Shown piece by piece: positions 1 through 64,000 of a stretch of DNA of 64,000 nt. Source of the stretch: Sphingomonas sp. So64.6b (lineage in GTDB: Bacteria > Pseudomonadota > Alphaproteobacteria > Sphingomonadales > Sphingomonadaceae); the NCBI RefSeq assembly GCF_014171475.1, contig NZ_CP048817.1, forward strand, positions 3,224,001 through 3,288,000, in the 5' to 3' direction. Numbering within the stretch: position 1 is the stretch's first letter; each line of letters begins with the position of its first letter. A program made the translations under genes and the position numbers. A model generated the notes under the pieces. It made no database searches, was not told the DNA's origin, and worked only from the letters and a program-made list of their open reading frames with translations.

Positions 1-575
1 CCGCGCGGGCTGCTGCGATAGGTCGCGCGGGCGATCTCGCCATCGACCCCGTCGAGCAGCGAAGCCGTCTGGAACAACAATCCGCCCGCGACCAGCCCGC
101 CATAGCCGCCGAACAACAGGCTCAACACCATCGCCGCGCCGACCAGCCCGACCAGAATTGTGGCATGCCAGGGACGCACCCCGGGAAACCGCAACAGCGC
201 GGCCGAGATGCGCCGCGACACCGGACGGTTGAACAGGCGCGAGGCCAGTCCGTCGCTCGCCTTGCCGGTCGCCTCGAGCACTGCGGCCGCGGTGATCGGC
301 CCATTGTCCGCCGCCCGTTTCAAGCGCGCCTCATGATCGACCACGAAATGGAGCGCCGCATCGGCGCCGGCGCGGCGCACGTCATCGACCGCTTGCGGCG
401 ACAACCGTCCGCCATCCACGATATCGACCCAGATCTGCCGCGCACCGGCACGATAGGCCTGCGCCACGGCATGCGCGGCGGTGGCCACGCCCGCCACCAG
501 GCGTTCGGCATGTCCTGGGTTGGGAAAGGTCAGTCGTACGTCGCGGTCGGTCAGGGTGATTTTGTCGTTACTCAT
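1..575 (-). CDS. CDP-alcohol phosphotransferase family protein (C-terminus cut by window edge)
   Basis: Reading the minus strand from the ATG at 573-575 gives an open frame that runs off the left edge, so only about 191 N-terminal residues are seen. The last part carries LLDGVDGEIAR, which fits the start of the CDP-alcohol phosphotransferase signature (D-x2-D-G-x2-A-R). It is preceded by a hydrophobic segment around residues 137-168, as expected for this integral inner-membrane family. The family joins a CDP-linked alcohol or diacylglycerol to a second alcohol in phospholipid or inositol-lipid synthesis. The first ~130 residues are soluble and resemble the extra N-terminal domains of sphingomonad members; I do not recognise that domain. 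The substrate cannot be told. Confidence 0.75.
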   Translation of the reverse strand, partial: MSNDKITLTDRDVRLTFPNPGHAERLVAGVATAAHAVAQAYRAGARQIWVDIVDGGRLSPQAVDDVRRAGADAALHFVVDHEARLKRAADNGPITAAAVLEATGKASDGLASRLFNRPVSRRISAALLRFPGVRPWHATILVGLVGAAMVLSLLFGGYGGLVAGGLLFQTASLLDGVDGEIARATYRSSPR

Positions 576-875
576 CAATGCCCCCTCGACCGCACAGATG
601 GGAATGTTTGCGCCACAGGCAAGTCCCATCTCACCTGATTTGACCAGGCGACACTACACCGACCAAGTCGGGCCGATCTGAGGCAAAGAAAAGGCAAGGC
701 TCGCACAGCAGCAAGACTCCCTCACGCCGGGGTTGTTCCGGCCCCGATACATTTACCCGGAATCGGCGGCAGGATTTTTGGTGACGTGTCGGGCGAGTAC
801 CCGCGCGCATCGGTCGCTAGCGACCCTCGTTGTGAGCCCGAACTAACAACCTGGCGATTGAATGGATCAGTGCCG
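576..875. other. Intergenic region without a supported gene
   Basis: These 300 bases lie between the start of the CDP-alcohol phosphotransferase and the end of arsC. I see no convincing coding frame, strong hairpin or promoter. The region presumably holds the promoter of the leftward phosphotransferase gene and the untranslated end of the arsenic operon. Confidence 0.5.
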
Positions 876-1301
876 TTACGGCAGGACGATCTCGCCATCC
901 TCCTTGACGAACCGGTCGGGCCGGTCGGGCCGGTCGGGCTGACGGTCGAGCAAGGGCAGAACCGTTTCGGACGGGCGGCACAGCTTCGTGCCCCGCGGCG
1001 TTGCGACGATCGGGCGATTGACCAGGATCGGGTGCGCGACCATCGCATCGATCAGCGCGGCATCGGACAAGGCCGGATCGCCCAGCCTGAGTTCAGCTGC
1101 GGGCGTGCCCTTGTCACGCAACATGGCGCGCGCGGGCAGGCCGATCGCGGCGAATAGGCGTTCGAGCTGCTCGCGAGTCCAGCCGGTCTGACGATAGTCG
1201 ATCACGGTTGGCGCGTAACCGGCGGCCTCAATCATCGCGAGCACGTTGCGCGACGTGCCGCAATCGGGATTGTGATAGATGGTGACGGGGAAGTCGGTCA
1301 T
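876..1301 (-). CDS. arsC: Arsenate reductase, glutaredoxin-coupled ArsC
   Basis: The 141-residue protein reduces arsenate to arsenite in the cytoplasm with glutathione and glutaredoxin. It begins IYHNPDCGTSRNVL, the ArsC active-site loop with the catalytic cysteine near residue 14. Later it has the ILVNRPIV segment, where the conserved Arg helps bind the oxyanion, and the length is typical for the family. The start overlaps the stop of the ACR3 gene by 4 nt (ATGA), so it is the last gene of the ars operon. The C-terminal tail contains a three-fold 9-bp repeat that encodes RPD-RPD-RPD (about 909-940), which is not part of the fold. Confidence in function is high. Confidence 0.93.
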   Translation of the reverse strand: MTDFPVTIYHNPDCGTSRNVLAMIEAAGYAPTVIDYRQTGWTREQLERLFAAIGLPARAMLRDKGTPAAELRLGDPALSDAALIDAMVAHPILVNRPIVATPRGTKLCRPSETVLPLLDRQPDRPDRPDRFVKEDGEIVLP

Positions 1302-2401
1302 GGTTTGGCCCCCGTCTTTGAATGGATGACGGCTGCCTGAGAACGGATGACGGCGGCACCGCTTTCGTACCAGGTCCTGGAACGGTTCACGATCGCGACC
1401 ACCGAAAGCATGACCGGTACTTCGATCAGCACGCCGACCACCGTCGCCAGCGCGGCGCCGGAGCGCAAGCCGAACAGCCCGATCGCCGCCGCGACCGCCA
1501 GTTCGAAGAAATTGCTCGCGCCGATCAGCGCCGATGGCCCGGCCACGCAATGCGCTTCGCCGGTGGCGCGATTGAGCCAGTAAGCGAGACCGGCGTTGAG
1601 ATAGACCTGGATCAGGATCGGCACGGCGAGCAGCGCGATGACCAAAGGCTGGGCGACGATCCTTTCCCCCTGGAAACCGAACAACAGCACCAGCGTGGCG
1701 AGCAGGGCAATGAGCGAAACCGGGCCGAGCCGCGCGAGCAGGCGGTCGAGCGCGAGCTGCCCGCCTGTTGCGAGAACAGCACGACGGAGCAGTTGGGCGA
1801 CGACCACCGGCACGACGATATAGAGCGCGACCGACAGCAGCAGCGTGTTCCACGGCACGGTGATCGCCGCGACGCCAAGCAGCAGCGCGACCAGGGGTGC
1901 GAACAGGAACAGCATCAGCACGTCGTTCAGCGCGACCTGCGCCAGCGTATAGGTCGGGTCGCCGTCGCACAGATTGGACCAGACAAAGACCATTGCGGTG
2001 CATGGCGCGGCGGCAAGCAGGATCAGCCCGGCGATATAGGATGAGGCCTGGCCCGGCGGCAGCAACGGCGCGAACAACCAGCCGATGAACAAGGCGGCGA
2101 GCAGCGCCATCGAAAAAGGTTTGATCGCCCAGTTCACGAACAGCGTGACACCGACACCCTTCCAGTGTTGCCGCACGCCGCCGAGCGCGGCGAAATTGAT
2201 TTTCAGCAGCATCGGAATGATCATCAGCCACACCAGCAGCGCGACCGGCAGGTTGACGCTCGCGAGTTCGGCTGAGCCGATCGCCGCGAACAGCGCCGGC
2301 AACAAATGTCCGGCCGCGATCCCGGCCAGGATGCACAGCGCGACCCATAAGCTCAGATAGCGTTCGGACAGGGCCATTGGCGGCCGGGCCGAGGCTGTCA
2401 T
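1298..2401 (-). CDS. acr3: Arsenite efflux permease, ACR3 family
   Basis: This 367-residue integral membrane protein has about ten hydrophobic segments and exports arsenite across the inner membrane. The segment APCTAMVFVWSNL holds the conserved ACR3 cysteine needed for transport, and NDVLMLFLFAP and GASNFFELAVA match other ACR3 signature regions. The ATG at 2399-2401 was chosen over an upstream in-frame start because it overlaps the arsR stop by 4 nt. Its stop also overlaps the arsC start by 4 nt, so the three genes are translationally coupled. It supplies the export step for arsenite made by ArsC. Confidence 0.93.
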   Translation of the reverse strand: MTASARPPMALSERYLSLWVALCILAGIAAGHLLPALFAAIGSAELASVNLPVALLVWLMIIPMLLKINFAALGGVRQHWKGVGVTLFVNWAIKPFSMALLAALFIGWLFAPLLPPGQASSYIAGLILLAAAPCTAMVFVWSNLCDGDPTYTLAQVALNDVLMLFLFAPLVALLLGVAAITVPWNTLLLSVALYIVVPVVVAQLLRRAVLATGGQLALDRLLARLGPVSLIALLATLVLLFGFQGERIVAQPLVIALLAVPILIQVYLNAGLAYWLNRATGEAHCVAGPSALIGASNFFELAVAAAIGLFGLRSGAALATVVGVLIEVPVMLSVVAIVNRSRTWYESGAAVIRSQAAVIHSKTGAKP

Positions 2402-2754
2402 GCCGGCGTGTCTTCCGCACAGCAGGCGGACCGTTCCGCGATCTCGCCGAGCGAACCGCAAATCTCCGGCCGGCCGCCGCAGCAATCCGCGACCAGGAAA
2501 CCGAGCAGGTCGCGCATACCGTCATAATTCGCGGCATAGATCACAGAACGCCCGTCGCGCCGCGACGAGATCAATCCGGCATGGCCGAGGATATTGAGGT
2601 GCGTCGACAGCGTGTTGGGCAGCACGCCGACCTCGCGCGCAATCTCGCCCGCCGCCACGCCTTCACCCCCGGCGCGCACCAGCAGGCGAAAAACGGCCAG
2701 GCGGTGGCCATGGGCAAGCGCGGACAAGGCCTCGACCGCGGTCGGCAGTTGCAT
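2398..2754 (-). CDS. arsR: ArsR-family arsenic-responsive repressor
   Basis: The 118-residue winged-helix protein has the ArsR core LSALAHGHRLAVFRLL, a recognition helix (LPNTLSTHLNIL) and the wing SRRDGRSVIYAA. The classic CxC metal motif in helix 3 is missing. Instead cysteines cluster near the C-terminus (Cys91, Cys92 and Cys99, then a further CC), a layout resembling Acidithiobacillus-type ArsR repressors, where C-terminal cysteines bind As(III). The ATG at 2752-2754 overlaps the upstream ArsI stop by 1 nt, which favours it over an ATG 36 bases upstream. It probably represses the operon through the palindrome at 3206-3222. Confidence 0.9.
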   Translation of the reverse strand: MQLPTAVEALSALAHGHRLAVFRLLVRAGGEGVAAGEIAREVGVLPNTLSTHLNILGHAGLISSRRDGRSVIYAANYDGMRDLLGFLVADCCGGRPEICGSLGEIAERSACCAEDTPA

Positions 2755-3188
2755 CACTGGCACGCCGCCCCCTCTCCCGTGGTACCGCAACCACTGGCCG
2801 GGATCACTTCGTCCTCACCGTAGGAGGTCGCTTCACCCATGGTGTAGAAGGTTTCCCAGCGCACCCCGGCGGTGTCGGTCACCCAGCTCTTGTCGGACTT
2901 CGCATAGCAGCAGGTGGTTGCTTCCTGGTCGAAGGTCGTGTTGCCCGCCGCTTTCAGCCGCGATGCCAGTACGGCAAGCTCCTCCGCGCTATCGACCTGG
3001 ATGCCGACATGATTGACGCCGGCGTCGCGATCGCGCGCCGAGATGGCGAGGTTCACGCGCGGATCCTCGAGCATCCATTTGGCATAATCATGCTTCACCA
3101 CCGAGGGCGGCGCGTCGAACAGGGTGGTGTAGAACAGCACGGCCTGATCGATGTCGGGAACACTGACATGCATATGCAAACGCTTCAT
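2754..3188 (-). CDS. arsI: ArsI/CadI-type VOC dioxygenase (C-As lyase)
   Basis: This 144-residue vicinal-oxygen-chelate protein begins MKRLHMHVSV with the first metal-ligand histidine and has HVGIQVDS and WETFYTMGEA for the remaining ligands. The vicinal cysteines in TTCCYAKSDKSWV are the hallmark of ArsI, an Fe(II) dioxygenase that cleaves the carbon-arsenic bond of trivalent methyl- or aryl-arsenicals; CadI proteins share this motif. The ATG at 3186-3188 follows AAGGAG eight bases upstream. It is the first gene of the ars operon, so the host may handle organoarsenicals as well as arsenate. CadI-like cadmium binding is the main alternative. Confidence 0.85.
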   Translation of the reverse strand: MKRLHMHVSVPDIDQAVLFYTTLFDAPPSVVKHDYAKWMLEDPRVNLAISARDRDAGVNHVGIQVDSAEELAVLASRLKAAGNTTFDQEATTCCYAKSDKSWVTDTAGVRWETFYTMGEATSYGEDEVIPASGCGTTGEGAACQ

Positions 3189-3205
3189 CTCGATCTCCTT
3201 CGCTT

Positions 3206-3222
3206 CGATAATTCGATTATCG
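3206..3222. promoter_or_regulatory. Candidate ArsR operator upstream of arsI
   Basis: The sequence CGATAAT-TCG-ATTATCG is a perfect 7-3-7 inverted repeat 18 bases upstream of the arsI start. A related half-palindrome (TCGAAATATCGA) follows at 3223-3234. Its AT-rich dyad and position immediately ahead of the first operon gene fit an ArsR-family binding site. Confidence 0.65.
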
Positions 3223-3375
3223 TCGAAATATCGATTCGTCAAACGCTATCGAGTGATCGTCGTTGCGGTTATTCTATCCCGGAGTGTCTTGCGGTCACGA
3301 CGGAACCTGCGGGACCCGTCGTGCATTCGCCGGACGGGTGCGGCATTCGTCGGCGCCCTTGGTACAGGAGCCGCG

Positions 3376-3681
3376 ATGTTTATTCCCATCCCCATCCTGA
3401 TTTTCAGCGGCGCGATCTTCTTGCTGCTGCTCGCCCTGGTGCTGCGTTCGCAGCGTGGACGCGATCCGCTGCTCGGCGGTCAGCCCTCGGCCTATCGGCC
3501 AGTGCCGACGCGGCATGGCGGCCCGGCCGACGCGCCTGTTTCGGTGTTACCGCCCGAGGTCGAGGCCGAAGTGCGCGCGTTGCTCGCGGCGGGGCGCAAG
3601 ATCGAAGCGATCAAGCGTGCCCGCGACGCCACCCATATGGGCTTGAAGGAAACCAAGGATATGGTCGAGGCGCTGAAATAA
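3376..3681 (+). CDS. Membrane-anchored protein with bL12 C-terminal-like domain
   Basis: This 101-residue protein starts at an ATG after ACAGGAG. Residues 1-24 form one hydrophobic helix (FIPIPILIFSGAIFLLLLAL), residues 25-60 a polar proline-rich linker, and residues 61-101 contain GRKIEAIKRARDATHMGLKETKDMVEAL. That segment closely follows the C-terminal domain of ribosomal protein bL12 (KIxVIKxVRxxTxLGLKEAKxLV). In bL12 this domain contacts translation factors, but here it is tethered to a membrane and detached from the ribosome-binding N-domain. No function is assigned; the similarity is read by eye from the motif. It is flanked by the divergent ars operon and the convergent GH3 gene. Confidence 0.75.
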   Translation: MFIPIPILIFSGAIFLLLLALVLRSQRGRDPLLGGQPSAYRPVPTRHGGPADAPVSVLPPEVEAEVRALLAAGRKIEAIKRARDATHMGLKETKDMVEALK

Positions 3682-3703
3682 CGCCGGGGAAGTGATTGTC
3701 TTC

Positions 3704-5980
3704 TCACTTCGCGAAGCGCCGCTCCGCCAGCACCGTCTCAGTGACAAGCCCCGCATCCGCCACATCCTTCGCCACCTTCACGCGATAAGACCCGCCGGCG
3801 ATGTGCCATTGGTGGCCGGTCACATCCCAATCGGCGAGGATACGCGGTTCGGCGGTCAGGGTGACATGCCGGCTCTCGCCCGGTTTCAGCATCACGCGCT
3901 TGAAGGCGGCGAGGCGCGGCGCACCACTGGCATGCGCGACATAGACCTGCGGCACGTCGGCGCCAGCGCGAGCGCCCTTGTTAGTCACGTCGAAGCTGAC
4001 CGTCAGCGTCGTGCCCCCGCCAACCTTCAAATTCGCATAGGCGAAACTGGAATAGGACAGGCCGTGGCCGAATGGGAAAAGCGGAGTCAGCTTCTTCGCC
4101 GCGTACCAGCGATACCCGACATCGCTTCCCTCCTGATAATCGATCGGGAAATGGGTCGGCGCGGCGTCTGCGGCACCGTTCGAATTGGCCGCGGCGGTGC
4201 GGTCGGCGGCGGTCTTCAGCGTTTCCAGCCCGACCGGGGCGGGGCGCGGCGCCTGATCGGCCGAGCGCGGGAACGTGATCGGCAGGCGGCCCGAGGGATT
4301 GACCATGCCGAACACGATACCGGCGATCGCTTCGCCGCCGCGCTGGCCGGGATACCAGGCCTGGATCACGCCAGCGACGCGGTCGATCCACGGCATCAGC
4401 ACCGGGCCGCCGGTTTCGAGTATAACGACCGTCTTGCGATTGGCGGCGACGACCGCATCGATCAGTGCGTCCTGATTGTCGGGCAGGACGAGTGTCTCGG
4501 CATCCTGCGCCTCGGTCTGCCACTGCGTCGCGAAGACGATCGCGACATCGGCGTGCTTGGCTGCGGCCGCCGCGGCGGCGGGGTCGCGGCCATCGACGAA
4601 ACTGATCTCGGCCCCCGGCGCGAGCTTGCGGATCGCGGCGAGCGGCGAGGATGCGTGCCAGGTGACGCGCGCGAACGAAGCCGCTGCGCCGCTGGTCAAT
4701 GGAATCTCGACCGGCGCGCCGCCGACCGAGCGGACCTGTGACGATCCGCCGCCCGACAGGACGCCGACATCGGCATGGCCGCCGATCAGCACGATGCGTT
4801 TCGCCGTTCTGGCCAGCGGCAGGATCGCGTTGTCGTTCTTGAGCAGGACGATGCCGGCCTCTGCAGTACGCTGCGCGATCACCGCGTTGGTGGCATAATC
4901 GATCGGCTGCGCGGTGGCCGGCATCGGATGATCGAGCAGGCCGTTTTCGATCACCCCGGTCAGGATGCGCGTGATCATCTCGTCGAGCCGCGCTTCGGGG
5001 ACACTGCCATCGGCGACGGCGGCGGCGAGCGGGGCGGCGAAATAAGGTTGCTTGTCGAGTTCCTTGCCCGATTGCTGGTCGAGTCCGGCGAGCGCGGCTT
5101 TCGCGGTCGAATGAACCCCGCCCCAATCGGACATGACCCAACCCTTATAACCCCAGTCCTTGCGCAGGATGTCGGTCAGCAGGACACGGTTCTCGCACGC
5201 ATATTCGCCGTTGAGCTGATTATAGGCGCACATCACGGATCCGGGCCGGCCGCGCTCGATCGCGATCTCGAACGCGAGCAGATCGCTTTCGCGCAGTGCC
5301 GCCTCGCCGATCCGCGCGTTGAGCACCATGCGCCCGGTCTCCTGCGAATTGAGCGCGTAATGCTTGACCGTGGAGACGATGTGATTGCTCTGCACGCCGC
5401 GGATCGCCTCGCCCGCCATCACGCCGGCGAGTAGCGGATCCTCGCCGAGATATTCGAAATTGCGCCCGTTCCACGGATCGCGCGTCAGATTGACGCCGCC
5501 CGCAAGCAGGATGTTGAAGCGCTTGGCGCGCGCTTCCGACCCGATCATCGCGCCGCCGCGATACGCGAACTCGGGATCGAAGGTCGCGGCGGTGGCGAGC
5601 CCGGCGGGAAGCGCGGTCGCGACATCGCCTTTGCGCTGTTCGACCTGGTTGGCGACGCCAAGGCTCGCATCGCTTTCGCGCAGAGCCGGAATGCCGAGGC
5701 GGGGGATCGGCGGGACATGGCCGGCCGAGGGGATCATGTCAGTCGGCGAACCGGATTTGCCGGTCGCCTGAGGCGGGAAGAAGCTGAAAGCGAGCTGGAG
5801 TTTTTCGGCGCGGGTCATCTGCTTGACCAGCTTCGCCGCGCGCGCTTCGGCACTGATTTTTACCGGTGCACTGGCGGGTGTCGCGGCGGGGCGCTTCTGG
5901 GTGCGCGCATCGACCATCGCCGGCAGCGTGGTCGATACCAGCATCACGCCGATCGCTGCCCGTGTCCTGAAACTCACCAT
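3704..5980 (-). CDS. bglX: Glycoside hydrolase family 3 beta-glucosidase, exported
   Basis: The 758-residue protein has an N-terminal signal peptide (residues 1-25, ending near VDAR) and the two-domain GH3 layout. Domain 1 contains LPAGLATAATFD, the substrate-binding KHYALN near residue 206 and WVMSDWGGVHS with the probable nucleophile Asp285. Domain 2 contains VVILETGGPVLMPW and YPGQRGGEAIAGIVFG. A fibronectin-III-like C-terminal domain follows (YEEGSD-like YQEGSDVGYRWY, then FPFGHGLSYSSFAY). It should hydrolyse beta-linked gluco-oligosaccharides in the periplasm. It lies directly downstream of a TonB receptor, beyond a hairpin terminator, and belongs with the sugar locus to 11 kb. The exact linkage specificity is unknown. 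Confidence 0.9.
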   Translation of the reverse strand: MVSFRTRAAIGVMLVSTTLPAMVDARTQKRPAATPASAPVKISAEARAAKLVKQMTRAEKLQLAFSFFPPQATGKSGSPTDMIPSAGHVPPIPRLGIPALRESDASLGVANQVEQRKGDVATALPAGLATAATFDPEFAYRGGAMIGSEARAKRFNILLAGGVNLTRDPWNGRNFEYLGEDPLLAGVMAGEAIRGVQSNHIVSTVKHYALNSQETGRMVLNARIGEAALRESDLLAFEIAIERGRPGSVMCAYNQLNGEYACENRVLLTDILRKDWGYKGWVMSDWGGVHSTAKAALAGLDQQSGKELDKQPYFAAPLAAAVADGSVPEARLDEMITRILTGVIENGLLDHPMPATAQPIDYATNAVIAQRTAEAGIVLLKNDNAILPLARTAKRIVLIGGHADVGVLSGGGSSQVRSVGGAPVEIPLTSGAAASFARVTWHASSPLAAIRKLAPGAEISFVDGRDPAAAAAAAKHADVAIVFATQWQTEAQDAETLVLPDNQDALIDAVVAANRKTVVILETGGPVLMPWIDRVAGVIQAWYPGQRGGEAIAGIVFGMVNPSGRLPITFPRSADQAPRPAPVGLETLKTAADRTAAANSNGAADAAPTHFPIDYQEGSDVGYRWYAAKKLTPLFPFGHGLSYSSFAYANLKVGGGTTLTVSFDVTNKGARAGADVPQVYVAHASGAPRLAAFKRVMLKPGESRHVTLTAEPRILADWDVTGHQWHIAGGSYRVKVAKDVADAGLVTETVLAERRFAK

Positions 5981-6056
5981 ATCATGTCGCTTTCCACACG
6001 CTGACAGCCGGACGCTGCCCGCATGAGCGGCGCCGGTGTTTCTTCACGGACAAAAG

Positions 6057-6098
6057 GGCGGGCAAGACCAGCAAGGGGGTGGGGTGGTCTTGCCCGCC
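6057..6098 (-). terminator. Rho-independent terminator after the TonB receptor gene
   Basis: A 14-bp perfect stem (GGCGGGCAAGACCA with TGGTCTTGCCCGCC) around a 14-nt loop is followed on the minus strand by CTTTTG. It sits 8 bases past the stop of the receptor gene and before the GH3 gene, so GH3 is either partly attenuated or has its own promoter. Confidence 0.8.
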
Positions 6099-6105
6099 GG
6101 GTCTA

Positions 6106-8592
6106 TCAGAACGCCGCCCTGACACGGGCGCCAAAAGTACGCGGCGATTGATAGACCGAGAGGAACACGGGGTCGTAGCGCGTCGGGCCGAACGTGCTGG
6201 CGCCGGTGCGGATCTTGTTGTCCTCGATATTCTGGACAAAGGCTTCGATGCTGAAATTGTCGCCAGGAGCCGTGTAGCGGAGCGCGAAGTCGCTACGCGT
6301 ATAGGACTTCTGGCTGTCGAAGCCGTCGCCATAGACCACCACCTGTCCAGTGGTCAGCGTGCGCGGTTTGAAGTCGCCGTTGAAGTAGGTCAGATAGCTC
6401 TTGGTCTCGTAATGGATCGTGCCGCGCGGTGTGATCCGCCCGCCATTGGCCAACACGAAATCATGTTCGTAACTGGCGGTTGCCGAAAAGCGCGGCGCGT
6501 GCGGCAATTCATTGCCTTCCAGGTCGCGTGCGGCGGCGGTGTTGCCGCCATCGTCGAAGCGGCCGTCGATCGCGACCAGCGTGTCGAGCCGCGTCTTTTG
6601 CAGCGTGCCGGAGAATTGCAGCCGGTCATGATCGGTCAGATTGGCGTTGAGCTCGGCCTCGAAGCCATAGGCCTTGGCGCCCTTGGCGTTTTGCGTGCCG
6701 ACCTGGCTGCTGATCGTGTTGCCATTGGCATCGCGGATCGTGACCACCTGATTGACCTGATAACCGCGGAAGTCGGAATAATAGGCCGCGAGGTTAAGCG
6801 TCACGCGGCGATCGAAAAAGCGGCTTTTCAGGCCCACTTCATAATTGGTGATGGTTTCCGGGTCGGTGGTCTGGCCACCATCCTGGATATTGCCCGATTT
6901 GAAGCCGCTGCTGATGCTCGCATAACCAAGCGTGCCCGGCGCGAGATCGGCATCGACACGCGCGAGATAGGTAAGCTTACCCCAACTGCCCTTCACATCA
7001 TTGTTGGAGATCGAGAAATTGCCCTGCGGGAACAGCGCGATCAGTTCCGCGGCGGTAGCATCGGGATAGGCACCGAAGAAATTGGCGGTGCACGAAGGAT
7101 CGCCGATCGCGGGGCAACCAAAGGCGGTGACGTTGCGCCCGCCGATATCGGCCTTCTTGTCATGAGTGTAGCGCAAGCCGCCGGTCAGCCGGATCGCATC
7201 GGTTGCGTGCCAGGTGACTTGACCGAAGCCGGCGAGCGAATCGATCGTGCGCTTGGCCTGGATGAAGCTGCCGACAAAGGCACGCGTCGCGCCATCGCGA
7301 TAACCGTCGCGCTGGTCGACGTCGAAGCGGATGCTGTTGTTCTCGTGCGAATAATAGGCGCCGAGGATATAGTCGAAACGGTTCTCGCCGGTCGATTTCA
7401 ACTGCACTTCGTGGCTGGTGAAATCATAGCGAGAGCGCACCGTACGATTCTCGCCGAACGCACCGAGATAAAGCTGCAGCCCGCTTACCGGATCGAACCC
7501 GCCGGTCGGCGGCAAGGCGCCGGCATCGGCGTCTGCCTGAGTGCTGCCGCCAAGCCGCGAGAAGCCGGCGATATAGCTGATCTGTGCATGGTCGCTGATG
7601 TCGAGGTTCATCGTGCTGCGCACCGCAACCGAATAACGGTCGGTGTCGGGCGCGGTGTCGCTGAGTGTCGAGAACAGCTTGGTTCCCGCGCGCGGCGTCT
7701 GCAGCAGCGAGATCACCGGCGCGCCCTTGTCGAGGAATCCTTCCGCGCTGAGGTTCCAGGAGAAATTGTCGCTCGGCTGCCACAACAGGCTGAGCCGGCC
7801 CGACATCTGATCCTGCGCGTAATATTTCTTGCCCGTGGTGATGAAGGCCGACCGGTCGACATTGGGCACATTCGGCGCTGCCTGGAAATCGGCATAACCG
7901 TCATGGCGCTCGGTGACGAAGGCGAAGCGTGCCGCCAGCGTGTCGCTGATCGGTATGTTGATCGCGCCGCGCGTGCCGACGCGATTGTAATCGCCGACGA
8001 TCGCCTCGGCATAGCCGCTCATCTTGTCGAAGGTCGGCTTGGCCGAGATCAGGCCGACCGCGCCGGCGGTGGCGTTACGGCCGAATAGGGTACCCTGCGG
8101 TCCGCGCGACACTTCGACGCGCTCCATATCGTACATCAGCACCGATGCGCCCTGCGCGCGCGGCGAATAGATGCCGTCGATATAGATCGCGACTTCGGGA
8201 TCGGCGACTTCGGTGAAGGCGGTATCGTTACCGATGCCGCGGAGTGTCAGTAGCACGGCCGACTGATCGCCCTGCTGGTTGAACTGCAGGCTGGGCACGA
8301 AGCGCGCCAGATCGGTGATGTTGTTGACCTGTTGCCGGTTGAGGCTGTCCTGACTGAACGCGGAGACGGCAAGCGGCGTTTTTTGCAGGCTGGTCTCGCG
8401 CCGCGTGGCGGTGACCAGGATGTCGCCGTCATCGACCGGGGCGGCATTGGTGACCGGATCGGCCGCCTGTGCGACGCTACCGGTAGAAGCTGGGCCCGTG
8501 GGAGCCGCTGGCGCGTCTTGCGCGAACGCGGGCGTCATCGCGACAAACGAAGTGGCGAGCATGGTGCTCGCGGCAAGCAGATACCGTTTCAT
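6106..8592 (-). CDS. TonB-dependent outer-membrane receptor
   Basis: The 828-residue protein starts with a signal peptide (MKRYLLAASTMLATSF to the AFA-Q site near residue 25). A plug domain follows (ILVTATRRETSLQKTPLAVSAF, then DLARFVPSLQ), and then a 22-strand-type barrel ending in RTFGARVRAAF with the usual C-terminal Phe. It is of the FecA/CirA-like size class without an obvious SusC-type N-terminal extension. The ATG at 8590-8592 follows GGGAGG, which decides against a start 48 bases upstream. The neighbours (GH3 glucosidase, sugar MFS and LacI regulator) suggest import of an oligosaccharide or glycoside across the outer membrane. Three operator palindromes lie 58-120 bp upstream. Confidence 0.92.
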   Translation of the reverse strand: MKRYLLAASTMLATSFVAMTPAFAQDAPAAPTGPASTGSVAQAADPVTNAAPVDDGDILVTATRRETSLQKTPLAVSAFSQDSLNRQQVNNITDLARFVPSLQFNQQGDQSAVLLTLRGIGNDTAFTEVADPEVAIYIDGIYSPRAQGASVLMYDMERVEVSRGPQGTLFGRNATAGAVGLISAKPTFDKMSGYAEAIVGDYNRVGTRGAINIPISDTLAARFAFVTERHDGYADFQAAPNVPNVDRSAFITTGKKYYAQDQMSGRLSLLWQPSDNFSWNLSAEGFLDKGAPVISLLQTPRAGTKLFSTLSDTAPDTDRYSVAVRSTMNLDISDHAQISYIAGFSRLGGSTQADADAGALPPTGGFDPVSGLQLYLGAFGENRTVRSRYDFTSHEVQLKSTGENRFDYILGAYYSHENNSIRFDVDQRDGYRDGATRAFVGSFIQAKRTIDSLAGFGQVTWHATDAIRLTGGLRYTHDKKADIGGRNVTAFGCPAIGDPSCTANFFGAYPDATAAELIALFPQGNFSISNNDVKGSWGKLTYLARVDADLAPGTLGYASISSGFKSGNIQDGGQTTDPETITNYEVGLKSRFFDRRVTLNLAAYYSDFRGYQVNQVVTIRDANGNTISSQVGTQNAKGAKAYGFEAELNANLTDHDRLQFSGTLQKTRLDTLVAIDGRFDDGGNTAAARDLEGNELPHAPRFSATASYEHDFVLANGGRITPRGTIHYETKSYLTYFNGDFKPRTLTTGQVVVYGDGFDSQKSYTRSDFALRYTAPGDNFSIEAFVQNIEDNKIRTGASTFGPTRYDPVFLSVYQSPRTFGARVRAAF

Positions 8593-8649
8593 GCATTCCT
8601 CCCGGAGGTTCACCTTTTTGATCAGGCTTGCCTCGCTCAAAAGGCTCGC

Positions 8650-8665
8650 TTGACATCGATGTCAA
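8650..8665. promoter_or_regulatory. LacI-type operator, copy 1
   Basis: TTGACATCGATGTCAA is a perfect 16-bp palindrome with a central CG, the form typical of LacI/GalR-family operators. It is the first of three copies whose centres are exactly 23 bp apart, between the divergent receptor and MFS genes. Confidence 0.85.
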
Positions 8666-8672
8666 GAAATAT

Positions 8673-8688
8673 TTGACATCGATGTCAA
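8673..8688. promoter_or_regulatory. LacI-type operator, copy 2
   Basis: This copy, TTGACATCGATGTCAA, is identical to copy 1 and centred 23 bp from it. It contains a TTGACA that could serve as a -35 hexamer on either strand, so a bound repressor would block polymerase. Confidence 0.85.
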
Positions 8689-8697
8689 CGGAAGGCC

Positions 8698-8709
8698 GAC
8701 ATCGATGTC
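8698..8709. promoter_or_regulatory. LacI-type operator, copy 3
   Basis: GACATCGATGTC keeps the 12-bp core of copies 1 and 2 and is again centred 23 bp on. The outer bases are not symmetric, so this may be a weaker site. Confidence 0.8.
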
Positions 8710-8759
8710 AAATTTGCCCCGACCTGTTGCACAGATGCATCGCCACGCTAGAACGGCGT

Positions 8760-10064
8760 GTGCAACCGCCCCGATCCAGTTCCGAACCGAACCCCGAAGC
8801 GCGAATCAGCAAGACGCTGTTCGAACTGTCGATCGGGGTGTTTTTCCTCGGCGGATTCCTCACCTCGATCGTCGGTCTGCTGGTGCCGCGGCTGACGCTG
8901 ACGCTCGGGCTCGATTATACCCGCGCGCTGCTCGTGCAGTTCGCTTTCCACCTGAGTTACCTGCTGTTCGCCTTTCCGATCGCGGTGGCGATCCTGCGTG
9001 TCGGCTATATGCGCTCGATCGTCGCCGGGCTGAGCGTGATGGTCGCGGGCTGCCTGGCGCTGATCGGATCGGCGGAATGGCGATCGTTCGCGCTCGTACT
9101 GCTCGCCTTGCTGACGCTGTCGACCGGGATCACTTTCCTGCAGATCGCAGCCAACACCGTGGTCACCGTGGTCGGCCCGTCGCGTCACGCCGCGGCGCGG
9201 CTAACTCTGTTGCAGGGGTTCAACTCGCTCGGCACGGTGCTCGGGCCGCTGATCGGCGCGGTGTTCCTGCTTGGGTCGATCGGGCTCGACGGCACGGGCA
9301 CGACGGGTTTGGGCGCGGATGCGGTACCGTTCATCGTCGGAGCGATCCTGCTCGGGCTGATTGCGATCGCCTTTTACCGGCAGCGCGATCTGCTTGGCCG
9401 GGCCGAGCTGAGTTCGGTCGCGACGCGCGCGGTGTTCGGGACGCTGCCGGCGGTGCTGCGCAACCGGCGGCTACTCGGCGGCACGGTGGCGATGTTCGCC
9501 TATGTCGGGGCGGAGGTCGCGATCGGCACGCTGATCCCCAATTTCCTGATGCTGCCCGATATCCTGCACGCGGCGCCGCTGGCGGCGGGACAGCTGGTCA
9601 GTCTTTATTGGGGCGGCGCGATGATCGGGCGCTTCGCCGGCGCATGGCTGCTCAAACGGATCGATGCCGGGCTGCTGCTCGCCTCGGTCGCGATCGGCGC
9701 GATGGCGCTGACCACAGTGGCGAGCCTCAGCGGTGGCGTGACCGGCGCGGTCGCGCTGATCGCGGTCGGACTGTGCAATTCGATCATGTATCCGACAATC
9801 TATGCGCTGGCGTTGCCCGGCGACGCGGCCAAGGCGCCGCTGGGGTCGATGTTCCTGTGCATGGCGGTGGTCGGCGGGGCGGTCGTGCCGCTGATGACTG
9901 GCGTACTGGCCGACCGCATCGGGCTGGCATTGTCGCTGTTGCTGCCGGCCGCCTGCTATATCGTCATCGCAGCATTCGCCGCGCAGTGCCGCGCGCCGCG
10001 ACCGGCCGGGGCGCCGGAAGCTATTGGGCCGGAAGCTCTTGGGTCAGAGGGTAGCGCGCGATGA
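8760..10064 (+). CDS. Sugar MFS transporter of the fucose/glucose (FucP/GluP) family
   Basis: The roughly 434-residue protein has twelve hydrophobic segments. The N-half holds the family signature FLQIAANTVVTVVGPSRHAAARLTLLQGFNSLGTVLGPLIG, close to the QVAANPY...RLNLAQAFNSLGT pattern of FucP and GluP proton-sugar symporters. It would carry a mono- or disaccharide across the inner membrane. The start is uncertain. A GTG at 8760 gives a normal family N-terminus, while in-frame starts upstream lie inside the operators and would add a charged, non-homologous leader. No strong ribosome site precedes the GTG. The stop overlaps the lacI start by 4 nt. Confidence 0.85.
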   Translation: MQPPRSSSEPNPEARISKTLFELSIGVFFLGGFLTSIVGLLVPRLTLTLGLDYTRALLVQFAFHLSYLLFAFPIAVAILRVGYMRSIVAGLSVMVAGCLALIGSAEWRSFALVLLALLTLSTGITFLQIAANTVVTVVGPSRHAAARLTLLQGFNSLGTVLGPLIGAVFLLGSIGLDGTGTTGLGADAVPFIVGAILLGLIAIAFYRQRDLLGRAELSSVATRAVFGTLPAVLRNRRLLGGTVAMFAYVGAEVAIGTLIPNFLMLPDILHAAPLAAGQLVSLYWGGAMIGRFAGAWLLKRIDAGLLLASVAIGAMALTTVASLSGGVTGAVALIAVGLCNSIMYPTIYALALPGDAAKAPLGSMFLCMAVVGGAVVPLMTGVLADRIGLALSLLLPAACYIVIAAFAAQCRAPRPAGAPEAIGPEALGSEGSAR

Positions 10065-11083
10065 AGCCGATCACGATCAAGGAAGTCGCGGCGCGCGCCG
10101 GGGTCTCGCCCAAGACGGTGTCGCGGGTGATCAACGACGAGGAACATGTCCGTCCGCCGGTGCGCGAGGCGGTGATGCGCGTGGTGCGCGAGATGGGCTA
10201 TCGCCCGAACAGTTTCGCGCGCAGCCTGTCGAGTTCCAAATCCTATCTGCTTGGCCTGCTGGTCGATGATCCCGCCTCCGGTTACGCCACTGACGTGCAG
10301 GTCGGCGCACTGCTGCGCAGCCGCGACCTCGGCTATCATCTGGTGATCGAGCCGCTCGACACGGGCAAGGCCGAATGGCTCGATATGATTGACACCGGCT
10401 TGCATGCGCTCAATCTGGGCGGTGCGATCCTTACCCCGCCTTTGTGCGATCGCACCGACCTGATCGACCTGCTGGTGCGTCACGGCCTGCCCTTCGTGCG
10501 CATCTCGCCAAGCGGCGATGACGAACGATCGGCTTCGGTGCGGATGGACGACCGCGCCGCGGCGCGCGACATGACGCGGCACCTGATCGGGCTCGGCCAT
10601 CGCGACATCGCCTTTATCAAGGGCGACCCGGTGCATGGCGTGTCGGCGTTCCGCTATCACGGCTTTTGCGATGCGATGGCGGAGGCCGGGCTGGCGATCG
10701 TCGCCCGGCGCGTATTGGAGGGCGATTTCTCGTTCCGCTCGGGGCTGCGTCTGGGCGAGACGATCCTCGCCGGCGGCGACCGCCCGAGCGCGATCTTCGC
10801 GAGCAATGACGATATGGCGCTGGGCGTGCTGGTCACCGCGATCCGGCTTGGCATCATGGTGCCGGACACGCTGTCGGTGGCGGGGTTCGACGATGCCCCG
10901 GTCGCGCGCGTTGCCTGGCCACAACTGACCACCGTGCGTCAGCCCAATGCCGAGATGGCGGCGGCGGCGGTCGATATCGTGACCAGTCCGGGCTATTCGA
11001 CCGAGGCGGACAAGTCGCAGCTCAACCGCAGCCTCCCTTATGAGATCATACTGCGATCAAGCACCGCCGCGCCGCGGCCATGA
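10061..11083 (+). CDS. LacI-family transcriptional regulator
   Basis: The 340-residue regulator begins with the LacI helix-turn-helix (TIKEVAARAGVSPKTVSRVIND, residues 4-25) and the hinge helix region ending PNSFARSLSSSKS. It continues with a periplasmic-binding-protein-like effector domain (LLGLLVDDP...SIFASNDDMALGVL...VAGFDDAPVAR). It overlaps the MFS gene by 4 nt, so it is made from the transporter message and probably autoregulates. The three palindromes at 8650-8709 are its likely operators; a glucoside-derived sugar is the likely inducer. Both are inferences from position. Confidence 0.93.
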   Translation: MKPITIKEVAARAGVSPKTVSRVINDEEHVRPPVREAVMRVVREMGYRPNSFARSLSSSKSYLLGLLVDDPASGYATDVQVGALLRSRDLGYHLVIEPLDTGKAEWLDMIDTGLHALNLGGAILTPPLCDRTDLIDLLVRHGLPFVRISPSGDDERSASVRMDDRAAARDMTRHLIGLGHRDIAFIKGDPVHGVSAFRYHGFCDAMAEAGLAIVARRVLEGDFSFRSGLRLGETILAGGDRPSAIFASNDDMALGVLVTAIRLGIMVPDTLSVAGFDDAPVARVAWPQLTTVRQPNAEMAAAAVDIVTSPGYSTEADKSQLNRSLPYEIILRSSTAAPRP

Positions 11084-11622
11084 TGCGACGCACGCCGATC
11101 GCGCTCGCCGCATTGCTTGTCTTGTCGGCATGCTGGAACGGCGCGGCCTGGTTCACCGCCGAACAGGCGGTGCAGGCGATCCCGGACGGTCGCTACCGCC
11201 TTGTCGAACCCGGCGCACAGTCACCGGAAAGCGGCGATACCATCTCGATCGCGCAGCAGCCCGACCATAGCCTGTCGATCACCGGCCCGGACAATCCGTG
11301 GCGCGCGATCGTCGTGCCGGTCGATCCGGCGCTCCCGGGCCGTTTCATCGTCCAGCTCCAGCAAATATCGGCTGGGCGTCCCGATTCGAGCGCTGGTTTC
11401 GTCCTGCTCGACACCAGGGCGGGCGGCTATCGCATCTCGATCCTCGCTTGTGCCGGCGCCGCGCGTGACGCGGTCGAGCGCAGCGGCGGCCATGTCAGCC
11501 GCGACCCGCAATCCGCCGCCTCCTGCATCTTCGCCGACCGCGCGACCTTCCTCACCCAGTTCCGCGCGGCCGCACAGGCGGAACTGGCAGCGGATCTGGA
11601 ATTGCGGCCGGTCGATCGCTGA
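11080..11622 (+). CDS. Hypothetical lipoprotein
   Basis: The 180-residue protein has a short lipoprotein signal with a lipobox (ALLVLSAC, Cys at about residue 18). The mature part is soluble, with two further cysteines (ILACAGA and SCIFADR) that could pair. No family is recognised. The start overlaps the lacI stop by 4 nt, which ties it to the sugar operon, although a role there is not evident from the sequence. Confidence 0.75.
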   Translation: MMRRTPIALAALLVLSACWNGAAWFTAEQAVQAIPDGRYRLVEPGAQSPESGDTISIAQQPDHSLSITGPDNPWRAIVVPVDPALPGRFIVQLQQISAGRPDSSAGFVLLDTRAGGYRISILACAGAARDAVERSGGHVSRDPQSAASCIFADRATFLTQFRAAAQAELAADLELRPVDR

Positions 11623-11626
11623 GCGG

Positions 11627-12361
11627 TCAGCGCCGCAATTTTGGCGTCAGCATCCCCACTTCGCCGCGATAGCTCTCGTATTTGTCGCCGAACAGATCGA
11701 CCAGGTCGCGTTCCTCATGGTGGATCGCGATCAGGATATAGACGAACATGCCGAGCGCGAGCACGAGATGGCCGACGGTCATATGCGGCGTCGCCCAGAA
11801 GGCGAGGATGAAGCCGCTATATAAAGGATGGCGCACCAGCCGGTAGAAGAAGGGCGTGCGGAATGTCGGCGCGACCGCGCCTTGCCCGCGCAGATTCCCC
11901 CAGACCTGTTTCAGGCCGAACAGTTCGAAATGACTGATCAGGAAGGTGCTGAGCAAGACGATCAGCCAGCCCAGCCCGAACAGCGCCCACAAGATTCCCG
12001 CCAGCGCCGGCGCCTGCACAAGCCACAGCGTCGCCGGGATCGGGCGCCATTGCCAGAACAGCAGGATCAGCATCAGGCTGGCGGCCAGCACATAGACGCT
12101 ACGCTCGATCGGTTCGGGCACGATGCGGGTCCAGGCGCGCTTGAAGGCGGGCCGCGCCATCACGCTATGCTGCACGCCGAACAGCACGATCAGCACCAGG
12201 TCGATCGCCGCGGCGGGCATGGCCGCGATCACCGCGCCACCGCGATCGACCGTCACCGGCACCCAGGGCAGGTCGCCGACAAATGCGATAAGGTAAAGAA
12301 AAGTCGCGAAAAACACGACATAGGCGATAACGCCGAACAGCAGGTAGAATGCGCGACTCAT
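11627..12361 (-). CDS. mddA: MddA-like methanethiol S-methyltransferase / NnrU-like membrane protein
   Basis: The 244-residue protein has five to six membrane helices and the isoprenylcysteine-methyltransferase-type C-terminus: FFYRLVRHPLYSGFILAFWATPHMT, then AIHHEERDLVDLFGDKYESYRGEVGMLTP. The RHPxYxG and EERDL...F segments bind S-adenosylmethionine in this superfamily. The N-terminal FGVQHSVMARPAFKRAWTRIVPEPIERSVYV closely follows MddA, which methylates methanethiol to dimethyl sulfide. The ATG at 12359-12361 follows GGGGGAGGAG, which decides the start. Related isoprenylcysteine methyltransferase-family enzymes with other substrates are the alternative. It is convergent with the lipoprotein gene. 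Confidence 0.8.
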   Translation of the reverse strand: MSRAFYLLFGVIAYVVFFATFLYLIAFVGDLPWVPVTVDRGGAVIAAMPAAAIDLVLIVLFGVQHSVMARPAFKRAWTRIVPEPIERSVYVLAASLMLILLFWQWRPIPATLWLVQAPALAGILWALFGLGWLIVLLSTFLISHFELFGLKQVWGNLRGQGAVAPTFRTPFFYRLVRHPLYSGFILAFWATPHMTVGHLVLALGMFVYILIAIHHEERDLVDLFGDKYESYRGEVGMLTPKLRR

Positions 12362-12650
12362 CTCGCTCCTCCCCCAATATGGGGTGAGCATATGTCATGG
12401 GCCATATTTTGCAACCGCAAGTATCCGGTGGTCGGGAATAGTATCGCGCCGATATCTCCTACATGCTTTCGAACGCCCCGCCATTGCCGCGAGCCAGCGG
12501 AGCTCGGTCGCTTCTCTCCGACGTATCGTTGATCAATGGCGCTCATCGCAGCGCTCGCGTTGGATCGTTTACGCAAGGACGGCGTTGGGGCAGAATGCTC
12601 GCCCGTACCGGGCGCCCGGGGTTCATAAGCATCGCAGACGAAAGGCCGAC
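12362..12650. other. Divergent intergenic region, no gene seen
   Basis: This 289-bp spacer separates the leftward methyltransferase from the rightward oxidoreductase operon and should hold both promoters. I found no clear dyad or coding frame. Confidence 0.5.
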
Positions 12651-13295
12651 ATGTCCGATCCGCAGGATTTCGAATTGACCCGGCGCGGCGTCATCACCAC
12701 CGGCGTCGCCACGGTCGCGGTCGCCTCGGTGCCCGCCCCGGCGCTGGCCCAGGGTAAACCCACACCGGCCCCGCCCGCCCCGACCATGAAGGTCACGCTC
12801 AAGGTCAACGGCAAGGCCGGCGCGCTCGATCTTGGTACGCGCACCACCTTGCTCGACGCGCTGCGCGAGCATTGGAAGCTGACCGGCACCAAGAAGGGCT
12901 GTGACCATGGCCAGTGCGGCGCGTGCACGGTGATCGTCGAGGGGCGGCGGATCAATAGCTGCCTCACGCTCGCGGTGATGCATGACGGCGACGCGATCAC
13001 CACGATCGAAGGGCTTGGTCGCCCTGACGACCTGCACCCGATGCAGGCCGCCTTCGTCAAGCATGACGGCTATCAATGCGGTTACTGCACCCCGGGGCAG
13101 ATCTGTTCGGCAGTGTCGGTGCTGAAGGAAATCCGTGACGGCATCCCGAGCCATGTCAGCGGCGATATCACTGCCGCGCCGCAAATGACCGCGCAGGAGA
13201 TGCGCGAGCGGATGAGCGGTAATATCTGCCGCTGCGGCGCCTATTCCAACATCATCGAGGCGATGCAGGAAGTTGCGCAAGGAGGTCGGGCATGA
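12651..13295 (+). CDS. paoA: PaoA-type aldehyde oxidoreductase, 2Fe-2S subunit
   Basis: The 214-residue protein starts with a Tat signal ([10 protein letters not shown] to PALAQ). Two iron-sulfur domains follow: the plant-ferredoxin-like [11 protein letters not shown]...C and the helical domain [10 protein letters not shown]...GNICRCGAY, giving eight cluster cysteines. The sequence is very close in pattern to E. coli PaoA ([29 protein letters not shown]). It passes electrons between the molybdenum and FAD subunits of a periplasmic xanthine-oxidase-family enzyme that oxidises aldehydes. Its stop overlaps the paoB start by 4 nt. Confidence 0.93.
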
Positions 13296-14245
13296 AGGCC
13301 TTCACCTATGAACGCGCGACCACGCCCGCGGAAGCCGCGGCGATGGTCGCGCGCAATCCGGGCGCGCGCTTCATCGCCGGCGGCACCAATTTGCTCGACC
13401 TGATGAAGCTGCAGATCGAAACGCCGCAGCATCTGGTCGACGTCAATCATTTGAAACTCGATACGATCGAGGCGACGCCGGAGGGCGGCCTCCGGATCGG
13501 CGCGCTGGTGCGCAACACCGACCTCGCCGCCGACAAGCGTGTGCGCAAGGATTATGGCGTGCTGTCCCGCGCGCTGCTCGCCGGTGCTTCGGGCCAGTTG
13601 CGCAACAAGGCGACCACCGCCGGCAATCTGCTCCAGCGCACCCGCTGCCCCTATTTCTACGACACCACCAAGCCATGCAACAAACGCCAGCCCGGCGCGG
13701 GCTGCGCCGCGATCGGCGGGTTCAGCCGCAACCATGCCGTGCTCGGCGCGAGCGACCAGTGCATCGCCACGCACCCGAGTGATATGGCAGTGGCGATGCG
13801 GCTGCTCGATGCGAAGGTCGAGACGGTCGATTCCAGCGGCACCACGCGCATCATCCCGATCGCCGATTTCCACCGCTTGCCCGGCGCCACGCCCGAAGTC
13901 GAGACCGCACTGGTTCCCGGCGAGCTGATCACCGGCGTCACCCTGCCCGCGCCGATCGGCGGCGTGCATTCCTATCACAAGGTCCGCGATCGCGCGTCCT
14001 ATGCCTTTGCGCTGGTCTCGGTCGCCGCGGTGATCGAGCCAGGCGGGCGTGGCGGGAGACTCGCCTTTGGCGGCCTCGCGCACAAGCCGTGGCGGGTCGA
14101 GGCTGCCGAAGCGAGCATCCCAAACGGCGCGAAAGCGACCGCCGCCGGGGTGTTGGCCGGCGCACGCACCACGCCGCAGAACGCCTTCAAGCTGCCGCTG
14201 GTCGAGCGCACGCTCGCCGCGGTGTTCGCCGATGCGAAGGGCTGA
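13292..14245 (+). CDS. paoB: PaoB-type aldehyde oxidoreductase, FAD subunit
   Basis: This 317-residue protein has the FAD-binding PCMH-type start [23 protein letters not shown] and a second flavin loop [26 protein letters not shown]. The insert [15 protein letters not shown] contains cysteines that in PaoB hold an extra 4Fe-4S cluster. It has no signal peptide; in PaoABC only the small subunit carries the Tat signal and the complex is exported folded. It is coupled to paoA by ATGA and is followed 3 bases later by paoC. Confidence 0.93.
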
Positions 14246-14248
14246 GTC

Positions 14249-16460
14249 ATGAAATTCGATACCCCCGCCACGACCAACCCGATCGACCAGTTGAAAGTCG
14301 TCGGCCGGCCGCACGACCGCATCGACGGGCCGCTCAAGACCAGCGGCCGCGCGCCCTATGCCTATGAACGCCACGACGTCGTGCCCAACCAGGCCTATGG
14401 CTTCATCGTCGGCGCGGCGATCGCGACCGGGCGCATCACGCGCATCGACACGGCGGAGGCGCTCGCCGCGCCCGGAGTGCTCGCGGTGGTCACGCATGAA
14501 AATGCCGGCAAGCTCGGCAAGGCCGAAGCGATTACCGCGCGCCTGCTCGGCGGGCCGTTGGTCGAGCATTTCGACCAGGCGATCGCGGTCGTCGTCGCGG
14601 AAAGCTTCGAACAGGCGCGCGCGGCGGCGAAGCTGGTGCGGGTCGATTATGCGCGCGGCACCGGCGCGTATGATCTCGCCGAGGCCAAGGCATCGGCGAC
14701 CAAACCCAAGGCTGGTTTCGGAGGCGAGTCCGACACCGCGGTGGGCGACTTTTCCGGCGCATTCGCCAAGGCCGGCGTGAAGCTCGACGCGACCTATACC
14801 ACGCCCGACCAGAGCCATAGCTCGATGGAACCGCATGCGAGCATCGCCGCCTGGGACGGCGACAAGCTGACCTTGTGGACGTCGAACCAGATGATCGCCT
14901 GGGCGGTGCGCGACCTGAGCGAGACGCTGCTGATTCCCAAGGAGGACATCCACGTCATGTCGCCGTTCATCGGCGGCGGCTTCGGTTCGAAGCTGTGGAT
15001 CAGGAGTGACGCGATACTCGCCGCGCTTGGCGCACGCGCGGCCGGCCGGCCGGCCGGTCAAGCTCACGCTGGCGCGGCCGCAGATGTTCAACAACACCAC
15101 GCATCGTCCGGCGACGATCCAGCGCATCCGTATCGGCGCGACCCGCAAGGGCAAAATCACCGCGATCGGCCATGAAAGCTGGTCGGGCGACTTGCCCGGC
15201 GGCGGACCGGAGACGGCGGTCAACCAGACGCGGCTGCTTTATGCCGGCGCCAACCGCATGACCGCGACGCGGCTCGCGGTGCTCAATTTGCCCGAGGGCA
15301 ATGCGATGCGCGCGCCGGGCGAAGCGCCGGGGCTGATGGCGCTCGAGATCGCGATGGACGAGATGGCGGAGAAGCTCCGCATGGACCCGATCGAATTCCG
15401 CATCCTCAACGACACGCAAGTCGATCCGGAGAACCCCAAAACTCCCTTCTCGCATCGCGATCTGATCGGTTGCCTGCGTACCGGCGCCGAGCGCTTCGGC
15501 TGGGACAAGCGCAACGCGAAGCCGGCGCAGGTCACCGATGGCCGCTGGCTGGTCGGGATGGGCATGGCGGCGGCGTTTCGTGGCAACATCACCACCAAAT
15601 CGGGCGCGCGCGTCGGCATCGACAGGAAGGGCGTGGTCACCGTCGCGACCGACATGACCGATATCGGCACCGGCAGCTACACGATCATCGCGCAGACCGC
15701 CGCCGAAATGATGGGCGTGCCGATCGACAAGGTGGTGGTGCTGCTCGGCGATTCCAGCTTCCCGGTTTCGGCGGGTTCCGGCGGGCAATGGGGCGGCAAC
15801 AGCTCGACCGCCGGCGTTTATGCCGCCTGCACCGCGCTCCGCGCAACGATCGCGCGGAAACTCGGCATGGATCCCGACGCCGCCGAATTCACCGGCGGCA
15901 AGATCCGTTCGGGCAAGCGCAGCGTGTCGCTTGCCGAGGCGGCCGGCGATGCCGGTCTGTCGGCGGAGGATTCGATCGAGTTCGGCGACCTCGCCAAGAC
16001 CTATGCCCAGGCGACCTTCGGCGCGCATTTCGCCGAGGTCGGGGTCGACCGCGCGACCGGCGAGATCCGCATCCGCCGGATGAGCGGCGCGTTCGGCGCG
16101 GGCCGCATCCTCAACCCCAAATCGGCGCGCAGCCAGGTGATCGGCGCGATGACCATGGGTGCGGGCGCGGCATTGATGGAGGAAGCGGTGGTCGACCCGC
16201 GCTTCGGTTATTTCGTCAACCACGACCTCGCCGGCTATGAAGTGCCGGTCCATGCCGACATCCCGCACCAGGACGTATTCTTCATGGATGAGGTCGACGA
16301 CAAATCCTCGCCGATGAAGGCCAAGGGCGTTGGGGAACTCGGCATCTGCGGCGTCGCCGCGGCGATCGCCAATGCGGTGTACAATGCCTGTGGCGTCCGG
16401 GTGCGCGATTATCCGATCACGCTCGACAAGCTGATCGGGCAATTGCCGCCCTTTGCGTGA
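14249..16460 (+). pseudogene. paoC: PaoC-type molybdenum subunit, broken by a frameshift in a (GGCC)4 tract
   Basis: The first frame (14249 to about 15050) encodes the N-half with IDGPLKTSGRAPYAYE and GGGFGSK. The second frame (from about 15050 to 16460) encodes the rest, including NNTTHRPATIQ and GELGICG with the probable catalytic Glu. The switch falls in GGCC repeated four times (15040-15055). Removing one 4-bp unit restores a continuous frame reading ARAAGRPVKLTLARP and gives about 735 residues, close to the 732 of E. coli PaoC. The product would bind the molybdopterin-cytosine cofactor and oxidise aromatic or other aldehydes. It may be a true disruption, a reversible slippage event or a sequencing error. 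No PaoD/XdhC-type maturation factor follows. Confidence 0.85.
15040..15057. repeat. (GGCC)4 tetranucleotide tract at the paoC frameshift
   Basis: Four tandem GGCC units followed by GG lie exactly where the paoC reading frame shifts. Three units would keep the gene in frame, so this is a plausible slipped-strand site. Confidence 0.85.
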
Positions 16461-16633
16461 CGAGGAACCCAGTCACCGTCATTTCCCCGGATCTGGTGGT
16501 TGCTTACCCATTTGGTACGGGGCAAAAACTTTTCCCGGCGAAGGCCTGGGCCTAGGTGTTTGATCCCACGGTTTGATGGTGCGTGACCATGGAATGTCGG
16601 ACATTGGTGGAAAGCGGTCGTTTTTAGGAAGTC

Positions 16634-16981
16634 TTACTGGCGAGGCGGACAATCAGCATAATTCCATTGCCGATCCCCTTGGGCTTGTGAAAACGATGGG
16701 GTTCTCCATTCTACAACGGCTTGGGGATCACGATCTCGTCGGTAAACAAAGAAATATGCGCGCTCAGGCGCGCCGTTCATCCTTTGGTCGCCTTCGAAAT
16801 ATACGACGCCACAAGCAGAGTTCTTTATCGTATCGGGACGCACTTCACCAAAGCGTGTCAGGTAAAACTCTGGGTGAGATGTTACCTGCACAGCCCGTTT
16901 CGCCTCTCCGATCAGCTGCTGACCCTGGCATGCTGACAAACAGAGCGCCATCGAACCGATGAGGAGGGGCGGCAAACGCAT
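16634..16981 (-). CDS. Small putative lipoprotein
   Basis: The 115-residue protein begins MRLPPLLIGSMALCLSACQG, a lipoprotein signal with the lipid-attachment Cys at residue 18. The mature part has a pair of cysteines (NSACGVVYFEG and YADCPPRQ) that could form a disulfide. Another in-frame ATG lies 15 bases upstream; neither has a strong ribosome site. No family is recognised. It sits in a stretch of lower coding density and lower GC than its surroundings. Confidence 0.55.
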   Translation of the reverse strand: MRLPPLLIGSMALCLSACQGQQLIGEAKRAVQVTSHPEFYLTRFGEVRPDTIKNSACGVVYFEGDQRMNGAPERAYFFVYRRDRDPQAVVEWRTPSFSQAQGDRQWNYADCPPRQ

Positions 16982-17024
16982 ACCAGCGATATGCATGTCA
17001 TCCGCGATGTCCGCAATGGGGGCG

Positions 17025-17267
17025 TTAGCGGACGTTAAAAAGCCGCTCCATGAGCTTGCCGACCGCTGCGTGCCAGAGGCGGACGGTAGTTGTGATCAGC
17101 ACCACCAGTGGGGCGATCCATAGGCCTTGCCTATCCCAGCCCCACCCGAGGCCGAACGCAAAGTCTAAGAGCGTCAAAACCCACATAAGGCTACCGACTG
17201 CGACGATCGACCAATAGGTCCGCCTGACATCTTTTCGGAACCAAGCTGCAAAGCGTTTGTAGCGCAT
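17025..17267 (-). CDS. Small membrane protein, unknown
   Basis: The 80-residue protein has a basic N-terminus (MRYKRFAAWFRKDVRR) and two hydrophobic segments (WSIVAVGSLMWVLTLLDFAF and LWIAPLVVLITTTVRLW). This is a positive-inside two-helix membrane layout. No family is recognised and no clear ribosome site was seen, so it may be a genuine small gene or a chance frame. Confidence 0.45.
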   Translation of the reverse strand: MRYKRFAAWFRKDVRRTYWSIVAVGSLMWVLTLLDFAFGLGWGWDRQGLWIAPLVVLITTTVRLWHAAVGKLMERLFNVR

Positions 17268-17419
17268 GGCGGCACTTTGGCTTCGCCGACGAATGACCGC
17301 AAGTGGGGCGTTTGCCGACCGGCAGCTTTTCCGCCCGTTAGGCCAGTCGGCTTCCGGGGAGGCCGAGCCGATCGCCAGCACAGGAACGGCGATAGCTGGT
17401 GGTTAGCTGCCGATCACAG

Positions 17420-17632
17420 TCACTTGCTTCGAACGAACCGATATATCCCGTAGGTAAGCAGCACCGACACAGCGATCGCCATCGGCAAAACGATCCATTG
17501 ACGGGTGGTCACGTCAAGTTCTGGGGCGAAACGCCTTGAAAGATCGGAACAAAGCACACCAAGCACTGGCCCTACGAAGATCGGCCACTTAACGGTCGGC
17601 TTCGGCGACGCTTCAGGATCGGACGAACTCAT
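17420..17632 (-). CDS. Small membrane protein, unknown
   Basis: The 70-residue product has two hydrophobic segments (WPIFVGPVLGVLCSDL and WIVLPMAIAVSVLLTYGIY) and a basic C-terminus (RFVRSK). It has the same strand and similar architecture to the small gene at 17025-17267. Function is unknown. Confidence 0.45.
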   Translation of the reverse strand: MSSSDPEASPKPTVKWPIFVGPVLGVLCSDLSRRFAPELDVTTRQWIVLPMAIAVSVLLTYGIYRFVRSK

Positions 17633-18142
17633 CGGCGTAGCTTAATGGCCAGCACGAATGTCCGCAACTGGGGCGGAAGCGGTCTGGCCGCTTTTATGAG
17701 TCTACGAGCTAGTCGGAAAACAGGCGGTAATCGCCGCTGCGCTTCTGTTACTTCTGCCTTCCCGACCGGGCCCCAGCCTTCGCTTGGGAAGCAATTTCGG
17801 CCGAGCGGGACAGCGCTGACTTGTGCCCCGTTCATGTGTCACGAACGTGGTTGTCTTCGTCATGTCAAAGAGCGTGTCGGCATTGGGTGAGGTGCCGCCT
17901 GGACCTTTGTGCTCGGAGTTCCAGGAAGTTTGAATCGAACCACGTGATGGCGCGGAGATATGGGACACCGGAAATGTTCCTTTTCTCCAGCTCCGTAAAT
18001 TGAATAAATCTATTGATATCAATACTATATGATGAAGTCGTACAGGAACCACGCGGTTGAATCAATCGAGTCAGTTGTCTTTGCGGCATCGTCGCGACGA
18101 TACGCTTTTCACATCGCCACAACGATGTGCCAGTAATACTCG
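17633..18142. other. Intergenic region, lower GC, no supported gene
   Basis: In this 510-bp region an AT-rich patch surrounds 17990-18050 (around TTGAATAAATCTATTGATATC) and may include the promoter of the downstream esterase. Short frames exist on the minus strand but lack ribosome sites and protein-like composition. A GC-rich hairpin-prone segment lies around 17760-17800 (GGGCCCCAGCCTTCGCTTGGG). Confidence 0.5.
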
Positions 18143-19438
18143 ATGACCGACAGCCGCGCTCGCGCCACCTCGCTCGACTTCACCGACGAAACCCTCGCCA
18201 CGCTCGCCCTCCCCGGCGGCGCGCTGACCATCACGCGTGGCCTCGGTTCGGGTCTCGCGCGCCGCGCGGGCGATCCGCCGGGCACGATCTGGGCGATCGG
18301 CGACCGTGGCCCGAACCTCAAGGTCAAGCTCGCGCTCGAACGCTATCGCCTGACGCAGATGGCGCCCTATGCGAAGATCGAAGGCGCCAAGATCATGCCG
18401 CGTCCCGATATCGGACCGGCAATCTCCGAACTGCGCATCGAAGGCGACCGCGTCACCATCGTTCGCACGATCCCATTACGCGGTCACGGCGGCGCCACGC
18501 TGTCCGGCCTGCCCACCCCCGGCGGCGCGAACAGCGTCAGCGAACCGGCGATCGCGCTCGACGGCACGATCCTCGCACCCGACCCGTCGGGCGCGGACAC
18601 CGAGGGTATCGCCGCGGCGGCGGACGGCAGCTTCTGGATCGCAGAGGAATATGGCCCGTCGCTGTTCCACGTCGCGGCCGATGGCGGGGTCATCGCCCGC
18701 TGGGTGCCGAGCGGCAGCGAAAGCCTGTTCGCCGGCGCCGACTATCCGGTGCTCGGTGCGCTCCCCGCCATCGCCGCGCGCCGTCAGATCAACCGTGGCT
18801 TCGAGGCGCTCGCATTATCGGAAGACGGTGTCTGGCTCTACCTCGCCTTTCAGAGCCCGCTCGCCCATCCGGACGAGAAAGCGCACCGCAAGGCACGCCA
18901 TGTGCGCATCTGGAAACTGGACACGAAAACCGGCGCGGTCGCCGCGCAATATCTCTACCCGCTCGACGCGCCCAAAACCTTTCGCCGCGATGTGGCGCTG
19001 GGCAAGGTCGACAAGTCCGACATCAAGGTCAGCGAACTCGTCCTGCTTGGCCCGGACCGCCTGCTGACCCTCGAACGCGCCTCGGCCACGACCAAGCTTT
19101 ACGCCGTGCGGCTCGACGCGGCCCATGCGACCGCCCGCGAACAGCTCGACGACGCGACCCGGCCGACGATCGAACAGCTCAGTGCAGACGACCGGATCGG
19201 CGATCTCGCGCTGAAAAAGACGCTGATCCTCGACACCGACGATCTCCCCGAAGTTGATCCGGACCTTGAAGGACTGGTCGTGCTGTCGGCAAACACGCTG
19301 CTGCTGGTCAACGACAACGACTTCGGCACGGAGGGCGTGCGGACACGCTTCTGGCGAGTGGAACTGGCGAGCGATCTACCGATCGGCGTCCCTCTCCCAT
19401 CGGAAGAGGGAGGGAGGAGCGAAGCGACGGAAGGGTGA
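18143..19438 (+). CDS. Esterase-like activity of phytase family protein
   Basis: The 431-residue protein has the phytase-like beta-propeller signature: WAIGDRGPNLKV, DTEGIAAAADGSFWIAEEYGPSLFHV, NRGFEALALSEDG and DLEGLVVLSANTLLLVNDNDFG. Members of this family (Pfam phytase-like) act on phosphate or carboxylate esters but are poorly characterised. No signal peptide is visible with this start. The last residues (after LPIGVPLP) are encoded by the left arm of the palindromic repeat at 19390-19517, so the natural C-terminus may have been altered by that repeat. Confidence 0.82.
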   Translation: MTDSRARATSLDFTDETLATLALPGGALTITRGLGSGLARRAGDPPGTIWAIGDRGPNLKVKLALERYRLTQMAPYAKIEGAKIMPRPDIGPAISELRIEGDRVTIVRTIPLRGHGGATLSGLPTPGGANSVSEPAIALDGTILAPDPSGADTEGIAAAADGSFWIAEEYGPSLFHVAADGGVIARWVPSGSESLFAGADYPVLGALPAIAARRQINRGFEALALSEDGVWLYLAFQSPLAHPDEKAHRKARHVRIWKLDTKTGAVAAQYLYPLDAPKTFRRDVALGKVDKSDIKVSELVLLGPDRLLTLERASATTKLYAVRLDAAHATAREQLDDATRPTIEQLSADDRIGDLALKKTLILDTDDLPEVDPDLEGLVVLSANTLLLVNDNDFGTEGVRTRFWRVELASDLPIGVPLPSEEGGRSEATEG

Positions 19439-19517
19439 GGGTGACTCCATTCTTCGCCCTCGCCCTCACCCTCCCACTGCTTCGCAGCGGGCCCCTCCCT
19501 CTTCCATCGGGAGAGGG
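19390..19517. repeat. Palindromic intergenic repeat (CCCTCTCCC-type)
   Basis: Left arm CCCTCTCCCATCGG and right arm CCATCGGGAGAGGG, plus inner AGGGTGAGGG/CCCTCACCCT pairs, form a long imperfect inverted repeat of about 128 bp. It overlaps the 3' end of the esterase gene and lies between convergent genes, like REP-type elements. Confidence 0.75.
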
Positions 19518-19549
19518 TTTTGAGCGCTCAACCGTTTGCATGACGCCTC

Positions 19550-20845
19550 TCAAACCGACCAGGCCGCCAGGTCATCCTCTTGCCCGATCAGCGCAAGGCC
19601 ATGCGCGATCGAGGTGAGTTCGCCGCCCGACGCGATCGCCGCGTCGCCGAAGCGTTGTTCGAAGATCGCCCGGACGCGTGGTGTCAGCGATGTGCCGCCA
19701 GTCAGGAACACACGATCGATCTGCGCCGCCGTCACCCCGGCCACGGTCAGCGCGCGATCGACGGTCTGGTCGATCCGCGCGATATCCTCGGCGATCCAGG
19801 TCTCGAATTCGGTGCGGGTGACATCGGCCTCGATCGTCAGGCCCGCGCCGGCGAAGTGGAAATGCGCCCGATCGTCGTTCGACAGCGCACGCTTCAGCCG
19901 GCCGACCGCGTCGTACAGCGGATACCCCAGCTCCTGCTCGATCACCGCGATCATCCGGCCGATCGCCGCCGGGTCGGTCGCGTTGCGGCGCAACTGTTCG
20001 AGCTCGGCCATGGTCTTGCGGTTGCGCATCAGCGCCAGTCTCGACCAGTCGGCGAAATCGGCGAAGTAACCGCGCGGGATTTCCAGCAGTTTGTCGAACG
20101 ACTTGTACGTGCTGCCCTTACCCAGCATCGGCAGCACCAGCCGGTCGATGATGCGGTAATCGAAGCGGTCGCCGGCGATGCCGATACCGGCATGGCCAAG
20201 CGGTTCGCAGCGTCGCGCGGCGCCCGGTGCGGCGATGCGCACGACCGAGAAGTCGCTCGTGCCGCCGCCGAAATCGGCAACCAGAACGGTTGCCGGCTCG
20301 GTCAGCCGCGCCGCGAAGCTGTACGCCGCGCCGACCGGTTCATAGACATAATGGATTTCCGCGCCGATCCCTGCGAACATCAGATCGTAGCGCGTCCGCG
20401 CCAGTGCCGCGTCGGGCCGGCGGCCGGCATATTCGACCGGACGCCCGACCACCACGCGTGCCGGCGCGGCGTTCAGCCGCCCGCCGCTGCGCGCGCGCAT
20501 CTTGTCGAGGAACAGCCGGCCGAGATCCTCGAAGCGCAAGCGCCGTTCGAAAATCGAGGCATGTTCGAAACTGGCGCTCGCCGCGACCGATTTGAACGAC
20601 TGCACGAAGCGGCTGTCCTGCGGATATTCGAGATATTCGGCGATCGCCCATGGCCCCGCCTCCGACGCGATCCCGCCGCGCACCGCATCGTCGTGCCAGA
20701 AGCACAAGGCCGAGCGGAACACCGCGTCCCGGCCATCGGGCGCGTCGAACTCGATCAGCTCGGGCGGCACGCCGTCACGCCCAAGCGCGGCGACGCTGTT
20801 GGTCGTGCCGAAATCGAGCCCGAGCACGGGGCCTTTGGTCTGCAT
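19550..20845 (-). CDS. Hsp70-family (YegD-like) protein
   Basis: The 431-residue protein has an actin/Hsp70 nucleotide-binding fold. It contains LGLDFGTTNSVAAL (phosphate 1), VVVGRPVEY, VADFGGGTSDFSVV (phosphate 2) and VFLTGGTSLTPRVRAIF (adenosine loop). It ends after the ATPase domain and lacks an Hsp70 substrate-binding domain, as in YegD-type proteins. The ATG at 20843-20845 gives the typical family start; longer frames upstream read through a palindromic repeat. The cellular role is unknown; chaperone-like ATPase activity is inferred from the family. Confidence 0.88.
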   Translation of the reverse strand: MQTKGPVLGLDFGTTNSVAALGRDGVPPELIEFDAPDGRDAVFRSALCFWHDDAVRGGIASEAGPWAIAEYLEYPQDSRFVQSFKSVAASASFEHASIFERRLRFEDLGRLFLDKMRARSGGRLNAAPARVVVGRPVEYAGRRPDAALARTRYDLMFAGIGAEIHYVYEPVGAAYSFAARLTEPATVLVADFGGGTSDFSVVRIAAPGAARRCEPLGHAGIGIAGDRFDYRIIDRLVLPMLGKGSTYKSFDKLLEIPRGYFADFADWSRLALMRNRKTMAELEQLRRNATDPAAIGRMIAVIEQELGYPLYDAVGRLKRALSNDDRAHFHFAGAGLTIEADVTRTEFETWIAEDIARIDQTVDRALTVAGVTAAQIDRVFLTGGTSLTPRVRAIFEQRFGDAAIASGGELTSIAHGLALIGQEDDLAAWSV

Positions 20846-20935
20846 GACGATCTCTCTGGGTTTTTGCGCCGGACTTGGTGGGCCAGCGGGCCGGTGCCTT
20901 TGCGCCGGGTCGGCGCGAAGGGCAAGCCCCCGTTT

Positions 20936-21040
20936 GCTCCCCTCCCCGAAAGGGAGGGGCTGGGGGTGGGTCGGACCTTGGGATGACCGCTGTGCCCAAA
21001 ACCGACCCACCCCCAACCCCTCCCTTGCAGGGAGGGGAGC
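20936..21040. repeat. Nested palindromic repeat between two minus-strand genes
   Basis: Outer arms GCTCCCCTCCC and GGGAGGGGAGC pair, and GGGGGTGGGTCGG pairs with CCGACCCACCCCC further in. Each arm is itself a small hairpin (CCCTCCCCGAAAGGGAGGG and CCCCTCCCTTGCAGGGAGGGG). The element is about 105 bp long. Confidence 0.8.
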
Positions 21041-21051
21041 AGGTTAGCCCG

Positions 21052-21723
21052 CTATCCCGCCGCCCGATTGATATCCGCATTATCCAGCACGTGCTTGTCA
21101 AACCCGTCCCGTGCGACCGCGATCATTGCCCGCCCGACATTCTCGGTCGTGGTCACCGCGCCCGGCCAGCGGCGGCGCACCGGCCCGGCGACCCAGCCGG
21201 TCAAGGCATAGGCCGCCCGGTACCAGCCGGTCTTCGACACGATGCCGTGCAAGGGCTGGATAAACCCCGGCCGGAACATGAAACTCGCCTTGAACGGCAG
21301 CCGCGCCAGCGCCGCTTCGGTCCGGCCCTTGACCCGCGCCCACATCATCCGGCTTTGCTCGCTGGTGCCCGCGCCAGTGACATAGACGAAGGTCGCATCC
21401 GGATTGAGCGCCGCGACGCGCTCGGCGATGACCAAAGTGAGGTCATGGGTGATGTGGGTATAGTCCGCCTCGTTCATCCCCGCGACGGACACGCCGAGGC
21501 AGAAGAAGCAGGCGTCGCACTTGAGCAGGCTCTCGCGCACCGCGCCGATCGCGAACAGATCCTCGACCACCAGTTCGCGCAGCTTGTCGCCGCCGGCATC
21601 GCTGACCGCGCCAGTGATCGCGCGGCCGACCGTCATCACATCGGTGACGCCATCGTCGAGCAGACATTCGCGCAGCACGCCGCGCCCGACCATACCGGTC
21701 GCACCGAAGATCAGGACTTTCAT
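21052..21723 (-). CDS. NAD(P)-binding epimerase/reductase-like protein
   Basis: The 223-residue short-chain-type Rossmann protein begins MKVLIFGATGMVGRGVLRECL, a GxxGxxG dinucleotide motif. FVYVTGAGTSEQSRMMWARVKGRTE holds a Ser and Lys in roughly catalytic positions, but the Tyr of YxxxK is replaced in the region MWARVK. It belongs to the atypical SDR group related to TMEM/HTATIP2-like proteins. The substrate is unknown. The ATG at 21721-21723 immediately precedes the Rossmann motif. Confidence 0.8.
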   Translation of the reverse strand: MKVLIFGATGMVGRGVLRECLLDDGVTDVMTVGRAITGAVSDAGGDKLRELVVEDLFAIGAVRESLLKCDACFFCLGVSVAGMNEADYTHITHDLTLVIAERVAALNPDATFVYVTGAGTSEQSRMMWARVKGRTEAALARLPFKASFMFRPGFIQPLHGIVSKTGWYRAAYALTGWVAGPVRRRWPGAVTTTENVGRAMIAVARDGFDKHVLDNADINRAAG

Positions 21724-21822
21724 GGGTCTGCGACTAGCAGCCCCGCGCGGCCCGTGAAAGCGCCGAGCGCCCATGGCGGCGGAGGCCCCCGCTTCCTATC
21801 TCCAGCATCAAGGAGATCATCC

Positions 21823-22215
21823 ATGTCCGACCAGACCAGTGCCGACAGACCGATCAGGATTCCGGGGCCCGACCACCCGATCACGATCACGGCCGATCCG
21901 TCGCATGTGCGCGTGATCGTCGCCGGCAAGACCATCGCCGACACCCGTAATGCGCTGACCCTGCAAGAGGCGTCCTATCCGCCGGTCCATTACATCCCGC
22001 GCGCCGATCTCGACATGGCGCTGGTCGAACGCACCAGCCATTCGAGCCATTGCCCGTACAAGGGCGAGGCGAGCTATTTCAGCATTCCGGCGGGCGGCGA
22101 GCGGTCGGTCAATGCGATCTGGAGCTATGAAACGCCCAATGACGCGGTGGCGCAGATCAGGGATCATGTCGCTTTCTATCCCGACCGGGTCGACGAAATC
22201 GTCATCGAGCCCTGA
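21823..22215 (+). CDS. DUF427 family protein
   Basis: The 130-residue protein has the DUF427 core: RVIVAGKTIADTRNALTLQEASYPPVHYIPRADL, then THCPYKG-like SHCPYKGEASYFSI and AIWSYETP. Family members are small beta-rich proteins of unknown function. The ATG follows AAGGAGATCATCC, a good ribosome site. It is divergent from the epimerase-like gene. Confidence 0.88.
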   Translation: MSDQTSADRPIRIPGPDHPITITADPSHVRVIVAGKTIADTRNALTLQEASYPPVHYIPRADLDMALVERTSHSSHCPYKGEASYFSIPAGGERSVNAIWSYETPNDAVAQIRDHVAFYPDRVDEIVIEP

Positions 22216-22354
22216 CTCGGTATTACAGGCAAATTGAACGCAATCATATCTTTGCAAACCCACCGGATCTTTGACCGCATTCGCCCCACTTGCCGCCGTT
22301 CCCCACGCAGTTACAAAGGCAGACTCAGATCTTTACCCGGAGCATCGTATTTCA

Positions 22355-22606
22355 ATGGCTGGAAGCGACGAAGAAATAGCCCGGCGCGCATTGCAATTGC
22401 AGAATGACGGACGAGAATACTCAATTTTCGAGCTTCATGGTTACGCTGAATGGTCGTCGCGGAAAATTCATCAAGGTGAAAGTCCCGCGACTATGGCGCA
22501 TCTGGAATCGATAGGCTTGTTTATGCGTCTAGAGGAAGCAACTGCTGCGGACGAAAGCCTGTTCGAAGAGATGCTCGATGAATTGAAATTTTCTTTAGGG
22601 TCATGA
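22355..22606 (+). CDS. Hypothetical small protein
   Basis: The 83-residue acidic, probably helical protein contains SDEEIARRALQLQNDG...DESLFEEMLDELKF. The ATG at 22355 follows GGAG at a rather long distance; the frame stays open to 22271, so a start there is possible. Codon use is less GC-rich than its neighbours. No family is recognised. Confidence 0.5.
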   Translation: MAGSDEEIARRALQLQNDGREYSIFELHGYAEWSSRKIHQGESPATMAHLESIGLFMRLEEATAADESLFEEMLDELKFSLGS

Positions 22607-22703
22607 TCGAAGCCACAGATGAAAGGTCACCCATGCTCGAATGACCGGCGTTAGCGGTCATTCGCGGGCGGTGTTTGTGAACTACGTAATCGGTAAATTG
22701 AAA

Positions 22704-22729
22704 GGGGCCGTATCTCGCGATACGGCCCC
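22704..22729 (-). terminator. Rho-independent terminator of the metallothionein-like gene
   Basis: GGGGCCGTATC-TCGC-GATACGGCCCC is a perfect 11-bp stem with a 4-nt loop. On the minus strand it is followed by TTTC and lies 7 bases beyond the stop of the small cysteine-rich gene. Confidence 0.9.
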
Positions 22730-22736
22730 AATCGTG

Positions 22737-22832
22737 TCAGCAGCTGCAGGTCTTGCAAGTGCAGGGCTGGCAACGGCAGCCTTCCGACTTTTGCGGAACG
22801 GCGGCCGGCTTGTTTTCGACTTTCTGCGACAT
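22737..22832 (-). CDS. Metallothionein-like cysteine-rich peptide (31 aa)
   Basis: The minus-strand frame encodes 31 residues. The first 18 are polar and lysine/proline-containing (MSQKVENKPAAVPQKSEG), and the last 13 are CRCQPCTCKTCSC, six cysteines in CxC and CxxC spacing with no other metal ligands. That density and spacing are typical of Cu(I)- or Cd/Zn-binding metallothioneins. The ATG follows AAGGAG seven bases upstream, a mer-type regulated promoter lies at 22887-22917 and a strong terminator follows, so it is a complete transcription unit. It is divergent from a MerR-family regulator with a CueR-like metal site. Sequestration of copper or a similar soft metal in the cytoplasm is inferred. 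Confidence 0.85.
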   Translation of the reverse strand: MSQKVENKPAAVPQKSEGCRCQPCTCKTCSC

Positions 22833-22886
22833 GTTCGACTCCTTCTTCTGGTTCGCCCCAAGCATCTTGTCCTTGGGTGACAGAGC

Positions 22887-22917
22887 TTCTAGCATCCGTA
22901 CCATAGTACGGAGTCAA
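22887..22917 (-). promoter_or_regulatory. MerR-type promoter/operator for the metallothionein-like gene
   Basis: On the minus strand, TTGACT (-35) and CTAGAA (-10) are separated by a 19-bp spacer. The spacer holds the perfect dyad CCGTAC-TATG-GTACGG (22896-22911). An over-long spacer with a centred dyad is the hallmark of MerR-family activation, and the CCGTAC/GTACGG half-sites equal those of the Tn21/Tn501 mer operator. Confidence 0.88.
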
Positions 22918-22925
22918 CAGGTAAA

Positions 22926-23324
22926 ATGCTGACCATTTCAGGCCTGGCCAAAAGCGCCGATGTCGGTGTGGAAACGATACGCTTCTATCAACGCAAGGGG
23001 TTGCTCGGCGTGCCCGACGCGGGGCGTGCCGATGCGGGGGGCAAGGTGCGGCGCTATGACGCGGACGATGTCCGCCGGCTGCACTTCATCCGCCGTGCGC
23101 AGACCGCCGGTTTCACGCTGGAGGAAATCGCCCGGTTGCTCGCGCTCGACAGCACCGAAGATCGCGCCGAGGCGCATGCGCTGGCGACGGCACGGCTCGA
23201 GGCGCTCGATGAGCAGATCGCGAAGCTGACCCGTGCGCGCGTTGCGCTCGTCTCGCTGACCGGCGCCTGCGAGGCGGGCAAGACTGGCCCCTGCCCGATC
23301 ATCGAGGCGTTCGAGGCCGCATGA
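22926..23324 (+). CDS. MerR-family metal-responsive regulator (CueR-like)
   Basis: The 132-residue regulator has the MerR winged helix (TISGLAKSADVGVETIRFYQRKGLL), a dimerisation helix and a C-terminal metal loop CEAGKTGPCPIIEAF. Two cysteines eight residues apart followed by PIIE match CueR (Cys112/Cys120), the sensor of Cu(I), Ag(I) and Au(I). The third cysteine used by MerR and ZntR in the dimerisation helix is absent. It is divergent from the cysteine-rich peptide gene across a shared operator, which it presumably activates. Its stop overlaps the downstream GST start by 4 nt. Confidence 0.9.
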   Translation: MLTISGLAKSADVGVETIRFYQRKGLLGVPDAGRADAGGKVRRYDADDVRRLHFIRRAQTAGFTLEEIARLLALDSTEDRAEAHALATARLEALDEQIAKLTRARVALVSLTGACEAGKTGPCPIIEAFEAA

Positions 23325-23905
23325 CCCTGCCCATCCTCTACAGTTTCCGCCGCTGCCCCTATGCGATGCGCGCACGCATGGCGGTGCTGGTCAGCGGCAT
23401 GGCGTTCGACCTGCACGAGGTGAGCTTGCGCGACAAACCGGCGGCGATGCTCGCCGCGTCACCCAAGGGCACGGTGCCGGTGCTGGTCCTGCCCGACGGC
23501 CGGGTGATCGACGAGAGCCTCGACATCATGCGCCATGCGCTGGGCGAGCATGATCCGGAGCAATGGCTGGACGGCGACGACACCGCGCTGATCGCGGCCA
23601 ATGACGGTCCGTTCAAACATCATCTCGATCGTTACAAATATGCCGACCGTCATGGCGCCGACGCGATCGAGCATCGCGCGGCGGGGCTGGCGTTGCTCGG
23701 CGTGCTGGAGGAGCGGCTGGCGATCACCGTCAATCTGTGCGGCGAGAACCGCGCGCTGACCGACATCGCGCTGATGCCGTTCGTGCGCCAGTTCGCGGCG
23801 GTCGATCGCGACTGGTTCGATGCGCAAGCCTTGCCCGGCGTGCAGGCATGGCTGGCGCGGCATATCGCATCGGACCTGTTCGTCAGGGCGATGGCGCGGC
23901 ACTGA
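23321..23905 (+). CDS. Glutathione S-transferase family protein
   Basis: The 194-residue protein has a thioredoxin-fold N-domain with the redox-like motif RRCPYAMRARMAV near residues 10-22. The glutathione-binding cis-Pro segment KGTVPVLVLPDGRVIDESLDIMRH follows, and then an all-helical C-domain. The Cys-Pro-Tyr-Ala motif resembles glutaredoxin-2-like and omega-type GSTs, which act as thiol transferases. It overlaps the MerR gene by 4 nt, so it may support glutathione-based metal or oxidative stress defence. Confidence 0.87.
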   Translation: MTLPILYSFRRCPYAMRARMAVLVSGMAFDLHEVSLRDKPAAMLAASPKGTVPVLVLPDGRVIDESLDIMRHALGEHDPEQWLDGDDTALIAANDGPFKHHLDRYKYADRHGADAIEHRAAGLALLGVLEERLAITVNLCGENRALTDIALMPFVRQFAAVDRDWFDAQALPGVQAWLARHIASDLFVRAMARH

Positions 23906-23953
23906 CTCCTTTTCTCCCGGGTCTGCCTCCGTCCTAAAATATTCACCTCACCG

Positions 23954-24970
23954 TCACAGTTCGAACAGCCCAAGCGCGGCATGCAGCTCCGCTTTGGTCG
24001 CCTCGGTCAACACTTGAGCCCTGGCGGTGCCGGAACGCAGGACGTCGCGCACGAAATCGGGATCGCGCGCCAAGGCGGCGCGCCGTTCGCGGATCGGCCC
24101 GACCAGAGACTTCAACACGGTTTCAAGGCGGCGCTTGACCGTCTGATCGCCGAGCCCGCCGCGCCGGTAATGCGCCTTCAGGTCCGCCACCGCAGCGCGC
24201 TCATCGTCGAACGCGTCGAGATAGGTGAACACGACATTACCCTCGACCCGGCCCGGATCGGACACACGCAGATGATCGGGGTCGGTGTACATGCGCCGCA
24301 CCGCGTCCTCGATCGCCGCGTCGCTCGACGACAGGGCGATCGCATTGCCCTGCGATTTGCTCATCTTGGCCTTGCCGTCGACGCCGGGAAGCCGCCCGAC
24401 ATCGGGGATGAGCGCGCGCGCCTCGGGCAACAGGTCGTGCCCGATCTGGCGGTTGATGCGCCGGACGATCTCGTTGGTCTGTTCGATCATCGGCGCCTGA
24501 TCATCGCCGACCGGCACCAGGGTCGCCTTGAACGCGGTGATGTCGGCCGCCTGAGCGGCGGGATAGCAGAGGAAACCCGCCGGAATATCGCGGTCGAAGC
24601 CGCGCGACCGGATCTCGTCCCTGACCGTCGGGTTGCGTTCGAGCCGGGCCAGAGTGACGAAGTTCAGATAGATCATGGTCAGTTCGGCCAACGCCGGCAA
24701 AGCGGACTGCACGCAGATGGTGGACAGATCCGGATCGATCCCGGCCGCGAGATAGTCCAGCGCGACTTCCATCACGTTGCGCGCCACCTTGCCCGGGTCA
24801 CCGGCATTGTCGGTCAGCGCCTGGGTGTCGGCGAGCAGCAGATATTGCTGGTGCCGGTGCTGCAGGGCGACGCGGTTGCGCAACGACCCGGCATAATGGC
24901 CGAGATGCAGCGGACCGGTCGTGCGGTCGCCGGTCAGGATGACGGCGGGAGGGTTGACTTGGGAGGACAT
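23954..24970 (-). CDS. trpS: Auxiliary-type tryptophanyl-tRNA synthetase
   Basis: The 338-residue class I synthetase has HLGH (residues 22-25) in place of HIGH and an intact KMSKS in GKAKMSKSQGN. It charges tRNA-Trp. The N-terminal sequence (ILTGDRTTGPLHLGHYAGSLRNRV) and body (FDRDIPAGFLCYPAAQAADITAFKATLVPVGDDQAPMIEQTNEIVRRIN) look like the second TrpRS type found in some actinobacteria and Deinococcus rather than the usual proteobacterial enzyme. In LLADTQALTD, Gln50 occupies the place of the His that contacts tryptophan and indolmycin in Bacillus TrpRS. It is preceded by a Trp-Trp leader peptide at 25078-25128. Confidence 0.9.
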   Translation of the reverse strand: MSSQVNPPAVILTGDRTTGPLHLGHYAGSLRNRVALQHRHQQYLLLADTQALTDNAGDPGKVARNVMEVALDYLAAGIDPDLSTICVQSALPALAELTMIYLNFVTLARLERNPTVRDEIRSRGFDRDIPAGFLCYPAAQAADITAFKATLVPVGDDQAPMIEQTNEIVRRINRQIGHDLLPEARALIPDVGRLPGVDGKAKMSKSQGNAIALSSSDAAIEDAVRRMYTDPDHLRVSDPGRVEGNVVFTYLDAFDDERAAVADLKAHYRRGGLGDQTVKRRLETVLKSLVGPIRERRAALARDPDFVRDVLRSGTARAQVLTEATKAELHAALGLFEL

Positions 24971-25077
24971 TGGCTTTGCTCTTTCGGATAAGAGCCACCG
25001 CCACGGTCGGATGAAGTTCGTTCAAATGTCCCGGCCGCTGTGCGGCGGCTCGAGTCATGGGGGATGACGGGCCGCGC
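24971..25077 (-). promoter_or_regulatory. trpS leader region with alternative hairpins (attenuator candidate)
   Basis: Reading the minus strand after the leader peptide, GCGGC just past the stop (about 25077-25072) and GCGGC at 25038-25034 can each pair with the same GCCGC at 25046-25042. Only one of the two pairings can form. A GTCAT-CCCCC-ATGAC hairpin lies between them, and GCTCTT-ATCCGA-AAGAGC just ahead of the trpS start could mask its ribosome site. There is no long U tract, so control may be Rho-dependent or translational. Confidence 0.55.
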
Positions 25078-25128
25078 TTAGAAGGCGGGCCACCAGCAGG
25101 TTGCGACAATGATGTGCCGGTTCGTCAT
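25078..25128 (-). CDS. trpS leader peptide with tandem Trp codons
   Basis: A 16-residue frame, MTNRHIIVATCWWPAF, starts at an ATG preceded by AGGAGG at good distance and stops with TAA 107 bases before the trpS start. Two consecutive UGG codons near its end are the hallmark of ribosome-mediated attenuation by tryptophan or charged tRNA-Trp. Ribosome stalling at these codons would change which downstream hairpin forms. The gene it precedes encodes tryptophanyl-tRNA synthetase, which fits. Confidence 0.8.
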   Translation of the reverse strand: MTNRHIIVATCWWPAF

Positions 25129-25183
25129 GCTCGGCCTCCTATGCCCACGCGCCGCACAAGACAAGCATGGCGGCGCGGACTTT

Positions 25184-25414
25184 TCAGGCATTCACCTCGT
25201 CATACAGCGCGACCAGCCGGTCGACCTCAGCCACTACCGCCTGCTGCTCGCTCAGCCAGCGATCGGTCGCATCGGTGGTCGGCTCGCCCTTGCGCCCGTC
25301 ATGGAAGGTCGCGCCATTTTCGATCAGCCAGATCATGTCGCGCGCACGGGTACGCTGCAGCCGCAAATGGGTCATCCATTGTTCGATGATGCCGGATGGT
25401 ATCGTCCTGTCCAT
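25184..25414 (-). CDS. Hypothetical small protein
   Basis: The 76-residue soluble protein starts MDRTIPSGIIEQWMTHLRLQRTRARDMIWLIENG and ends with a predicted helix (AVVAEVDRLVALYDEVNA). The ATG at 25412-25414 follows GGGAG eight bases upstream. No family is recognised. It lies upstream of, and in the same direction as, the trpS leader, so it could be co-transcribed with it. Confidence 0.65.
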   Translation of the reverse strand: MDRTIPSGIIEQWMTHLRLQRTRARDMIWLIENGATFHDGRKGEPTTDATDRWLSEQQAVVAEVDRLVALYDEVNA

Positions 25415-25545
25415 TTTGCTCTCCCTGTTCTTCAACTCATATAGGAAGCTTAGGGTCCGGTTACGCGGCCAGTGGACAAAGGGCAGGATCGCGGCGACAT
25501 TCGGGCCGTGCCCGCAACCGTCCGGGCCATATCGGAGGCCGTGCC

Positions 25546-26631
25546 ATGCTCCTGAACCGCCGCTCGCTGTTGAAGGGCGCAGGCGCGCTGATGCTGCCCT
25601 GGCCGGCGGTCGCCGCCGCTCCCCGCCCCGCCCCGCTCCGCTTTACCGTGCCGACAATCGACCGGCTCGAACTGACCGTGCTGGTCGACGGTACCGCCGC
25701 GCTGTTCGGGCTACCGATCGACAAGCCGGACCTGAAGACCATCCCGACCCCACGGCTGGCCGATTATCACGCCGCGTTCCTCGCGCAATGGGGCTATTCG
25801 ATCCTCGCCAGCACCCGCGCGGGCGCGGTCGAGCGGCGCACCCTGGTCGATTTCGGCTACACGCCCGAAGCCCTGCTCAACAATATGAGGCTGCTCGGCA
25901 TCGATCCGGCGACGATCGACGCGATGGTGCTGAGCCATGGCCATTACGATCATTTCGGCGGGCTCGACGGGCTGCTCGCGACCGGCAAGGTGCGGCGTGG
26001 CACGCCCTTGTTCGTCGGCGGCGAGGAAGCGTTTTGCGACCGCATACGCGGCATGACGCCCGACGGCCCGCCGTTCGGCGCGATCGATCGCCCGGCACTG
26101 GCCAAAGCGGGGATCAAGCTGGTCGTCGGTCCGGAGCCGGCGATCGCCGGGCAGGGCTTCACCACCGGCATGATCCCGCTGGTTTCGCCCGAACATCCAG
26201 TCGTGCCGACGGCGATGCTTCCCGGCAAGGGCTGCGACCGCGCGGCTATCGATCCGGCCAAGCGCGACAAGGATTTCGTGGTCGATGACGCGGTCCATGA
26301 ACTGGGCACCGCGTTCAACGTCGCCGGGCATGGCCTGGTGGTGATCGGATCGTGCAGCCATCGCGGCATCATCAACACGGTGCGCCGCGCGCAAGCGGTG
26401 TCGGGGATCGACAAGGTGCATGCGATCGTCGGCGGGTTCCACCTCGTGCCGCCGCAAACTCCGGCTCAGGCGCTGCAGACGCTCGACCTGATGCGTGCGA
26501 TGAACCCCGATTATATCATCCCCGGCCATTGCAGCGGTGAGACGTTCATCGCCGCGGCGCTGGCGGCGATGCCCGACCGCGTCGTGCGATCGGTGGTCGG
26601 CCAACGCTATCAGTTCGGCGTCCGCGACTGA
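25546..26631 (+). CDS. Exported MBL-fold metallo-hydrolase
   Basis: The 361-residue protein begins with a Tat signal (LLNRRSLLKGAGALMLPW to VAAA). The metallo-beta-lactamase core holds MVLSHGHYDHFGG (HxHxDH metal ligands), GSCSHRGIINTV and a late IIPGHCSGE. The order of motifs resembles the group that includes dihydropterin-ribofuranosyl-aminobenzene phosphate synthase (MptN/PhnP-like MBL proteins). The substrate is unknown. The ATG follows a GGAGG. The gene stands alone, convergent with an ArsR-type regulator. Confidence 0.85.
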   Translation: MLLNRRSLLKGAGALMLPWPAVAAAPRPAPLRFTVPTIDRLELTVLVDGTAALFGLPIDKPDLKTIPTPRLADYHAAFLAQWGYSILASTRAGAVERRTLVDFGYTPEALLNNMRLLGIDPATIDAMVLSHGHYDHFGGLDGLLATGKVRRGTPLFVGGEEAFCDRIRGMTPDGPPFGAIDRPALAKAGIKLVVGPEPAIAGQGFTTGMIPLVSPEHPVVPTAMLPGKGCDRAAIDPAKRDKDFVVDDAVHELGTAFNVAGHGLVVIGSCSHRGIINTVRRAQAVSGIDKVHAIVGGFHLVPPQTPAQALQTLDLMRAMNPDYIIPGHCSGETFIAAALAAMPDRVVRSVVGQRYQFGVRD

Positions 26632-26634
26632 TCG

Positions 26635-27333
26635 TCAGACACGCACCCCGAAGCGGCTTTCCAGCCCGACCACGCCCGCCGGGGTGACGATAACCGCGCG
26701 GCTGCCCTCGACCCGGCGCAGCCAGTGGCGCGCAAGCAGTGCCCGATAAAGCGCCGACCCGACCGCACCGGCGATGTGCGGGCGGCGTTCGCTCCAGTCG
26801 AGGCAGGGCCGACAGAATACCGGGCCACTCGCGGTGCCATCCAGTTCGATGCCGAGATCGGCGAGAAAGACCAGACCCTCCCCGGTCACCGCCGCGCCCT
26901 CGCGGTCGAGATCGATCCGCCCGCTCGCGCGGAGCGCATCGGCGATCGCGACCGCGACTTCCCCGGCAAGATGGTCGTAACAAGTACGCGCGCGGCGCAG
27001 CGCCTTGTCGCGCGGGCCGGTGACCACCGGCTTGCGCTTCACGCCCGCATCGATCGTCGCGGCGACCCCCATCATCCCCTCCAGCATCGCACCGATCGCC
27101 GGCGAGGACAGGCGGTAATAACGGTGCCGCCCCTGCGCCTCGACGCCAAGCAGTCCGGCCTCGAGCAAGCGCGCGAGATGGCCGCTGGCGGTCGGCGGGG
27201 TCACCCCGGCCGCGCGCGCCAGCTCACCCGCGGTGAGCGCGCGGCCATCCATCAGCGTCACCAGCATCGCGGTGCGCGTCGGTTCGCCGATCAGCGCGGC
27301 GATCTCCGCCAGCGAGGAAATGCTCGTCATCAT
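26635..27333 (-). CDS. ArsR-type winged-helix transcriptional regulator
   Basis: The 232-residue protein has an N-terminal ArsR-like winged helix (LAEIAALIGEPTRTAMLVTLMDGRALTAGELARAAGVTPPTASGHLARLLEAGLL, residues 8-62). A C-terminal extension of about 140 residues contains CYDHLAGEVAVAIAD and CRPCLDWSERRPHIAGAVG. The CRPC pair is conserved in this group of larger ArsR-like regulators. The double ATG at 27328-27333 follows AAGGA. It is divergent from the NIPSNAP/ABM gene pair, which it probably controls; the ligand is unknown. Confidence 0.85.
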   Translation of the reverse strand: MMTSISSLAEIAALIGEPTRTAMLVTLMDGRALTAGELARAAGVTPPTASGHLARLLEAGLLGVEAQGRHRYYRLSSPAIGAMLEGMMGVAATIDAGVKRKPVVTGPRDKALRRARTCYDHLAGEVAVAIADALRASGRIDLDREGAAVTGEGLVFLADLGIELDGTASGPVFCRPCLDWSERRPHIAGAVGSALYRALLARHWLRRVEGSRAVIVTPAGVVGLESRFGVRV

Positions 27334-27438
27334 CGCATCCTTAAGCGCGGAAACGCCGATGCGATGCTTCGGTCCCGGCCGAACCATCGCGAGGTGCGCG
27401 GCTCTATCAGGTCGGCACCACGATATGAAAGGCGGACC

Positions 27439-27768
27439 ATGATCACCTGCTTCATCAAATACGAACTCGACCCTTACAAGCTGGCCCAGTTCGAAGACTA
27501 TGCGCGCAACTGGGGTCAGGCGATCCCGCGCTGCGGCGCCGATTTGATCGGTTATTTCGCGCCGCACGAAGGATCGGCGACCACAGCGTACGGCGTCTAT
27601 TCGATCGCGGATCTCGCCGCCTATGAGGCGTACCGCGCGCGGCTGCGCGACGACCCGCTTGGTCGCGAGAATTACGCATTCAGCCAGCGCGAGCAGTTCA
27701 TCAGGCGCGAGGACCGGCTGTTCCTGCGCCTCGCCTCCGGCCCGCACGCGCCACTGGTGCGCCCGTGA
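27439..27768 (+). CDS. NIPSNAP family protein
   Basis: The 109-residue ferredoxin-like alpha/beta-barrel protein has the NIPSNAP pattern (MITCFIKYELDPYKLAQFEDYARNWG...LIGYFAPHEGS...VYSIADLAAYEAYRARL). The function of bacterial members is not well known. Its stop overlaps the next gene by 4 nt (GTGA), and the next gene encodes another small protein of the same fold. Confidence 0.85.
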   Translation: MITCFIKYELDPYKLAQFEDYARNWGQAIPRCGADLIGYFAPHEGSATTAYGVYSIADLAAYEAYRARLRDDPLGRENYAFSQREQFIRREDRLFLRLASGPHAPLVRP

Positions 27769-28121
27769 TCGCGGTGATCTTCGAAGTATCGCCGGCACCG
27801 GGCGAGCGCGACCATTATCTCGACCTCGCGGCACAGCTGCGGCCCGCGCTGGAGAAGATCGACGGCTTCGTCTCGATCGAGCGTTTCCAGAGCCTGAGCG
27901 AACCCGGCAAGCTGTTGTCGCTGTCCTTCTGGCGCGACGAGACGGCGGTCACCGCCTGGCGCAACCAGCCGGCGCACCGTGCGACTCAGGCCAAGGGGCG
28001 CGAAACCGTGTTCACCGACTATCGCCTGCGCATTGCCGGGGTCGCGCGCGATTACGGCTTGAATGACCGCGCTCAGGCACCGGAGGACAGCCGGGACGCC
28101 CTGAATACCAGGAGATTATAA
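27765..28121 (+). CDS. Antibiotic biosynthesis monooxygenase (ABM) domain protein
   Basis: The 118-residue protein starts at a GTG that overlaps the upstream stop. It has the ABM dimeric ferredoxin-like fold: VIFEVSPAPGERDHYLDLAAQLRPALEKIDGFVSIERFQSL, then SLSFWRDETAVTAWRNQPAHRATQ. Members include heme-degrading and quinol monooxygenases and proteins of unknown role. The partner NIPSNAP gene and divergent regulator suggest a small stress or redox unit. Confidence 0.85.
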   Translation: MIAVIFEVSPAPGERDHYLDLAAQLRPALEKIDGFVSIERFQSLSEPGKLLSLSFWRDETAVTAWRNQPAHRATQAKGRETVFTDYRLRIAGVARDYGLNDRAQAPEDSRDALNTRRL

Positions 28122-28301
28122 GGTCGTGGCGACCGAATCCTATCGAACCAGAACGGATGGAACCCGGCTTTGCCAAATATGACCGCGATCGTATCATCCA
28201 TACAGCGCGAAGCCGGTGCCCAACCAACCTGTGTCGTCCGCGCCAGGATGTAGATCCACACAAGCGCTTTTCGATCAACCCGCTCGACAAGGATGAAGTC
28301 G

Positions 28302-29546
28302 ATGGCAGAACCGATCAGACAGCTGATACGACTTCTCATCAGGGTCGGCCCGGAGCGGCCGGAAATCATCGATGTCGATGCGGTCAGCGGGATCGCGCCG
28401 CAACCCGATCCGCCACCCCAGCCGGGCTCGCGCGCCTTCTGGATCGGCATCACCGAACCTGGTGCCGAACCCGTTTTCCAGAGGCTGGCGGCACTTCGCC
28501 GGCATGAGGAGACCTTTGAAAAGGGTTCCTGGTCGAACGCGACATCGACGCGTGACAATCTGGTCGAAATCGAACTGCCGTGGAGCGGCGATCCCGAAGC
28601 GACGCTGCTCGTCGTTATCGGCACCGGGGAAGGACAGCCGGAAAGCACAGCCGTCTCGATCGCCAGTCTTGGCCTGCTCGACCCCTTGCGCATCCCCTAT
28701 CTGAGCCAGTTCACGCTGCTCGCGGAAAGGGAGATACAATATCCGCGCACCGACCTGAATCTCACCGACAATGGCAAGGCGGTCATGCTGGCCTTTCTGC
28801 CCGACGGATTCGTCGAAGCGGAATTCGCCGCCTTTCACCGTATCGTTGCCGACTTTATCGACCAGTTGCGCCGGACCGCGCCGTTCGACCGCTATCGGGA
28901 TGCGATCGACGCGGTGATGATCGACGTTCCATCGGCCAAATCGGGTATCCACGACCCTTTGAAGCTGGACGCCGATGTCGATCCCTGGTTTGGATCGGGC
29001 ATGGGCACGGGCAATATGCGCCGTCTCATCGTCGCCGAGCATGCGGACAGGGCGATCAGTGTCGCGCGCGCCGCGATCGGCAAGGCGCGCCGGATCCAGT
29101 GCCTGATCGTCGCGAACACGTCCGACTATGGCGGCTCGGGCGGGACGGTCGCGGTGTTTTCGGGCCATAGCGATTCGGGCCAGATCGCGATCCACGAACT
29201 CGGCCATTCGATGTTCAAGCTGGCCGACGAATATAGCGATGACGGCAACCCCTTCGACGCCAATCCGGCTGAACCCAATGTCAGCGCCGAACCGGTGCCG
29301 GGCGGCGGCTGGACAGCGGAGGATCGCGGCAGGCTGAAATGGAATCGCCTGCTCACGCCGGACATTCAGCTACCGACGCCGCCGTCGGCGGGGCCTGCGG
29401 TGATCGGCGCGTTCGAAGGGGCAAAATCGCGACCGGAGGGACTGTTCCGCCCCACGCTTGATTGCAAGATGCGCGCCCTGACCAAGCCCTTCTGCCCGGT
29501 GTGCAGCGCCGCGATTGCCGCAGCGCTCGATCCGTATCTGCCCTGA
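28302..29546 (+). CDS. M64-family metallopeptidase (IgA peptidase M64-like)
   Basis: The 414-residue protein carries HELGHSMFKLADEY near residues 298-311, the zincin motif HExxHxxxxxxxE/D in the M64 form. Upstream MLAFLPDGF and LIVANTSDYGGSGGTVAVFSGH match the family core. The C-terminus has CKMRALTKPFCPVC, with three cysteines that could form a disulfide or bind metal. No signal peptide is seen. The ATG at 28302 was chosen because AAGG lies at a usable distance; an ATG 9 bases upstream has none. Its stop lies in the first unit of a triple direct repeat. Confidence 0.88.
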   Translation: MAEPIRQLIRLLIRVGPERPEIIDVDAVSGIAPQPDPPPQPGSRAFWIGITEPGAEPVFQRLAALRRHEETFEKGSWSNATSTRDNLVEIELPWSGDPEATLLVVIGTGEGQPESTAVSIASLGLLDPLRIPYLSQFTLLAEREIQYPRTDLNLTDNGKAVMLAFLPDGFVEAEFAAFHRIVADFIDQLRRTAPFDRYRDAIDAVMIDVPSAKSGIHDPLKLDADVDPWFGSGMGTGNMRRLIVAEHADRAISVARAAIGKARRIQCLIVANTSDYGGSGGTVAVFSGHSDSGQIAIHELGHSMFKLADEYSDDGNPFDANPAEPNVSAEPVPGGGWTAEDRGRLKWNRLLTPDIQLPTPPSAGPAVIGAFEGAKSRPEGLFRPTLDCKMRALTKPFCPVCSAAIAAALDPYLP

Positions 29547-29600
29547 TCCTCTTTTCTGGGTCCTGATCCTCTTTTCTGGGCCCGATCCTCTTTTCTGGGC
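29542..29600. repeat. Three tandem 19-20 bp repeats
   Basis: The unit CCTGATCCTCTTTTCTGGG(T/C) occurs at 29542, 29562 and 29582, the third lacking one base. The tract starts inside the last codons of the M64 peptidase gene and ends 84 bases before the next gene. Confidence 0.9.
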
Positions 29601-29684
29601 AGAGCGTCGCCGGCATTCGGTGACGCGACAGACCGAGGCAGCGACCCGATTGTCTCGACAGGCAACCACGTGCAGAAGCCAGGG

Positions 29685-30677
29685 ATGCGAAACCGCTATT
29701 ACCAGGGCCCGACGTCCGACCATTTCGATGGCGAACGGTTCTTCAATCCTCAACACCCGACGACCGACCGCAGCCTGGCCGCGCTGCTGCGCTGGCGGTT
29801 TGGCGGGACGCGCGCGACCTGGCCCGAGACGGCACCGGGCAAGCAAGTCGTGCCCGATGCGCGGGTTTCGGGCTTGCGTATCACGATGGTCGGCCATGCC
29901 AGCGTCCTGATCCAGACGGCGGGGCTGAACCTGCTGGTCGATCCGGTCTGGTCGGATCGCGCCAGTCCCCTGTCATGGGCGGGGCCGCGCCGCGCCAACC
30001 CGCCCGGCATCGTCTTCGAGGACCTGCCACCGATCGATGCGGTGCTGCTGACCCATAATCACTATGATCATCTCGACCTGGCGACGCTGAAGCGTCTCTA
30101 TGCCGATCACCGCCCGCGCCTGATCGCGCCACTCGGCAATGCGCGGATCGTCGAACGGTCGCTGCCCCAAACCAGCGTCGAGGAATTCGACTGGTGGCAA
30201 TCGACCGGCCTGAACGACGATGTGACGGTCTCGCTATGCCCGGCCAACCATTGGTCGGCACGCGGCATCGGGGATCGACGGATGGCATTGTGGTGCGGTT
30301 TCTTCATCCGGTCATCGTCGGGCAGCGTCTATGTCGCGGGCGATACCGGTTATGGCGACGGCCATATCTTCCGCGACATCCGGCAGCACTTCGGCGCGCC
30401 CGACATCGCGCTGCTGCCGATCGGAGCTTACGACCCGCGATGGTTCATGAAGGACCAGCATGTCGATCCCGCCGAAGCGGTGCAGATCATGCTCGACTGC
30501 GGCGCGCCGGAGGCGCTGGGCCTGCATTGGGGCACATTCGCCCTGACCGACGAACCCTGGTCGGAGCCGAAGGAAGACCTGGCCGCGGCGTTGCAGCAAC
30601 ACGGCCTGCCCGTCTCCGCCTTCACGGCACTGGAGCCCGGCGATGTCTGGACCAGGTCGGTGGGAGTGATCCGCTAG
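29685..30677 (+). CDS. NAPE-PLD/UlaG-like MBL-fold metallo-hydrolase
   Basis: The roughly 330-residue cytoplasmic protein has the family signature ITMVGHASVLIQTAGLNLLVDPVWSDRASP, then VLLTHNHYDHLD (HxHxDH), PANHWSARG, VAGDTGYG and LHWGTFAL. This arrangement is that of N-acylphosphatidylethanolamine phospholipase D-like hydrolases. The bacterial substrate is unknown; phospholipid or phosphodiester cleavage is likely. A GTG 15 bases upstream is an alternative start. Confidence 0.87.
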   Translation: MRNRYYQGPTSDHFDGERFFNPQHPTTDRSLAALLRWRFGGTRATWPETAPGKQVVPDARVSGLRITMVGHASVLIQTAGLNLLVDPVWSDRASPLSWAGPRRANPPGIVFEDLPPIDAVLLTHNHYDHLDLATLKRLYADHRPRLIAPLGNARIVERSLPQTSVEEFDWWQSTGLNDDVTVSLCPANHWSARGIGDRRMALWCGFFIRSSSGSVYVAGDTGYGDGHIFRDIRQHFGAPDIALLPIGAYDPRWFMKDQHVDPAEAVQIMLDCGAPEALGLHWGTFALTDEPWSEPKEDLAAALQQHGLPVSAFTALEPGDVWTRSVGVIR

Positions 30678-31567
30678 CCCCGATACCGTAACGTCTCGAC
30701 CAGCAATGCGAACGCCGCGGAGGGCTGGCGGCGGCTCGGATAATAGAGATGGTAGCCGGCAAAGGGCGGGCACCAATCCTCCAGCACGCGGACCAATGAT
30801 CCATCGGCGATCTGCGCCGCGGCCTGGCCTTCGAGCACGCAAGCCAGGCCGAACCCGGCGGTCGCGGCGCGCACGATCATCGGCATATTGTTGAACACCA
30901 ATTGCCCGTCGACGCGCACGCGTTGCTCGCGCCCGCTGCGCTCCAGTTCCCAGGCATAAAGCCCGCCGGCGGTGGGCAGGCGCAAATTGATGCATTGGTG
31001 ATCGGCCAGATCCTGCGGCACCAACGGCACGGCATGCCGCGCGAAATAGGCCGGCGCGCCGACCACCGCCATGCTCAGATCGGGGCCGATGCGCACCGCG
31101 ACCATGTCGCGCGCGATCGTGTCGCCGAGCCGTACGCCGGCATCGAATCGGTCGGCGACGATGTCGGCCAGCCCGGAATCGATTGCCAGTTCGACATGAA
31201 TGTCGGGATAATCGGGCAGGAGTTTGGCCAGCGCCGGCCACAACACGCTCTGCGCGGCATGTTCCGAAACGGTGATGCGGATCGTACCCGAGGGCCGGTC
31301 GCGCAAATCACCCAAAGCGGCGAGGCCGGTGGCGATATCGTCGAGCGCAGGCGCGAGCGCGCGCAACAGCCGCTCGCCCGCTTCGGTCGGCGCGACGCGG
31401 CGCGTGGTGCGAGTAAGCAACCGCACGCCGAGCCGCGTCTCCAGCCGCCGGATCGTGTAGCTCAGCGCGGATTGCGACGTGCCGAGCAACGCCGCCGCTC
31501 GCGTAAAGCTGCGCGCCTCGGCCACGGTCATGAAAGCGTTGAGATCGACCAGTTCGTCGCGCTGCAT
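30674..31567 (-). CDS. LysR-family transcriptional regulator
   Basis: The 297-residue regulator has an N-terminal winged helix (DLNAFMTVAEARSFTRAAALLGTSQSALSYTIRRLETRLG, residues 8-47) and a type 2 periplasmic-binding-like effector domain (SGTIRITVSEHAAQSVLWPAL onward). It resembles the CrgA/YafC-type group. It is divergent from the aldo/keto reductase gene at 31675, its probable target. Its 3' end overlaps the end of the convergent hydrolase gene by 4 nt. Confidence 0.92.
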   Translation of the reverse strand: MQRDELVDLNAFMTVAEARSFTRAAALLGTSQSALSYTIRRLETRLGVRLLTRTTRRVAPTEAGERLLRALAPALDDIATGLAALGDLRDRPSGTIRITVSEHAAQSVLWPALAKLLPDYPDIHVELAIDSGLADIVADRFDAGVRLGDTIARDMVAVRIGPDLSMAVVGAPAYFARHAVPLVPQDLADHQCINLRLPTAGGLYAWELERSGREQRVRVDGQLVFNNMPMIVRAATAGFGLACVLEGQAAAQIADGSLVRVLEDWCPPFAGYHLYYPSRRQPSAAFALLVETLRYRG

Positions 31568-31602
31568 ATATGAATCCTGGATATGACTACATGCGCTTTT
31601 AG

Positions 31603-32667
<1,065 letters not shown>

Positions 32668-32696
32668 GTTAGAGTCACCTGACAAGGAGATCGACG

Positions 32697-33095
32697 ATGG
32701 AGATCAAGCGCAGCGGCTCGCAGCCCTCGGCCATGGGGCCGGCCGACTATTTCACCGGAACGGTGCGCATCGACGCGCCGTTCCAGCGGCCCGATCCGGC
32801 GCGGGTCGGCGGTGCGACGGTGACTTTCGAACCCGGCGCGCGCACCGCCTGGCACACGCATCCGCTGGGCCAGACTCTGATCGTCACCGCCGGGCTCGGC
32901 CGGGTCCAGCGCGAGGGCGGGCCGATCGAGGAAATCCGACCCGGCGACATCATCTGGTTCGCGCCGGGCGAGAAGCATTGGCATGGCGCATCGCCCGAAA
33001 CCGCGATGACGCACATCGCCATCGCCGAGGCGCAGGACGGCAAAGTGGTCGACTGGCTGGAGCAGGTCAGCGACGATCAATATAGCGCTTTTTAA
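32697..33095 (+). CDS. Cupin-domain protein
   Basis: The 132-residue single-domain cupin has [20 protein letters not shown] (motif 1 with two His) and [18 protein letters not shown] (motif 2 His). It is like the carboxymuconolactone-decarboxylase-associated (R)-mandelonitrile-lyase-type cupins. AAGGAG precedes the ATG. It follows the aldo/keto reductase and is likely co-regulated by the LysR protein. The reaction is unknown. Confidence 0.88.
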
Positions 33096-33132
33096 GTTCT
33101 AATATTCTTGACCTGACCACCCGGGCGACTAC

Positions 33133-33148
33133 GACTACGTTTGTAGTC
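33133..33148. promoter_or_regulatory. Inverted repeat upstream of the acetamidase gene
   Basis: GACTAC-GTTT-GTAGTC is a perfect 6-4-6 dyad 41 bases before the start at 33189. Its CTAC/GTAG core resembles BlaI/CopY-type operators, but no such regulator is in the window. Confidence 0.4.
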
Positions 33149-33188
33149 AAAAGCCATTGTCTGGCGTAACAATTTCCCGGGGGACCGC

Positions 33189-34507
33189 ATGCGACGCCTT
33201 TTCACACTGATCGCATTGTGCCTGTTCGCCTCACCGTCGCTGGCGCAACCGGCGCCCGGAAACCGGGCTGAGACATGGGTCCTGATGCAGGATATGTGGG
33301 GCAATCCCGCATATTCGACTCTCACCCTGATCAGGACCGGCGACCAGCTGAGCGGCGATCTCGATGGCGATCCACTGACCGGGCACGTGTCGGACAGGCG
33401 ATCATATTTTCGGCAAAGGACGCACAGGGAATGGTCTACGCCTTTTCCGGCACGCGGACCGGCGACACGATGGCCGGCGATGCCGACTTACCCGACAATA
33501 ACTTCCCCGATCGCCGGGCGCGGCACGGTTTCACCGCACGGCGCATCGCCGACCGGCCCGCCGGACCACCGCGCACCTATCGCTTCGTGCCGAGCGATTA
33601 CAGCAACAGCTTCGACCCGCATCGCCCGCCCGTGCTGACCATCTGGCCGGGCGACAGCGTGGCGACCAGCACGATCGATTCCGGCGGCGTGGATGCGGCG
33701 GGCAAGACCGTCGCCTTGTTCGGCAACCCGCAAACCGGACCGTTCTTCATCGCCGGCGCAGCGCCCGGCGACACGCTGGCCATTCATATCAAGCGGCTAC
33801 GGCTCGACCGTGACTATGCCGACAGTCTCGACACGATCGTCGGCCGCGCACTCGGATCGAGCCTTGCGGCAAAGGCGGGCGATCTGGGCAAACCGGTACG
33901 ATGGACGCTCGACCGCGCCGCCGGGCGCGCGCGGCCCGCCTCGGCGACCGGCGCCTTGAAGGACTTCTCGATCGCCGTTCGCCCGATGCTCGGCGGACTG
34001 GCGCTTGCGCCGGGCTTCGGTTGGCAGCCGCTATCGACCGGCGACACCGGATCCTCAGGCGGCAATATGGACTTCAACGAAGTGGTCGAGGGCAACACCG
34101 TCTATCTGCCGGTGCAGCAACCCGGCGCGCTGCTTTATCTCGGTGATGCCCATGCCCTGCAGGGCGATGGCGAGACGTCGCAATATGCGCTGGAGACGTC
34201 GATGCAGGTCGAATTCTCCGTCGAACTGATCAAGGCCAGGCGCATCGGCGGCCCGCGCGTCGAATCTCCGACCGAGATCATGACGCTCGGCCAGGCCGGC
34301 TCGCTCGATGAAGCATTGAAGGCGGCGAGCACGGGCATGATCGCGTGGCTGCAACAGGATTACGGCATGACGCTGTCCCAGGCGGCACAGCTGCTTGGGG
34401 TCGCGATGCATTATTCCGTGCCCAACCTTGCCGGGCGCAGCGTCGGGGTGGCGGCGCGGATCGACAAGGCGCTGCTACCGGCAAAACTCGACGCGCGCCG
34501 GAACTAA
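33189..34507 (+). pseudogene. Exported acetamidase/formamidase family protein, frameshifted
   Basis: The first frame encodes a signal peptide (MRRLFTLIALCLFASPSLAQ) and TWVLMQDMWGNPAYSTLTL...GDLDGDPLTGHV. The protein then continues in another frame from GQAIIFSAKDAQGMVYAF to the end at 34507, including TIWPGDSVATSTIDSGGVDA and the GNMDFNEVVEGNTVYLPVQQPGALLYLGDAHALQGDGE region of acetamidases/formamidases. The switch lies near 33390 (CACGTGTCGG). One extra base there would restore a single 439-residue protein, so a 1-nt deletion or a sequencing error is likely. The amidase domain itself is intact. Confidence 0.8.
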
Positions 34508-34546
34508 GTCGAGCCGAAAAAGCGGCAATTCACGATCCGCACCGGA

Positions 34547-36037
34547 TCAAAGCGGGCCGATCCGGTCGCGCGGGTTGCTGAAGCGTATGAAGCGGCTGAT
34601 CCGGCCGGCGGCATCGCGTTCGAACACGACTTCGTCGGATTCGCTGCCATCGTCGCGGATGACGCGGAAGCGGTCGCCGCCCTTGGGCTTGAGCAAGACC
34701 AGTTCGCCGGCCGGATTCTTCGACGGCAAGGTCAATGCGGCGAGGCCCCCGGCCCAGGGCAGGACGACGATCTCCGATCCCCAGGGCTCGGCGGAATAAC
34801 GGCCGGCAAAGGCATCGAGTTCGTCGCGAATATCGCTGACCGGCGTTTTGAAGGCGAAACCCTTGCGCTTGTCGAGCAACGCGAAGATCGCCTCATCATA
34901 GGCGCCGGGCGTCTCCGCGCCGGTCATCATCGACGCGACTGCGGTTTCGCTCTCCGGCCGCATCAGAAGGTCCGAATGATAACCGGGGCAATCGCCGCCA
35001 TGCCCGACATAAGTGCGATCGCCGCGCCGGCCAATCGCGAAGCCAAGCCCGCGCGTCGCCTTCCAGTCCGGGCTGGTAAACTGCACGCGCTGCATTTCGG
35101 ACAGGGTCGATGGTTTGAGGATCTCGGTCGTTTCGCTGCGCAACAGGCGAAACTGCCAGGCGGCGAAGCGACCGAGATCCTCAACGGTCGAGGTAAAGCC
35201 GGCGGCCGGCGCCAGGCCGCGCGCATCGAACGGTTGCAGCAGCGCGCGTTCGCCCTTGCGATTGAGCGCGCCCCAACCCACCGCCAGCCGCGTGCCATAA
35301 AGCGTCATCGGCATGAACGGGCGCGTATCGCGCAGCGCGAGCGGGTCGAGGATATGGCTCTGCACGTAATCGGCATAGGGCTGGTGCGCGATCGCCTCGA
35401 CGGTTTCGCCGACCAGCGTCAGGCCGAGATTGCTGTACTGATACCAGCGCGACGCGGGATAGAGCGGCGCTTGCCCGACGATTGTCGCACGCAATTGCGC
35501 CTGGGTCGGGAAGGGATGATCGGCCTGCGTCCAATAGGGAAAATCGGATTCGCGCGGCAAGCCGGCCGAATGGGTCAGCACGCCGCGCAGAGTCACCGGC
35601 ATGCTGTCGCGCGCATCCGGCTTGAGCTTCGCCCAGGGGAGATAGTCGGTCAGCGGCGCGTCGAGCCGCACCTTGCCCGCCTCCCATTGCTGCATCAGCG
35701 CGATCGAGGTGAACAGTTTGGAGATCGAGCAGATCGAATAGATCGTCGTCGCCGTGGCCGGCACGGTGCGCGCGGCATCGATCGTCCCATAGCCCTTAGA
35801 CCACACGACCGAGTCACCCTGGACGACCGCCACCGACAAGGCCGGAATCCGTTCATAGGCCTGCACCCCATCGAGCCAGACATCGATCAAACGCAACGCC
35901 TCGGCCTGCGCCGGATCGCGCACCGGGTCGCGCGCCGACGCGGCAGTTGAGATAGCTGTCTGAGCGACAAGCGGCTGCACCGCCACAGCCACGGAAAGCA
36001 AGACGGACGTCGCTCTGATCCAACGCATATGAGTCAT
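34547..36037 (-). CDS. Beta-lactamase-family serine hydrolase, exported
   Basis: The 496-residue class C/DD-peptidase-like protein has a signal peptide near the start (LLSVAVAVQPLVAQ). Its motifs are YSICSISKLFTSIAL (SxxK), YQYSNLGLTLVGE (YxN) and VGHGGDCPGY (HxG in place of KTG). A C-terminal domain of about 120 residues follows. Such proteins are esterases or peptidases rather than resistance enzymes. The ATG at 36035-36037 follows GGCGGGGG. It converges with the acetamidase gene. Confidence 0.88.
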   Translation of the reverse strand: MTHMRWIRATSVLLSVAVAVQPLVAQTAISTAASARDPVRDPAQAEALRLIDVWLDGVQAYERIPALSVAVVQGDSVVWSKGYGTIDAARTVPATATTIYSICSISKLFTSIALMQQWEAGKVRLDAPLTDYLPWAKLKPDARDSMPVTLRGVLTHSAGLPRESDFPYWTQADHPFPTQAQLRATIVGQAPLYPASRWYQYSNLGLTLVGETVEAIAHQPYADYVQSHILDPLALRDTRPFMPMTLYGTRLAVGWGALNRKGERALLQPFDARGLAPAAGFTSTVEDLGRFAAWQFRLLRSETTEILKPSTLSEMQRVQFTSPDWKATRGLGFAIGRRGDRTYVGHGGDCPGYHSDLLMRPESETAVASMMTGAETPGAYDEAIFALLDKRKGFAFKTPVSDIRDELDAFAGRYSAEPWGSEIVVLPWAGGLAALTLPSKNPAGELVLLKPKGGDRFRVIRDDGSESDEVVFERDAAGRISRFIRFSNPRDRIGPL

Positions 36038-36093
36038 TGCCCCCGCCACCACGATCCGACGCGATCATTGAAGCTTTTGCCGCCCGATGTCAC

Positions 36094-36966
36094 TCAGCCG
36101 CCGGTCGCCGCCATGAAGATCAGCATATCCTCGCGCAGCCGCGTCGCATGGGTCAGCGGCAGGCCATGTGGCGCACCTTCATAGACGAGGAATTGCGCAT
36201 CCGGGATCAGCACGGCGGTGCGCGCACCGGTCAAGGCGAGCGGCGCGGACATGTCGAGATCGCCGTGCACGACCAGCGTCGGCACATCGACCCGGCGCAG
36301 ATCGTCGCGGAAATCGGTGATGAAATTGGCCTGGGCGAGTTGCACCGCGGCAAGCATCGAGGTGCCGAGCATCAGCCGTTGGGCCCACTCCCTGGTCTCG
36401 GGGATCGTATCGGCGACGAAGAAAGGATCGGTGTTGGCCGCGATCCAGGCCGGGAAATCCGATGCGAGCAGTTCGCCCGACGGTGCGGCCGCAACCGGGT
36501 CAATGCCATCGGGGTTGTCGTCGGCACGCATCAGGAACGGTGTGATCGCGCCGATCATGACGACGCGGTCGATTCCCCTGCCGCCATGCCGGGCGAAGTA
36601 GCGCGCAATCTCCCCGCACGCCATCGAATGGCCGACAACCGTCAGGCGGCGCAGGCCAAGCGCGCCGATCACGGCGGCGATATCATCGGCCAGCGTGTCG
36701 TGATCATAACCGAAACCGGGATCGGATGAGCGGCCATGGCCGCGCCGGTCGAACGCGATGCAGCGATATCCCCGCCCGACAAAAGCGACCATCTGCGGCC
36801 CCCAGAAATCCGACGGCAATGCCCAGCCGGACAGGAACAGGATCGGCTCCCCCGCGCCCCAGTCGCGCACCGCGAGCCGCGCGCCATCGTGCGTCTCGAC
36901 GGTGTCGATCGGCGCGGAATGGAACACGCCGGGTGCCCGGTCGGCCAATGCAATTGCGGTGTTCAT
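36094..36966 (-). CDS. Alpha/beta hydrolase (chloroperoxidase-like)
   Basis: The 290-residue alpha/beta hydrolase has the oxyanion segment ILFLSGWALPSDFW, then YRCIAFDRRGHGRSSDPG, the nucleophile elbow GHSMACGE (Ser), an Asp in VVHGDLDMSAPL and a late His in APHGLPLTHA. The DRRGHGRS pattern is typical of cofactor-free haloperoxidase-like esterases. AGGAG precedes the ATG at 36964-36966. The true substrate is unknown. Confidence 0.87.
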   Translation of the reverse strand: MNTAIALADRAPGVFHSAPIDTVETHDGARLAVRDWGAGEPILFLSGWALPSDFWGPQMVAFVGRGYRCIAFDRRGHGRSSDPGFGYDHDTLADDIAAVIGALGLRRLTVVGHSMACGEIARYFARHGGRGIDRVVMIGAITPFLMRADDNPDGIDPVAAAPSGELLASDFPAWIAANTDPFFVADTIPETREWAQRLMLGTSMLAAVQLAQANFITDFRDDLRRVDVPTLVVHGDLDMSAPLALTGARTAVLIPDAQFLVYEGAPHGLPLTHATRLREDMLIFMAATGG

Positions 36967-37167
36967 CTGTGTTCTCCTCGCTTGACCGGGACCTTTGACC
37001 ACCGCGCCGATCCGGGGTCGATTACGTCCCAGGTAATGGGGAGCATTATCTTTCACGGGCGGCCTGCGATGCTGTCGGGTGACGGAGTTGATCGCTGTTT
37101 CCCGCCAGCACCCCTTGCCCCTGCCCAGCCCGCCTGCGATCCTGCGCCTCAAGCAGGAGAATGCGGC

Positions 37168-38058
37168 ATGAAGATCCAGGCCAACGGAATCGAGATCGAA
37201 TATGAGAGCTATGGCGCGGAGGATGCGCCGCCGGTGCTGCTGATCATGGGGCTTGGCGGGCAGCTCACCTTGTGGCCGATGCCGTTGATCGAGGGGCTGG
37301 TCGAGCGTGGTTATCGCGCGATCCGCTACGACAATCGCGATATCGGCCTGTCGCAGAAATTCGATGCGGCGGGCATGCCCGACCTGATGAAGGTCGCGGC
37401 CACGATGTTCGCCGGGCTCAAGCCGAACATTCCCTATACGCTCGACGATATGGCGGCGGACGCGGCCGGGCTGCTCGATGCACTGGATATTCCCGCCGCG
37501 CACATCATCGGCGCGTCGATGGGCGGCATGATCGCGCAGCTTTTCGCCGCCGCCTATCCCGATCGCACTTTGTCGCTCACCTCGATCATGTCGACCACCG
37601 GCAACCCGGCGGTGCCGCGATCGTCCGACGCGGCGACCGCGGTGCTGATGACGCGACCGGCGGGGACCGATCTGGAATCGATCCTCGACCATGGCGTCAA
37701 AAGTGCGAAGGTGATCGGCAGCCCCGGCTACCCGGCCGACGAGAAGCTGCTGCGCGCGCGGATCAAGCGCGATTACGAGCGCAGCCACCAACCCGCCGGC
37801 ATCGCACGGCAGATGGCGGCGATCTATGCCGGCGGCGACCGGCGCTCGGCGATCGCCACCGTCTCCGCGCCGACCATGGTGATCCACGGCGTCGACGATC
37901 CACTGGTCCCGGTCGAGGGCGGCCGCGACACCGCCGCGTCGATCCCCGGCGCAAAGCTGCGCGAGATCCCGGGCATGGGCCATGACCTGCCGCTACCGCT
38001 GGTGCCGGTGATCCTCGACGCGTTCGAGGAAGTCGCGCGGGTGCCGGCGGCGGTTTAA
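37168..38058 (+). CDS. Alpha/beta hydrolase
   Basis: The 296-residue alpha/beta hydrolase has LLIMGLGGQLTLWP (oxyanion), IRYDNRDIGLSQKFD, the nucleophile elbow IGASMGGMIAQ (Ser), VIHGVDDPLVPVEGG (Asp) and PGMGHDLP (His). This pattern is common in bacterial proteins related to aclacinomycin methylesterase. AGGAG precedes the ATG. It is divergent from the other alpha/beta hydrolase at 36094; the substrate is unknown. Confidence 0.87.
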   Translation: MKIQANGIEIEYESYGAEDAPPVLLIMGLGGQLTLWPMPLIEGLVERGYRAIRYDNRDIGLSQKFDAAGMPDLMKVAATMFAGLKPNIPYTLDDMAADAAGLLDALDIPAAHIIGASMGGMIAQLFAAAYPDRTLSLTSIMSTTGNPAVPRSSDAATAVLMTRPAGTDLESILDHGVKSAKVIGSPGYPADEKLLRARIKRDYERSHQPAGIARQMAAIYAGGDRRSAIATVSAPTMVIHGVDDPLVPVEGGRDTAASIPGAKLREIPGMGHDLPLPLVPVILDAFEEVARVPAAV

Positions 38059-38095
38059 TCGCCTGCCCGGCTCAGCCGCGATCCCTGCCCGGCTC

Positions 38096-38251
38096 AGAGT
38101 CTGTTTGGAAATGCACCTGTGGGCGCATTTGGCGGTGCCAGCCCGCTCCCCACCCTGCCACCCATTCAGGATACGCTGTGGGTGGCCGGGTGGGGGAGCG
38201 GGCTGACACCGCCTTGAAATTCGCTCTTTCGCGAATTTCCAAACAGACTCT
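38096..38251. repeat. Palindromic element, copy 1 (156 bp)
   Basis: The terminal inverted repeat AGAGTCTGTTTGGAAAT / ATTTCCAAACAGACTCT encloses a small hairpin next to each end (GGGCGCATTT region and TTCGCTCTTTCGCGAA). A large central GC-rich stem (GCCCGCTCCCCACCC with GGGTGGGGGAGCGGGC) lies between. It is the reverse complement of copy 2 and overlaps the 3' end of the GDSL esterase gene. Confidence 0.9.
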
Positions 38252-39497
38252 CAGCCGCAATCAAACTATCCAGGTCCACCGCACCGGCCATCGCCGCATT
38301 GCCCGCATCACCCGGATGGAGCCGGTCGCCGCTATCATAATCACGGCGCATCGTGCCCGGCGCGGCCGGGTCGTCGAGCAGCCGGTCGAAATCGACCACC
38401 GCATCGAAAGTCCCGCCGGTCCGGATCCAGTCATTGACCCGCCGGCGCAGCGCATCCTTCTCCGCACTATAATAGCGCGCGGAAAGCGGCGTGCCGGGTA
38501 ACGCCCCGGCGAACGGCGTCAGGGTCGCGCCGATCACGCGCACGCCATTGGCATGCGCTCGCGCGACCAGCTGGCGATAGCCGGCGGACAGTCGCTCAAA
38601 GCTCATCGCCGGCTCGTTCGGGGCAAAGGGCGTGCCCGGCCAGGCGATATCGTTGATGCCGATAAGCACGATCAGGGTGCGCACCCCGGGCTGGGCGAAT
38701 ACGTCACGGTCGAGCCGCGCCAGCGCATTGACGCCCATCCCATCGCTCAGCAATCGTGCGCCGGAAATGCCGGCGTTGACCACCGCGATACCGCGCGGCG
38801 CGGCGCGCGCAGCGAGATAATCGGGCCAGCGCGTCTCCGCCTCCATCGTCGCGCCGGCGCCGTCGGTGATCGAATCGCCAAGGACGACCACCGTGCCGCG
38901 CACATTGTCTGCCTCGACCAGCACATCCGACACGAACAGGCGCAACCGGGTGATCTCCGGCGCGGCAAACGCTGTGGCCGCGAGATGCTCGCCGCTTTGG
39001 ATATAGCCGCTGCGCCGCCCCTCCCAATGGAAGGACTCGACCGGCGTCGTATCCGGCAGATAGGCGGTGATCGCGAGATCCTCCGCCGCCGCGACGCTCA
39101 TCGCGACGGGATCGCTGAGCAACGACGCGCCGGGCAGCAGCACCGCTTCGCGCGCGCCGCCAAAGCGCAGCGCCTGGCCGCTGTCGGGTCGGATCGCTGA
39201 GCCGCCGGCCGAGCGCGCGAGATGCACCGCGCCGATCCTCACCGGCGAACGGCCAAAGGCGTTGGAGAAGCGGACGCGAACAGCGGTGCCGCCGATGCCG
39301 ATCCGTACGACCTGACGCACGCTACGCTTCTCCAATGATTTGGGAAGATCGGCAGGGAGCAGGAAATCGCCGCCCCAGACGGGCTGCGGACTCGCCGTCC
39401 AGGCGGGTACCCAGTCGGCGGCCCAGTCGGCGGCAGCGGCCGGGCCGGCGAGCGCCATGAACAGCATGGCGATAGCGGCAGCGAGGGATCGGATCAT
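38166..39497 (-). CDS. Exported SGNH/GDSL-family esterase with repeat-derived C-terminus
   Basis: The 443-residue protein has a signal peptide (MIRSLAAAIAMLFMALAGPAAAA), an N-terminal beta-rich domain and a GDSL domain: VVLGDSITDGAG (Ser), GARLLSDG, IVLIGINDIAW and DRLHPGDAGNAAMA (Asp/His). It resembles exported esterases acting on acetylated sugars or glycosides. GGAG lies seven bases before the ATG at 39495-39497. The last residues, from LFGNSRKSEFQGG on, are encoded by the palindromic element at 38096-38251, so the native stop was lost or replaced. Confidence 0.87.
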   Translation of the reverse strand: MIRSLAAAIAMLFMALAGPAAAADWAADWVPAWTASPQPVWGGDFLLPADLPKSLEKRSVRQVVRIGIGGTAVRVRFSNAFGRSPVRIGAVHLARSAGGSAIRPDSGQALRFGGAREAVLLPGASLLSDPVAMSVAAAEDLAITAYLPDTTPVESFHWEGRRSGYIQSGEHLAATAFAAPEITRLRLFVSDVLVEADNVRGTVVVLGDSITDGAGATMEAETRWPDYLAARAAPRGIAVVNAGISGARLLSDGMGVNALARLDRDVFAQPGVRTLIVLIGINDIAWPGTPFAPNEPAMSFERLSAGYRQLVARAHANGVRVIGATLTPFAGALPGTPLSARYYSAEKDALRRRVNDWIRTGGTFDAVVDFDRLLDDPAAPGTMRRDYDSGDRLHPGDAGNAAMAGAVDLDSLIAAESLFGNSRKSEFQGGVSPLPHPATHSVS

Positions 39498-39595
39498 CGG
39501 ATGACTCCACATATCTTGAGCAACCCAAGATGGACCCTGCCCGACCGATGAAGTAGGCGTCCAATAGGCATATCATTAGTGAACCGAAGGAACAA

Positions 39596-40501
39596 ATGGC
39601 TCGCCCCAATATCAACCGCGCCGGCGAGATGGAGATGTTCGTGCGCGTGGTCGAGCTTGGCGGCTTTTCCGCCGCCGCGTCTGCGATGGGCGTGACGCCA
39701 TCCGCGGTAAGCAAGCTCGTTTCGCGGCTCGAGGCGCGGCTTGGCGTGCGCCTTGCGCATCGCTCGACGCGGCGGCTGGTGCTGACGCCCGAGGGCCAGG
39801 ACTATCACCAACGAGCGCTGCGCATCCTCACCGATCTCGACGAGGCGGAGCGCAATGCGGGCGCGGGCGAGCAACTCGCCGGCCGGCTGCGCGTGAGCAG
39901 CAGCGCCTCCTATGTCGCGCATGTCCTGGCGCCGATCCTGCCCGATTTTCTCCATGCCTATCCCGACATCATGATCGAGATCGTGCAGACCGACACGGTG
40001 ATCGACCTGCTCGCCGAGCGCACCGATATCGCGGTCCGCGCCGGGCCGATGCCGAGTTCGCGCCTGATGGCGCGCAAACTCGGCCAGACGCGGATGATGA
40101 TCGTCGCCACGCCCGCATGGATCGCGCGCCACGGTATGCCGGCGACGCCAGCCGAATTGCTCGGCCATGACCGGATCGGCTTCGCTTATGCGCGCGCAAC
40201 CAATGGCTGGCCGGTGGTCGAGCACGGGCGCGAAACGCTGCTGTCGGTCACGGATCGTGTGCAGGTCAGCGACGGGGAAGGCATCAGGCGACTCGCGCTG
40301 GCGGGTGTCGGCGTCGCGCGGCTGGCGACATTCACGATCGGCGAGGATCTCGCGGCGGGCCGTCTGGTGCCGCTGCTCGAAAACCATAATCCCGGCGATA
40401 TCGAGACATTCCATGCCGTGTTTCTCGGTCAGTCGGGGCAGTTACCGGCCCGCGCGCGCGTTTTCCTCGACTTTCTCGCCGAACGCGGCCGCGTCGCCTG
40501 A
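39596..40501 (+). CDS. LysR-family transcriptional regulator
   Basis: The 301-residue regulator has the LysR winged helix (EMEMFVRVVELGGFSAAASAMGVTPSAVSKLVSRLEARLGVRL, residues 11-53) and a CrgA/DmlR-like effector domain (GRLRVSSSASYVAHVLAPILPDFL onward). It is divergent from the GDSL esterase gene across about 98 bp and may control it. The gene and the esterase are bracketed by inverted copies 1 and 2 of the palindromic element. Confidence 0.92.
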   Translation: MARPNINRAGEMEMFVRVVELGGFSAAASAMGVTPSAVSKLVSRLEARLGVRLAHRSTRRLVLTPEGQDYHQRALRILTDLDEAERNAGAGEQLAGRLRVSSSASYVAHVLAPILPDFLHAYPDIMIEIVQTDTVIDLLAERTDIAVRAGPMPSSRLMARKLGQTRMMIVATPAWIARHGMPATPAELLGHDRIGFAYARATNGWPVVEHGRETLLSVTDRVQVSDGEGIRRLALAGVGVARLATFTIGEDLAAGRLVPLLENHNPGDIETFHAVFLGQSGQLPARARVFLDFLAERGRVA

Positions 40502-40512
40502 CGGCATTGCTC

Positions 40513-40669
40513 AGAGCTTGTTTGGAAATTCGCGAAAGAGCGAATTTCGAGGCGGTGCCGGCCCGCTCCCCCACCCGGCCACCCACAGCCTATCCTGAAT
40601 GGGTGGCCGGGTGGGGGAGCGGGCCGGCACCGCCAAATGCGCCCATTGGCGCATTTCCAAACAGACTCT
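40513..40669. repeat. Palindromic element, copy 2 (157 bp)
   Basis: Same element as copy 1 in the opposite orientation: the TTCGCGAAAGAGCGAA hairpin is now on the left and TGCGCCCATTGGCGCA on the right. The right end coincides with the stop codon of the beta-lactamase gene, and the element separates two convergent genes. Confidence 0.9.
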
Positions 40670-41535
40670 CAGACCGCCGCCGCGATAAGTTTGCCGAGTT
40701 CGGCATGGATCGCATTGGTCTGCGCCATCGGCAGCGGGCTACCGGCGATATAGATCGACACCAGCAAAGGCCGGCGCCGCGGCGGCCAGAGCAATGCGAC
40801 GTCATTGTCGCTGCCATTGCCCGCGCCGGTCTTCTCCGCGACCGCCCAACTCGCCGGCAGCCCGGCCTTCATCCGCGCGGCGCCGGTCGTGCTGGCCAAC
40901 AGCCAGGCGACCAGTTGCTCGCGTGAGGCCGGGGCGAGCGCGCGGCCGAGCGTCAACCGGTCGAGCAAACCGAGCATCGCCAGCGGCGTGGTCGTATCGC
41001 GCGGATCGCCGGGCCTGGCTTCGTTGAGAGCAGGTTCGTTGCGGTCGAGCCGTGACGCGGCGTCGCCCAGACCGCGCATGAAACGCGTCAGGCCGGCCGG
41101 GCCGCCGACCACCGGCAGCAGCAAATTGGCGGCTGTATTGTCGCCCAGCCCGACCGTCGCGGCACAGAGTTCGGTGATCGAGGCGTCGGACCCGATGCGC
41201 GCGCTGCACAGGGGCGAGGGCTGGACGATATCGGCGGCGGTCACCGCAATGCGGCGATCGAGCCGCTCGCGGCCTTGCTCGACCCGTTTTAGGATCGCAG
41301 CCGCCAGCACGAACTTGAACGTGCTGCACATCGCGAAACGCTCATCACCGCGCCAGGCAAAGCGCGCGCCGGTGCCGGTGTTGAGGATCGCTACGCCGAG
41401 CCGGCCACGCGTCGCGGCATCAAGTGCGGTGACGCTCGCCTTGAATCGCTCGCCGCCGAAATTCCGGTCCGTCGCCAGTGCGGGTGCACCGATCAGCGCG
41501 CACCCCGTGCCGACCAGAAATGCCCGCCGTTGCAA
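40669..41535 (-). CDS. bla: Class A beta-lactamase with Gly in place of Ser130
   Basis: The 288-residue protein has a twin-arginine-like signal (QRRAFLVGTGCALIGAPALA). Class A motifs are CSTFK (Ser71, Lys74), RNEPALN (Glu167, Asn171, equivalent to Glu166/Asn170) and EKTGAG (KTG box). The SDN box reads GDN (Gly131), so the usual Ser130 is missing. A Cys precedes the active Ser, as in some carbapenemases. A TTG at 41533-41535 with GGGAGAGG four bases upstream is the best start; an upstream ATG pair lacks a ribosome site. It would hydrolyse beta-lactams in the periplasm, but the altered box may change activity. Confidence 0.87.
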   Translation of the reverse strand: MQRRAFLVGTGCALIGAPALATDRNFGGERFKASVTALDAATRGRLGVAILNTGTGARFAWRGDERFAMCSTFKFVLAAAILKRVEQGRERLDRRIAVTAADIVQPSPLCSARIGSDASITELCAATVGLGDNTAANLLLPVVGGPAGLTRFMRGLGDAASRLDRNEPALNEARPGDPRDTTTPLAMLGLLDRLTLGRALAPASREQLVAWLLASTTGAARMKAGLPASWAVAEKTGAGNGSDNDVALLWPPRRRPLLVSIYIAGSPLPMAQTNAIHAELGKLIAAAV

Positions 41536-41699
41536 TCGACCTCTCCCGTCAGCCAGTGGCGAGAGATAGCCCCGAGGCGGCATCATCGCAAAGCCGCGAT
41601 CGGTCCAACGTCACCGCACCGGGGGCGAGCGTTGCTCTATCGACCAGTCCGTGACGGGCGGAGCGGTGCCTTGGCGGCGAACCGTCACCGCTCCGGTCG

Positions 41700-42041
41700 T
41701 CACTGCGGCTGCGGTGTAGCCGGCGCCGGGTCCGCCGCCTGTTCGCCGCGCGCCGAGCGCGAGGTCATGCCGGTCGCCGACGCATCGTCCATCATCTGCT
41801 CGTCCGGCGGGGTGGCCGGCTCCGTTGCCGGTGCCTCGGCCGTCGCGTTGCGATCGATCGTCGACGTCGCTTCGTTCAGCGGCGGCACGTCGCTCGGGAT
41901 CGGGGCCGGCTCGTTCAGTGCCGGCGTATCGATATTCACGGCCGGCGGCGCTTCAGGCGCCGATTTCGAACAGGCCGCCAGCCCCATCACCAGCAGCGCG
42001 GCGGTGGCGGCGAAAAGCAGGCGGTTAGCTTTGGTCGTCAT
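41700..42041 (-). CDS. Small proline/alanine-rich lipoprotein
   Basis: The 113-residue protein begins MTTKANRLLFAATAALLVMGLAACSKS, a lipoprotein signal with the lipidated Cys at residue 24. The mature part is low in complexity and rich in Pro, Ala, Glu and Thr (PPAVNIDTPALNEPAPIP...EAPATEPATPP), probably disordered in the periplasm. It lies 11 bases downstream of the L,D-transpeptidase gene on the same strand, so it is likely co-transcribed and may have an envelope role. Confidence 0.75.
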   Translation of the reverse strand: MTTKANRLLFAATAALLVMGLAACSKSAPEAPPAVNIDTPALNEPAPIPSDVPPLNEATSTIDRNATAEAPATEPATPPDEQMMDDASATGMTSRSARGEQAADPAPATPQPQ

Positions 42042-42052
42042 TCTCTTGTCCT

Positions 42053-43576
42053 TCAGCGTGAAGCGAGTGCCTGCTTCGCCGATCGTGCTTCGATCTTGCT
42101 CGCGAGCGTCCCGTCCCACCGATACGGATCGTCGCGGAAACTGACCAGCCCGTTCGTGTTGGCGAATGCGGTCCAGTAAAGCAGATAGACCGCCACCGGC
42201 GCGGCGATCTTGGCGCGCACCGTCTTGCCAGCGTCGACCGTCGAATCGATCGTCGCGGCCGGCCATTCCGGCGTCGAGCGCATCAGCAGCTTGGCCAGGT
42301 CGGCGGGCTTTTCGAGCCGGACGCAGCCATGGCTCGCCAGCCGGTCGAACCGCGCAAAGCCGGCCTGGGCCGGCGTGTCGTGCAGATAGACCGCAAACGC
42401 ATTGTTGAAATCGAACTTGAACTTGCCCAGCGCGCTGTGCTCGGACGATTGCTGCAGCCTTTTGCCGCCATCGCCAGTGTCGATGATGCGGAAACCATTG
42501 CGCTTGAGGTAACCCGGCTTGGCCTTTTCCTTGGGCCAGAGCTCGCGATTGGCGATCGTCGAGGGCACGTTCCAGGGCGGGTTGAACACGATGCTGTGGA
42601 TTTGCGATACCAGCATCGGCGTCTCGTCGCCGGGCCGGCCGGTCACCGCCTTCATCGACATGACCGGCGCGTCACCATCGAACACGGTGAGCACCGCGGC
42701 GGCGATATTGACTTGCACGCGGTCCTTTTCGAGCTGCTCGGGCAGCCAGCGCCAGCGCTCCATATTGGCCATGATCTGACGCACGCGCGCCTCGACCGGC
42801 ACATTCAGCGCGGCGATCGTCTGCGCGCCCGCCAGCCCGGCGGGGTTGAGTCCATAGCGGCGCTGCGCGCGCTTGACCGCATCCTCCAGCCCGGCATCGA
42901 ACTTGATCCCGGCAGCGTCGAGCGACGGATCCTCCAGTGCGAGCCTCTTGCGCAGCGCCAGCACCCGGTCGCCGGACGACCCGAGCTTCAGCTCCGCGCC
43001 GGTGGTGAGCGCGGTCCAGCCCCCGGTCGCGGCAATCGCACGATAACGGGCAAGACCGGTGACCAGCGCGTCATACCCGGCATAGGGCGGCGGCAGCGAG
43101 GCGATCCACGCGGCCAGCCGGTCGCGCTTCAGCGCATCGACAAAGCCCGGCAGCGGATCATAGGCTTGCGGCCTGATCCCCCATTCGCGCTGGAAATCGG
43201 CGACGTCGAGCCGCCCGACATGCACCGCCTTGGCATGATCGAGCGCGAGCCCGACCAGCGCATCGCGAGTCGCGGTTGCCGGGCGCGGCGTCGGATCCTC
43301 GCGCAGCCCTTGCGCCACCGCGTCCTTGTCGATCAGCGTGGCGAGTTGCGCCGCTTGCGTATCGGTCAGTTCGGGCAGCATGACAGGGGATCTCGCCGGG
43401 ACGGTCTGGGTCGGCACCACCGGCGGCGGCACGACCTGTTGCGCCCCCACCTGCCGAGCACCCGCCTGCTGAGCGGCCACCGGCGTCGTCAGCATCGACG
43501 CGGCGAGCGCCGCGCCCAACACACGCGCGCCAATCCGGGAGAGTCGGGCAGATCGCTGATCATAAAGCATATTCAT
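42053..43576 (-). CDS. L,D-transpeptidase (YcbB/LdtD-like) with peptidoglycan-binding domain
   Basis: The 507-residue exported protein has a signal peptide (residues 10-36), a proline/glutamine-rich linker, and a scaffold region with a peptidoglycan-binding-like repeat (LGSSGDRVLALRKRL...YGLNPAGLAGAQTIAALN). The YkuD catalytic domain ends HDTPAQAGFARFDRLASHGCVRLEKP with Cys418. This is the layout of LdtD/YcbB enzymes that form 3-3 cross-links in peptidoglycan and withstand most beta-lactams. A small lipoprotein gene follows. Confidence 0.9.
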   Translation of the reverse strand: MNMLYDQRSARLSRIGARVLGAALAASMLTTPVAAQQAGARQVGAQQVVPPPVVPTQTVPARSPVMLPELTDTQAAQLATLIDKDAVAQGLREDPTPRPATATRDALVGLALDHAKAVHVGRLDVADFQREWGIRPQAYDPLPGFVDALKRDRLAAWIASLPPPYAGYDALVTGLARYRAIAATGGWTALTTGAELKLGSSGDRVLALRKRLALEDPSLDAAGIKFDAGLEDAVKRAQRRYGLNPAGLAGAQTIAALNVPVEARVRQIMANMERWRWLPEQLEKDRVQVNIAAAVLTVFDGDAPVMSMKAVTGRPGDETPMLVSQIHSIVFNPPWNVPSTIANRELWPKEKAKPGYLKRNGFRIIDTGDGGKRLQQSSEHSALGKFKFDFNNAFAVYLHDTPAQAGFARFDRLASHGCVRLEKPADLAKLLMRSTPEWPAATIDSTVDAGKTVRAKIAAPVAVYLLYWTAFANTNGLVSFRDDPYRWDGTLASKIEARSAKQALASR

Positions 43577-43770
43577 TCCGACCCTCTGCCAAGCATCGCT
43601 CCATATAGAAAGCCCATACTACTCCAGCATGAACAGAAAGAGACGGGGATAATTGCGATTATCCGCGATCCGCCGGGCGGACCGTCGGACCGGACTCCCG
43701 ACTGGACTAGCTGGGCGGTTTCGGGGCAATGCCGGCCGACAAGCCAGACCATAAAGGTTATCTCGCCACC

Positions 43771-44784
43771 ATGTCCCTGCCCACCCGCCAGATCGGCCCG
43801 TTCACCGTCTCCGCCATCGGCCTGGGCTGCATGAACCTCAACCACGCTTATGCGACGCCGCCGTCCGAAGCCGAGGGCACCGCGTTGCTCAACCGCGCGC
43901 TCGACCTGGGCGTGACGCTGATCGACACCGCCGCGCTTTATGGCCTGGGCGCCAATGAACGGCTGATCGGCAAGGCAATCCTGCACCGCCGCGCCGAATT
44001 CACGCTGTCGAGCAAATGCGTGCTCGACATGGTCGATGGCAAACGCGCGCTCGACGGATCGCCCGCGGCGATCGCGCGTACCGTGGAGGGCTCGCTCGGC
44101 CGGCTCGGCACCGACCATATCGACATGGTTTATCTCCACCGCCTTGATCAGCGCGTGGCCGTAGAGGAGTCGGTCGGCGCGCTGGTGCGATTGAAGGAAG
44201 CGGGCAAGATCGGCGCGATCGGCCTGTCGGAAATGTCCGCCGCGACGATCCGGCGCGCCCATGCCGTTCACCCGATCGCCGCGGTGCAATCGGAATATTC
44301 GCCGGCGGTCCGCAACCCGGAGATCGCCGTGCTTCAGGCATGCCGCGAACTGGGCATCGGTTTTATCGCCTTTTCACCCGTGGCACGCGGCCTGCTCGCC
44401 GGCGCGGTGCGCAGCGCGGATTATGCGCAGCACGACATCCGCGCCACCATGCCACGGTTTATCGAACCCAATCTGTCGCATAATCTCGCCATCGTCGACG
44501 CCTTTGACGCGCTCGCGGCGGACGCCGGTTGCACCCCGGCACAGCTTTCGCTGGGCTGGGTCCTGTCACGCGGCGACCATATCGTGCCGATCCCCGGCAC
44601 CGCCTCGATCGCTCATCTCGAGGAGGATATCGCGACGCTCGGCATCTCGCTCGACCAGGCCGTGCTGGCGCAGGTCGATACGCTGTTCGAGACACGACCG
44701 ATCCGCGGCGCGCGCTATACCGCGGCAATGCAGGCACAGATCGACACCGAGACTTTCGCCGGCGAGGATTTTGCCAGACCCTAA
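43771..44784 (+). CDS. Aldo/keto reductase
   Basis: The 337-residue NADPH-dependent aldo/keto reductase has LIDTAALYGLGANERLIG (Asp, Tyr), FTLSSKCVLD (Lys) and DMVYLHRLDQ (His). [27 protein letters not shown] and IPGTASIAHLEED follow. It is similar in length and pattern to the enzyme at 31675 but clearly separate. The substrate is unknown. An HTH regulator follows 79 bases downstream. Confidence 0.9.
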   Translation: MSLPTRQIGPFTVSAIGLGCMNLNHAYATPPSEAEGTALLNRALDLGVTLIDTAALYGLGANERLIGKAILHRRAEFTLSSKCVLDMVDGKRALDGSPAAIARTVEGSLGRLGTDHIDMVYLHRLDQRVAVEESVGALVRLKEAGKIGAIGLSEMSAATIRRAHAVHPIAAVQSEYSPAVRNPEIAVLQACRELGIGFIAFSPVARGLLAGAVRSADYAQHDIRATMPRFIEPNLSHNLAIVDAFDALAADAGCTPAQLSLGWVLSRGDHIVPIPGTASIAHLEEDIATLGISLDQAVLAQVDTLFETRPIRGARYTAAMQAQIDTETFAGEDFARP

Positions 44785-44801
44785 TGCGCGGCCGATGCAC
44801 C

Positions 44802-44823
44802 GGAATGCAACGGGTTGCATTCC
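44802..44823. promoter_or_regulatory. Perfect 22-bp operator-like palindrome upstream of the HTH gene
   Basis: GGAATGCAAC-GG-GTTGCATTCC is a perfect 10-2-10 inverted repeat ending 40 bases before the HTH regulator's start. Position and symmetry suggest autoregulation by that protein. Confidence 0.7.
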
Positions 44824-44863
44824 ACCGGGCGACTGGCCAAACTCCTTTTAAAAGGGGTCGCGC

Positions 44864-45751
44864 ATGTCAAACAGCTTCGGAGAGCGCCTCACTCTGGCGC
44901 TGAAGGCCTTGTCGATGAGCCGTGGACGGCTCGCGGTCGAGTTGCAGGTCGACAAGTCGCTGGTCGGGCGCTGGGCCTCCGGCGCCGTCCGCCCCGCATC
45001 GCATAATCTGGAGCGCCTGACTCACCTCCTCGCCGAAAAGCACCCGGGCCTGACGTTGCTCGACTGGGAGCGCGAGCCGGCCGATTTCGCCGCTTTTTTC
45101 GGCGTCGACCCGGTCAGCGTCGCACCGCCGCGTCAGACCGGCATTACGCTGCCGGGCGAAACCCTCGACGCCGCGCACGCCTCGACCAGCCAGCGCGGCG
45201 AGGCCTATGAAGGGTTCTGGCGCGCAACCCATCCCGCGGTCATCGCACCCGGCCGCTTCTTCCACGAACACGGCATGATCCGGCGCGGCGATGCCGGCCT
45301 GTTGCAATTCGACCTGGGTGGCCCGGACGTCCGTTATGTCGGATCGATCCTGCCGATCGAAGGACAGGTCTTCGTCATCGCCACCGACACCGTCCGGCAC
45401 CTGCCCTGCTTCATGATCTTCAATATCGTCACCATGCCGAAGATCATCCTGATGGACGGCATCCTGCTGACCGCCGGCAACGCAATGCGCAATCCGTCGG
45501 CCTATCCGATTGTCATGGAGCGGATCGGCGATCTGTCTGGCGACCCGGAAACCGACGACGCGCACGCCGCATCACTGATGGCCCGGCCGCAATTCGTCCA
45601 GGACGACGCGCTTGTTTCCCCGGCGATGCGCAATCACCTGATCCGGGATTTCGGACCGGATGCGGCAAAGGGCGGTGGGGAGCTGCTGCTTACGGCGACT
45701 GGAACACCGGATCTGGCCAAGGTCGTCGCGGCGCTCAACTATCCAGGTTGA
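44864..45751 (+). CDS. XRE-like helix-turn-helix regulator with C-terminal sensor-like domain
   Basis: The 295-residue protein has an N-terminal lambda-repressor-like HTH (FGERLTLALKALSMSRGRLAVELQVDKSLVGRWASGAVRPASHNLERLTHLL). It is followed by a beta-rich C-terminal domain of about 200 residues (EGFWRATHPAVIAPGRFFHEHGMIRRG...VRYVGSILPIEGQVFVIATD...) that looks like a ligand-sensing module; I do not recognise it. AAGGGG precedes the ATG. The palindrome at 44802-44823 is its likely operator. Confidence 0.82.
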   Translation: MSNSFGERLTLALKALSMSRGRLAVELQVDKSLVGRWASGAVRPASHNLERLTHLLAEKHPGLTLLDWEREPADFAAFFGVDPVSVAPPRQTGITLPGETLDAAHASTSQRGEAYEGFWRATHPAVIAPGRFFHEHGMIRRGDAGLLQFDLGGPDVRYVGSILPIEGQVFVIATDTVRHLPCFMIFNIVTMPKIILMDGILLTAGNAMRNPSAYPIVMERIGDLSGDPETDDAHAASLMARPQFVQDDALVSPAMRNHLIRDFGPDAAKGGGELLLTATGTPDLAKVVAALNYPG

Positions 45752-45766
45752 GGGGGGACCGACCAT

Positions 45767-46063
45767 TCATTCGGTGACGTTGCGCCTGATCCATTGCGGG
45801 TGGCCGTCCGGCGTCAGTTCGATATCGGGAACGCCGACGGGGTCGCCGCCGGTTTCCACCCAGCCCGCGCCAAGGCAATGGCCACAGGTCGCGCGTTTGC
45901 AGCGAAAGCTGACCAGGTCGATCTCGGTATTCCACTGCCCATGCCCCTTGCACACCGGGCATCTTGCATCGAGCGTACCGTTGCGCGGCTGAAGCGGAAC
46001 GATGTCGAACGCATGCGGGCTGTCGGGGCCGCTGCATTCAACGACATCACTGGCGTGCGGCAT
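45767..46063 (-). CDS. Small zinc-ribbon (DnaJ-type CxxCxGxG) protein
   Basis: The 98-residue protein has two DnaJ-like zinc motifs, CPVCKGHG and CGHCLGAG, with a further Cys between them (FRCKRATC). They probably bind one zinc ion. The rest has no recognisable domain. It may bind nucleic acid or a protein partner; no function is claimed. It converges with the HTH gene. Confidence 0.7.
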   Translation of the reverse strand: MPHASDVVECSGPDSPHAFDIVPLQPRNGTLDARCPVCKGHGQWNTEIDLVSFRCKRATCGHCLGAGWVETGGDPVGVPDIELTPDGHPQWIRRNVTE

Positions 46064-46148
46064 CGCATCTCCCTTTCAAGCCAGCTGTAACGTGCGGCGC
46101 CCGTGTCGGTTTCGGATTCCGGCGGCACCGATATGCCGGCCAGCCGAT

Positions 46149-46409
46149 CTATCCTGACGACCCGACCAGCTCCACGATCTCGAAAGCATAGCTCTTCCAT
46201 CCGCGCATGCCGGCGGCCTCGCTCGCCGCCGCCTTCTTTTTCCGGGCTTCGGCAAGCGATTTGGTATGCCCCCAGAACACTTCCGTCTTGTCGTTGCCAA
46301 GCTGCGCGACGATCCGCCAATAATGGGTGAACGCCACCGATGTCGGGCCGATCGTCTTGGTATAACCATCGGGCAAGGTCGCCGTCAGATATTGCCGCTT
46401 CTTCGCCAC
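46149..46409 (-). CDS. Hypothetical protein, possible GTG start
   Basis: The 86-residue basic protein contains YLTATLPDGYTKTIGPTSVAFTHYWRIVAQLGNDKTEVFWGHTKSLAEARKKKAA. The frame has no ATG close to the start of its protein-like part; a GTG at 46407-46409 preceded by AAGGG 12 bases away is the best choice. No family is recognised. Confidence 0.55.
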   Translation of the reverse strand: MAKKRQYLTATLPDGYTKTIGPTSVAFTHYWRIVAQLGNDKTEVFWGHTKSLAEARKKKAAASEAAGMRGWKSYAFEIVELVGSSG

Positions 46410-46559
46410 GTGTGTGATCTGGCCCTTCAGTCGGTCGGGCCGACGATGATATCGCACCTCCCATAGCCGCGGGATGAGGCCGATGCGACAGCGATCGCCT
46501 TCGTCATCGGTGCTTGGCGCGGCTGACGCGGTGCACCGATGGTGGTAGCGAGCGCGGAC

Positions 46560-47732
46560 ATGACCGAGCCAGACCTGGTTGACGTACCGATCACCCCGCA
46601 AATCGTGCGCGGCGCGCTCGAACTCGAACGCACCGCGCAGGGGCTGCTCCCGCACCGCCTTCCGGCGTGGGCGCGCGCGCAATGTCCCGACGCTCAACTG
46701 GCCATGGCGGAAGCGCAGCCATCCGGGGTCAGGCTGGCCTTTCACACCACTGCAACCATCATCGAGCTCGACACGCTGGCCACCAGGCGAGTCTATGTCG
46801 GGGCGCCGCGCCGGCCGGATGGCGTGTATGACTTGCTGATCGACGGCCGCCTGGCCGCACAGGCAAGCGCCGGCGGCGGCAAGGTCCTGACCATCGACAT
46901 GTCGACCGGCTCCGTCCGTACCGATGCCGGGCCGGCCAGCACCTTGCGCTTCGCCGATTTGCCCGGCGGGCCCAAGCATATCGAGATCTGGCTACCGCAT
47001 AACGAGACCACCGAAATCGTCGCACTGCGCGCCAACGCAGCCGTGACCCCCGCCGTCGCGTCGGGCCGCCGCGCCTGGCTGCATCATGGCAGCTCGATCA
47101 GCCAGGGGTCCGACGCGGCCAGCCCGACCGGCATCTGGCCCACGATCGCCGCGTTGCGCGCCGGCGTCGAACTGACCAATCTTGGGCTGGGCGGCAACGC
47201 GCTGCTCGATCCGTTCATTGCGCGTATCATGCGCGATACGCCCGCCGAGCTCATCAGCCTCAAGCTCGGCATCAACCTGGTCAATACCGACCTGATGCGG
47301 CTGCGCGCTTTTGCGCCCGCCGTCCACGGCTTGCTCGACACGATCCGCGACGGGCATCCCGACACGCCGCTGCTGATCGTATCGCCGATCCTGTGCCCGA
47401 TCCACGAGGACACGCCCGGTCCAAGCGCCTTCGATATGACCGCCCTGGCGGACGGACGGCTGCGCTTTTACGCGGCGGGCGACCCCACCGAACGTGCCGC
47501 CGGGAAACTGACGCTCAACATCATCCGCGACACGCTGGAGCGGATCGTGGACCAACGCGCGAAGCGCGACCCGGCGATCCATTATCTCGACGGCCGCAAA
47601 CTCTACGGCGCGCATGATTGCGCCGAACGCCCCTTGCCGGACGAACTCCATCCGGATGCCGCCACTCACCGGCGCATCGGCGAGCGTTTCGCCGATCTTG
47701 CTTATGGTGAGAGCGGCCCGTTCAGCAACTGA
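46560..47732 (+). CDS. SGNH/GDSL-like hydrolase
   Basis: The 390-residue protein has an N-terminal jelly-roll-like domain and an SGNH hydrolase domain: WLHHGSSISQGSDA (Ser), LGLGGNALLDPF (Gly), LGINLVN (Asn) and DELHPDAATHRRIGE (Asp/His). Block I is GSS rather than GDS, as in carbohydrate esterase-like members. No signal peptide is seen. The ATG at 46560 was chosen over one 21 bases upstream by the better GAGCG spacing; either is possible. Confidence 0.82.
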   Translation: MTEPDLVDVPITPQIVRGALELERTAQGLLPHRLPAWARAQCPDAQLAMAEAQPSGVRLAFHTTATIIELDTLATRRVYVGAPRRPDGVYDLLIDGRLAAQASAGGGKVLTIDMSTGSVRTDAGPASTLRFADLPGGPKHIEIWLPHNETTEIVALRANAAVTPAVASGRRAWLHHGSSISQGSDAASPTGIWPTIAALRAGVELTNLGLGGNALLDPFIARIMRDTPAELISLKLGINLVNTDLMRLRAFAPAVHGLLDTIRDGHPDTPLLIVSPILCPIHEDTPGPSAFDMTALADGRLRFYAAGDPTERAAGKLTLNIIRDTLERIVDQRAKRDPAIHYLDGRKLYGAHDCAERPLPDELHPDAATHRRIGERFADLAYGESGPFSN

Positions 47733-47777
47733 CCGGTCGCCCTCGGATGCGTCGGGGCGGAGATGATCGCCCGGCGC

Positions 47778-48554
47778 TCACTGCTCCCGAAACGCCGCTT
47801 CGCCCGCGTCCGACACTGCGATCCATTCCGGATCGGGCGCGGCGCCGGGAACATAGCTGTCGTGCCAGTTCCACCATTTATACGGCTTGCTTTGCGGATA
47901 CCCGTCGGGCGACTCCTCCCAAAGCTCCTGGCGCCCAAGCGCGGTCATGTCGAGATAGCTCCAGGTAGTGCCCATCGCCTCGTCGCCGCGACTGTTGATC
48001 AGATAGGTGCGGAAGATCCGCTCGCCGTCGCGGATAAAGGCATTATGGCCATGCCATTCATCGACCCCGAAATCTTTGTCGAAGCTGTCGGTGAGTGTAT
48101 ACCAGGGCATGTCCCAGCCCATCTGCGCCCTTAGTCGCGCGATATCGGCCTGCGGCGCGCGCGACGCATAGACGAGAGTTGTGTCGCGGGCGTTGAGATG
48201 CGCGAGATGCGCGACCTGATCGGCCCCGAACGAACAACCGATACAGCCATGGTCCGGCCAGCCATGCACGCCGGGTTCGAAAAAGGCGCGATAGACGATC
48301 AGCTGGCGACGCCCCGCGAACAGGTCGAGCAGGCTCACCGTGCCCTCCGGCCCTTCGAACGCATAGCTCTTGTCCACCGCGACCCATGGCATCCGGCGCC
48401 GCTCGGCGGCCAGCGCATCACGTGCGCGGAGCATCGCCTTTTCCTTCACCAGCATTTGCTTCCACGCGGCCTGCCACTCCTCGGGCGACACGATCGGTGG
48501 CGTGTGCATCGCGGGTTGCCCGCCCTGTCGTCCATTCTCTGTCGATATCGTCAT
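47778..48554 (-). CDS. DUF899 thioredoxin-like protein
   Basis: The 258-residue protein has the DUF899 pattern: VSPEEWQAAWKQMLVKEKAMLRARDALAAERRRMPWVAVDKSYAFEGPEG, then QLIVYRAFFEPG...HGCIGCSFGADQVAHLAHLNARDTTLVYASRAP. The CIGC pair lies where thioredoxin-fold proteins keep the redox motif. The role is unknown. AGGAG lies ten bases before the ATG at 48552-48554. Confidence 0.9.
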   Translation of the reverse strand: MTISTENGRQGGQPAMHTPPIVSPEEWQAAWKQMLVKEKAMLRARDALAAERRRMPWVAVDKSYAFEGPEGTVSLLDLFAGRRQLIVYRAFFEPGVHGWPDHGCIGCSFGADQVAHLAHLNARDTTLVYASRAPQADIARLRAQMGWDMPWYTLTDSFDKDFGVDEWHGHNAFIRDGERIFRTYLINSRGDEAMGTTWSYLDMTALGRQELWEESPDGYPQSKPYKWWNWHDSYVPGAAPDPEWIAVSDAGEAAFREQ

Positions 48555-48715
48555 GGCTTTGACACTCCTGCTTTGGCGACGCCCTTCGCGCGATTTCCGA
48601 CGCACGATGGCTACGCATCGCCCGTTCCTGATCGTGCGGCCGGTTTGGCACCGGAAACCAAAGGCAGGGAGTGACAAGTGTGTCGGGATTCCGACAGGAT
48701 TATCAGGGGAGAGTA

Positions 48716-49552
48716 TCAGAGGGTGGGGGCGCTCGCCAAATCCTGAACCCGCAAGCGGGGGAAAACCTCCTCGATCGGTTTGGTGTCGGGCAACACATAA
48801 ACATATCCGCCCTTCTTCTGGAAAAGCGGACTCAGGCTCTTGCCGTAAAAGACCTTGGGCACATTGATGCACCCGAATGTTATGCGGTTGTCGTCGGCGG
48901 CCGGTGACAGCATCCGCTCGCGACGGCGCTCCTTCTTCTTGGCTCCGGGCGGGATCGGGTGAAGCGCCACGGACGTGGCATAATCGACCCAAAGCACCTT
49001 TTGCTTGCCCGCCGCCAATCCGAATTTCGCCAGGAAACGTCCTGCGGGCGTCGTCTTTTCCGCCGGGCCGATCTCGGCAAGATTTTTGCTGCCGATGCCG
49101 GGGGACGCGTCGTCGCCGACGGCAACACCGATCAACACCGGAACCTTGGCGAGCATCTTGCCCTTCGCGTTGAACAGAACGAGCGACGCGGCATTCTTGT
49201 CGATAATGGCATAGGGCAGCGAACCATTATCCCGTGAAGTGGCGACCCACTCGGCAACGCGTATCGTCGCCGGCGATGGGCTTTCCTCAACCGCAGCTTC
49301 CGGATTTGCCGGCGCCGGCTTCGATGCCGGCGGGTGGGCGTTCTTTGCCGCTCGAGCGGGCTTGGGCTTCGTCGCCCGTGCGGGCTTGGGCTTCCCCGCC
49401 TGCGCGGGTGCGGGCTTTGCCGCCTGTGCGGGTTTGGGCTTCACCGCCCGTGCAGGTGCGGGCTTCGCCGCTTGTTGGGGTACAGGAGCCGCCTGTGCAG
49501 GCACCGGAGCCGTCAGCGCAAGACCAGCGAGCGCCAGAAGGACATTGATCAT
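48716..49552 (-). CDS. L,D-transpeptidase-like protein with Lys/Pro/Ala repeat linker
   Basis: The 278-residue protein has a signal peptide (MINVLLALAGLALTAPVPAQA) and about 65 residues of AAKPKPA-type repeats that probably span the periplasm or peptidoglycan. A YkuD-type domain follows, with PYAIIDKNAASLVLFNAKGKML, VALHPIPPG and RITFGCINVP. The catalytic Cys is present in TFGCIN, but the usual SHGCxR His and Arg are replaced by Phe and Asn. This is a recognised variant group whose activity is less certain. The ATG at 49550-49552 has no strong ribosome site. Confidence 0.82.
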   Translation of the reverse strand: MINVLLALAGLALTAPVPAQAAPVPQQAAKPAPARAVKPKPAQAAKPAPAQAGKPKPARATKPKPARAAKNAHPPASKPAPANPEAAVEESPSPATIRVAEWVATSRDNGSLPYAIIDKNAASLVLFNAKGKMLAKVPVLIGVAVGDDASPGIGSKNLAEIGPAEKTTPAGRFLAKFGLAAGKQKVLWVDYATSVALHPIPPGAKKKERRRERMLSPAADDNRITFGCINVPKVFYGKSLSPLFQKKGGYVYVLPDTKPIEEVFPRLRVQDLASAPTL

Positions 49553-49590
49553 CGCTTGAGGCGCCTGAAATGAAACGACGACAGAAAAGG

Positions 49591-49618
49591 GGCGTCGCCC
49601 TGTCGACAGGGCGACGCC
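49591..49618 (-). terminator. 28-bp perfect palindrome followed by T-run on the minus strand
   Basis: GGCGTCGCCCTGTC and its exact reverse complement abut with no loop. On the minus strand the palindrome is followed by CCTTTTCTG. It lies between the small lipoprotein gene and the L,D-transpeptidase-like gene and is probably a terminator for transcription coming from the lipoprotein gene. Confidence 0.7.
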
Positions 49619-49686
49619 GGACATACCGACCGATCGGCGTTCAGGCCAATCAGCCCTTCACGCCCGTCAGTATTTGCTGCCCAAAA

Positions 49687-49736
49687 AGTCTGTTTGGAAA
49701 TTCGCGAAAGAGCGAATTTCAAGGCGGTGCCGGCCC
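49687..49736. repeat. Half copy of the palindromic element (copy 3)
   Basis: AAGTCTGTTTGGAAATTC, the GCGAAAGAGC hairpin and AAGGCGGTGCCGGCCC match the left half of copy 2. The sequence diverges at the point where the central stem would begin. It ends 7 bases from the stop of the lipoprotein gene. Confidence 0.88.
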
Positions 49737-49743
49737 AAAGGCA

Positions 49744-50046
49744 TTAGTTGCGTGGTCGCTTCTGCTGATTCTGCACCATCCGCTGCTCGATGCCATCCAC
49801 GCGGCCATTGAGCTGCTCAATGCGCTGACCATTATTCGCCGCCTGGCCTGATGCGGCCTGCGCTTCTGCCAATGCCGACTTCGCCGTACTGTCCGTCTGT
49901 CCCAAGCGGGTCTCAAGCGCATCGACGCGCTGGCTGACAGGGGCGATCTGCTCTCTCACAAATCCCTTGGTGGCACAGCCGCTCAGGCCCACCGCACCAA
50001 CCAAAATCACAGTCACAGGAGCAAATTTCGTTACAAACGCCAACAT
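49744..50046 (-). CDS. Small coiled-coil lipoprotein
   Basis: The 100-residue protein begins MLAFVTKFAPVTVILVGAVGLSGCATKG, a lipoprotein signal with Cys near residue 24. A heptad-like helix follows (VREQIAPVSQRVDALETRLGQTDSTAKSALAEAQAASGQAANNGQRIEQLNGRVDGIEQRMV). The N-terminal CATKxFV motif is found on OmpA-type envelope lipoproteins, but no OmpA domain follows. The gene ends next to a half copy of the palindromic element, so it may be a truncated version. GGAAG precedes the ATG. Confidence 0.75.
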   Translation of the reverse strand: MLAFVTKFAPVTVILVGAVGLSGCATKGFVREQIAPVSQRVDALETRLGQTDSTAKSALAEAQAASGQAANNGQRIEQLNGRVDGIEQRMVQNQQKRPRN

Positions 50047-50428
50047 CACATTCTTCCAATGGTTAACGAACCGTTACAACCCAAGCCGAGTGTTTGGGTT
50101 CCAACAATTTGATTCTGTCCGGCTGTGCATCCGCTCGGATGAGTCGATGATCTTGACCAGCAATATCGAAAAACGCGCCCTTGCCGCCTGCCGCGATGCG
50201 GACAGGATCGGGAATTGCCGGGCCTAATCGTGCCGCCGGCCCCCCGTCGGCTTTGGCGCATTACCAGCCCCCAAGCCGTCACCCCGGACTGGTTCCGGGG
50301 TCCACCGCGCCACACGCTCTGCGCTTCGAGGCACTTGCTGTCGAAAGCCGCCTGGTGGACCCGGCACAAGGCCGGGGTGACGTATAGGGTGAGGAAAGCA
50401 CATACCTACGGCTGAGCGTCGATTGACC
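50047..50428. other. Intergenic region holding a palindromic repeat
   Basis: In this 382-bp region there is no supported gene. The left part probably carries the promoter of the coiled-coil lipoprotein gene; the right part is the inverted repeat listed separately. Confidence 0.55.
50278..50381. repeat. Inverted repeat (GTCACCCCGG type)
   Basis: GTCACCCCGGACTGGTTCCG...GTCCACC pairs imperfectly with GGTGGACCCGGCACAAGGCC...GGGGTGAC. The element is about 104 bp, a common style of intergenic repeat in alphaproteobacteria. Confidence 0.8.
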
Positions 50429-51430
50429 CTACGACGCGAGGCGGCTGCGGTTCAGGTGGAGCGTCACGATCAACCCGCCTTCGGACCAGTCATGATCGAT
50501 CGATCCGCCGAGCTGACCGGAAATGCTGCGCTTGACCAACTGGCTGCCAAAGCCGGCCGCCTTGTCCGGCGCCTCGACGGTCGGGCCGCCCCGCTCCACC
50601 CAGGTCAGGCTGATAATGTCCTCGTCCGTCGCGCTGGACACGTCGAGCGTTCCCGTTTGTTCGGACAGGGCGCCGTATTTCATCGAGTTGGTCGCGAGTT
50701 CATGAATGACCAGCGCAAGGCTGGTTGCCGCTTTCTCGCCCACGCCCATGCGCTCGACCGCGACCCGAATGCGTCCGCTAAAGGCGCCCATATCGTCATA
50801 CGGGGCAAGCAGTACCGAGAACAGATCGCCGAGGAGAGCCGCGCCGCCCTGGCTGTTCGGCAACGGGCGCACCAGGTCATGTGCGCGGCCAAGTGCGGTC
50901 AGGCGCTCGGTCAGGTCGCGCGCCATATCTTCCTTGCTGGCCGCCGATCGTGACGTGATCGCTGTCAAACCCGAGGCGATGGCAAGCAGGTTCTTGACGC
51001 GGTGGCTCATCTCTCCTGCAAGAAGCTCATGACCTTCCTCCGCCTGTTTGCGGCCGGTCACGTCGAGGAAGATGCCGAACATGGTTCGCCCGACGATCCC
51101 GACGTCTTCCCCTTGCCCCCGCGCCGCGATCCAGCGAATTTCTTCGCCGATCAGAATGCGGAAATCGGTTTCGTAGGAACCGAGAACGGCCCGCGTCGCG
51201 GCGAACGCCGCCCGGACGCGGTCCCGATCCGCGGGATGAATATGCGCGGACAATTGCTCGAACGTGACAGCATCGCGCCACGGCAAGCCCCATAACTCGA
51301 AGCCGCGCTCATCCATCGTGAACAGATCGGAATCGACATTCCACGCCCACAGCGCGACCCCGGCCGCCGTCACGGCGAGGTGGAGATGCTCCGGCCGCCA
51401 GGCATGGGGCTTTGCCCCTTCTGAATTCAC
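50429..51430 (-). CDS. PAS-domain sensor histidine kinase, HWE family
   Basis: The 333-residue cytoplasmic kinase has an N-terminal PAS domain (residues 15-130: AAGVALWAWNVDSDLFTMDERGFELWGLP...TMFGIFLDVTGRKQAEE). A phosphoacceptor helix follows (LLAGEMSHRVKNLLAIASGL, His near residue 142), and then an HWE/HisKA-2 ATPase domain with LALVIHELATNSMKYGAL (N box) and LTWVERGGP (the WE motif), then GFGSQLV. It senses an unknown signal, perhaps light, redox or a small molecule through PAS. No response regulator is adjacent. Confidence 0.9.
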   Translation of the reverse strand: MNSEGAKPHAWRPEHLHLAVTAAGVALWAWNVDSDLFTMDERGFELWGLPWRDAVTFEQLSAHIHPADRDRVRAAFAATRAVLGSYETDFRILIGEEIRWIAARGQGEDVGIVGRTMFGIFLDVTGRKQAEEGHELLAGEMSHRVKNLLAIASGLTAITSRSAASKEDMARDLTERLTALGRAHDLVRPLPNSQGGAALLGDLFSVLLAPYDDMGAFSGRIRVAVERMGVGEKAATSLALVIHELATNSMKYGALSEQTGTLDVSSATDEDIISLTWVERGGPTVEAPDKAAGFGSQLVKRSISGQLGGSIDHDWSEGGLIVTLHLNRSRLAS

Positions 51431-51648
51431 GGAATTGTCCTTGCTGACGGTAAAGCGCCACCCTGCATAGGAACTGCCCTGCCATCCGGCAAACGATTGA
51501 CGGGCTCAGGCTGCTGATACAATTCTGACTAACGAGCAGCGATGACACCTCGCTTTGCTCGGCTTCACCAACCCTATACTGCGTACTGAAGAAACCGGAT
51601 TCGCTCGCAAAAACCGGAAACCGCGCAGTTGACTAGCCAAATTTGCCC

Positions 51649-51677
51649 TTGACTTTGATGGTATCAATTGATACCTG
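51649..51677 (+). promoter_or_regulatory. Promoter with embedded palindrome upstream of the toxin-antitoxin-like operon
   Basis: TTGACT at 51649-51654 fits a -35 hexamer, and TACCTG at 51672-51677 a weak -10 at 17-bp spacing. Between them lies the perfect 16-bp palindrome GGTATCAATTGATACC (51660-51675). Its place over the promoter and 49 bases before the first gene suits autorepression by the HTH protein of the operon. Confidence 0.65.
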
Positions 51678-51724
51678 CGAATTTAGGAGGGTAAAGGGGC
51701 AAAAAAATAACGGGGAAGAGGCCA

Positions 51725-52069
51725 GTGAGCCCGGAGATAAGACGCCAATTGATTGAATATTGTGGTTCCTCGCGCACACGAGTGGTCGGCACTTGGCCGG
51801 ACCTTCCATCAAAATGGCGTCCGGACACTGTCAGGACGCCTGATGGATTTGGGATGTTCACCCGAGTCGGCGCGTGGGATTTTATCGGCGAGTGCCTCGA
51901 AGACGAGAATATCCAAATCTATGAAATTTTGCTCGATCGTCCGCCTGGTAAGCGAGCGTGGTACTTCACCGTGCCGGGCCACGATGGCACGATGATTTAT
52001 ATCAAAATTCATTTCGGCCCCTCGAACGTGGTCGGACGCAGCTTCCATATTAGCAATGACGAGAAATGA
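51725..52069 (+). CDS. MqsR-like toxin candidate
   Basis: The 114-residue protein starts at a GTG preceded by GGGGAAGAGG. Its C-half, FTRVGAWDFIGECLEDENIQIYEILLDRPPGKRAWYFTV...MIYIKIHFGPSNVVGRSFHIS, follows the RelE-fold pattern of MqsR mRNA interferases (a late YxKI strand, then a hydrophobic strand ending in SFH/SFK). The first ~35 residues are unlike MqsR. It overlaps the next gene by 14 nt, and that gene encodes an MqsA-like zinc/HTH protein, which supports a toxin assignment. Toxicity is inferred, not shown by the sequence. GC content is below the window average. Confidence 0.6.
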   Translation: MSPEIRRQLIEYCGSSRTRVVGTWPDLPSKWRPDTVRTPDGFGMFTRVGAWDFIGECLEDENIQIYEILLDRPPGKRAWYFTVPGHDGTMIYIKIHFGPSNVVGRSFHISNDEK

Positions 52070-52574
52070 TGTGACTGACATCGTCCCAACAGATGTTTCG
52101 ACAGAGCCGTGCCGGCTTTGCGACGATAGCGTCGCGGCTGCCGGAAACAGAGTCGAGCACTTTGTCTACGGCGATGGCGATGACGCGGTTATGCTACGGG
52201 CAATGATCCCGATTTGGTCATGCATCGCGTGCGGTGGTTCTTATTATGGCGAAGATGCCGAGAAGGCGATGCACAACGCAGTCTGTGATCATCTGGGACG
52301 GCTGCGCCCCGGTGAGATCAAGGCAATTCGTCTCCGGCGCGGCCTCAACCAGATCGAGTTTGGTGACGAAACGGGAATTGGCAGCGCATCTATCAAACGC
52401 TGGGAGAGCGGTTCGCAGATTCAGACAAAGGCCTTCGACAATTTGCTGCGCTACTTCGCCAAGGGCCCATTACCGCTTACCGCGAACAATTTCGGTGAGC
52501 CGGTCTTCCAGACAAACGTAGAGGAGCGTCGCGACGCAGCCGATCATTTTAGCCTCACGGTGTGCACGGGCTGA
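52056..52574 (+). CDS. MqsA-like zinc-ribbon/HTH antitoxin
   Basis: The 172-residue protein has two CxxC pairs (Cys19/Cys22 and Cys56/Cys59) forming a zinc ribbon. A XRE-type HTH follows (RPGEIKAIRLRRGLNQIEFGDETGIGSASIKRWESGSQIQTKAFDNLLRYF, residues 88-138) and then a 35-residue tail. This zinc-N, HTH-C order is that of MqsA/YgiT antitoxins, which neutralise an RNase and repress their operon. It overlaps the toxin candidate upstream by 14 nt and its stop shares a base with the ATPase start (TGATG). The palindrome at 51660-51675 is its likely operator. Confidence 0.78.
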   Translation: MTRNDVTDIVPTDVSTEPCRLCDDSVAAAGNRVEHFVYGDGDDAVMLRAMIPIWSCIACGGSYYGEDAEKAMHNAVCDHLGRLRPGEIKAIRLRRGLNQIEFGDETGIGSASIKRWESGSQIQTKAFDNLLRYFAKGPLPLTANNFGEPVFQTNVEERRDAADHFSLTVCTG

Positions 52575-54403
52575 TGTACACAATCACATTCTACTCATTC
52601 AAAGGCGGCGTCGGACGCACGATGGCGCTTGCCAATGTTGCCGCCATCTTGACGGGCATGGGCCGTCGCGTGCTGGTCGTCGATTTCGATCTCGAAGCCC
52701 CTGGCCTTCCCAGCTACGAACCCTTCCGCGGACTGGAATGCAAAAACGGGGTAGTCGATTTCGTTCATGAATATCTGCGGACCAACATTTCTCCGAATGT
52801 AGGGGCATTCGTTGCTGAAGCCTCGATCGGCGGCAAGCCAATCTGGATCATGCCGGCGGGCAGTCATACTTCCACGGGCTATTCCACTGATCTGAGCACA
52901 ATCGACTGGGTTAGTCTTTATCGCGACCGGTCAGGCTTTCTTCTGATGGAAGACCTCAAGCAGCAATGGGCCGCGTTTGAAGGTCATGGTTTTGATTATG
53001 TCCTGATCGATAGCAGAACTGGTCACACTGATGTCGGCGGAATCTGCACTAGGCAGCTGCCCGACGCCGTGGTGGCGATGTTCGTGCCGACGCGTCAAAA
53101 TTTGGAAGGGCTCGCGCCAATCGTTCGCGCCATAAAAGCGGAGAGCGCTCCTGTCCGAAAGAGGATCATTACGCTTCACTATTGCCCATCGAATGTTCCA
53201 GATATCGACGATGAGAACGATATTCTCAGAGGCCTTCTCCAAGAGGCGAAGACCACACTGGATTACATCTCACCGGCAGCGACGATAAATCATTATAGCC
53301 ACCTGGAGATTCTCGAGCAGAAAATTTTCGCTGTTGCCCATGCAAAGTCGCGCCTCGGCAAGCAATATAGTCAGCTTACTAAGGCGCTCATCGCGGAGAA
53401 TCTTCGAGATCGTGACGGCGCGCTGATCACGCTGGAGCGGCTTCCGGCTCAGTTCGATGCTGCAAGGCGAGAAGGCGATACGAAAGTTGTCGACCGGTTG
53501 AACTCCAAGGCCACAGTCATCCGCAAGAATTTTAGCGACGATGGTGAAATCGCTTTTTCGCTCGCGCGCGCAGCGGATAAAATGATTCGGCCGGAGGAAG
53601 AGATTGCAAGCCTCACGGTTGCGATCGATCAGGGTTTCGAGACCAATTGGGCGCAGCTTCGTCGAGCCTTCGTCTATTCCTCGCTCGGCAGAGACAAGGA
53701 AACGGAGGCGGATTTGAAGGCCGTTATCCTGTCAAAGGATGTCAAGCGACTTGAGGCTACACCAGCGCTCGATTTCCTTCGAACGCTACTCGAAAATGAC
53801 CCCGAGCAGCTTGAGAAGACGTTATTCGAACTCGCGCGGGCGCCCGACCTCGACGATGATCTGCGAGGGCGCATTCTGCAGAATGCCATCCGATCGCGGA
53901 AATGTGCTGAAGACGTTCTGGAGATTGTCACACAATACAGACGCTCGGATGAGGATGCAGGTTCGCGTCTTTTCAATGTTCACGTTTGCGCACTTATAGC
54001 GCTCGGGCGATTTGCCAAGGCGATTGATATTTTGGGTGGTCGCACGAACGTTCTTAAGGCTGGCGACGTGGCTCAGATATTCAATCTGGCTATTGCTGAA
54101 TGGGGCTTGCACGGCGAGGCACCCCGCGACCTGTTCAACGAGGTTAAACTGTTTCTTGAAAGCCGGGCGACGCATGACGCAAATGCCCGGCAGTGCTTCG
54201 CGCTTACTTTGATGGTTTGCGGAGAACGCGAAGCTGCACTTTCCGAATTGCGTGAAGCCCGCCAAGCGATCGCGCCGTTGGTCAGTAGCTTTAGCTGCTG
54301 GCAATACCTTGAGCGGTATGAGGAAGAATTCGAGCAGGACCTGGACGACATGGAAATCGTTTTCCGGTCAGACCAGCCGATCCGGCTTCCAATTTTCAGC
54401 TAA
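52574..54403 (+). CDS. KGGVGR-motif P-loop ATPase with helical-repeat C-terminal region
   Basis: The 609-residue protein begins with a ParA/MinD-type deviant Walker A (SFKGGVGRTMALANVA, residues 8-23), in which the first Lys is the signature residue. VLVVDFDLEAPG (Asp37/Asp39) and a later DYVLIDSRTGHTDVGG (Walker B-like) follow. The ATPase domain ends near residue 280. The remaining ~330 residues are all-helical with TPR-like repeat character (RAADKMIRPEEEIASLTVAI, RRAFVYSSLGRDKETEADLKAVI and so on). Such KGGVGR ATPases occur in accessory and defence-like contexts, but their function is not established. It is coupled (TGATG) to the MqsA-like gene, making a three-gene operon. Confidence 0.82.
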   Translation: MYTITFYSFKGGVGRTMALANVAAILTGMGRRVLVVDFDLEAPGLPSYEPFRGLECKNGVVDFVHEYLRTNISPNVGAFVAEASIGGKPIWIMPAGSHTSTGYSTDLSTIDWVSLYRDRSGFLLMEDLKQQWAAFEGHGFDYVLIDSRTGHTDVGGICTRQLPDAVVAMFVPTRQNLEGLAPIVRAIKAESAPVRKRIITLHYCPSNVPDIDDENDILRGLLQEAKTTLDYISPAATINHYSHLEILEQKIFAVAHAKSRLGKQYSQLTKALIAENLRDRDGALITLERLPAQFDAARREGDTKVVDRLNSKATVIRKNFSDDGEIAFSLARAADKMIRPEEEIASLTVAIDQGFETNWAQLRRAFVYSSLGRDKETEADLKAVILSKDVKRLEATPALDFLRTLLENDPEQLEKTLFELARAPDLDDDLRGRILQNAIRSRKCAEDVLEIVTQYRRSDEDAGSRLFNVHVCALIALGRFAKAIDILGGRTNVLKAGDVAQIFNLAIAEWGLHGEAPRDLFNEVKLFLESRATHDANARQCFALTLMVCGEREAALSELREARQAIAPLVSSFSCWQYLERYEEEFEQDLDDMEIVFRSDQPIRLPIFS

Positions 54404-54410
54404 AAAAAGG

Positions 54411-54436
54411 GCCCAAACCTCTCGGTTTGAGCCCAG
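54411..54436 (-). terminator. Hairpin terminator reading leftward
   Basis: GGGCCCAAACC-TCTC-GGTTTGAGCCC is an 11-bp stem with one mismatch. On the minus strand it is followed by seven T residues, so it ends transcripts coming from the right; on the plus strand there is no T-run. Confidence 0.8.
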
Positions 54437-54459
54437 CCGAATTAGCTCGATATCGTCAC

Positions 54460-54489
54460 TTAATCTTCGGCTGGTTCCTGATAGGACAT
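54460..54489 (-). CDS. Possible nine-residue peptide gene
   Basis: ATG at 54487-54489 is preceded by the strong ribosome site AAGGAGG at 7-nt spacing and reads MSYQEPAED before TAA. A terminator with a seven-T run follows 24 bases on, so ribosome site, short frame and terminator form a compact unit. TATAAA lies about 25 bases upstream as a possible -10, with no clear -35. The peptide matches nothing I know. It could be a true micropeptide, a leader, or a chance frame. Confidence 0.35.
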   Translation of the reverse strand: MSYQEPAED

Positions 54490-54608
54490 ATGCTGGCCTC
54501 CTTGATTCGCTGTTTATATGGCGTGTAAATTAAGAGATTCCTACACCTATCTCACTCGATGCTGACCCACCGGCAAATTTTCTAGCGCATGACAAATTAA
54601 CTTCCAAC

Positions 54609-54875
54609 TCAATACGCGGTTCCCAGCGGAGAGTTGACAGGAGGTAGCCCGCCGCGATCGGCTGGATTGCCGCCGTCGTTGAGCGCCGATATAGAGCCCA
54701 TCGGTATCCGACGGCGCGTCGACTTTGCCACTTGCCCCGGGTTGGCCCGCTTTCCTCGTCTGAAACGACGCTCGACCGGCGGTTTGCCATATCTGCCATG
54801 TGGTCGTGCGATGCCGAGTTCTTCGTCATCAACCACATATTCGGCGCGATTCACATCGCTCTTCGGCCTCTTCAT
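54609..54875 (-). CDS. DUF5681-like protein
   Basis: The 88-residue protein starts at an ATG preceded by GGAGA. Residues 25-45 read PHGRYGKPPVERRFRRGKRAN, close to the GYGKPPxxxRFxxGQSGNPxGRPK motif of DUF5681 proteins, which are common on prophages and other mobile elements. The C-half diverges and ends early compared with the family, so it may be a degraded or short member. It lies on the opposite strand to the three-gene operon, inside the same low-GC island. Confidence 0.55.
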   Translation of the reverse strand: MKRPKSDVNRAEYVVDDEELGIARPHGRYGKPPVERRFRRGKRANPGQVAKSTRRRIPMGSISALNDGGNPADRGGLPPVNSPLGTAY

Positions 54876-55165
54876 GCCTGTTCTCCGGCGTGCCATGTCA
54901 CGCACCAAGAGTGAAAGCCCATTCGATGGACCATTTGAATCGAGCAAGACCGAAAGTGAGCAGCCATGATTTCCACCCCGCCACGTCCCGATTTTCCCGT
55001 AAGCGCCGCGCAAATTTCCCGTTATACCACACCGGTTTTTCGCGTAGTTTTTCCCGTAGCTTCCCGCAGAAAACCCAAAAAAAGCTTTTACCCGCAGGAC
55101 TTCCCGTAGCTGCAGGAATTTGATGACCTCAACAGCGCCAAAATGCGCTGCGACTTCGAAACGGA
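54876..55165. other. Non-coding island end with clustered repeats
   Basis: In this 290-bp segment no gene is supported. Its right half contains the CCCGTA-type repeat cluster listed next. The sequence composition is lower in GC and unlike the flanking operons. Confidence 0.5.
54991..55116. repeat. Cluster of seven TTCCCGTA-like direct repeats
   Basis: TTTCCCGTA-like units have their CCCG at 54996, 55018, 55041 (CGCG), 55053, 55063, 55091 and 55103. The spacings are 22, 23, 12, 10, 28 and 12 bp, near whole or half multiples of a helical turn. All units point the same way. Irregular clusters of short same-direction sites resemble integrase arm-type sites or replication iterons; which of these applies is unknown. 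Confidence 0.6.
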
Positions 55166-55552
55166 TTGAATCCACCGATACAATTCCGCCTGTCCAAAGG
55201 CGAGCCTTTGACGATCGCCGAATCTATCCAGCGCGAATTCGGCATCACCCAGGCCGCGGTGTCGCAGCACCTCCGCGTGCTGCGCGACAATGGTTTTGCC
55301 CGGTCGCGCGTCGATGGTGCGCGCCGCATCTATTCGGTCGATACCGGGCCGTTGCAGGACGTCGATGCCTGGCTCGACCGCTTCCGCGCCTTTTGGGAAC
55401 CGAAGCTCAGCGCGCTCGACACTGAAATCGCGCGCGGCAAGAAGAAGCGGCGCATGGCACAAGCCGATTCAACACCTGCGCCGAGTGATGGCAATGTTGT
55501 GCCTGACGAGTCCTTATCCGGCCCGGCACGCTCTTTCTCATCATTGAAATGA
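55166..55552 (+). pseudogene. ArsR-family regulator lacking its N-terminal helix
   Basis: The recognisable sequence starts abruptly at IQFRLSKGEPLTIAESIQREFGITQAAVSQHLRVLRDNGFARSRVDGARRIYSVD. It continues VDAWLDRFRAFWEPKLSALDTEI, the SdpR-like ArsR subgroup often paired with START/AHSA1-domain proteins. The first ~20 residues of the family (the LADPTRRxIL helix) are missing, and the only in-frame start is a TTG at 55166. No AHSA1 gene follows. It is probably a 5'-truncated remnant at the edge of the accessory island. Confidence 0.65.
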
Positions 55553-55585
55553 CCAAACCGCCCTTCGCTATTGGCGCGGAAACGC

Positions 55586-56062
55586 TCAGCCTTTGGGCGA
55601 CCGCGCGCGCGACAAGGCGGCCTGGGTGACGCGACCACCGCGCTTGACCGTCTTCAGGCAGATCATGGTCGAGGATCGCTGCACGCCGGGCAGCACGACG
55701 ATATCGAAGCGCAGCAGATGGTCGAGGTCGTCGACATCGCGGCACGCCACGCGCAGCACATAATCCGCCTCCCCGGCGATGGTATGGCATTCGAGGATCG
55801 CCGGGGCGGCGAGCACCGCCGCTTCGAACGCTTCGCGCCGGGCGGAATCGATCATCACCTGGACGAACGCGGTCACGCCCAGTTCGAGCCGCGCCGGATC
55901 GATGTCCGCGCGGTAACCGGTGATCACGCCCGCCTCCTCCAGCGCCTGCACCCGGTTCCAGCATGGCGTCTTGGACAGGCCGACACTGTCGGCAAGCGTC
56001 GCATAGGACTGCCGCCCATCGGCCTCCAGTGCACCCAATATCGCATGATCGATCCGGTCCAT
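55586..56062 (-). CDS. kynR: Lrp/AsnC-family regulator of the kynurenine operon (KynR-like)
   Basis: The 158-residue protein has an N-terminal HTH (MDRIDHAILGALEADGRQSYATLADSVGLSKTPCWNRVQALEEAGVITGYRADID). A RAM ligand-binding domain follows (LGVTAFVQVMID...ILECHTIAGEADYVLRVACRDVDDLDHLL). The ATG at 56060-56062 follows GGAGGAG. It is divergent from kynA, and Lrp-type KynR activates kyn genes in response to kynurenine in pseudomonads. By analogy it should control the operon at 56200-63989. AGAAC-AATG-GTTCT at 56162-56175 is a possible binding half in the spacer. Confidence 0.88.
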   Translation of the reverse strand: MDRIDHAILGALEADGRQSYATLADSVGLSKTPCWNRVQALEEAGVITGYRADIDPARLELGVTAFVQVMIDSARREAFEAAVLAAPAILECHTIAGEADYVLRVACRDVDDLDHLLRFDIVVLPGVQRSSTMICLKTVKRGGRVTQAALSRARSPKG

Positions 56063-56199
56063 AACCGCTCCTCCAATCGCCGGCTTCGCAGGACGATGTT
56101 CTGAAAGCACGCAAGATTTCCGGTGATCGTTTTGCAGGATCGCCGATAAGGAGGCAATCGGAGAACAATGGTTCTGCGCTTTCGCGTTACCCATGGTCG

Positions 56200-56991
56200 A
56201 TGAGCGCCCCCATCACCTATCGCAGCTATCTGCGCTTGCCCGACCTGCTGTCCTGCCAGTCGCCCTTGTCCGATGCACATGACGAATTGCTGTTCATCTC
56301 GATCCACCAGGCCTCGGAAATCTGGCTTAAGCTCGCGCTGCACGAACTGCGTGCGGCGCGCGAGCATGTCGTCGCCGACGATCTGCGCCCCGCCTTCAAG
56401 ATGATGTCGCGCGTCGCGCGCATCCAGTCGCAGATGATCCAGAGCTGGGAAGTGCTCGCGACCATGACCCCGGCCGATTACACGCGGATGCGCGACCGGC
56501 TCGGCACCAGTTCGGGTTTCCAGTCCGACCAGTATCGCGAGATGGAATTCATCCTCGGCAACAAGGATGCCGAGATGGTCGCGCTCCATATCGACGAGCC
56601 GGAGGTGCACGCGACGCTGCAGGCCGCACTGGAAGCGCCGAGCCTGTATGACGAGGCGCTGCGCCTGCTCGCCCGGCGCGGCTTTGCAATCCCCGCCGAC
56701 CAGCTCAACCGCGACTTCACCAGGACCTATACCGCATCGGCCGAGGTCGAGCGCGCCTGGGCGACGGTCTATGCGAAGCCGGAGGAATATTGGGACCTGT
56801 ACGAACTCGCCGAGAAGCTCGTCGACATCGAATATCATGTCCAGCTGTGGCGCTTCGGCCATCTCAAGACGGTCGAGCGCGTGATCGGCTTCAAGACCGG
56901 CACCGGCGGCACCGCAGGCGTGCATTATCTCGCCAAGGTGCTGGAAAAGACCTTCTTCCCCGAGCTGCTCACCGTGAGGACGCGTTTGTGA
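56200..56991 (+). CDS. kynA: Tryptophan 2,3-dioxygenase
   Basis: The 263-residue heme enzyme opens the indole ring of tryptophan to give N-formylkynurenine. Signature segments are YLRLPDLLSCQSPLSDAHDELLFISIHQASEIWLKL (with the distal-pocket His), FQSDQYREMEFILGNK and VDIEYHVQLWRFGHLKTVERVIGFKTGTGGTAGVHYL, which holds the proximal heme ligand and substrate loop. Its length is normal. It is the first gene of a tightly coupled operon, and its stop overlaps the kynU GTG start by 4 nt. Confidence 0.96.
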   Translation: MSAPITYRSYLRLPDLLSCQSPLSDAHDELLFISIHQASEIWLKLALHELRAAREHVVADDLRPAFKMMSRVARIQSQMIQSWEVLATMTPADYTRMRDRLGTSSGFQSDQYREMEFILGNKDAEMVALHIDEPEVHATLQAALEAPSLYDEALRLLARRGFAIPADQLNRDFTRTYTASAEVERAWATVYAKPEEYWDLYELAEKLVDIEYHVQLWRFGHLKTVERVIGFKTGTGGTAGVHYLAKVLEKTFFPELLTVRTRL

Positions 56992-58223
56992 GTCTCACGC
57001 TGGCGGAGATGGAGGCGCGAGACGCGGCCGATCCCTTGCGCGCCTGCCGTGACGCGTTCGACCTGCCGCCGGACGAAATCTATCTCGACGGCAATTCGCT
57101 CGGCGCGCTGCCTCATGCGACCGCAGCGCGGGTTGCCGCGACGATACGCGACGAATGGGGCAAGGGCCTGATCCGCAGCTGGAACAGCGCCGACTGGATC
57201 GGCGCGCCGGCGCGGCTCGGCGGCAAGATCGCCAGGATCGTCGGCGCCGCGCCGCATGAAGTGCTGGTCGCGGACTCGACCTCGGTCAATCTCTACAAGC
57301 TGCTCGTCGCCGCGGTGCGGGCGCAGCCGGGCCGGCGCGTGATCCTGTCCGAGCCGGGCAATTTTCCCACCGACCTCTATGTCGCGCAAGGCGTCGCCGC
57401 GACGCTGCCGGATTGCGAACTGCGCACCGTGCCGCGCGACCGGATCATCGATGCGATCGACGAAAGCGTCGCGGTCGTCATGCTCACTCATGTCCATTAC
57501 CAGAGCGGCGCGCGCTTCGACATGGACGCGATCACGCGCGCGGCGCAGGCGAAAGGCGCGCTGATGCTATGGGACCTGAGCCATAGCGTCGGCGCGGTGC
57601 CGGTCGATCTGAGCGCCGCCAATGCCGATCTCGCGGTCGGCTGCGGTTATAAATATCTCAATGGCGGCCCCGGCGCGCCGGCCTTTCTCTATGTCGCGGA
57701 GCGGCATCAAGCCGCGCTGCGCTCACCGCTGTCGGGCTGGATGGGCCATGCCGCGCCGTTCGACTTCACCGACGATTATGCCCCCGGTCCGGGCATCGCC
57801 CGCTTCCTGTGCGGCACACCACCGATCCTCGGTATGGCCGCGCTGGAGGAAGGGGTCGATCTGTTCCTCGCGGTCGATCGCCCGGCCCTGTTCGCCAAGG
57901 GCCAGGCGCTTTGCTCGACCTTTATCGAACTGGTCGAGACGCGTTGCGCCGGCCTTGGCCTGACCGTCGCGACGCCGCGCGACCCCGACGCGCGCGGCAG
58001 CCATGTGTCGCTGCGCCACGCCAATGCCTGGCCAGTGATGCAGGCGCTGATCGCACGCGGCGTGATCGGTGACTTCCGCGCGCCCGATGCGCTGCGCTTC
58101 GGCTTCACCCCGCTCTACACCAGCCATACCGATGTGTGGCACGCGGTCGAGGCGCTGCGTGACATCCTCAGCAGCGGCAGCTGGGACCAGCCCGCCTTTT
58201 ATGTCCGTACGGCGGTGACATGA
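56988..58223 (+). CDS. kynU: Kynureninase
   Basis: The 411-residue PLP-dependent enzyme cleaves kynurenine to anthranilate and alanine. It has IYLDGNSLGALP near the start, DSTSVNLYKLL, the cofactor Asp/His region MLWDLSHSVGAVPVDL and the PLP lysine in GCGYKYLNGGPGAPAF (Lys222). The GTG start at 56988 overlaps the kynA stop, and its stop overlaps the next ATG by 4 nt. No kynB (kynurenine formamidase) lies between kynA and kynU or elsewhere in the window, so that step must be encoded elsewhere or occur by another hydrolase. Confidence 0.96.
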   Translation: MSLTLAEMEARDAADPLRACRDAFDLPPDEIYLDGNSLGALPHATAARVAATIRDEWGKGLIRSWNSADWIGAPARLGGKIARIVGAAPHEVLVADSTSVNLYKLLVAAVRAQPGRRVILSEPGNFPTDLYVAQGVAATLPDCELRTVPRDRIIDAIDESVAVVMLTHVHYQSGARFDMDAITRAAQAKGALMLWDLSHSVGAVPVDLSAANADLAVGCGYKYLNGGPGAPAFLYVAERHQAALRSPLSGWMGHAAPFDFTDDYAPGPGIARFLCGTPPILGMAALEEGVDLFLAVDRPALFAKGQALCSTFIELVETRCAGLGLTVATPRDPDARGSHVSLRHANAWPVMQALIARGVIGDFRAPDALRFGFTPLYTSHTDVWHAVEALRDILSSGSWDQPAFYVRTAVT

Positions 58224-59712
58224 TCGTCAACGCCGCCGCCGCCCTGCTCGAACGCAACCGCGACCGGCCCGACGCCATCGCGCTGATCGATGATCGCGGT
58301 GCGTGCAGCCATGCCGAGCTGGCCCATCGCGTCCACAGCTTCGCCGGCGTGTTGCGCGCACGCGGCGTCGCACCGGGCACGCGCATGATGCTCTGCGCCG
58401 AGGACAGCATCGAATTTGTCGTGGCCTGCCTTGGCGCGATCTGGGCCGGGGTGGTGCCGGTGATGGTCAATCCGCAGCTCAGCGCCGCCGACTATCGCTA
58501 TCTGCTCGACGATAGCGGCGCGGGCCTGCTGCTCGTTTCGCCGGCCGCGCTGCCGCGCTTTGAGGGGTTGATGGTACCCGAAACGATGATCATCGACGAC
58601 CTGCCCGATGTGACGCCGATCGACTTGCCCGCGCCGGCCGCGCCGGACGATGTGTGCATCTGGCAATATTCCTCCGGCACCACCGGCCAGCCCAAGGGCA
58701 CGATGCATTCGCACGCCGCGATGATCGCCGCGCCCGGCCTGTTTGCCGAGGAAGTGCTCGCACTCTCGCCTGAGGACATCACCTTCTCGGTATCGAAGAT
58801 GTTCTTCGGTTACGGCTTCGGCAATTCCGTGCTGTTCGCGCTGTGGCACGGCGCGACCGCGATCCTGATCGCGGAGCGGCCGACCCCGGCGGCAGTGCTC
58901 ACGCACATGGCGGCGCACCGCCCGACCATCCTCTACAGCGTGCCCGGCTTCTACGCCGCGCTGCTCGCCCAGCCGGACGTCCCGCCACAGGTCATGGCCC
59001 AGGCCTTTGAGCACCTGCGGCTATGCGTCTCGGCCGGCGAGGCGCTGCCCGCCGAGCTGTGCCGCCGCTGGCAGACGCGCTTCGGCGTGCCGATCGTCGA
59101 CGGCATGGGATCGACCGAGATGCTCCACATCTTCCTCGCCAATCGGCCGGGGGAGATCGAACCCGGCACCACCGGCCGCCCAGTCGCCGGCTATGAGCTG
59201 GAGCTGCGCACCGAAGACGGCACGGCCGTGGCGGCGGGCGAAGTCGGCGAGCTGTTCGTGCGCGGCCCGACCCGCGCGCTCGGTTACTGGAACAAGCCGG
59301 ACAAGGCCGGCACGGTGTTCGTTGACGGCTGGGTCAGGACCGGCGACCGGTTCCACCGCGATGAGGTCGGGCGCTTCATCTATCATGGGCGCGGCGACGA
59401 CATGCTCAAGGTCAACGGCATCTACGTCTCACCGTTCGAGATCGAAGCGGCGCTTGCCTCACACGACGCGGTCGGCGAAGTCGCGGTAGTCGGCGCGCCC
59501 GACGCGGACGGGCTGACCAAACCGGTCGCGTTCGTCGTCGCCGCGCCCGGCGCCGCGTGCGATTGCGACGCGCTCAAGGCGCACGCCAAAGCATTGCTCG
59601 CGCCGTACAAATATCCCCGCCGCATCCTGCTGGTCGATGCCCTGCCCAAGACCGCGACCGGAAAGATCGAGCGTTTCAGACTGAGAGAGTGGGCGCTCGA
59701 CAAGGTGGGGGC

Positions 59713-59716
<4 letters not shown>
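58220..59716 (+). CDS. 2-Aminobenzoate (anthranilate)-CoA ligase
   Basis: The 498-residue adenylate-forming ligase has the AMP-binding P-loop [42 protein letters not shown] and the C-terminal [15 protein letters not shown] with the catalytic Lys. It resembles the benzoate-CoA ligase family ([19 protein letters not shown]). Its position between kynureninase and 2-aminobenzoyl-CoA monooxygenase identifies the substrate as anthranilate. It overlaps both neighbours by 4 nt. Confidence 0.92.
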
Positions 59717-62009
<2,293 letters not shown>

Positions 62010-62013
<4 letters not shown>

Positions 62014-62771
62014 CATCGCTCACCGGGATTCACGCGGTGGTAACGGGCGGCGGCACCGGGATCGGCGCGGCGATCGCGCGGCGCCTTGCCGCGGAGGGCG
62101 CGCTGCTGACGCTGGTCGGACGGCGGATCGAGCCATTGCGCGCGGTCGCCGCCCCGCTCGGCGCGATGGTCGCACCCGCCGACGTGACCGATCCCGAGGC
62201 GGTGGCCAAGGCGTTCGAGCGCGCCCGCGCAGCCCATGGCCCGATCGCGATGCTGATCAACAATGCCGGCGCGGCGTCGAGCGCGCCCTTCGCCCGCACC
62301 TCGCTCGCCGACTGGCGCGCGATGACCGCGATCAATCTCGATTCGCTATATATCTGCACCCATGCGGCGCTGACCGACCTCAAGGCCGCGCCGATGGCCC
62401 GCATCGTCACCATCGCCAGCACGGCGGGGGTCAAGGGCTATGCCTATACCTGCGCCTATTGCGCGGCGAAGCATGGCGCGATCGGCTTCACCCGCGCGCT
62501 CGCGGCGGAACTGGCGACGAGCGCGATCACGGTCAACGCGGTATGCCCCGGCTTCACCGATACCGATCTGGTCGCCGGAGCGGTCGCGGGGATCGTCGCC
62601 AAGACCAGGCGCAGCGCCGAGGATGCACGTGCCGAACTGGCCCGTTTCAATCCGCAAGGCCGACTGATCGAACCGGCCGAAGTCGCCAACACCGTCGCCT
62701 GGCTGTGTCATCCGGACAGCGGATCGATCACCGGACAATCGATCATCGTCGCGGGAGGGGAAGCCGCATGA
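62010..62771 (+). CDS. Short-chain dehydrogenase/reductase
   Basis: The 253-residue classical SDR has [17 protein letters not shown] (NAD(P) binding), MLINNAGAA, the catalytic IVTIASTAG Ser with YCAAKHG (YxxxK) and [11 protein letters not shown]. Its place after the 2-aminobenzoyl-CoA monooxygenase/reductase suggests it oxidises a hydroxyacyl-CoA intermediate of the pathway, for example like a 3-hydroxyacyl-CoA dehydrogenase; this is inference from position. ATGA overlaps occur at both ends. Confidence 0.92.
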
Positions 62772-63577
62772 CTCCAGACACCTATGCGCCACAGCATTTC
62801 GCCTGGCATTACGATCGGGGCGTCGCGACGATCATCTTGTCGCGGCCCGAGCGCAAGAATCCGCTGACCTTCGACTCCTATGCCGAACTGCGCGACCTGT
62901 TCCGCGACCTGGTCGATGCGCCGGAGGTGAAGGCGGTGATCGTCACCGGCGCAGGGAGCAATTTCTGTTCGGGCGGCGATGTGCATGAGATCATCGGACC
63001 GCTGACGAAGATGGACATGCCCGCGCTGCTGCGCTTCACGCGCATGACCGGCGATTTGGTCAAGGCGATGCGCGCCTGTCCGCAGCCGGTGATCGCCGCG
63101 ATCGACGGCATCTGCGCGGGCGCGGGTGCGATTATGGCGATGGCTTCCGACATCCGGATCGCGACGCCGCGCGCAAAGACCGCATTCCTGTTCACGCGCG
63201 TCGGGCTCGCCGGCTGCGACATGGGCGCGTGCGCCATCCTGCCGCGGCTGATCGGCCAGGGCCGCGCGTCCGAACTGCTGTTCACCGGCCGGACGATGAG
63301 TGCGGAAGAGGGCGAGCGCTGGGGCTTCCACAACCGGCTGGTCGATCCCGCTGCGCTGCTCGCCGAAGCGACCGCGCTGGCGCGCAGCCTCGCCGACGGC
63401 CCCAATTTCGCGCATGGCATGACCAAGACTCAGCTCAACGCGGAATGGGCGGTCAGCCTCGACGTAGCGATCGAGATGGAAGCGCAGGCGCAGGCGATCT
63501 GCATGCAGACCGCCGACTTCGCCCGCGCGTACGAGGCGTTCGCCGCCAAGACCGTGCCGGTGTTCGAGGGCAATTAG
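62768..63577 (+). CDS. Enoyl-CoA hydratase/isomerase family protein
   Basis: The 269-residue crotonase-fold protein has [23 protein letters not shown], the oxyanion-hole segments [13 protein letters not shown] and [22 protein letters not shown], and [18 protein letters not shown]. The usual second catalytic Glu position reads DMGACA, typical of ring-cleaving or thioester-hydrolysing members rather than standard hydratases. It likely acts on a cyclic or unsaturated CoA ester made from 2-aminobenzoyl-CoA. It is coupled to the SDR by ATGA. Confidence 0.9.
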
Positions 63578-63578
63578 G

Positions 63579-63989
63579 ATGACGCTCCACCAGACCCTGT
63601 TGCCCGATGGCTGGCCCCGGCCCAAAGGCTATGCCAACGGCATCCTCGCCGAAGGGCGGATGATCTTCACCGGCGGCGTGATCGGCTGGGACGAACAGGA
63701 GCGCATCGTCGCCGACGACCTGCCCGGCCAGTTCCGCCAGGTGATGAAGAACATCCTCGCGATCCTCGCCACGGGCGGCGCCGGTCCCGAACATATCGTC
63801 CGGCTCACCTGGTACATCACCGACCGCGACGCCTATCTCGCCGCGCAAGCGGAGATCGGCGCGATCTGGCGCGACCATATGGGGCGCAACTATCCGGCGA
63901 TGGCGGTGGTCACGGTCACCTCCCTGATGGAAGCGGCGGCGAAGATGGAGATCGAAGCCACCGCAGTGCTGCCGGTCCCTGCTTCCTGA
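63579..63989 (+). CDS. RidA-family enamine/imine deaminase
   Basis: The 136-residue RidA/YjgF-fold protein has GMIFTGGVIGWD-like RMIFTGGVIGWDEQERI, QFRQVMKNILAILATGGAGPEHIVRLTWYITDRDAY and a late AKMEIEATAVL. The Arg that binds carboxylate in RidA lies near REHIVR/EHIVRL. In this pathway the aromatic amine becomes an enamine or imine after reduction, so a RidA protein would release ammonia; this is inferred from the operon. It starts one base after the preceding stop (TAGGATG) and is the last gene before the window ends. Confidence 0.9.
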   Translation: MTLHQTLLPDGWPRPKGYANGILAEGRMIFTGGVIGWDEQERIVADDLPGQFRQVMKNILAILATGGAGPEHIVRLTWYITDRDAYLAAQAEIGAIWRDHMGRNYPAMAVVTVTSLMEAAAKMEIEATAVLPVPAS

Positions 63990-64000
63990 CCGTCCAAGCG

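Follow-up and report, generated by a model that had tools for sequence, protein, structure and literature searches.

Within the 64-kb stretch of Sphingomonas sp. So64.6b DNA analyzed here (the window), three genes of the + strand, named A, B and C, follow one another in a region of lower GC content (0.53, 0.57 and 0.54, respectively, versus 0.647 for the window), as the initial annotation had described. The features of the locus are listed in Table 1.

Table 1. Features of the A-B-C locus, with positions given in window coordinates
Feature	Position	Strand	Description
-35-like box TTGACT	51649..51654	+	5 nt before the palindrome
Operator palindrome GGTATCAATTGATACC	51660..51675	.	Near the start of A; 0-2 mismatches of 12, in 11 of 14 loci
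Gene A	51725..52069	+	GTG start, 114 aa; MqsR-fold toxin candidate
Gene B	52071..52574	+	MqsA-family zinc-finger/HTH antitoxin; GTG preferred, ATG 52056 possible; TIGR03830 and alignment of relatives
C-terminal tail of B	52491..52571	+	Final 27 codons or so; core ...EPVFQT...FSL; conservation extends past the MqsA core
Gene C	52574..54403	+	KGGVGR-motif ATPase with long C-terminal region, 609 aa from ATG; NF047398 and full-length relatives
Terminator-like hairpin, leftward transcription	54409..54434	-	Directly after C

Two gene overlaps had been reported for this cluster. The one at the B/C junction (TGATG) is present, and a 1-nt overlap of these genes is found in 8 of 13 loci, the window included; the other, of 14 nt between A and B, requires the ATG at 52056 and is doubtful because B probably starts at the GTG at 52071, leaving a 1-nt gap between both genes. 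This GTG agrees with the start given for B in the database (P0122, 167 aa) and with that of the majority of aligned relatives. Upstream of A, the perfect 16-bp palindrome is present as annotated, and the pattern GGTATCN4GATACC, allowing up to one mismatch, has this single match in 64 kb, where 0.07 are expected. Of 14 loci (the 13 A-B-C loci presented below, and L050), ten have the palindrome, with 0 to 2 mismatches in 12 positions, in the 150 bp that precede A; in these ten, no more than 6 of 2000 simple shuffles of the respective stretch did as well. An eleventh copy, in L064, overlaps the chosen start codon, and such a match arises at least once in 55 of 200 shuffles of the whole locus; a search upstream of A in L055, L056 and L067 did not find the palindrome. 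A TTGACA-like box (up to one mismatch) precedes the palindrome by 4 to 12 nt in all ten loci that carry it within 150 bp of A. The promoter announced in the initial annotation was overstated in that we infer it from this box, and a sigma-70 consensus scan of the region found no promoter. Terminator-like sites in the region (4, versus a shuffle mean of 3.3) are not above chance. Given that the window has no tRNA genes, the locus is not part of a tRNA-bounded island, and a repeat search between 50200 and 56200 found no island borders. Farther downstream (55586-58223), the translations, which were only read, suggest an Lrp-type regulator beside tryptophan 2,3-dioxygenase and kynureninase genes.

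It was initially proposed that A and B resemble an MqsRA pair, and a structural comparison of A with RelE and MqsR was named beforehand as a check; the predicted fold of A is indeed MqsR-like, and B exceeds the cut-off of the MqsA family. The sequence of A gave nothing useful in Pfam, NCBIfam, PADLOC or the PDB: no Pfam family matches it, and among nine aligned members of its family, A included, the sole Pfam match was Tad8 in one member (E 0.12). The sequence link between A and MqsR spans only 25 columns (P 0.0012). We therefore refer to A as MqsR-like by its predicted fold and do not file it under PF15723, given that the fold matches and the Pfam profile does not. As a single query, A retrieved one fragment in protein space; in viral contigs it retrieved L038, a 17-residue match with neither B nor C that was discarded. 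In profile comparisons, A gave P 0.035 with the MqsR-like toxins of L044-L048, and 0.57 with the alternative small protein of the partner-swap loci described below. The toxins of L044-L048 are encoded upstream of MqsA-like HTH proteins and have no significant Pfam match, one of the five showing a weak match to VAPB_antitox; in L044-L047 the HTH protein carries a long extra C-terminal part. On a viral contig (L054:7122-7460), gene A is interrupted by a stop codon whereas B and C are intact, which may reflect decay or a sequencing error.

B scores 64.7 bits against the NCBIfam MqsA family TIGR03830 (cut-off 61.8) and 22.9 against Pfam PF15731, below the cut-off of 30. It has the two CxxC pairs and the HTH domain (HTH_3) of the family; in ten relatives, with P0122 numbering, C14/C17 are nearly invariant and C51/C54 invariant. 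The NCBIfam match stops at residue 141 of the 172-aa form that starts at ATG, and beyond this MqsA core the relatives share a C-terminal extension with the motif PxFRTxI...FxL. A regular expression for this tail, composed after the tails had been seen and satisfied by 6-17% of shuffled tails by themselves, matches the last 45 residues of 17 of 22 B proteins; the window's own B, with PVFQ, is among the five that miss it. The tails of L056 and L067 are weak.

The third gene was annotated as a KGGVGR ATPase, and C belongs to this family by NF047398 (165.3 bits versus a cut-off of 90); it also matches the PADLOC candidate PDC-M28B (E 1.2e-27), and family models place it in the ParA/MinD superfamily. 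The search with these models returned ParA/MinD-type ATPases and TPR_6 at E 0.065, with no SecB match, and by none of them is C a chaperone. The long C-terminal region attributed to C is present; its helical-repeat nature is weakly supported and not proven by TPR models, since none matched C itself at E ≤ 0.01 and those that reached this value did so in one of 19 aligned members each. The canonical deviant Walker A motif of ParA/MinD ATPases is KGGxxK[ST]. C departs from it, and in all 17 full-length C proteins compared the P-loop reads KGGVGR[ST], with Arg in place of the second Lys; for this reason ATP hydrolysis by C is uncertain, and the protein may act more as a slow switch than as a fast motor. 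In a protein search at least 8000 candidates were scored and at least 6755 kept; the best 120 of the latter cover at least 95% of the query, with 40-57% identity, the window's own entry aside. Relatives of the ATPase domain also occur in defence-like contexts, fused to a TIR domain (L070:3989-6193) or behind an HTH gene (L069:3980-6193).

Conservation of the three-gene order in other genomes had also been set beforehand as a check, and A-B-C was found in 13 loci; together with the predicted fold of A, this order supports overall the reading of an MqsRA-like pair with an ATPase as third gene. The alignment of B was searched by short conserved patterns in genome_contigs, a collection of one genome per species for 84,980 species, and yielded 11 loci, four of them with A-B-C (Altererythrobacter, Rhodospirillales, Parvibaculum and Marimonas) and seven in which a more distantly related MqsA-like protein occurs with neither A nor C. 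With the alignment of C, six loci were found in viral contigs, and the four with a full-length C each carry A and B upstream. Eight plasmid records matched C, five of them over at least 80% of its length: Rhizobium phaseoli (two), R. gallicum and Massilia carry A-B-C, and Polymorphobacter carries C with another pair. In the four A-bearing plasmid records no listed gene covers A, the gene table being incomplete. All 12 loci found through C have a two-gene cassette ahead of it. Not counted as A-B-C are L050, where the contig ends without room for C, the duplicates L051/L052, H2, and G767 and G1206, these last two equated by coordinates with the records of L066 and L067; L057, L058, L069, L070, L071 and L075, which match C mainly over the ATPase domain, are outside the counts of full-length C.

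Among whole genomes, always with the window's own included, A is present in 2 of 385 of the class, and C at E ≤ 1e-40 in 3 of these 385, one having the ATPase domain only. Full-length C occurs in 3 of 296 genomes of the order (50 of the 296 show some match, mostly to the P-loop), 3 of 397 of the family and 2 of 398 of the phylum; in a further family, sampled around a known carrier and lacking the window's genome, it is found in 1 of 25. From the genome, plasmid and viral-contig counts, the A-B-C system is rare, scattered and mobile. Among 50,697 phage records, none matched C at E ≤ 1e-10. The contig of L055 carries genes for a phage portal, terminase, major head protein and DNA methyltransferase, and phage structural genes are also present on L054 (head protease) and L056 (tape measure). 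Next to one R. phaseoli copy (L065:7908-13818), genes for an SbcC-like ATPase, a phosphoesterase and a DUF3320 protein possibly form another defence locus.

In four loci a full-length C has no relative of A or B alongside: L066, from Sphingomonadales according to its record, and L072, L073 and L079, labelled in the genome search as the same family as the window. Directly before C, these loci encode a small protein and an unrelated HTH protein, with no significant family match in those scanned. The small protein recalls HicA, by eye only; HicA/HicB families were not found by Pfam in the pairs of L066, L072 and L073, nor by NCBIfam in the pairs of L066 and L076 and the small protein of L072. Upstream of the small gene in L066, L072 and L073 there are inverted repeats TTGAC...GTCAA, a different candidate operator. 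Relatives of the alternative HTH protein were found in 283 plasmid records, of which L066 and five without the ATPase (L076 and L113-L116) were examined. The latter are enterobacterial, phage-plasmid-like by gene content, and have no KGGVGR motif nearby; their HTH protein stops before any tail. In four of these five loci (L076:2195-3058 among the five) the small protein has 74-84 aa and is annotated as hypothetical, and several of the pairs adjoin an exonuclease or dnaE gene. Together, the small and HTH proteins have the look of a two-gene toxin-antitoxin family that is not represented among the models of the scanned libraries. A search for the alternative antitoxin of L072 in viral contigs gave 12 candidate stretches, none of which was confirmed.

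The four ATPase-linked alternative antitoxins end in a B-like tail. Their scores with a profile of the B tail only were equalled by 42, 4, 1 and 26 of 2000 shuffles of the same 45 residues, the first and last of these values being modest; for four ATPase-less relatives the shuffles were 177, 952, 1305 and 625 of 2000, and for the fifth no score was reported. When whole proteins were scored against this profile, three of the four ranked at the top of 37 test proteins (E 0.002, 0.008 and 0.011) and the fourth ranked next, near the controls (E 0.44). The tail expression was found in the last 45 residues of all four, versus none of eight ATPase-less relatives (a set to which L049, a weak B match, does not belong) and none of 25 other MqsA-like HTH proteins, these being the ones that gave a B-like ORF among 29 loci, with the window itself (L085) left out. 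All these tail statistics overstate independence, the four proteins being mutually related and the expression having been composed with the tails in view. In an ATPase tree whose root was placed on two distant, very long-branched relatives, the four loci group in a single clade (100/100) that has the window and Altererythrobacter as its sister (97/95), and rows of the MqsR type lie around the four. Given this single clade amid MqsR-type rows, the simplest history would be one toxin-antitoxin replacement, with the joint inside the antitoxin gene and the tail staying with the ATPase.

These features recall the toxin-antitoxin-chaperone (TAC) systems. According to the portions of the reports consulted, in TAC the antitoxin, be it of a HigBA, MqsRA or HicAB pair, has a C-terminal extension by which a SecB-like chaperone holds it (PMC5105189); MqsRAC defends against T2 (PMC9519451, PMC10783111), CmdC is released by a phage capsid protein (PMC11618068), and HigA-HigC is disrupted by a lambda tail protein (PMC11980606). 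As far as these sources describe MqsRAC, HigBAC, HicAB-SecB and CmdTAC, they share with A-B-C the gene order toxin, antitoxin and third gene, a third gene common to unrelated toxin-antitoxin families, and an antitoxin with a C-terminal extension. They differ in that the third gene of A-B-C encodes a KGGVGR ATPase of about 610 aa, and in the tail motif, which is defined only here. On paper, then, A-B-C follows the logic of TAC with an ATPase as third party; it would work like TAC yet is not TAC, given that no family model identifies C as a SecB-like chaperone. C appears to take the place of that chaperone, and both the common antitoxin tail and the exchange of partners speak indirectly for this idea.

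We consider it probable that A-B-C is a tripartite toxin-antitoxin system under the control of the ATPase. In such a system A would be an MqsR-like ribonuclease, and B would neutralize it and repress the operon at the GGTATC-N4-GATACC palindrome. The tail of B would be a peptide by which B docks on the C-terminal region of C, and docked B would stay folded or protected, kept working by C. Upon infection or stress, a change in the nucleotide state of C, or the occupation of its peptide-binding region, would make C let go; B would then be lost, A freed, and translation would stop. Of this picture, computation shows the gene order, the predicted fold of A, the operator, the tail and the exchange of partners, while ribonuclease activity, repression by B, binding of the tail by C and triggering by phage are inferred.

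It is also conceivable, though rather unlikely, that C is itself an effector or sensor part, which would contact the complex of A and B by way of the tail and bring the toxin to a target (membrane, nucleoid or phage structure) or switch it on there, with no stabilization of B. ParA/MinD-type ATPases position cargo on surfaces, the TIR fusion of L070 indicates that distant relatives of the domain can carry effectors, and PDC-M28B is listed as a candidate by PADLOC; however, in both kinds of pairs the tail sits on the antitoxin-like protein and not on the toxin. More doubtful is a maintenance module of mobile elements, combining toxin-antitoxin addiction with a ParA-like ATPase that aids partition: several copies are on plasmids and C is within the ParA/MinD superfamily, but some copies, that of the window among them, are chromosomal, no ParB-type gene is part of the operon, the P-loop departs from that of ParA, and the antitoxin tail would be left unexplained. 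That C is an unrelated passenger behind an ordinary MqsRA-like pair is very improbable, even though relatives of both pair types occur without it (L043-L049 for the MqsA-like, L076 and L113-L116 for the other), in view of the constant two-gene cassette before C, the tight B/C junction and the joint persistence of tail and ATPase across the swap.

Returning to control by the ATPase, the chances seem to us about even that C and the antitoxin tail form a portable control cassette for different pairs, an ATPase-based, phage-sensing counterpart of chaperone addiction that evolved independently of the SecB-based TAC. In agreement with the initial annotation, no system of this composition was found in the literature searched, by titles and abstract openings; at that level no KGGVGR ATPase is described in a toxin-antitoxin operon, no toxin-antitoxin role is described for the NF047398/PDC-M28B family, and the term KGGVGR itself is absent. 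A-B-C differs from MqsRA of E. coli by the absence of a Pfam match for A, the additional tail of B and the third gene. PtuXYZ (PtuA-like ATPase, nuclease and RelE homologue), as its source outlines it (PMC11980606), resembles A-B-C as a three-gene defence-like operon with an ATPase and a BECR-fold toxin, but its ATPase is of a different class and it lacks the MqsA-type antitoxin. The relatives of C, which number in the thousands, may hold further partner types. If this reading is true, third-party control of toxin-antitoxin systems would not be peculiar to SecB-like chaperones, a large ATPase family whose name refers to nothing but its KGGVGR motif would gain a possible role, and the tail would provide a short, testable motif for finding more such systems.
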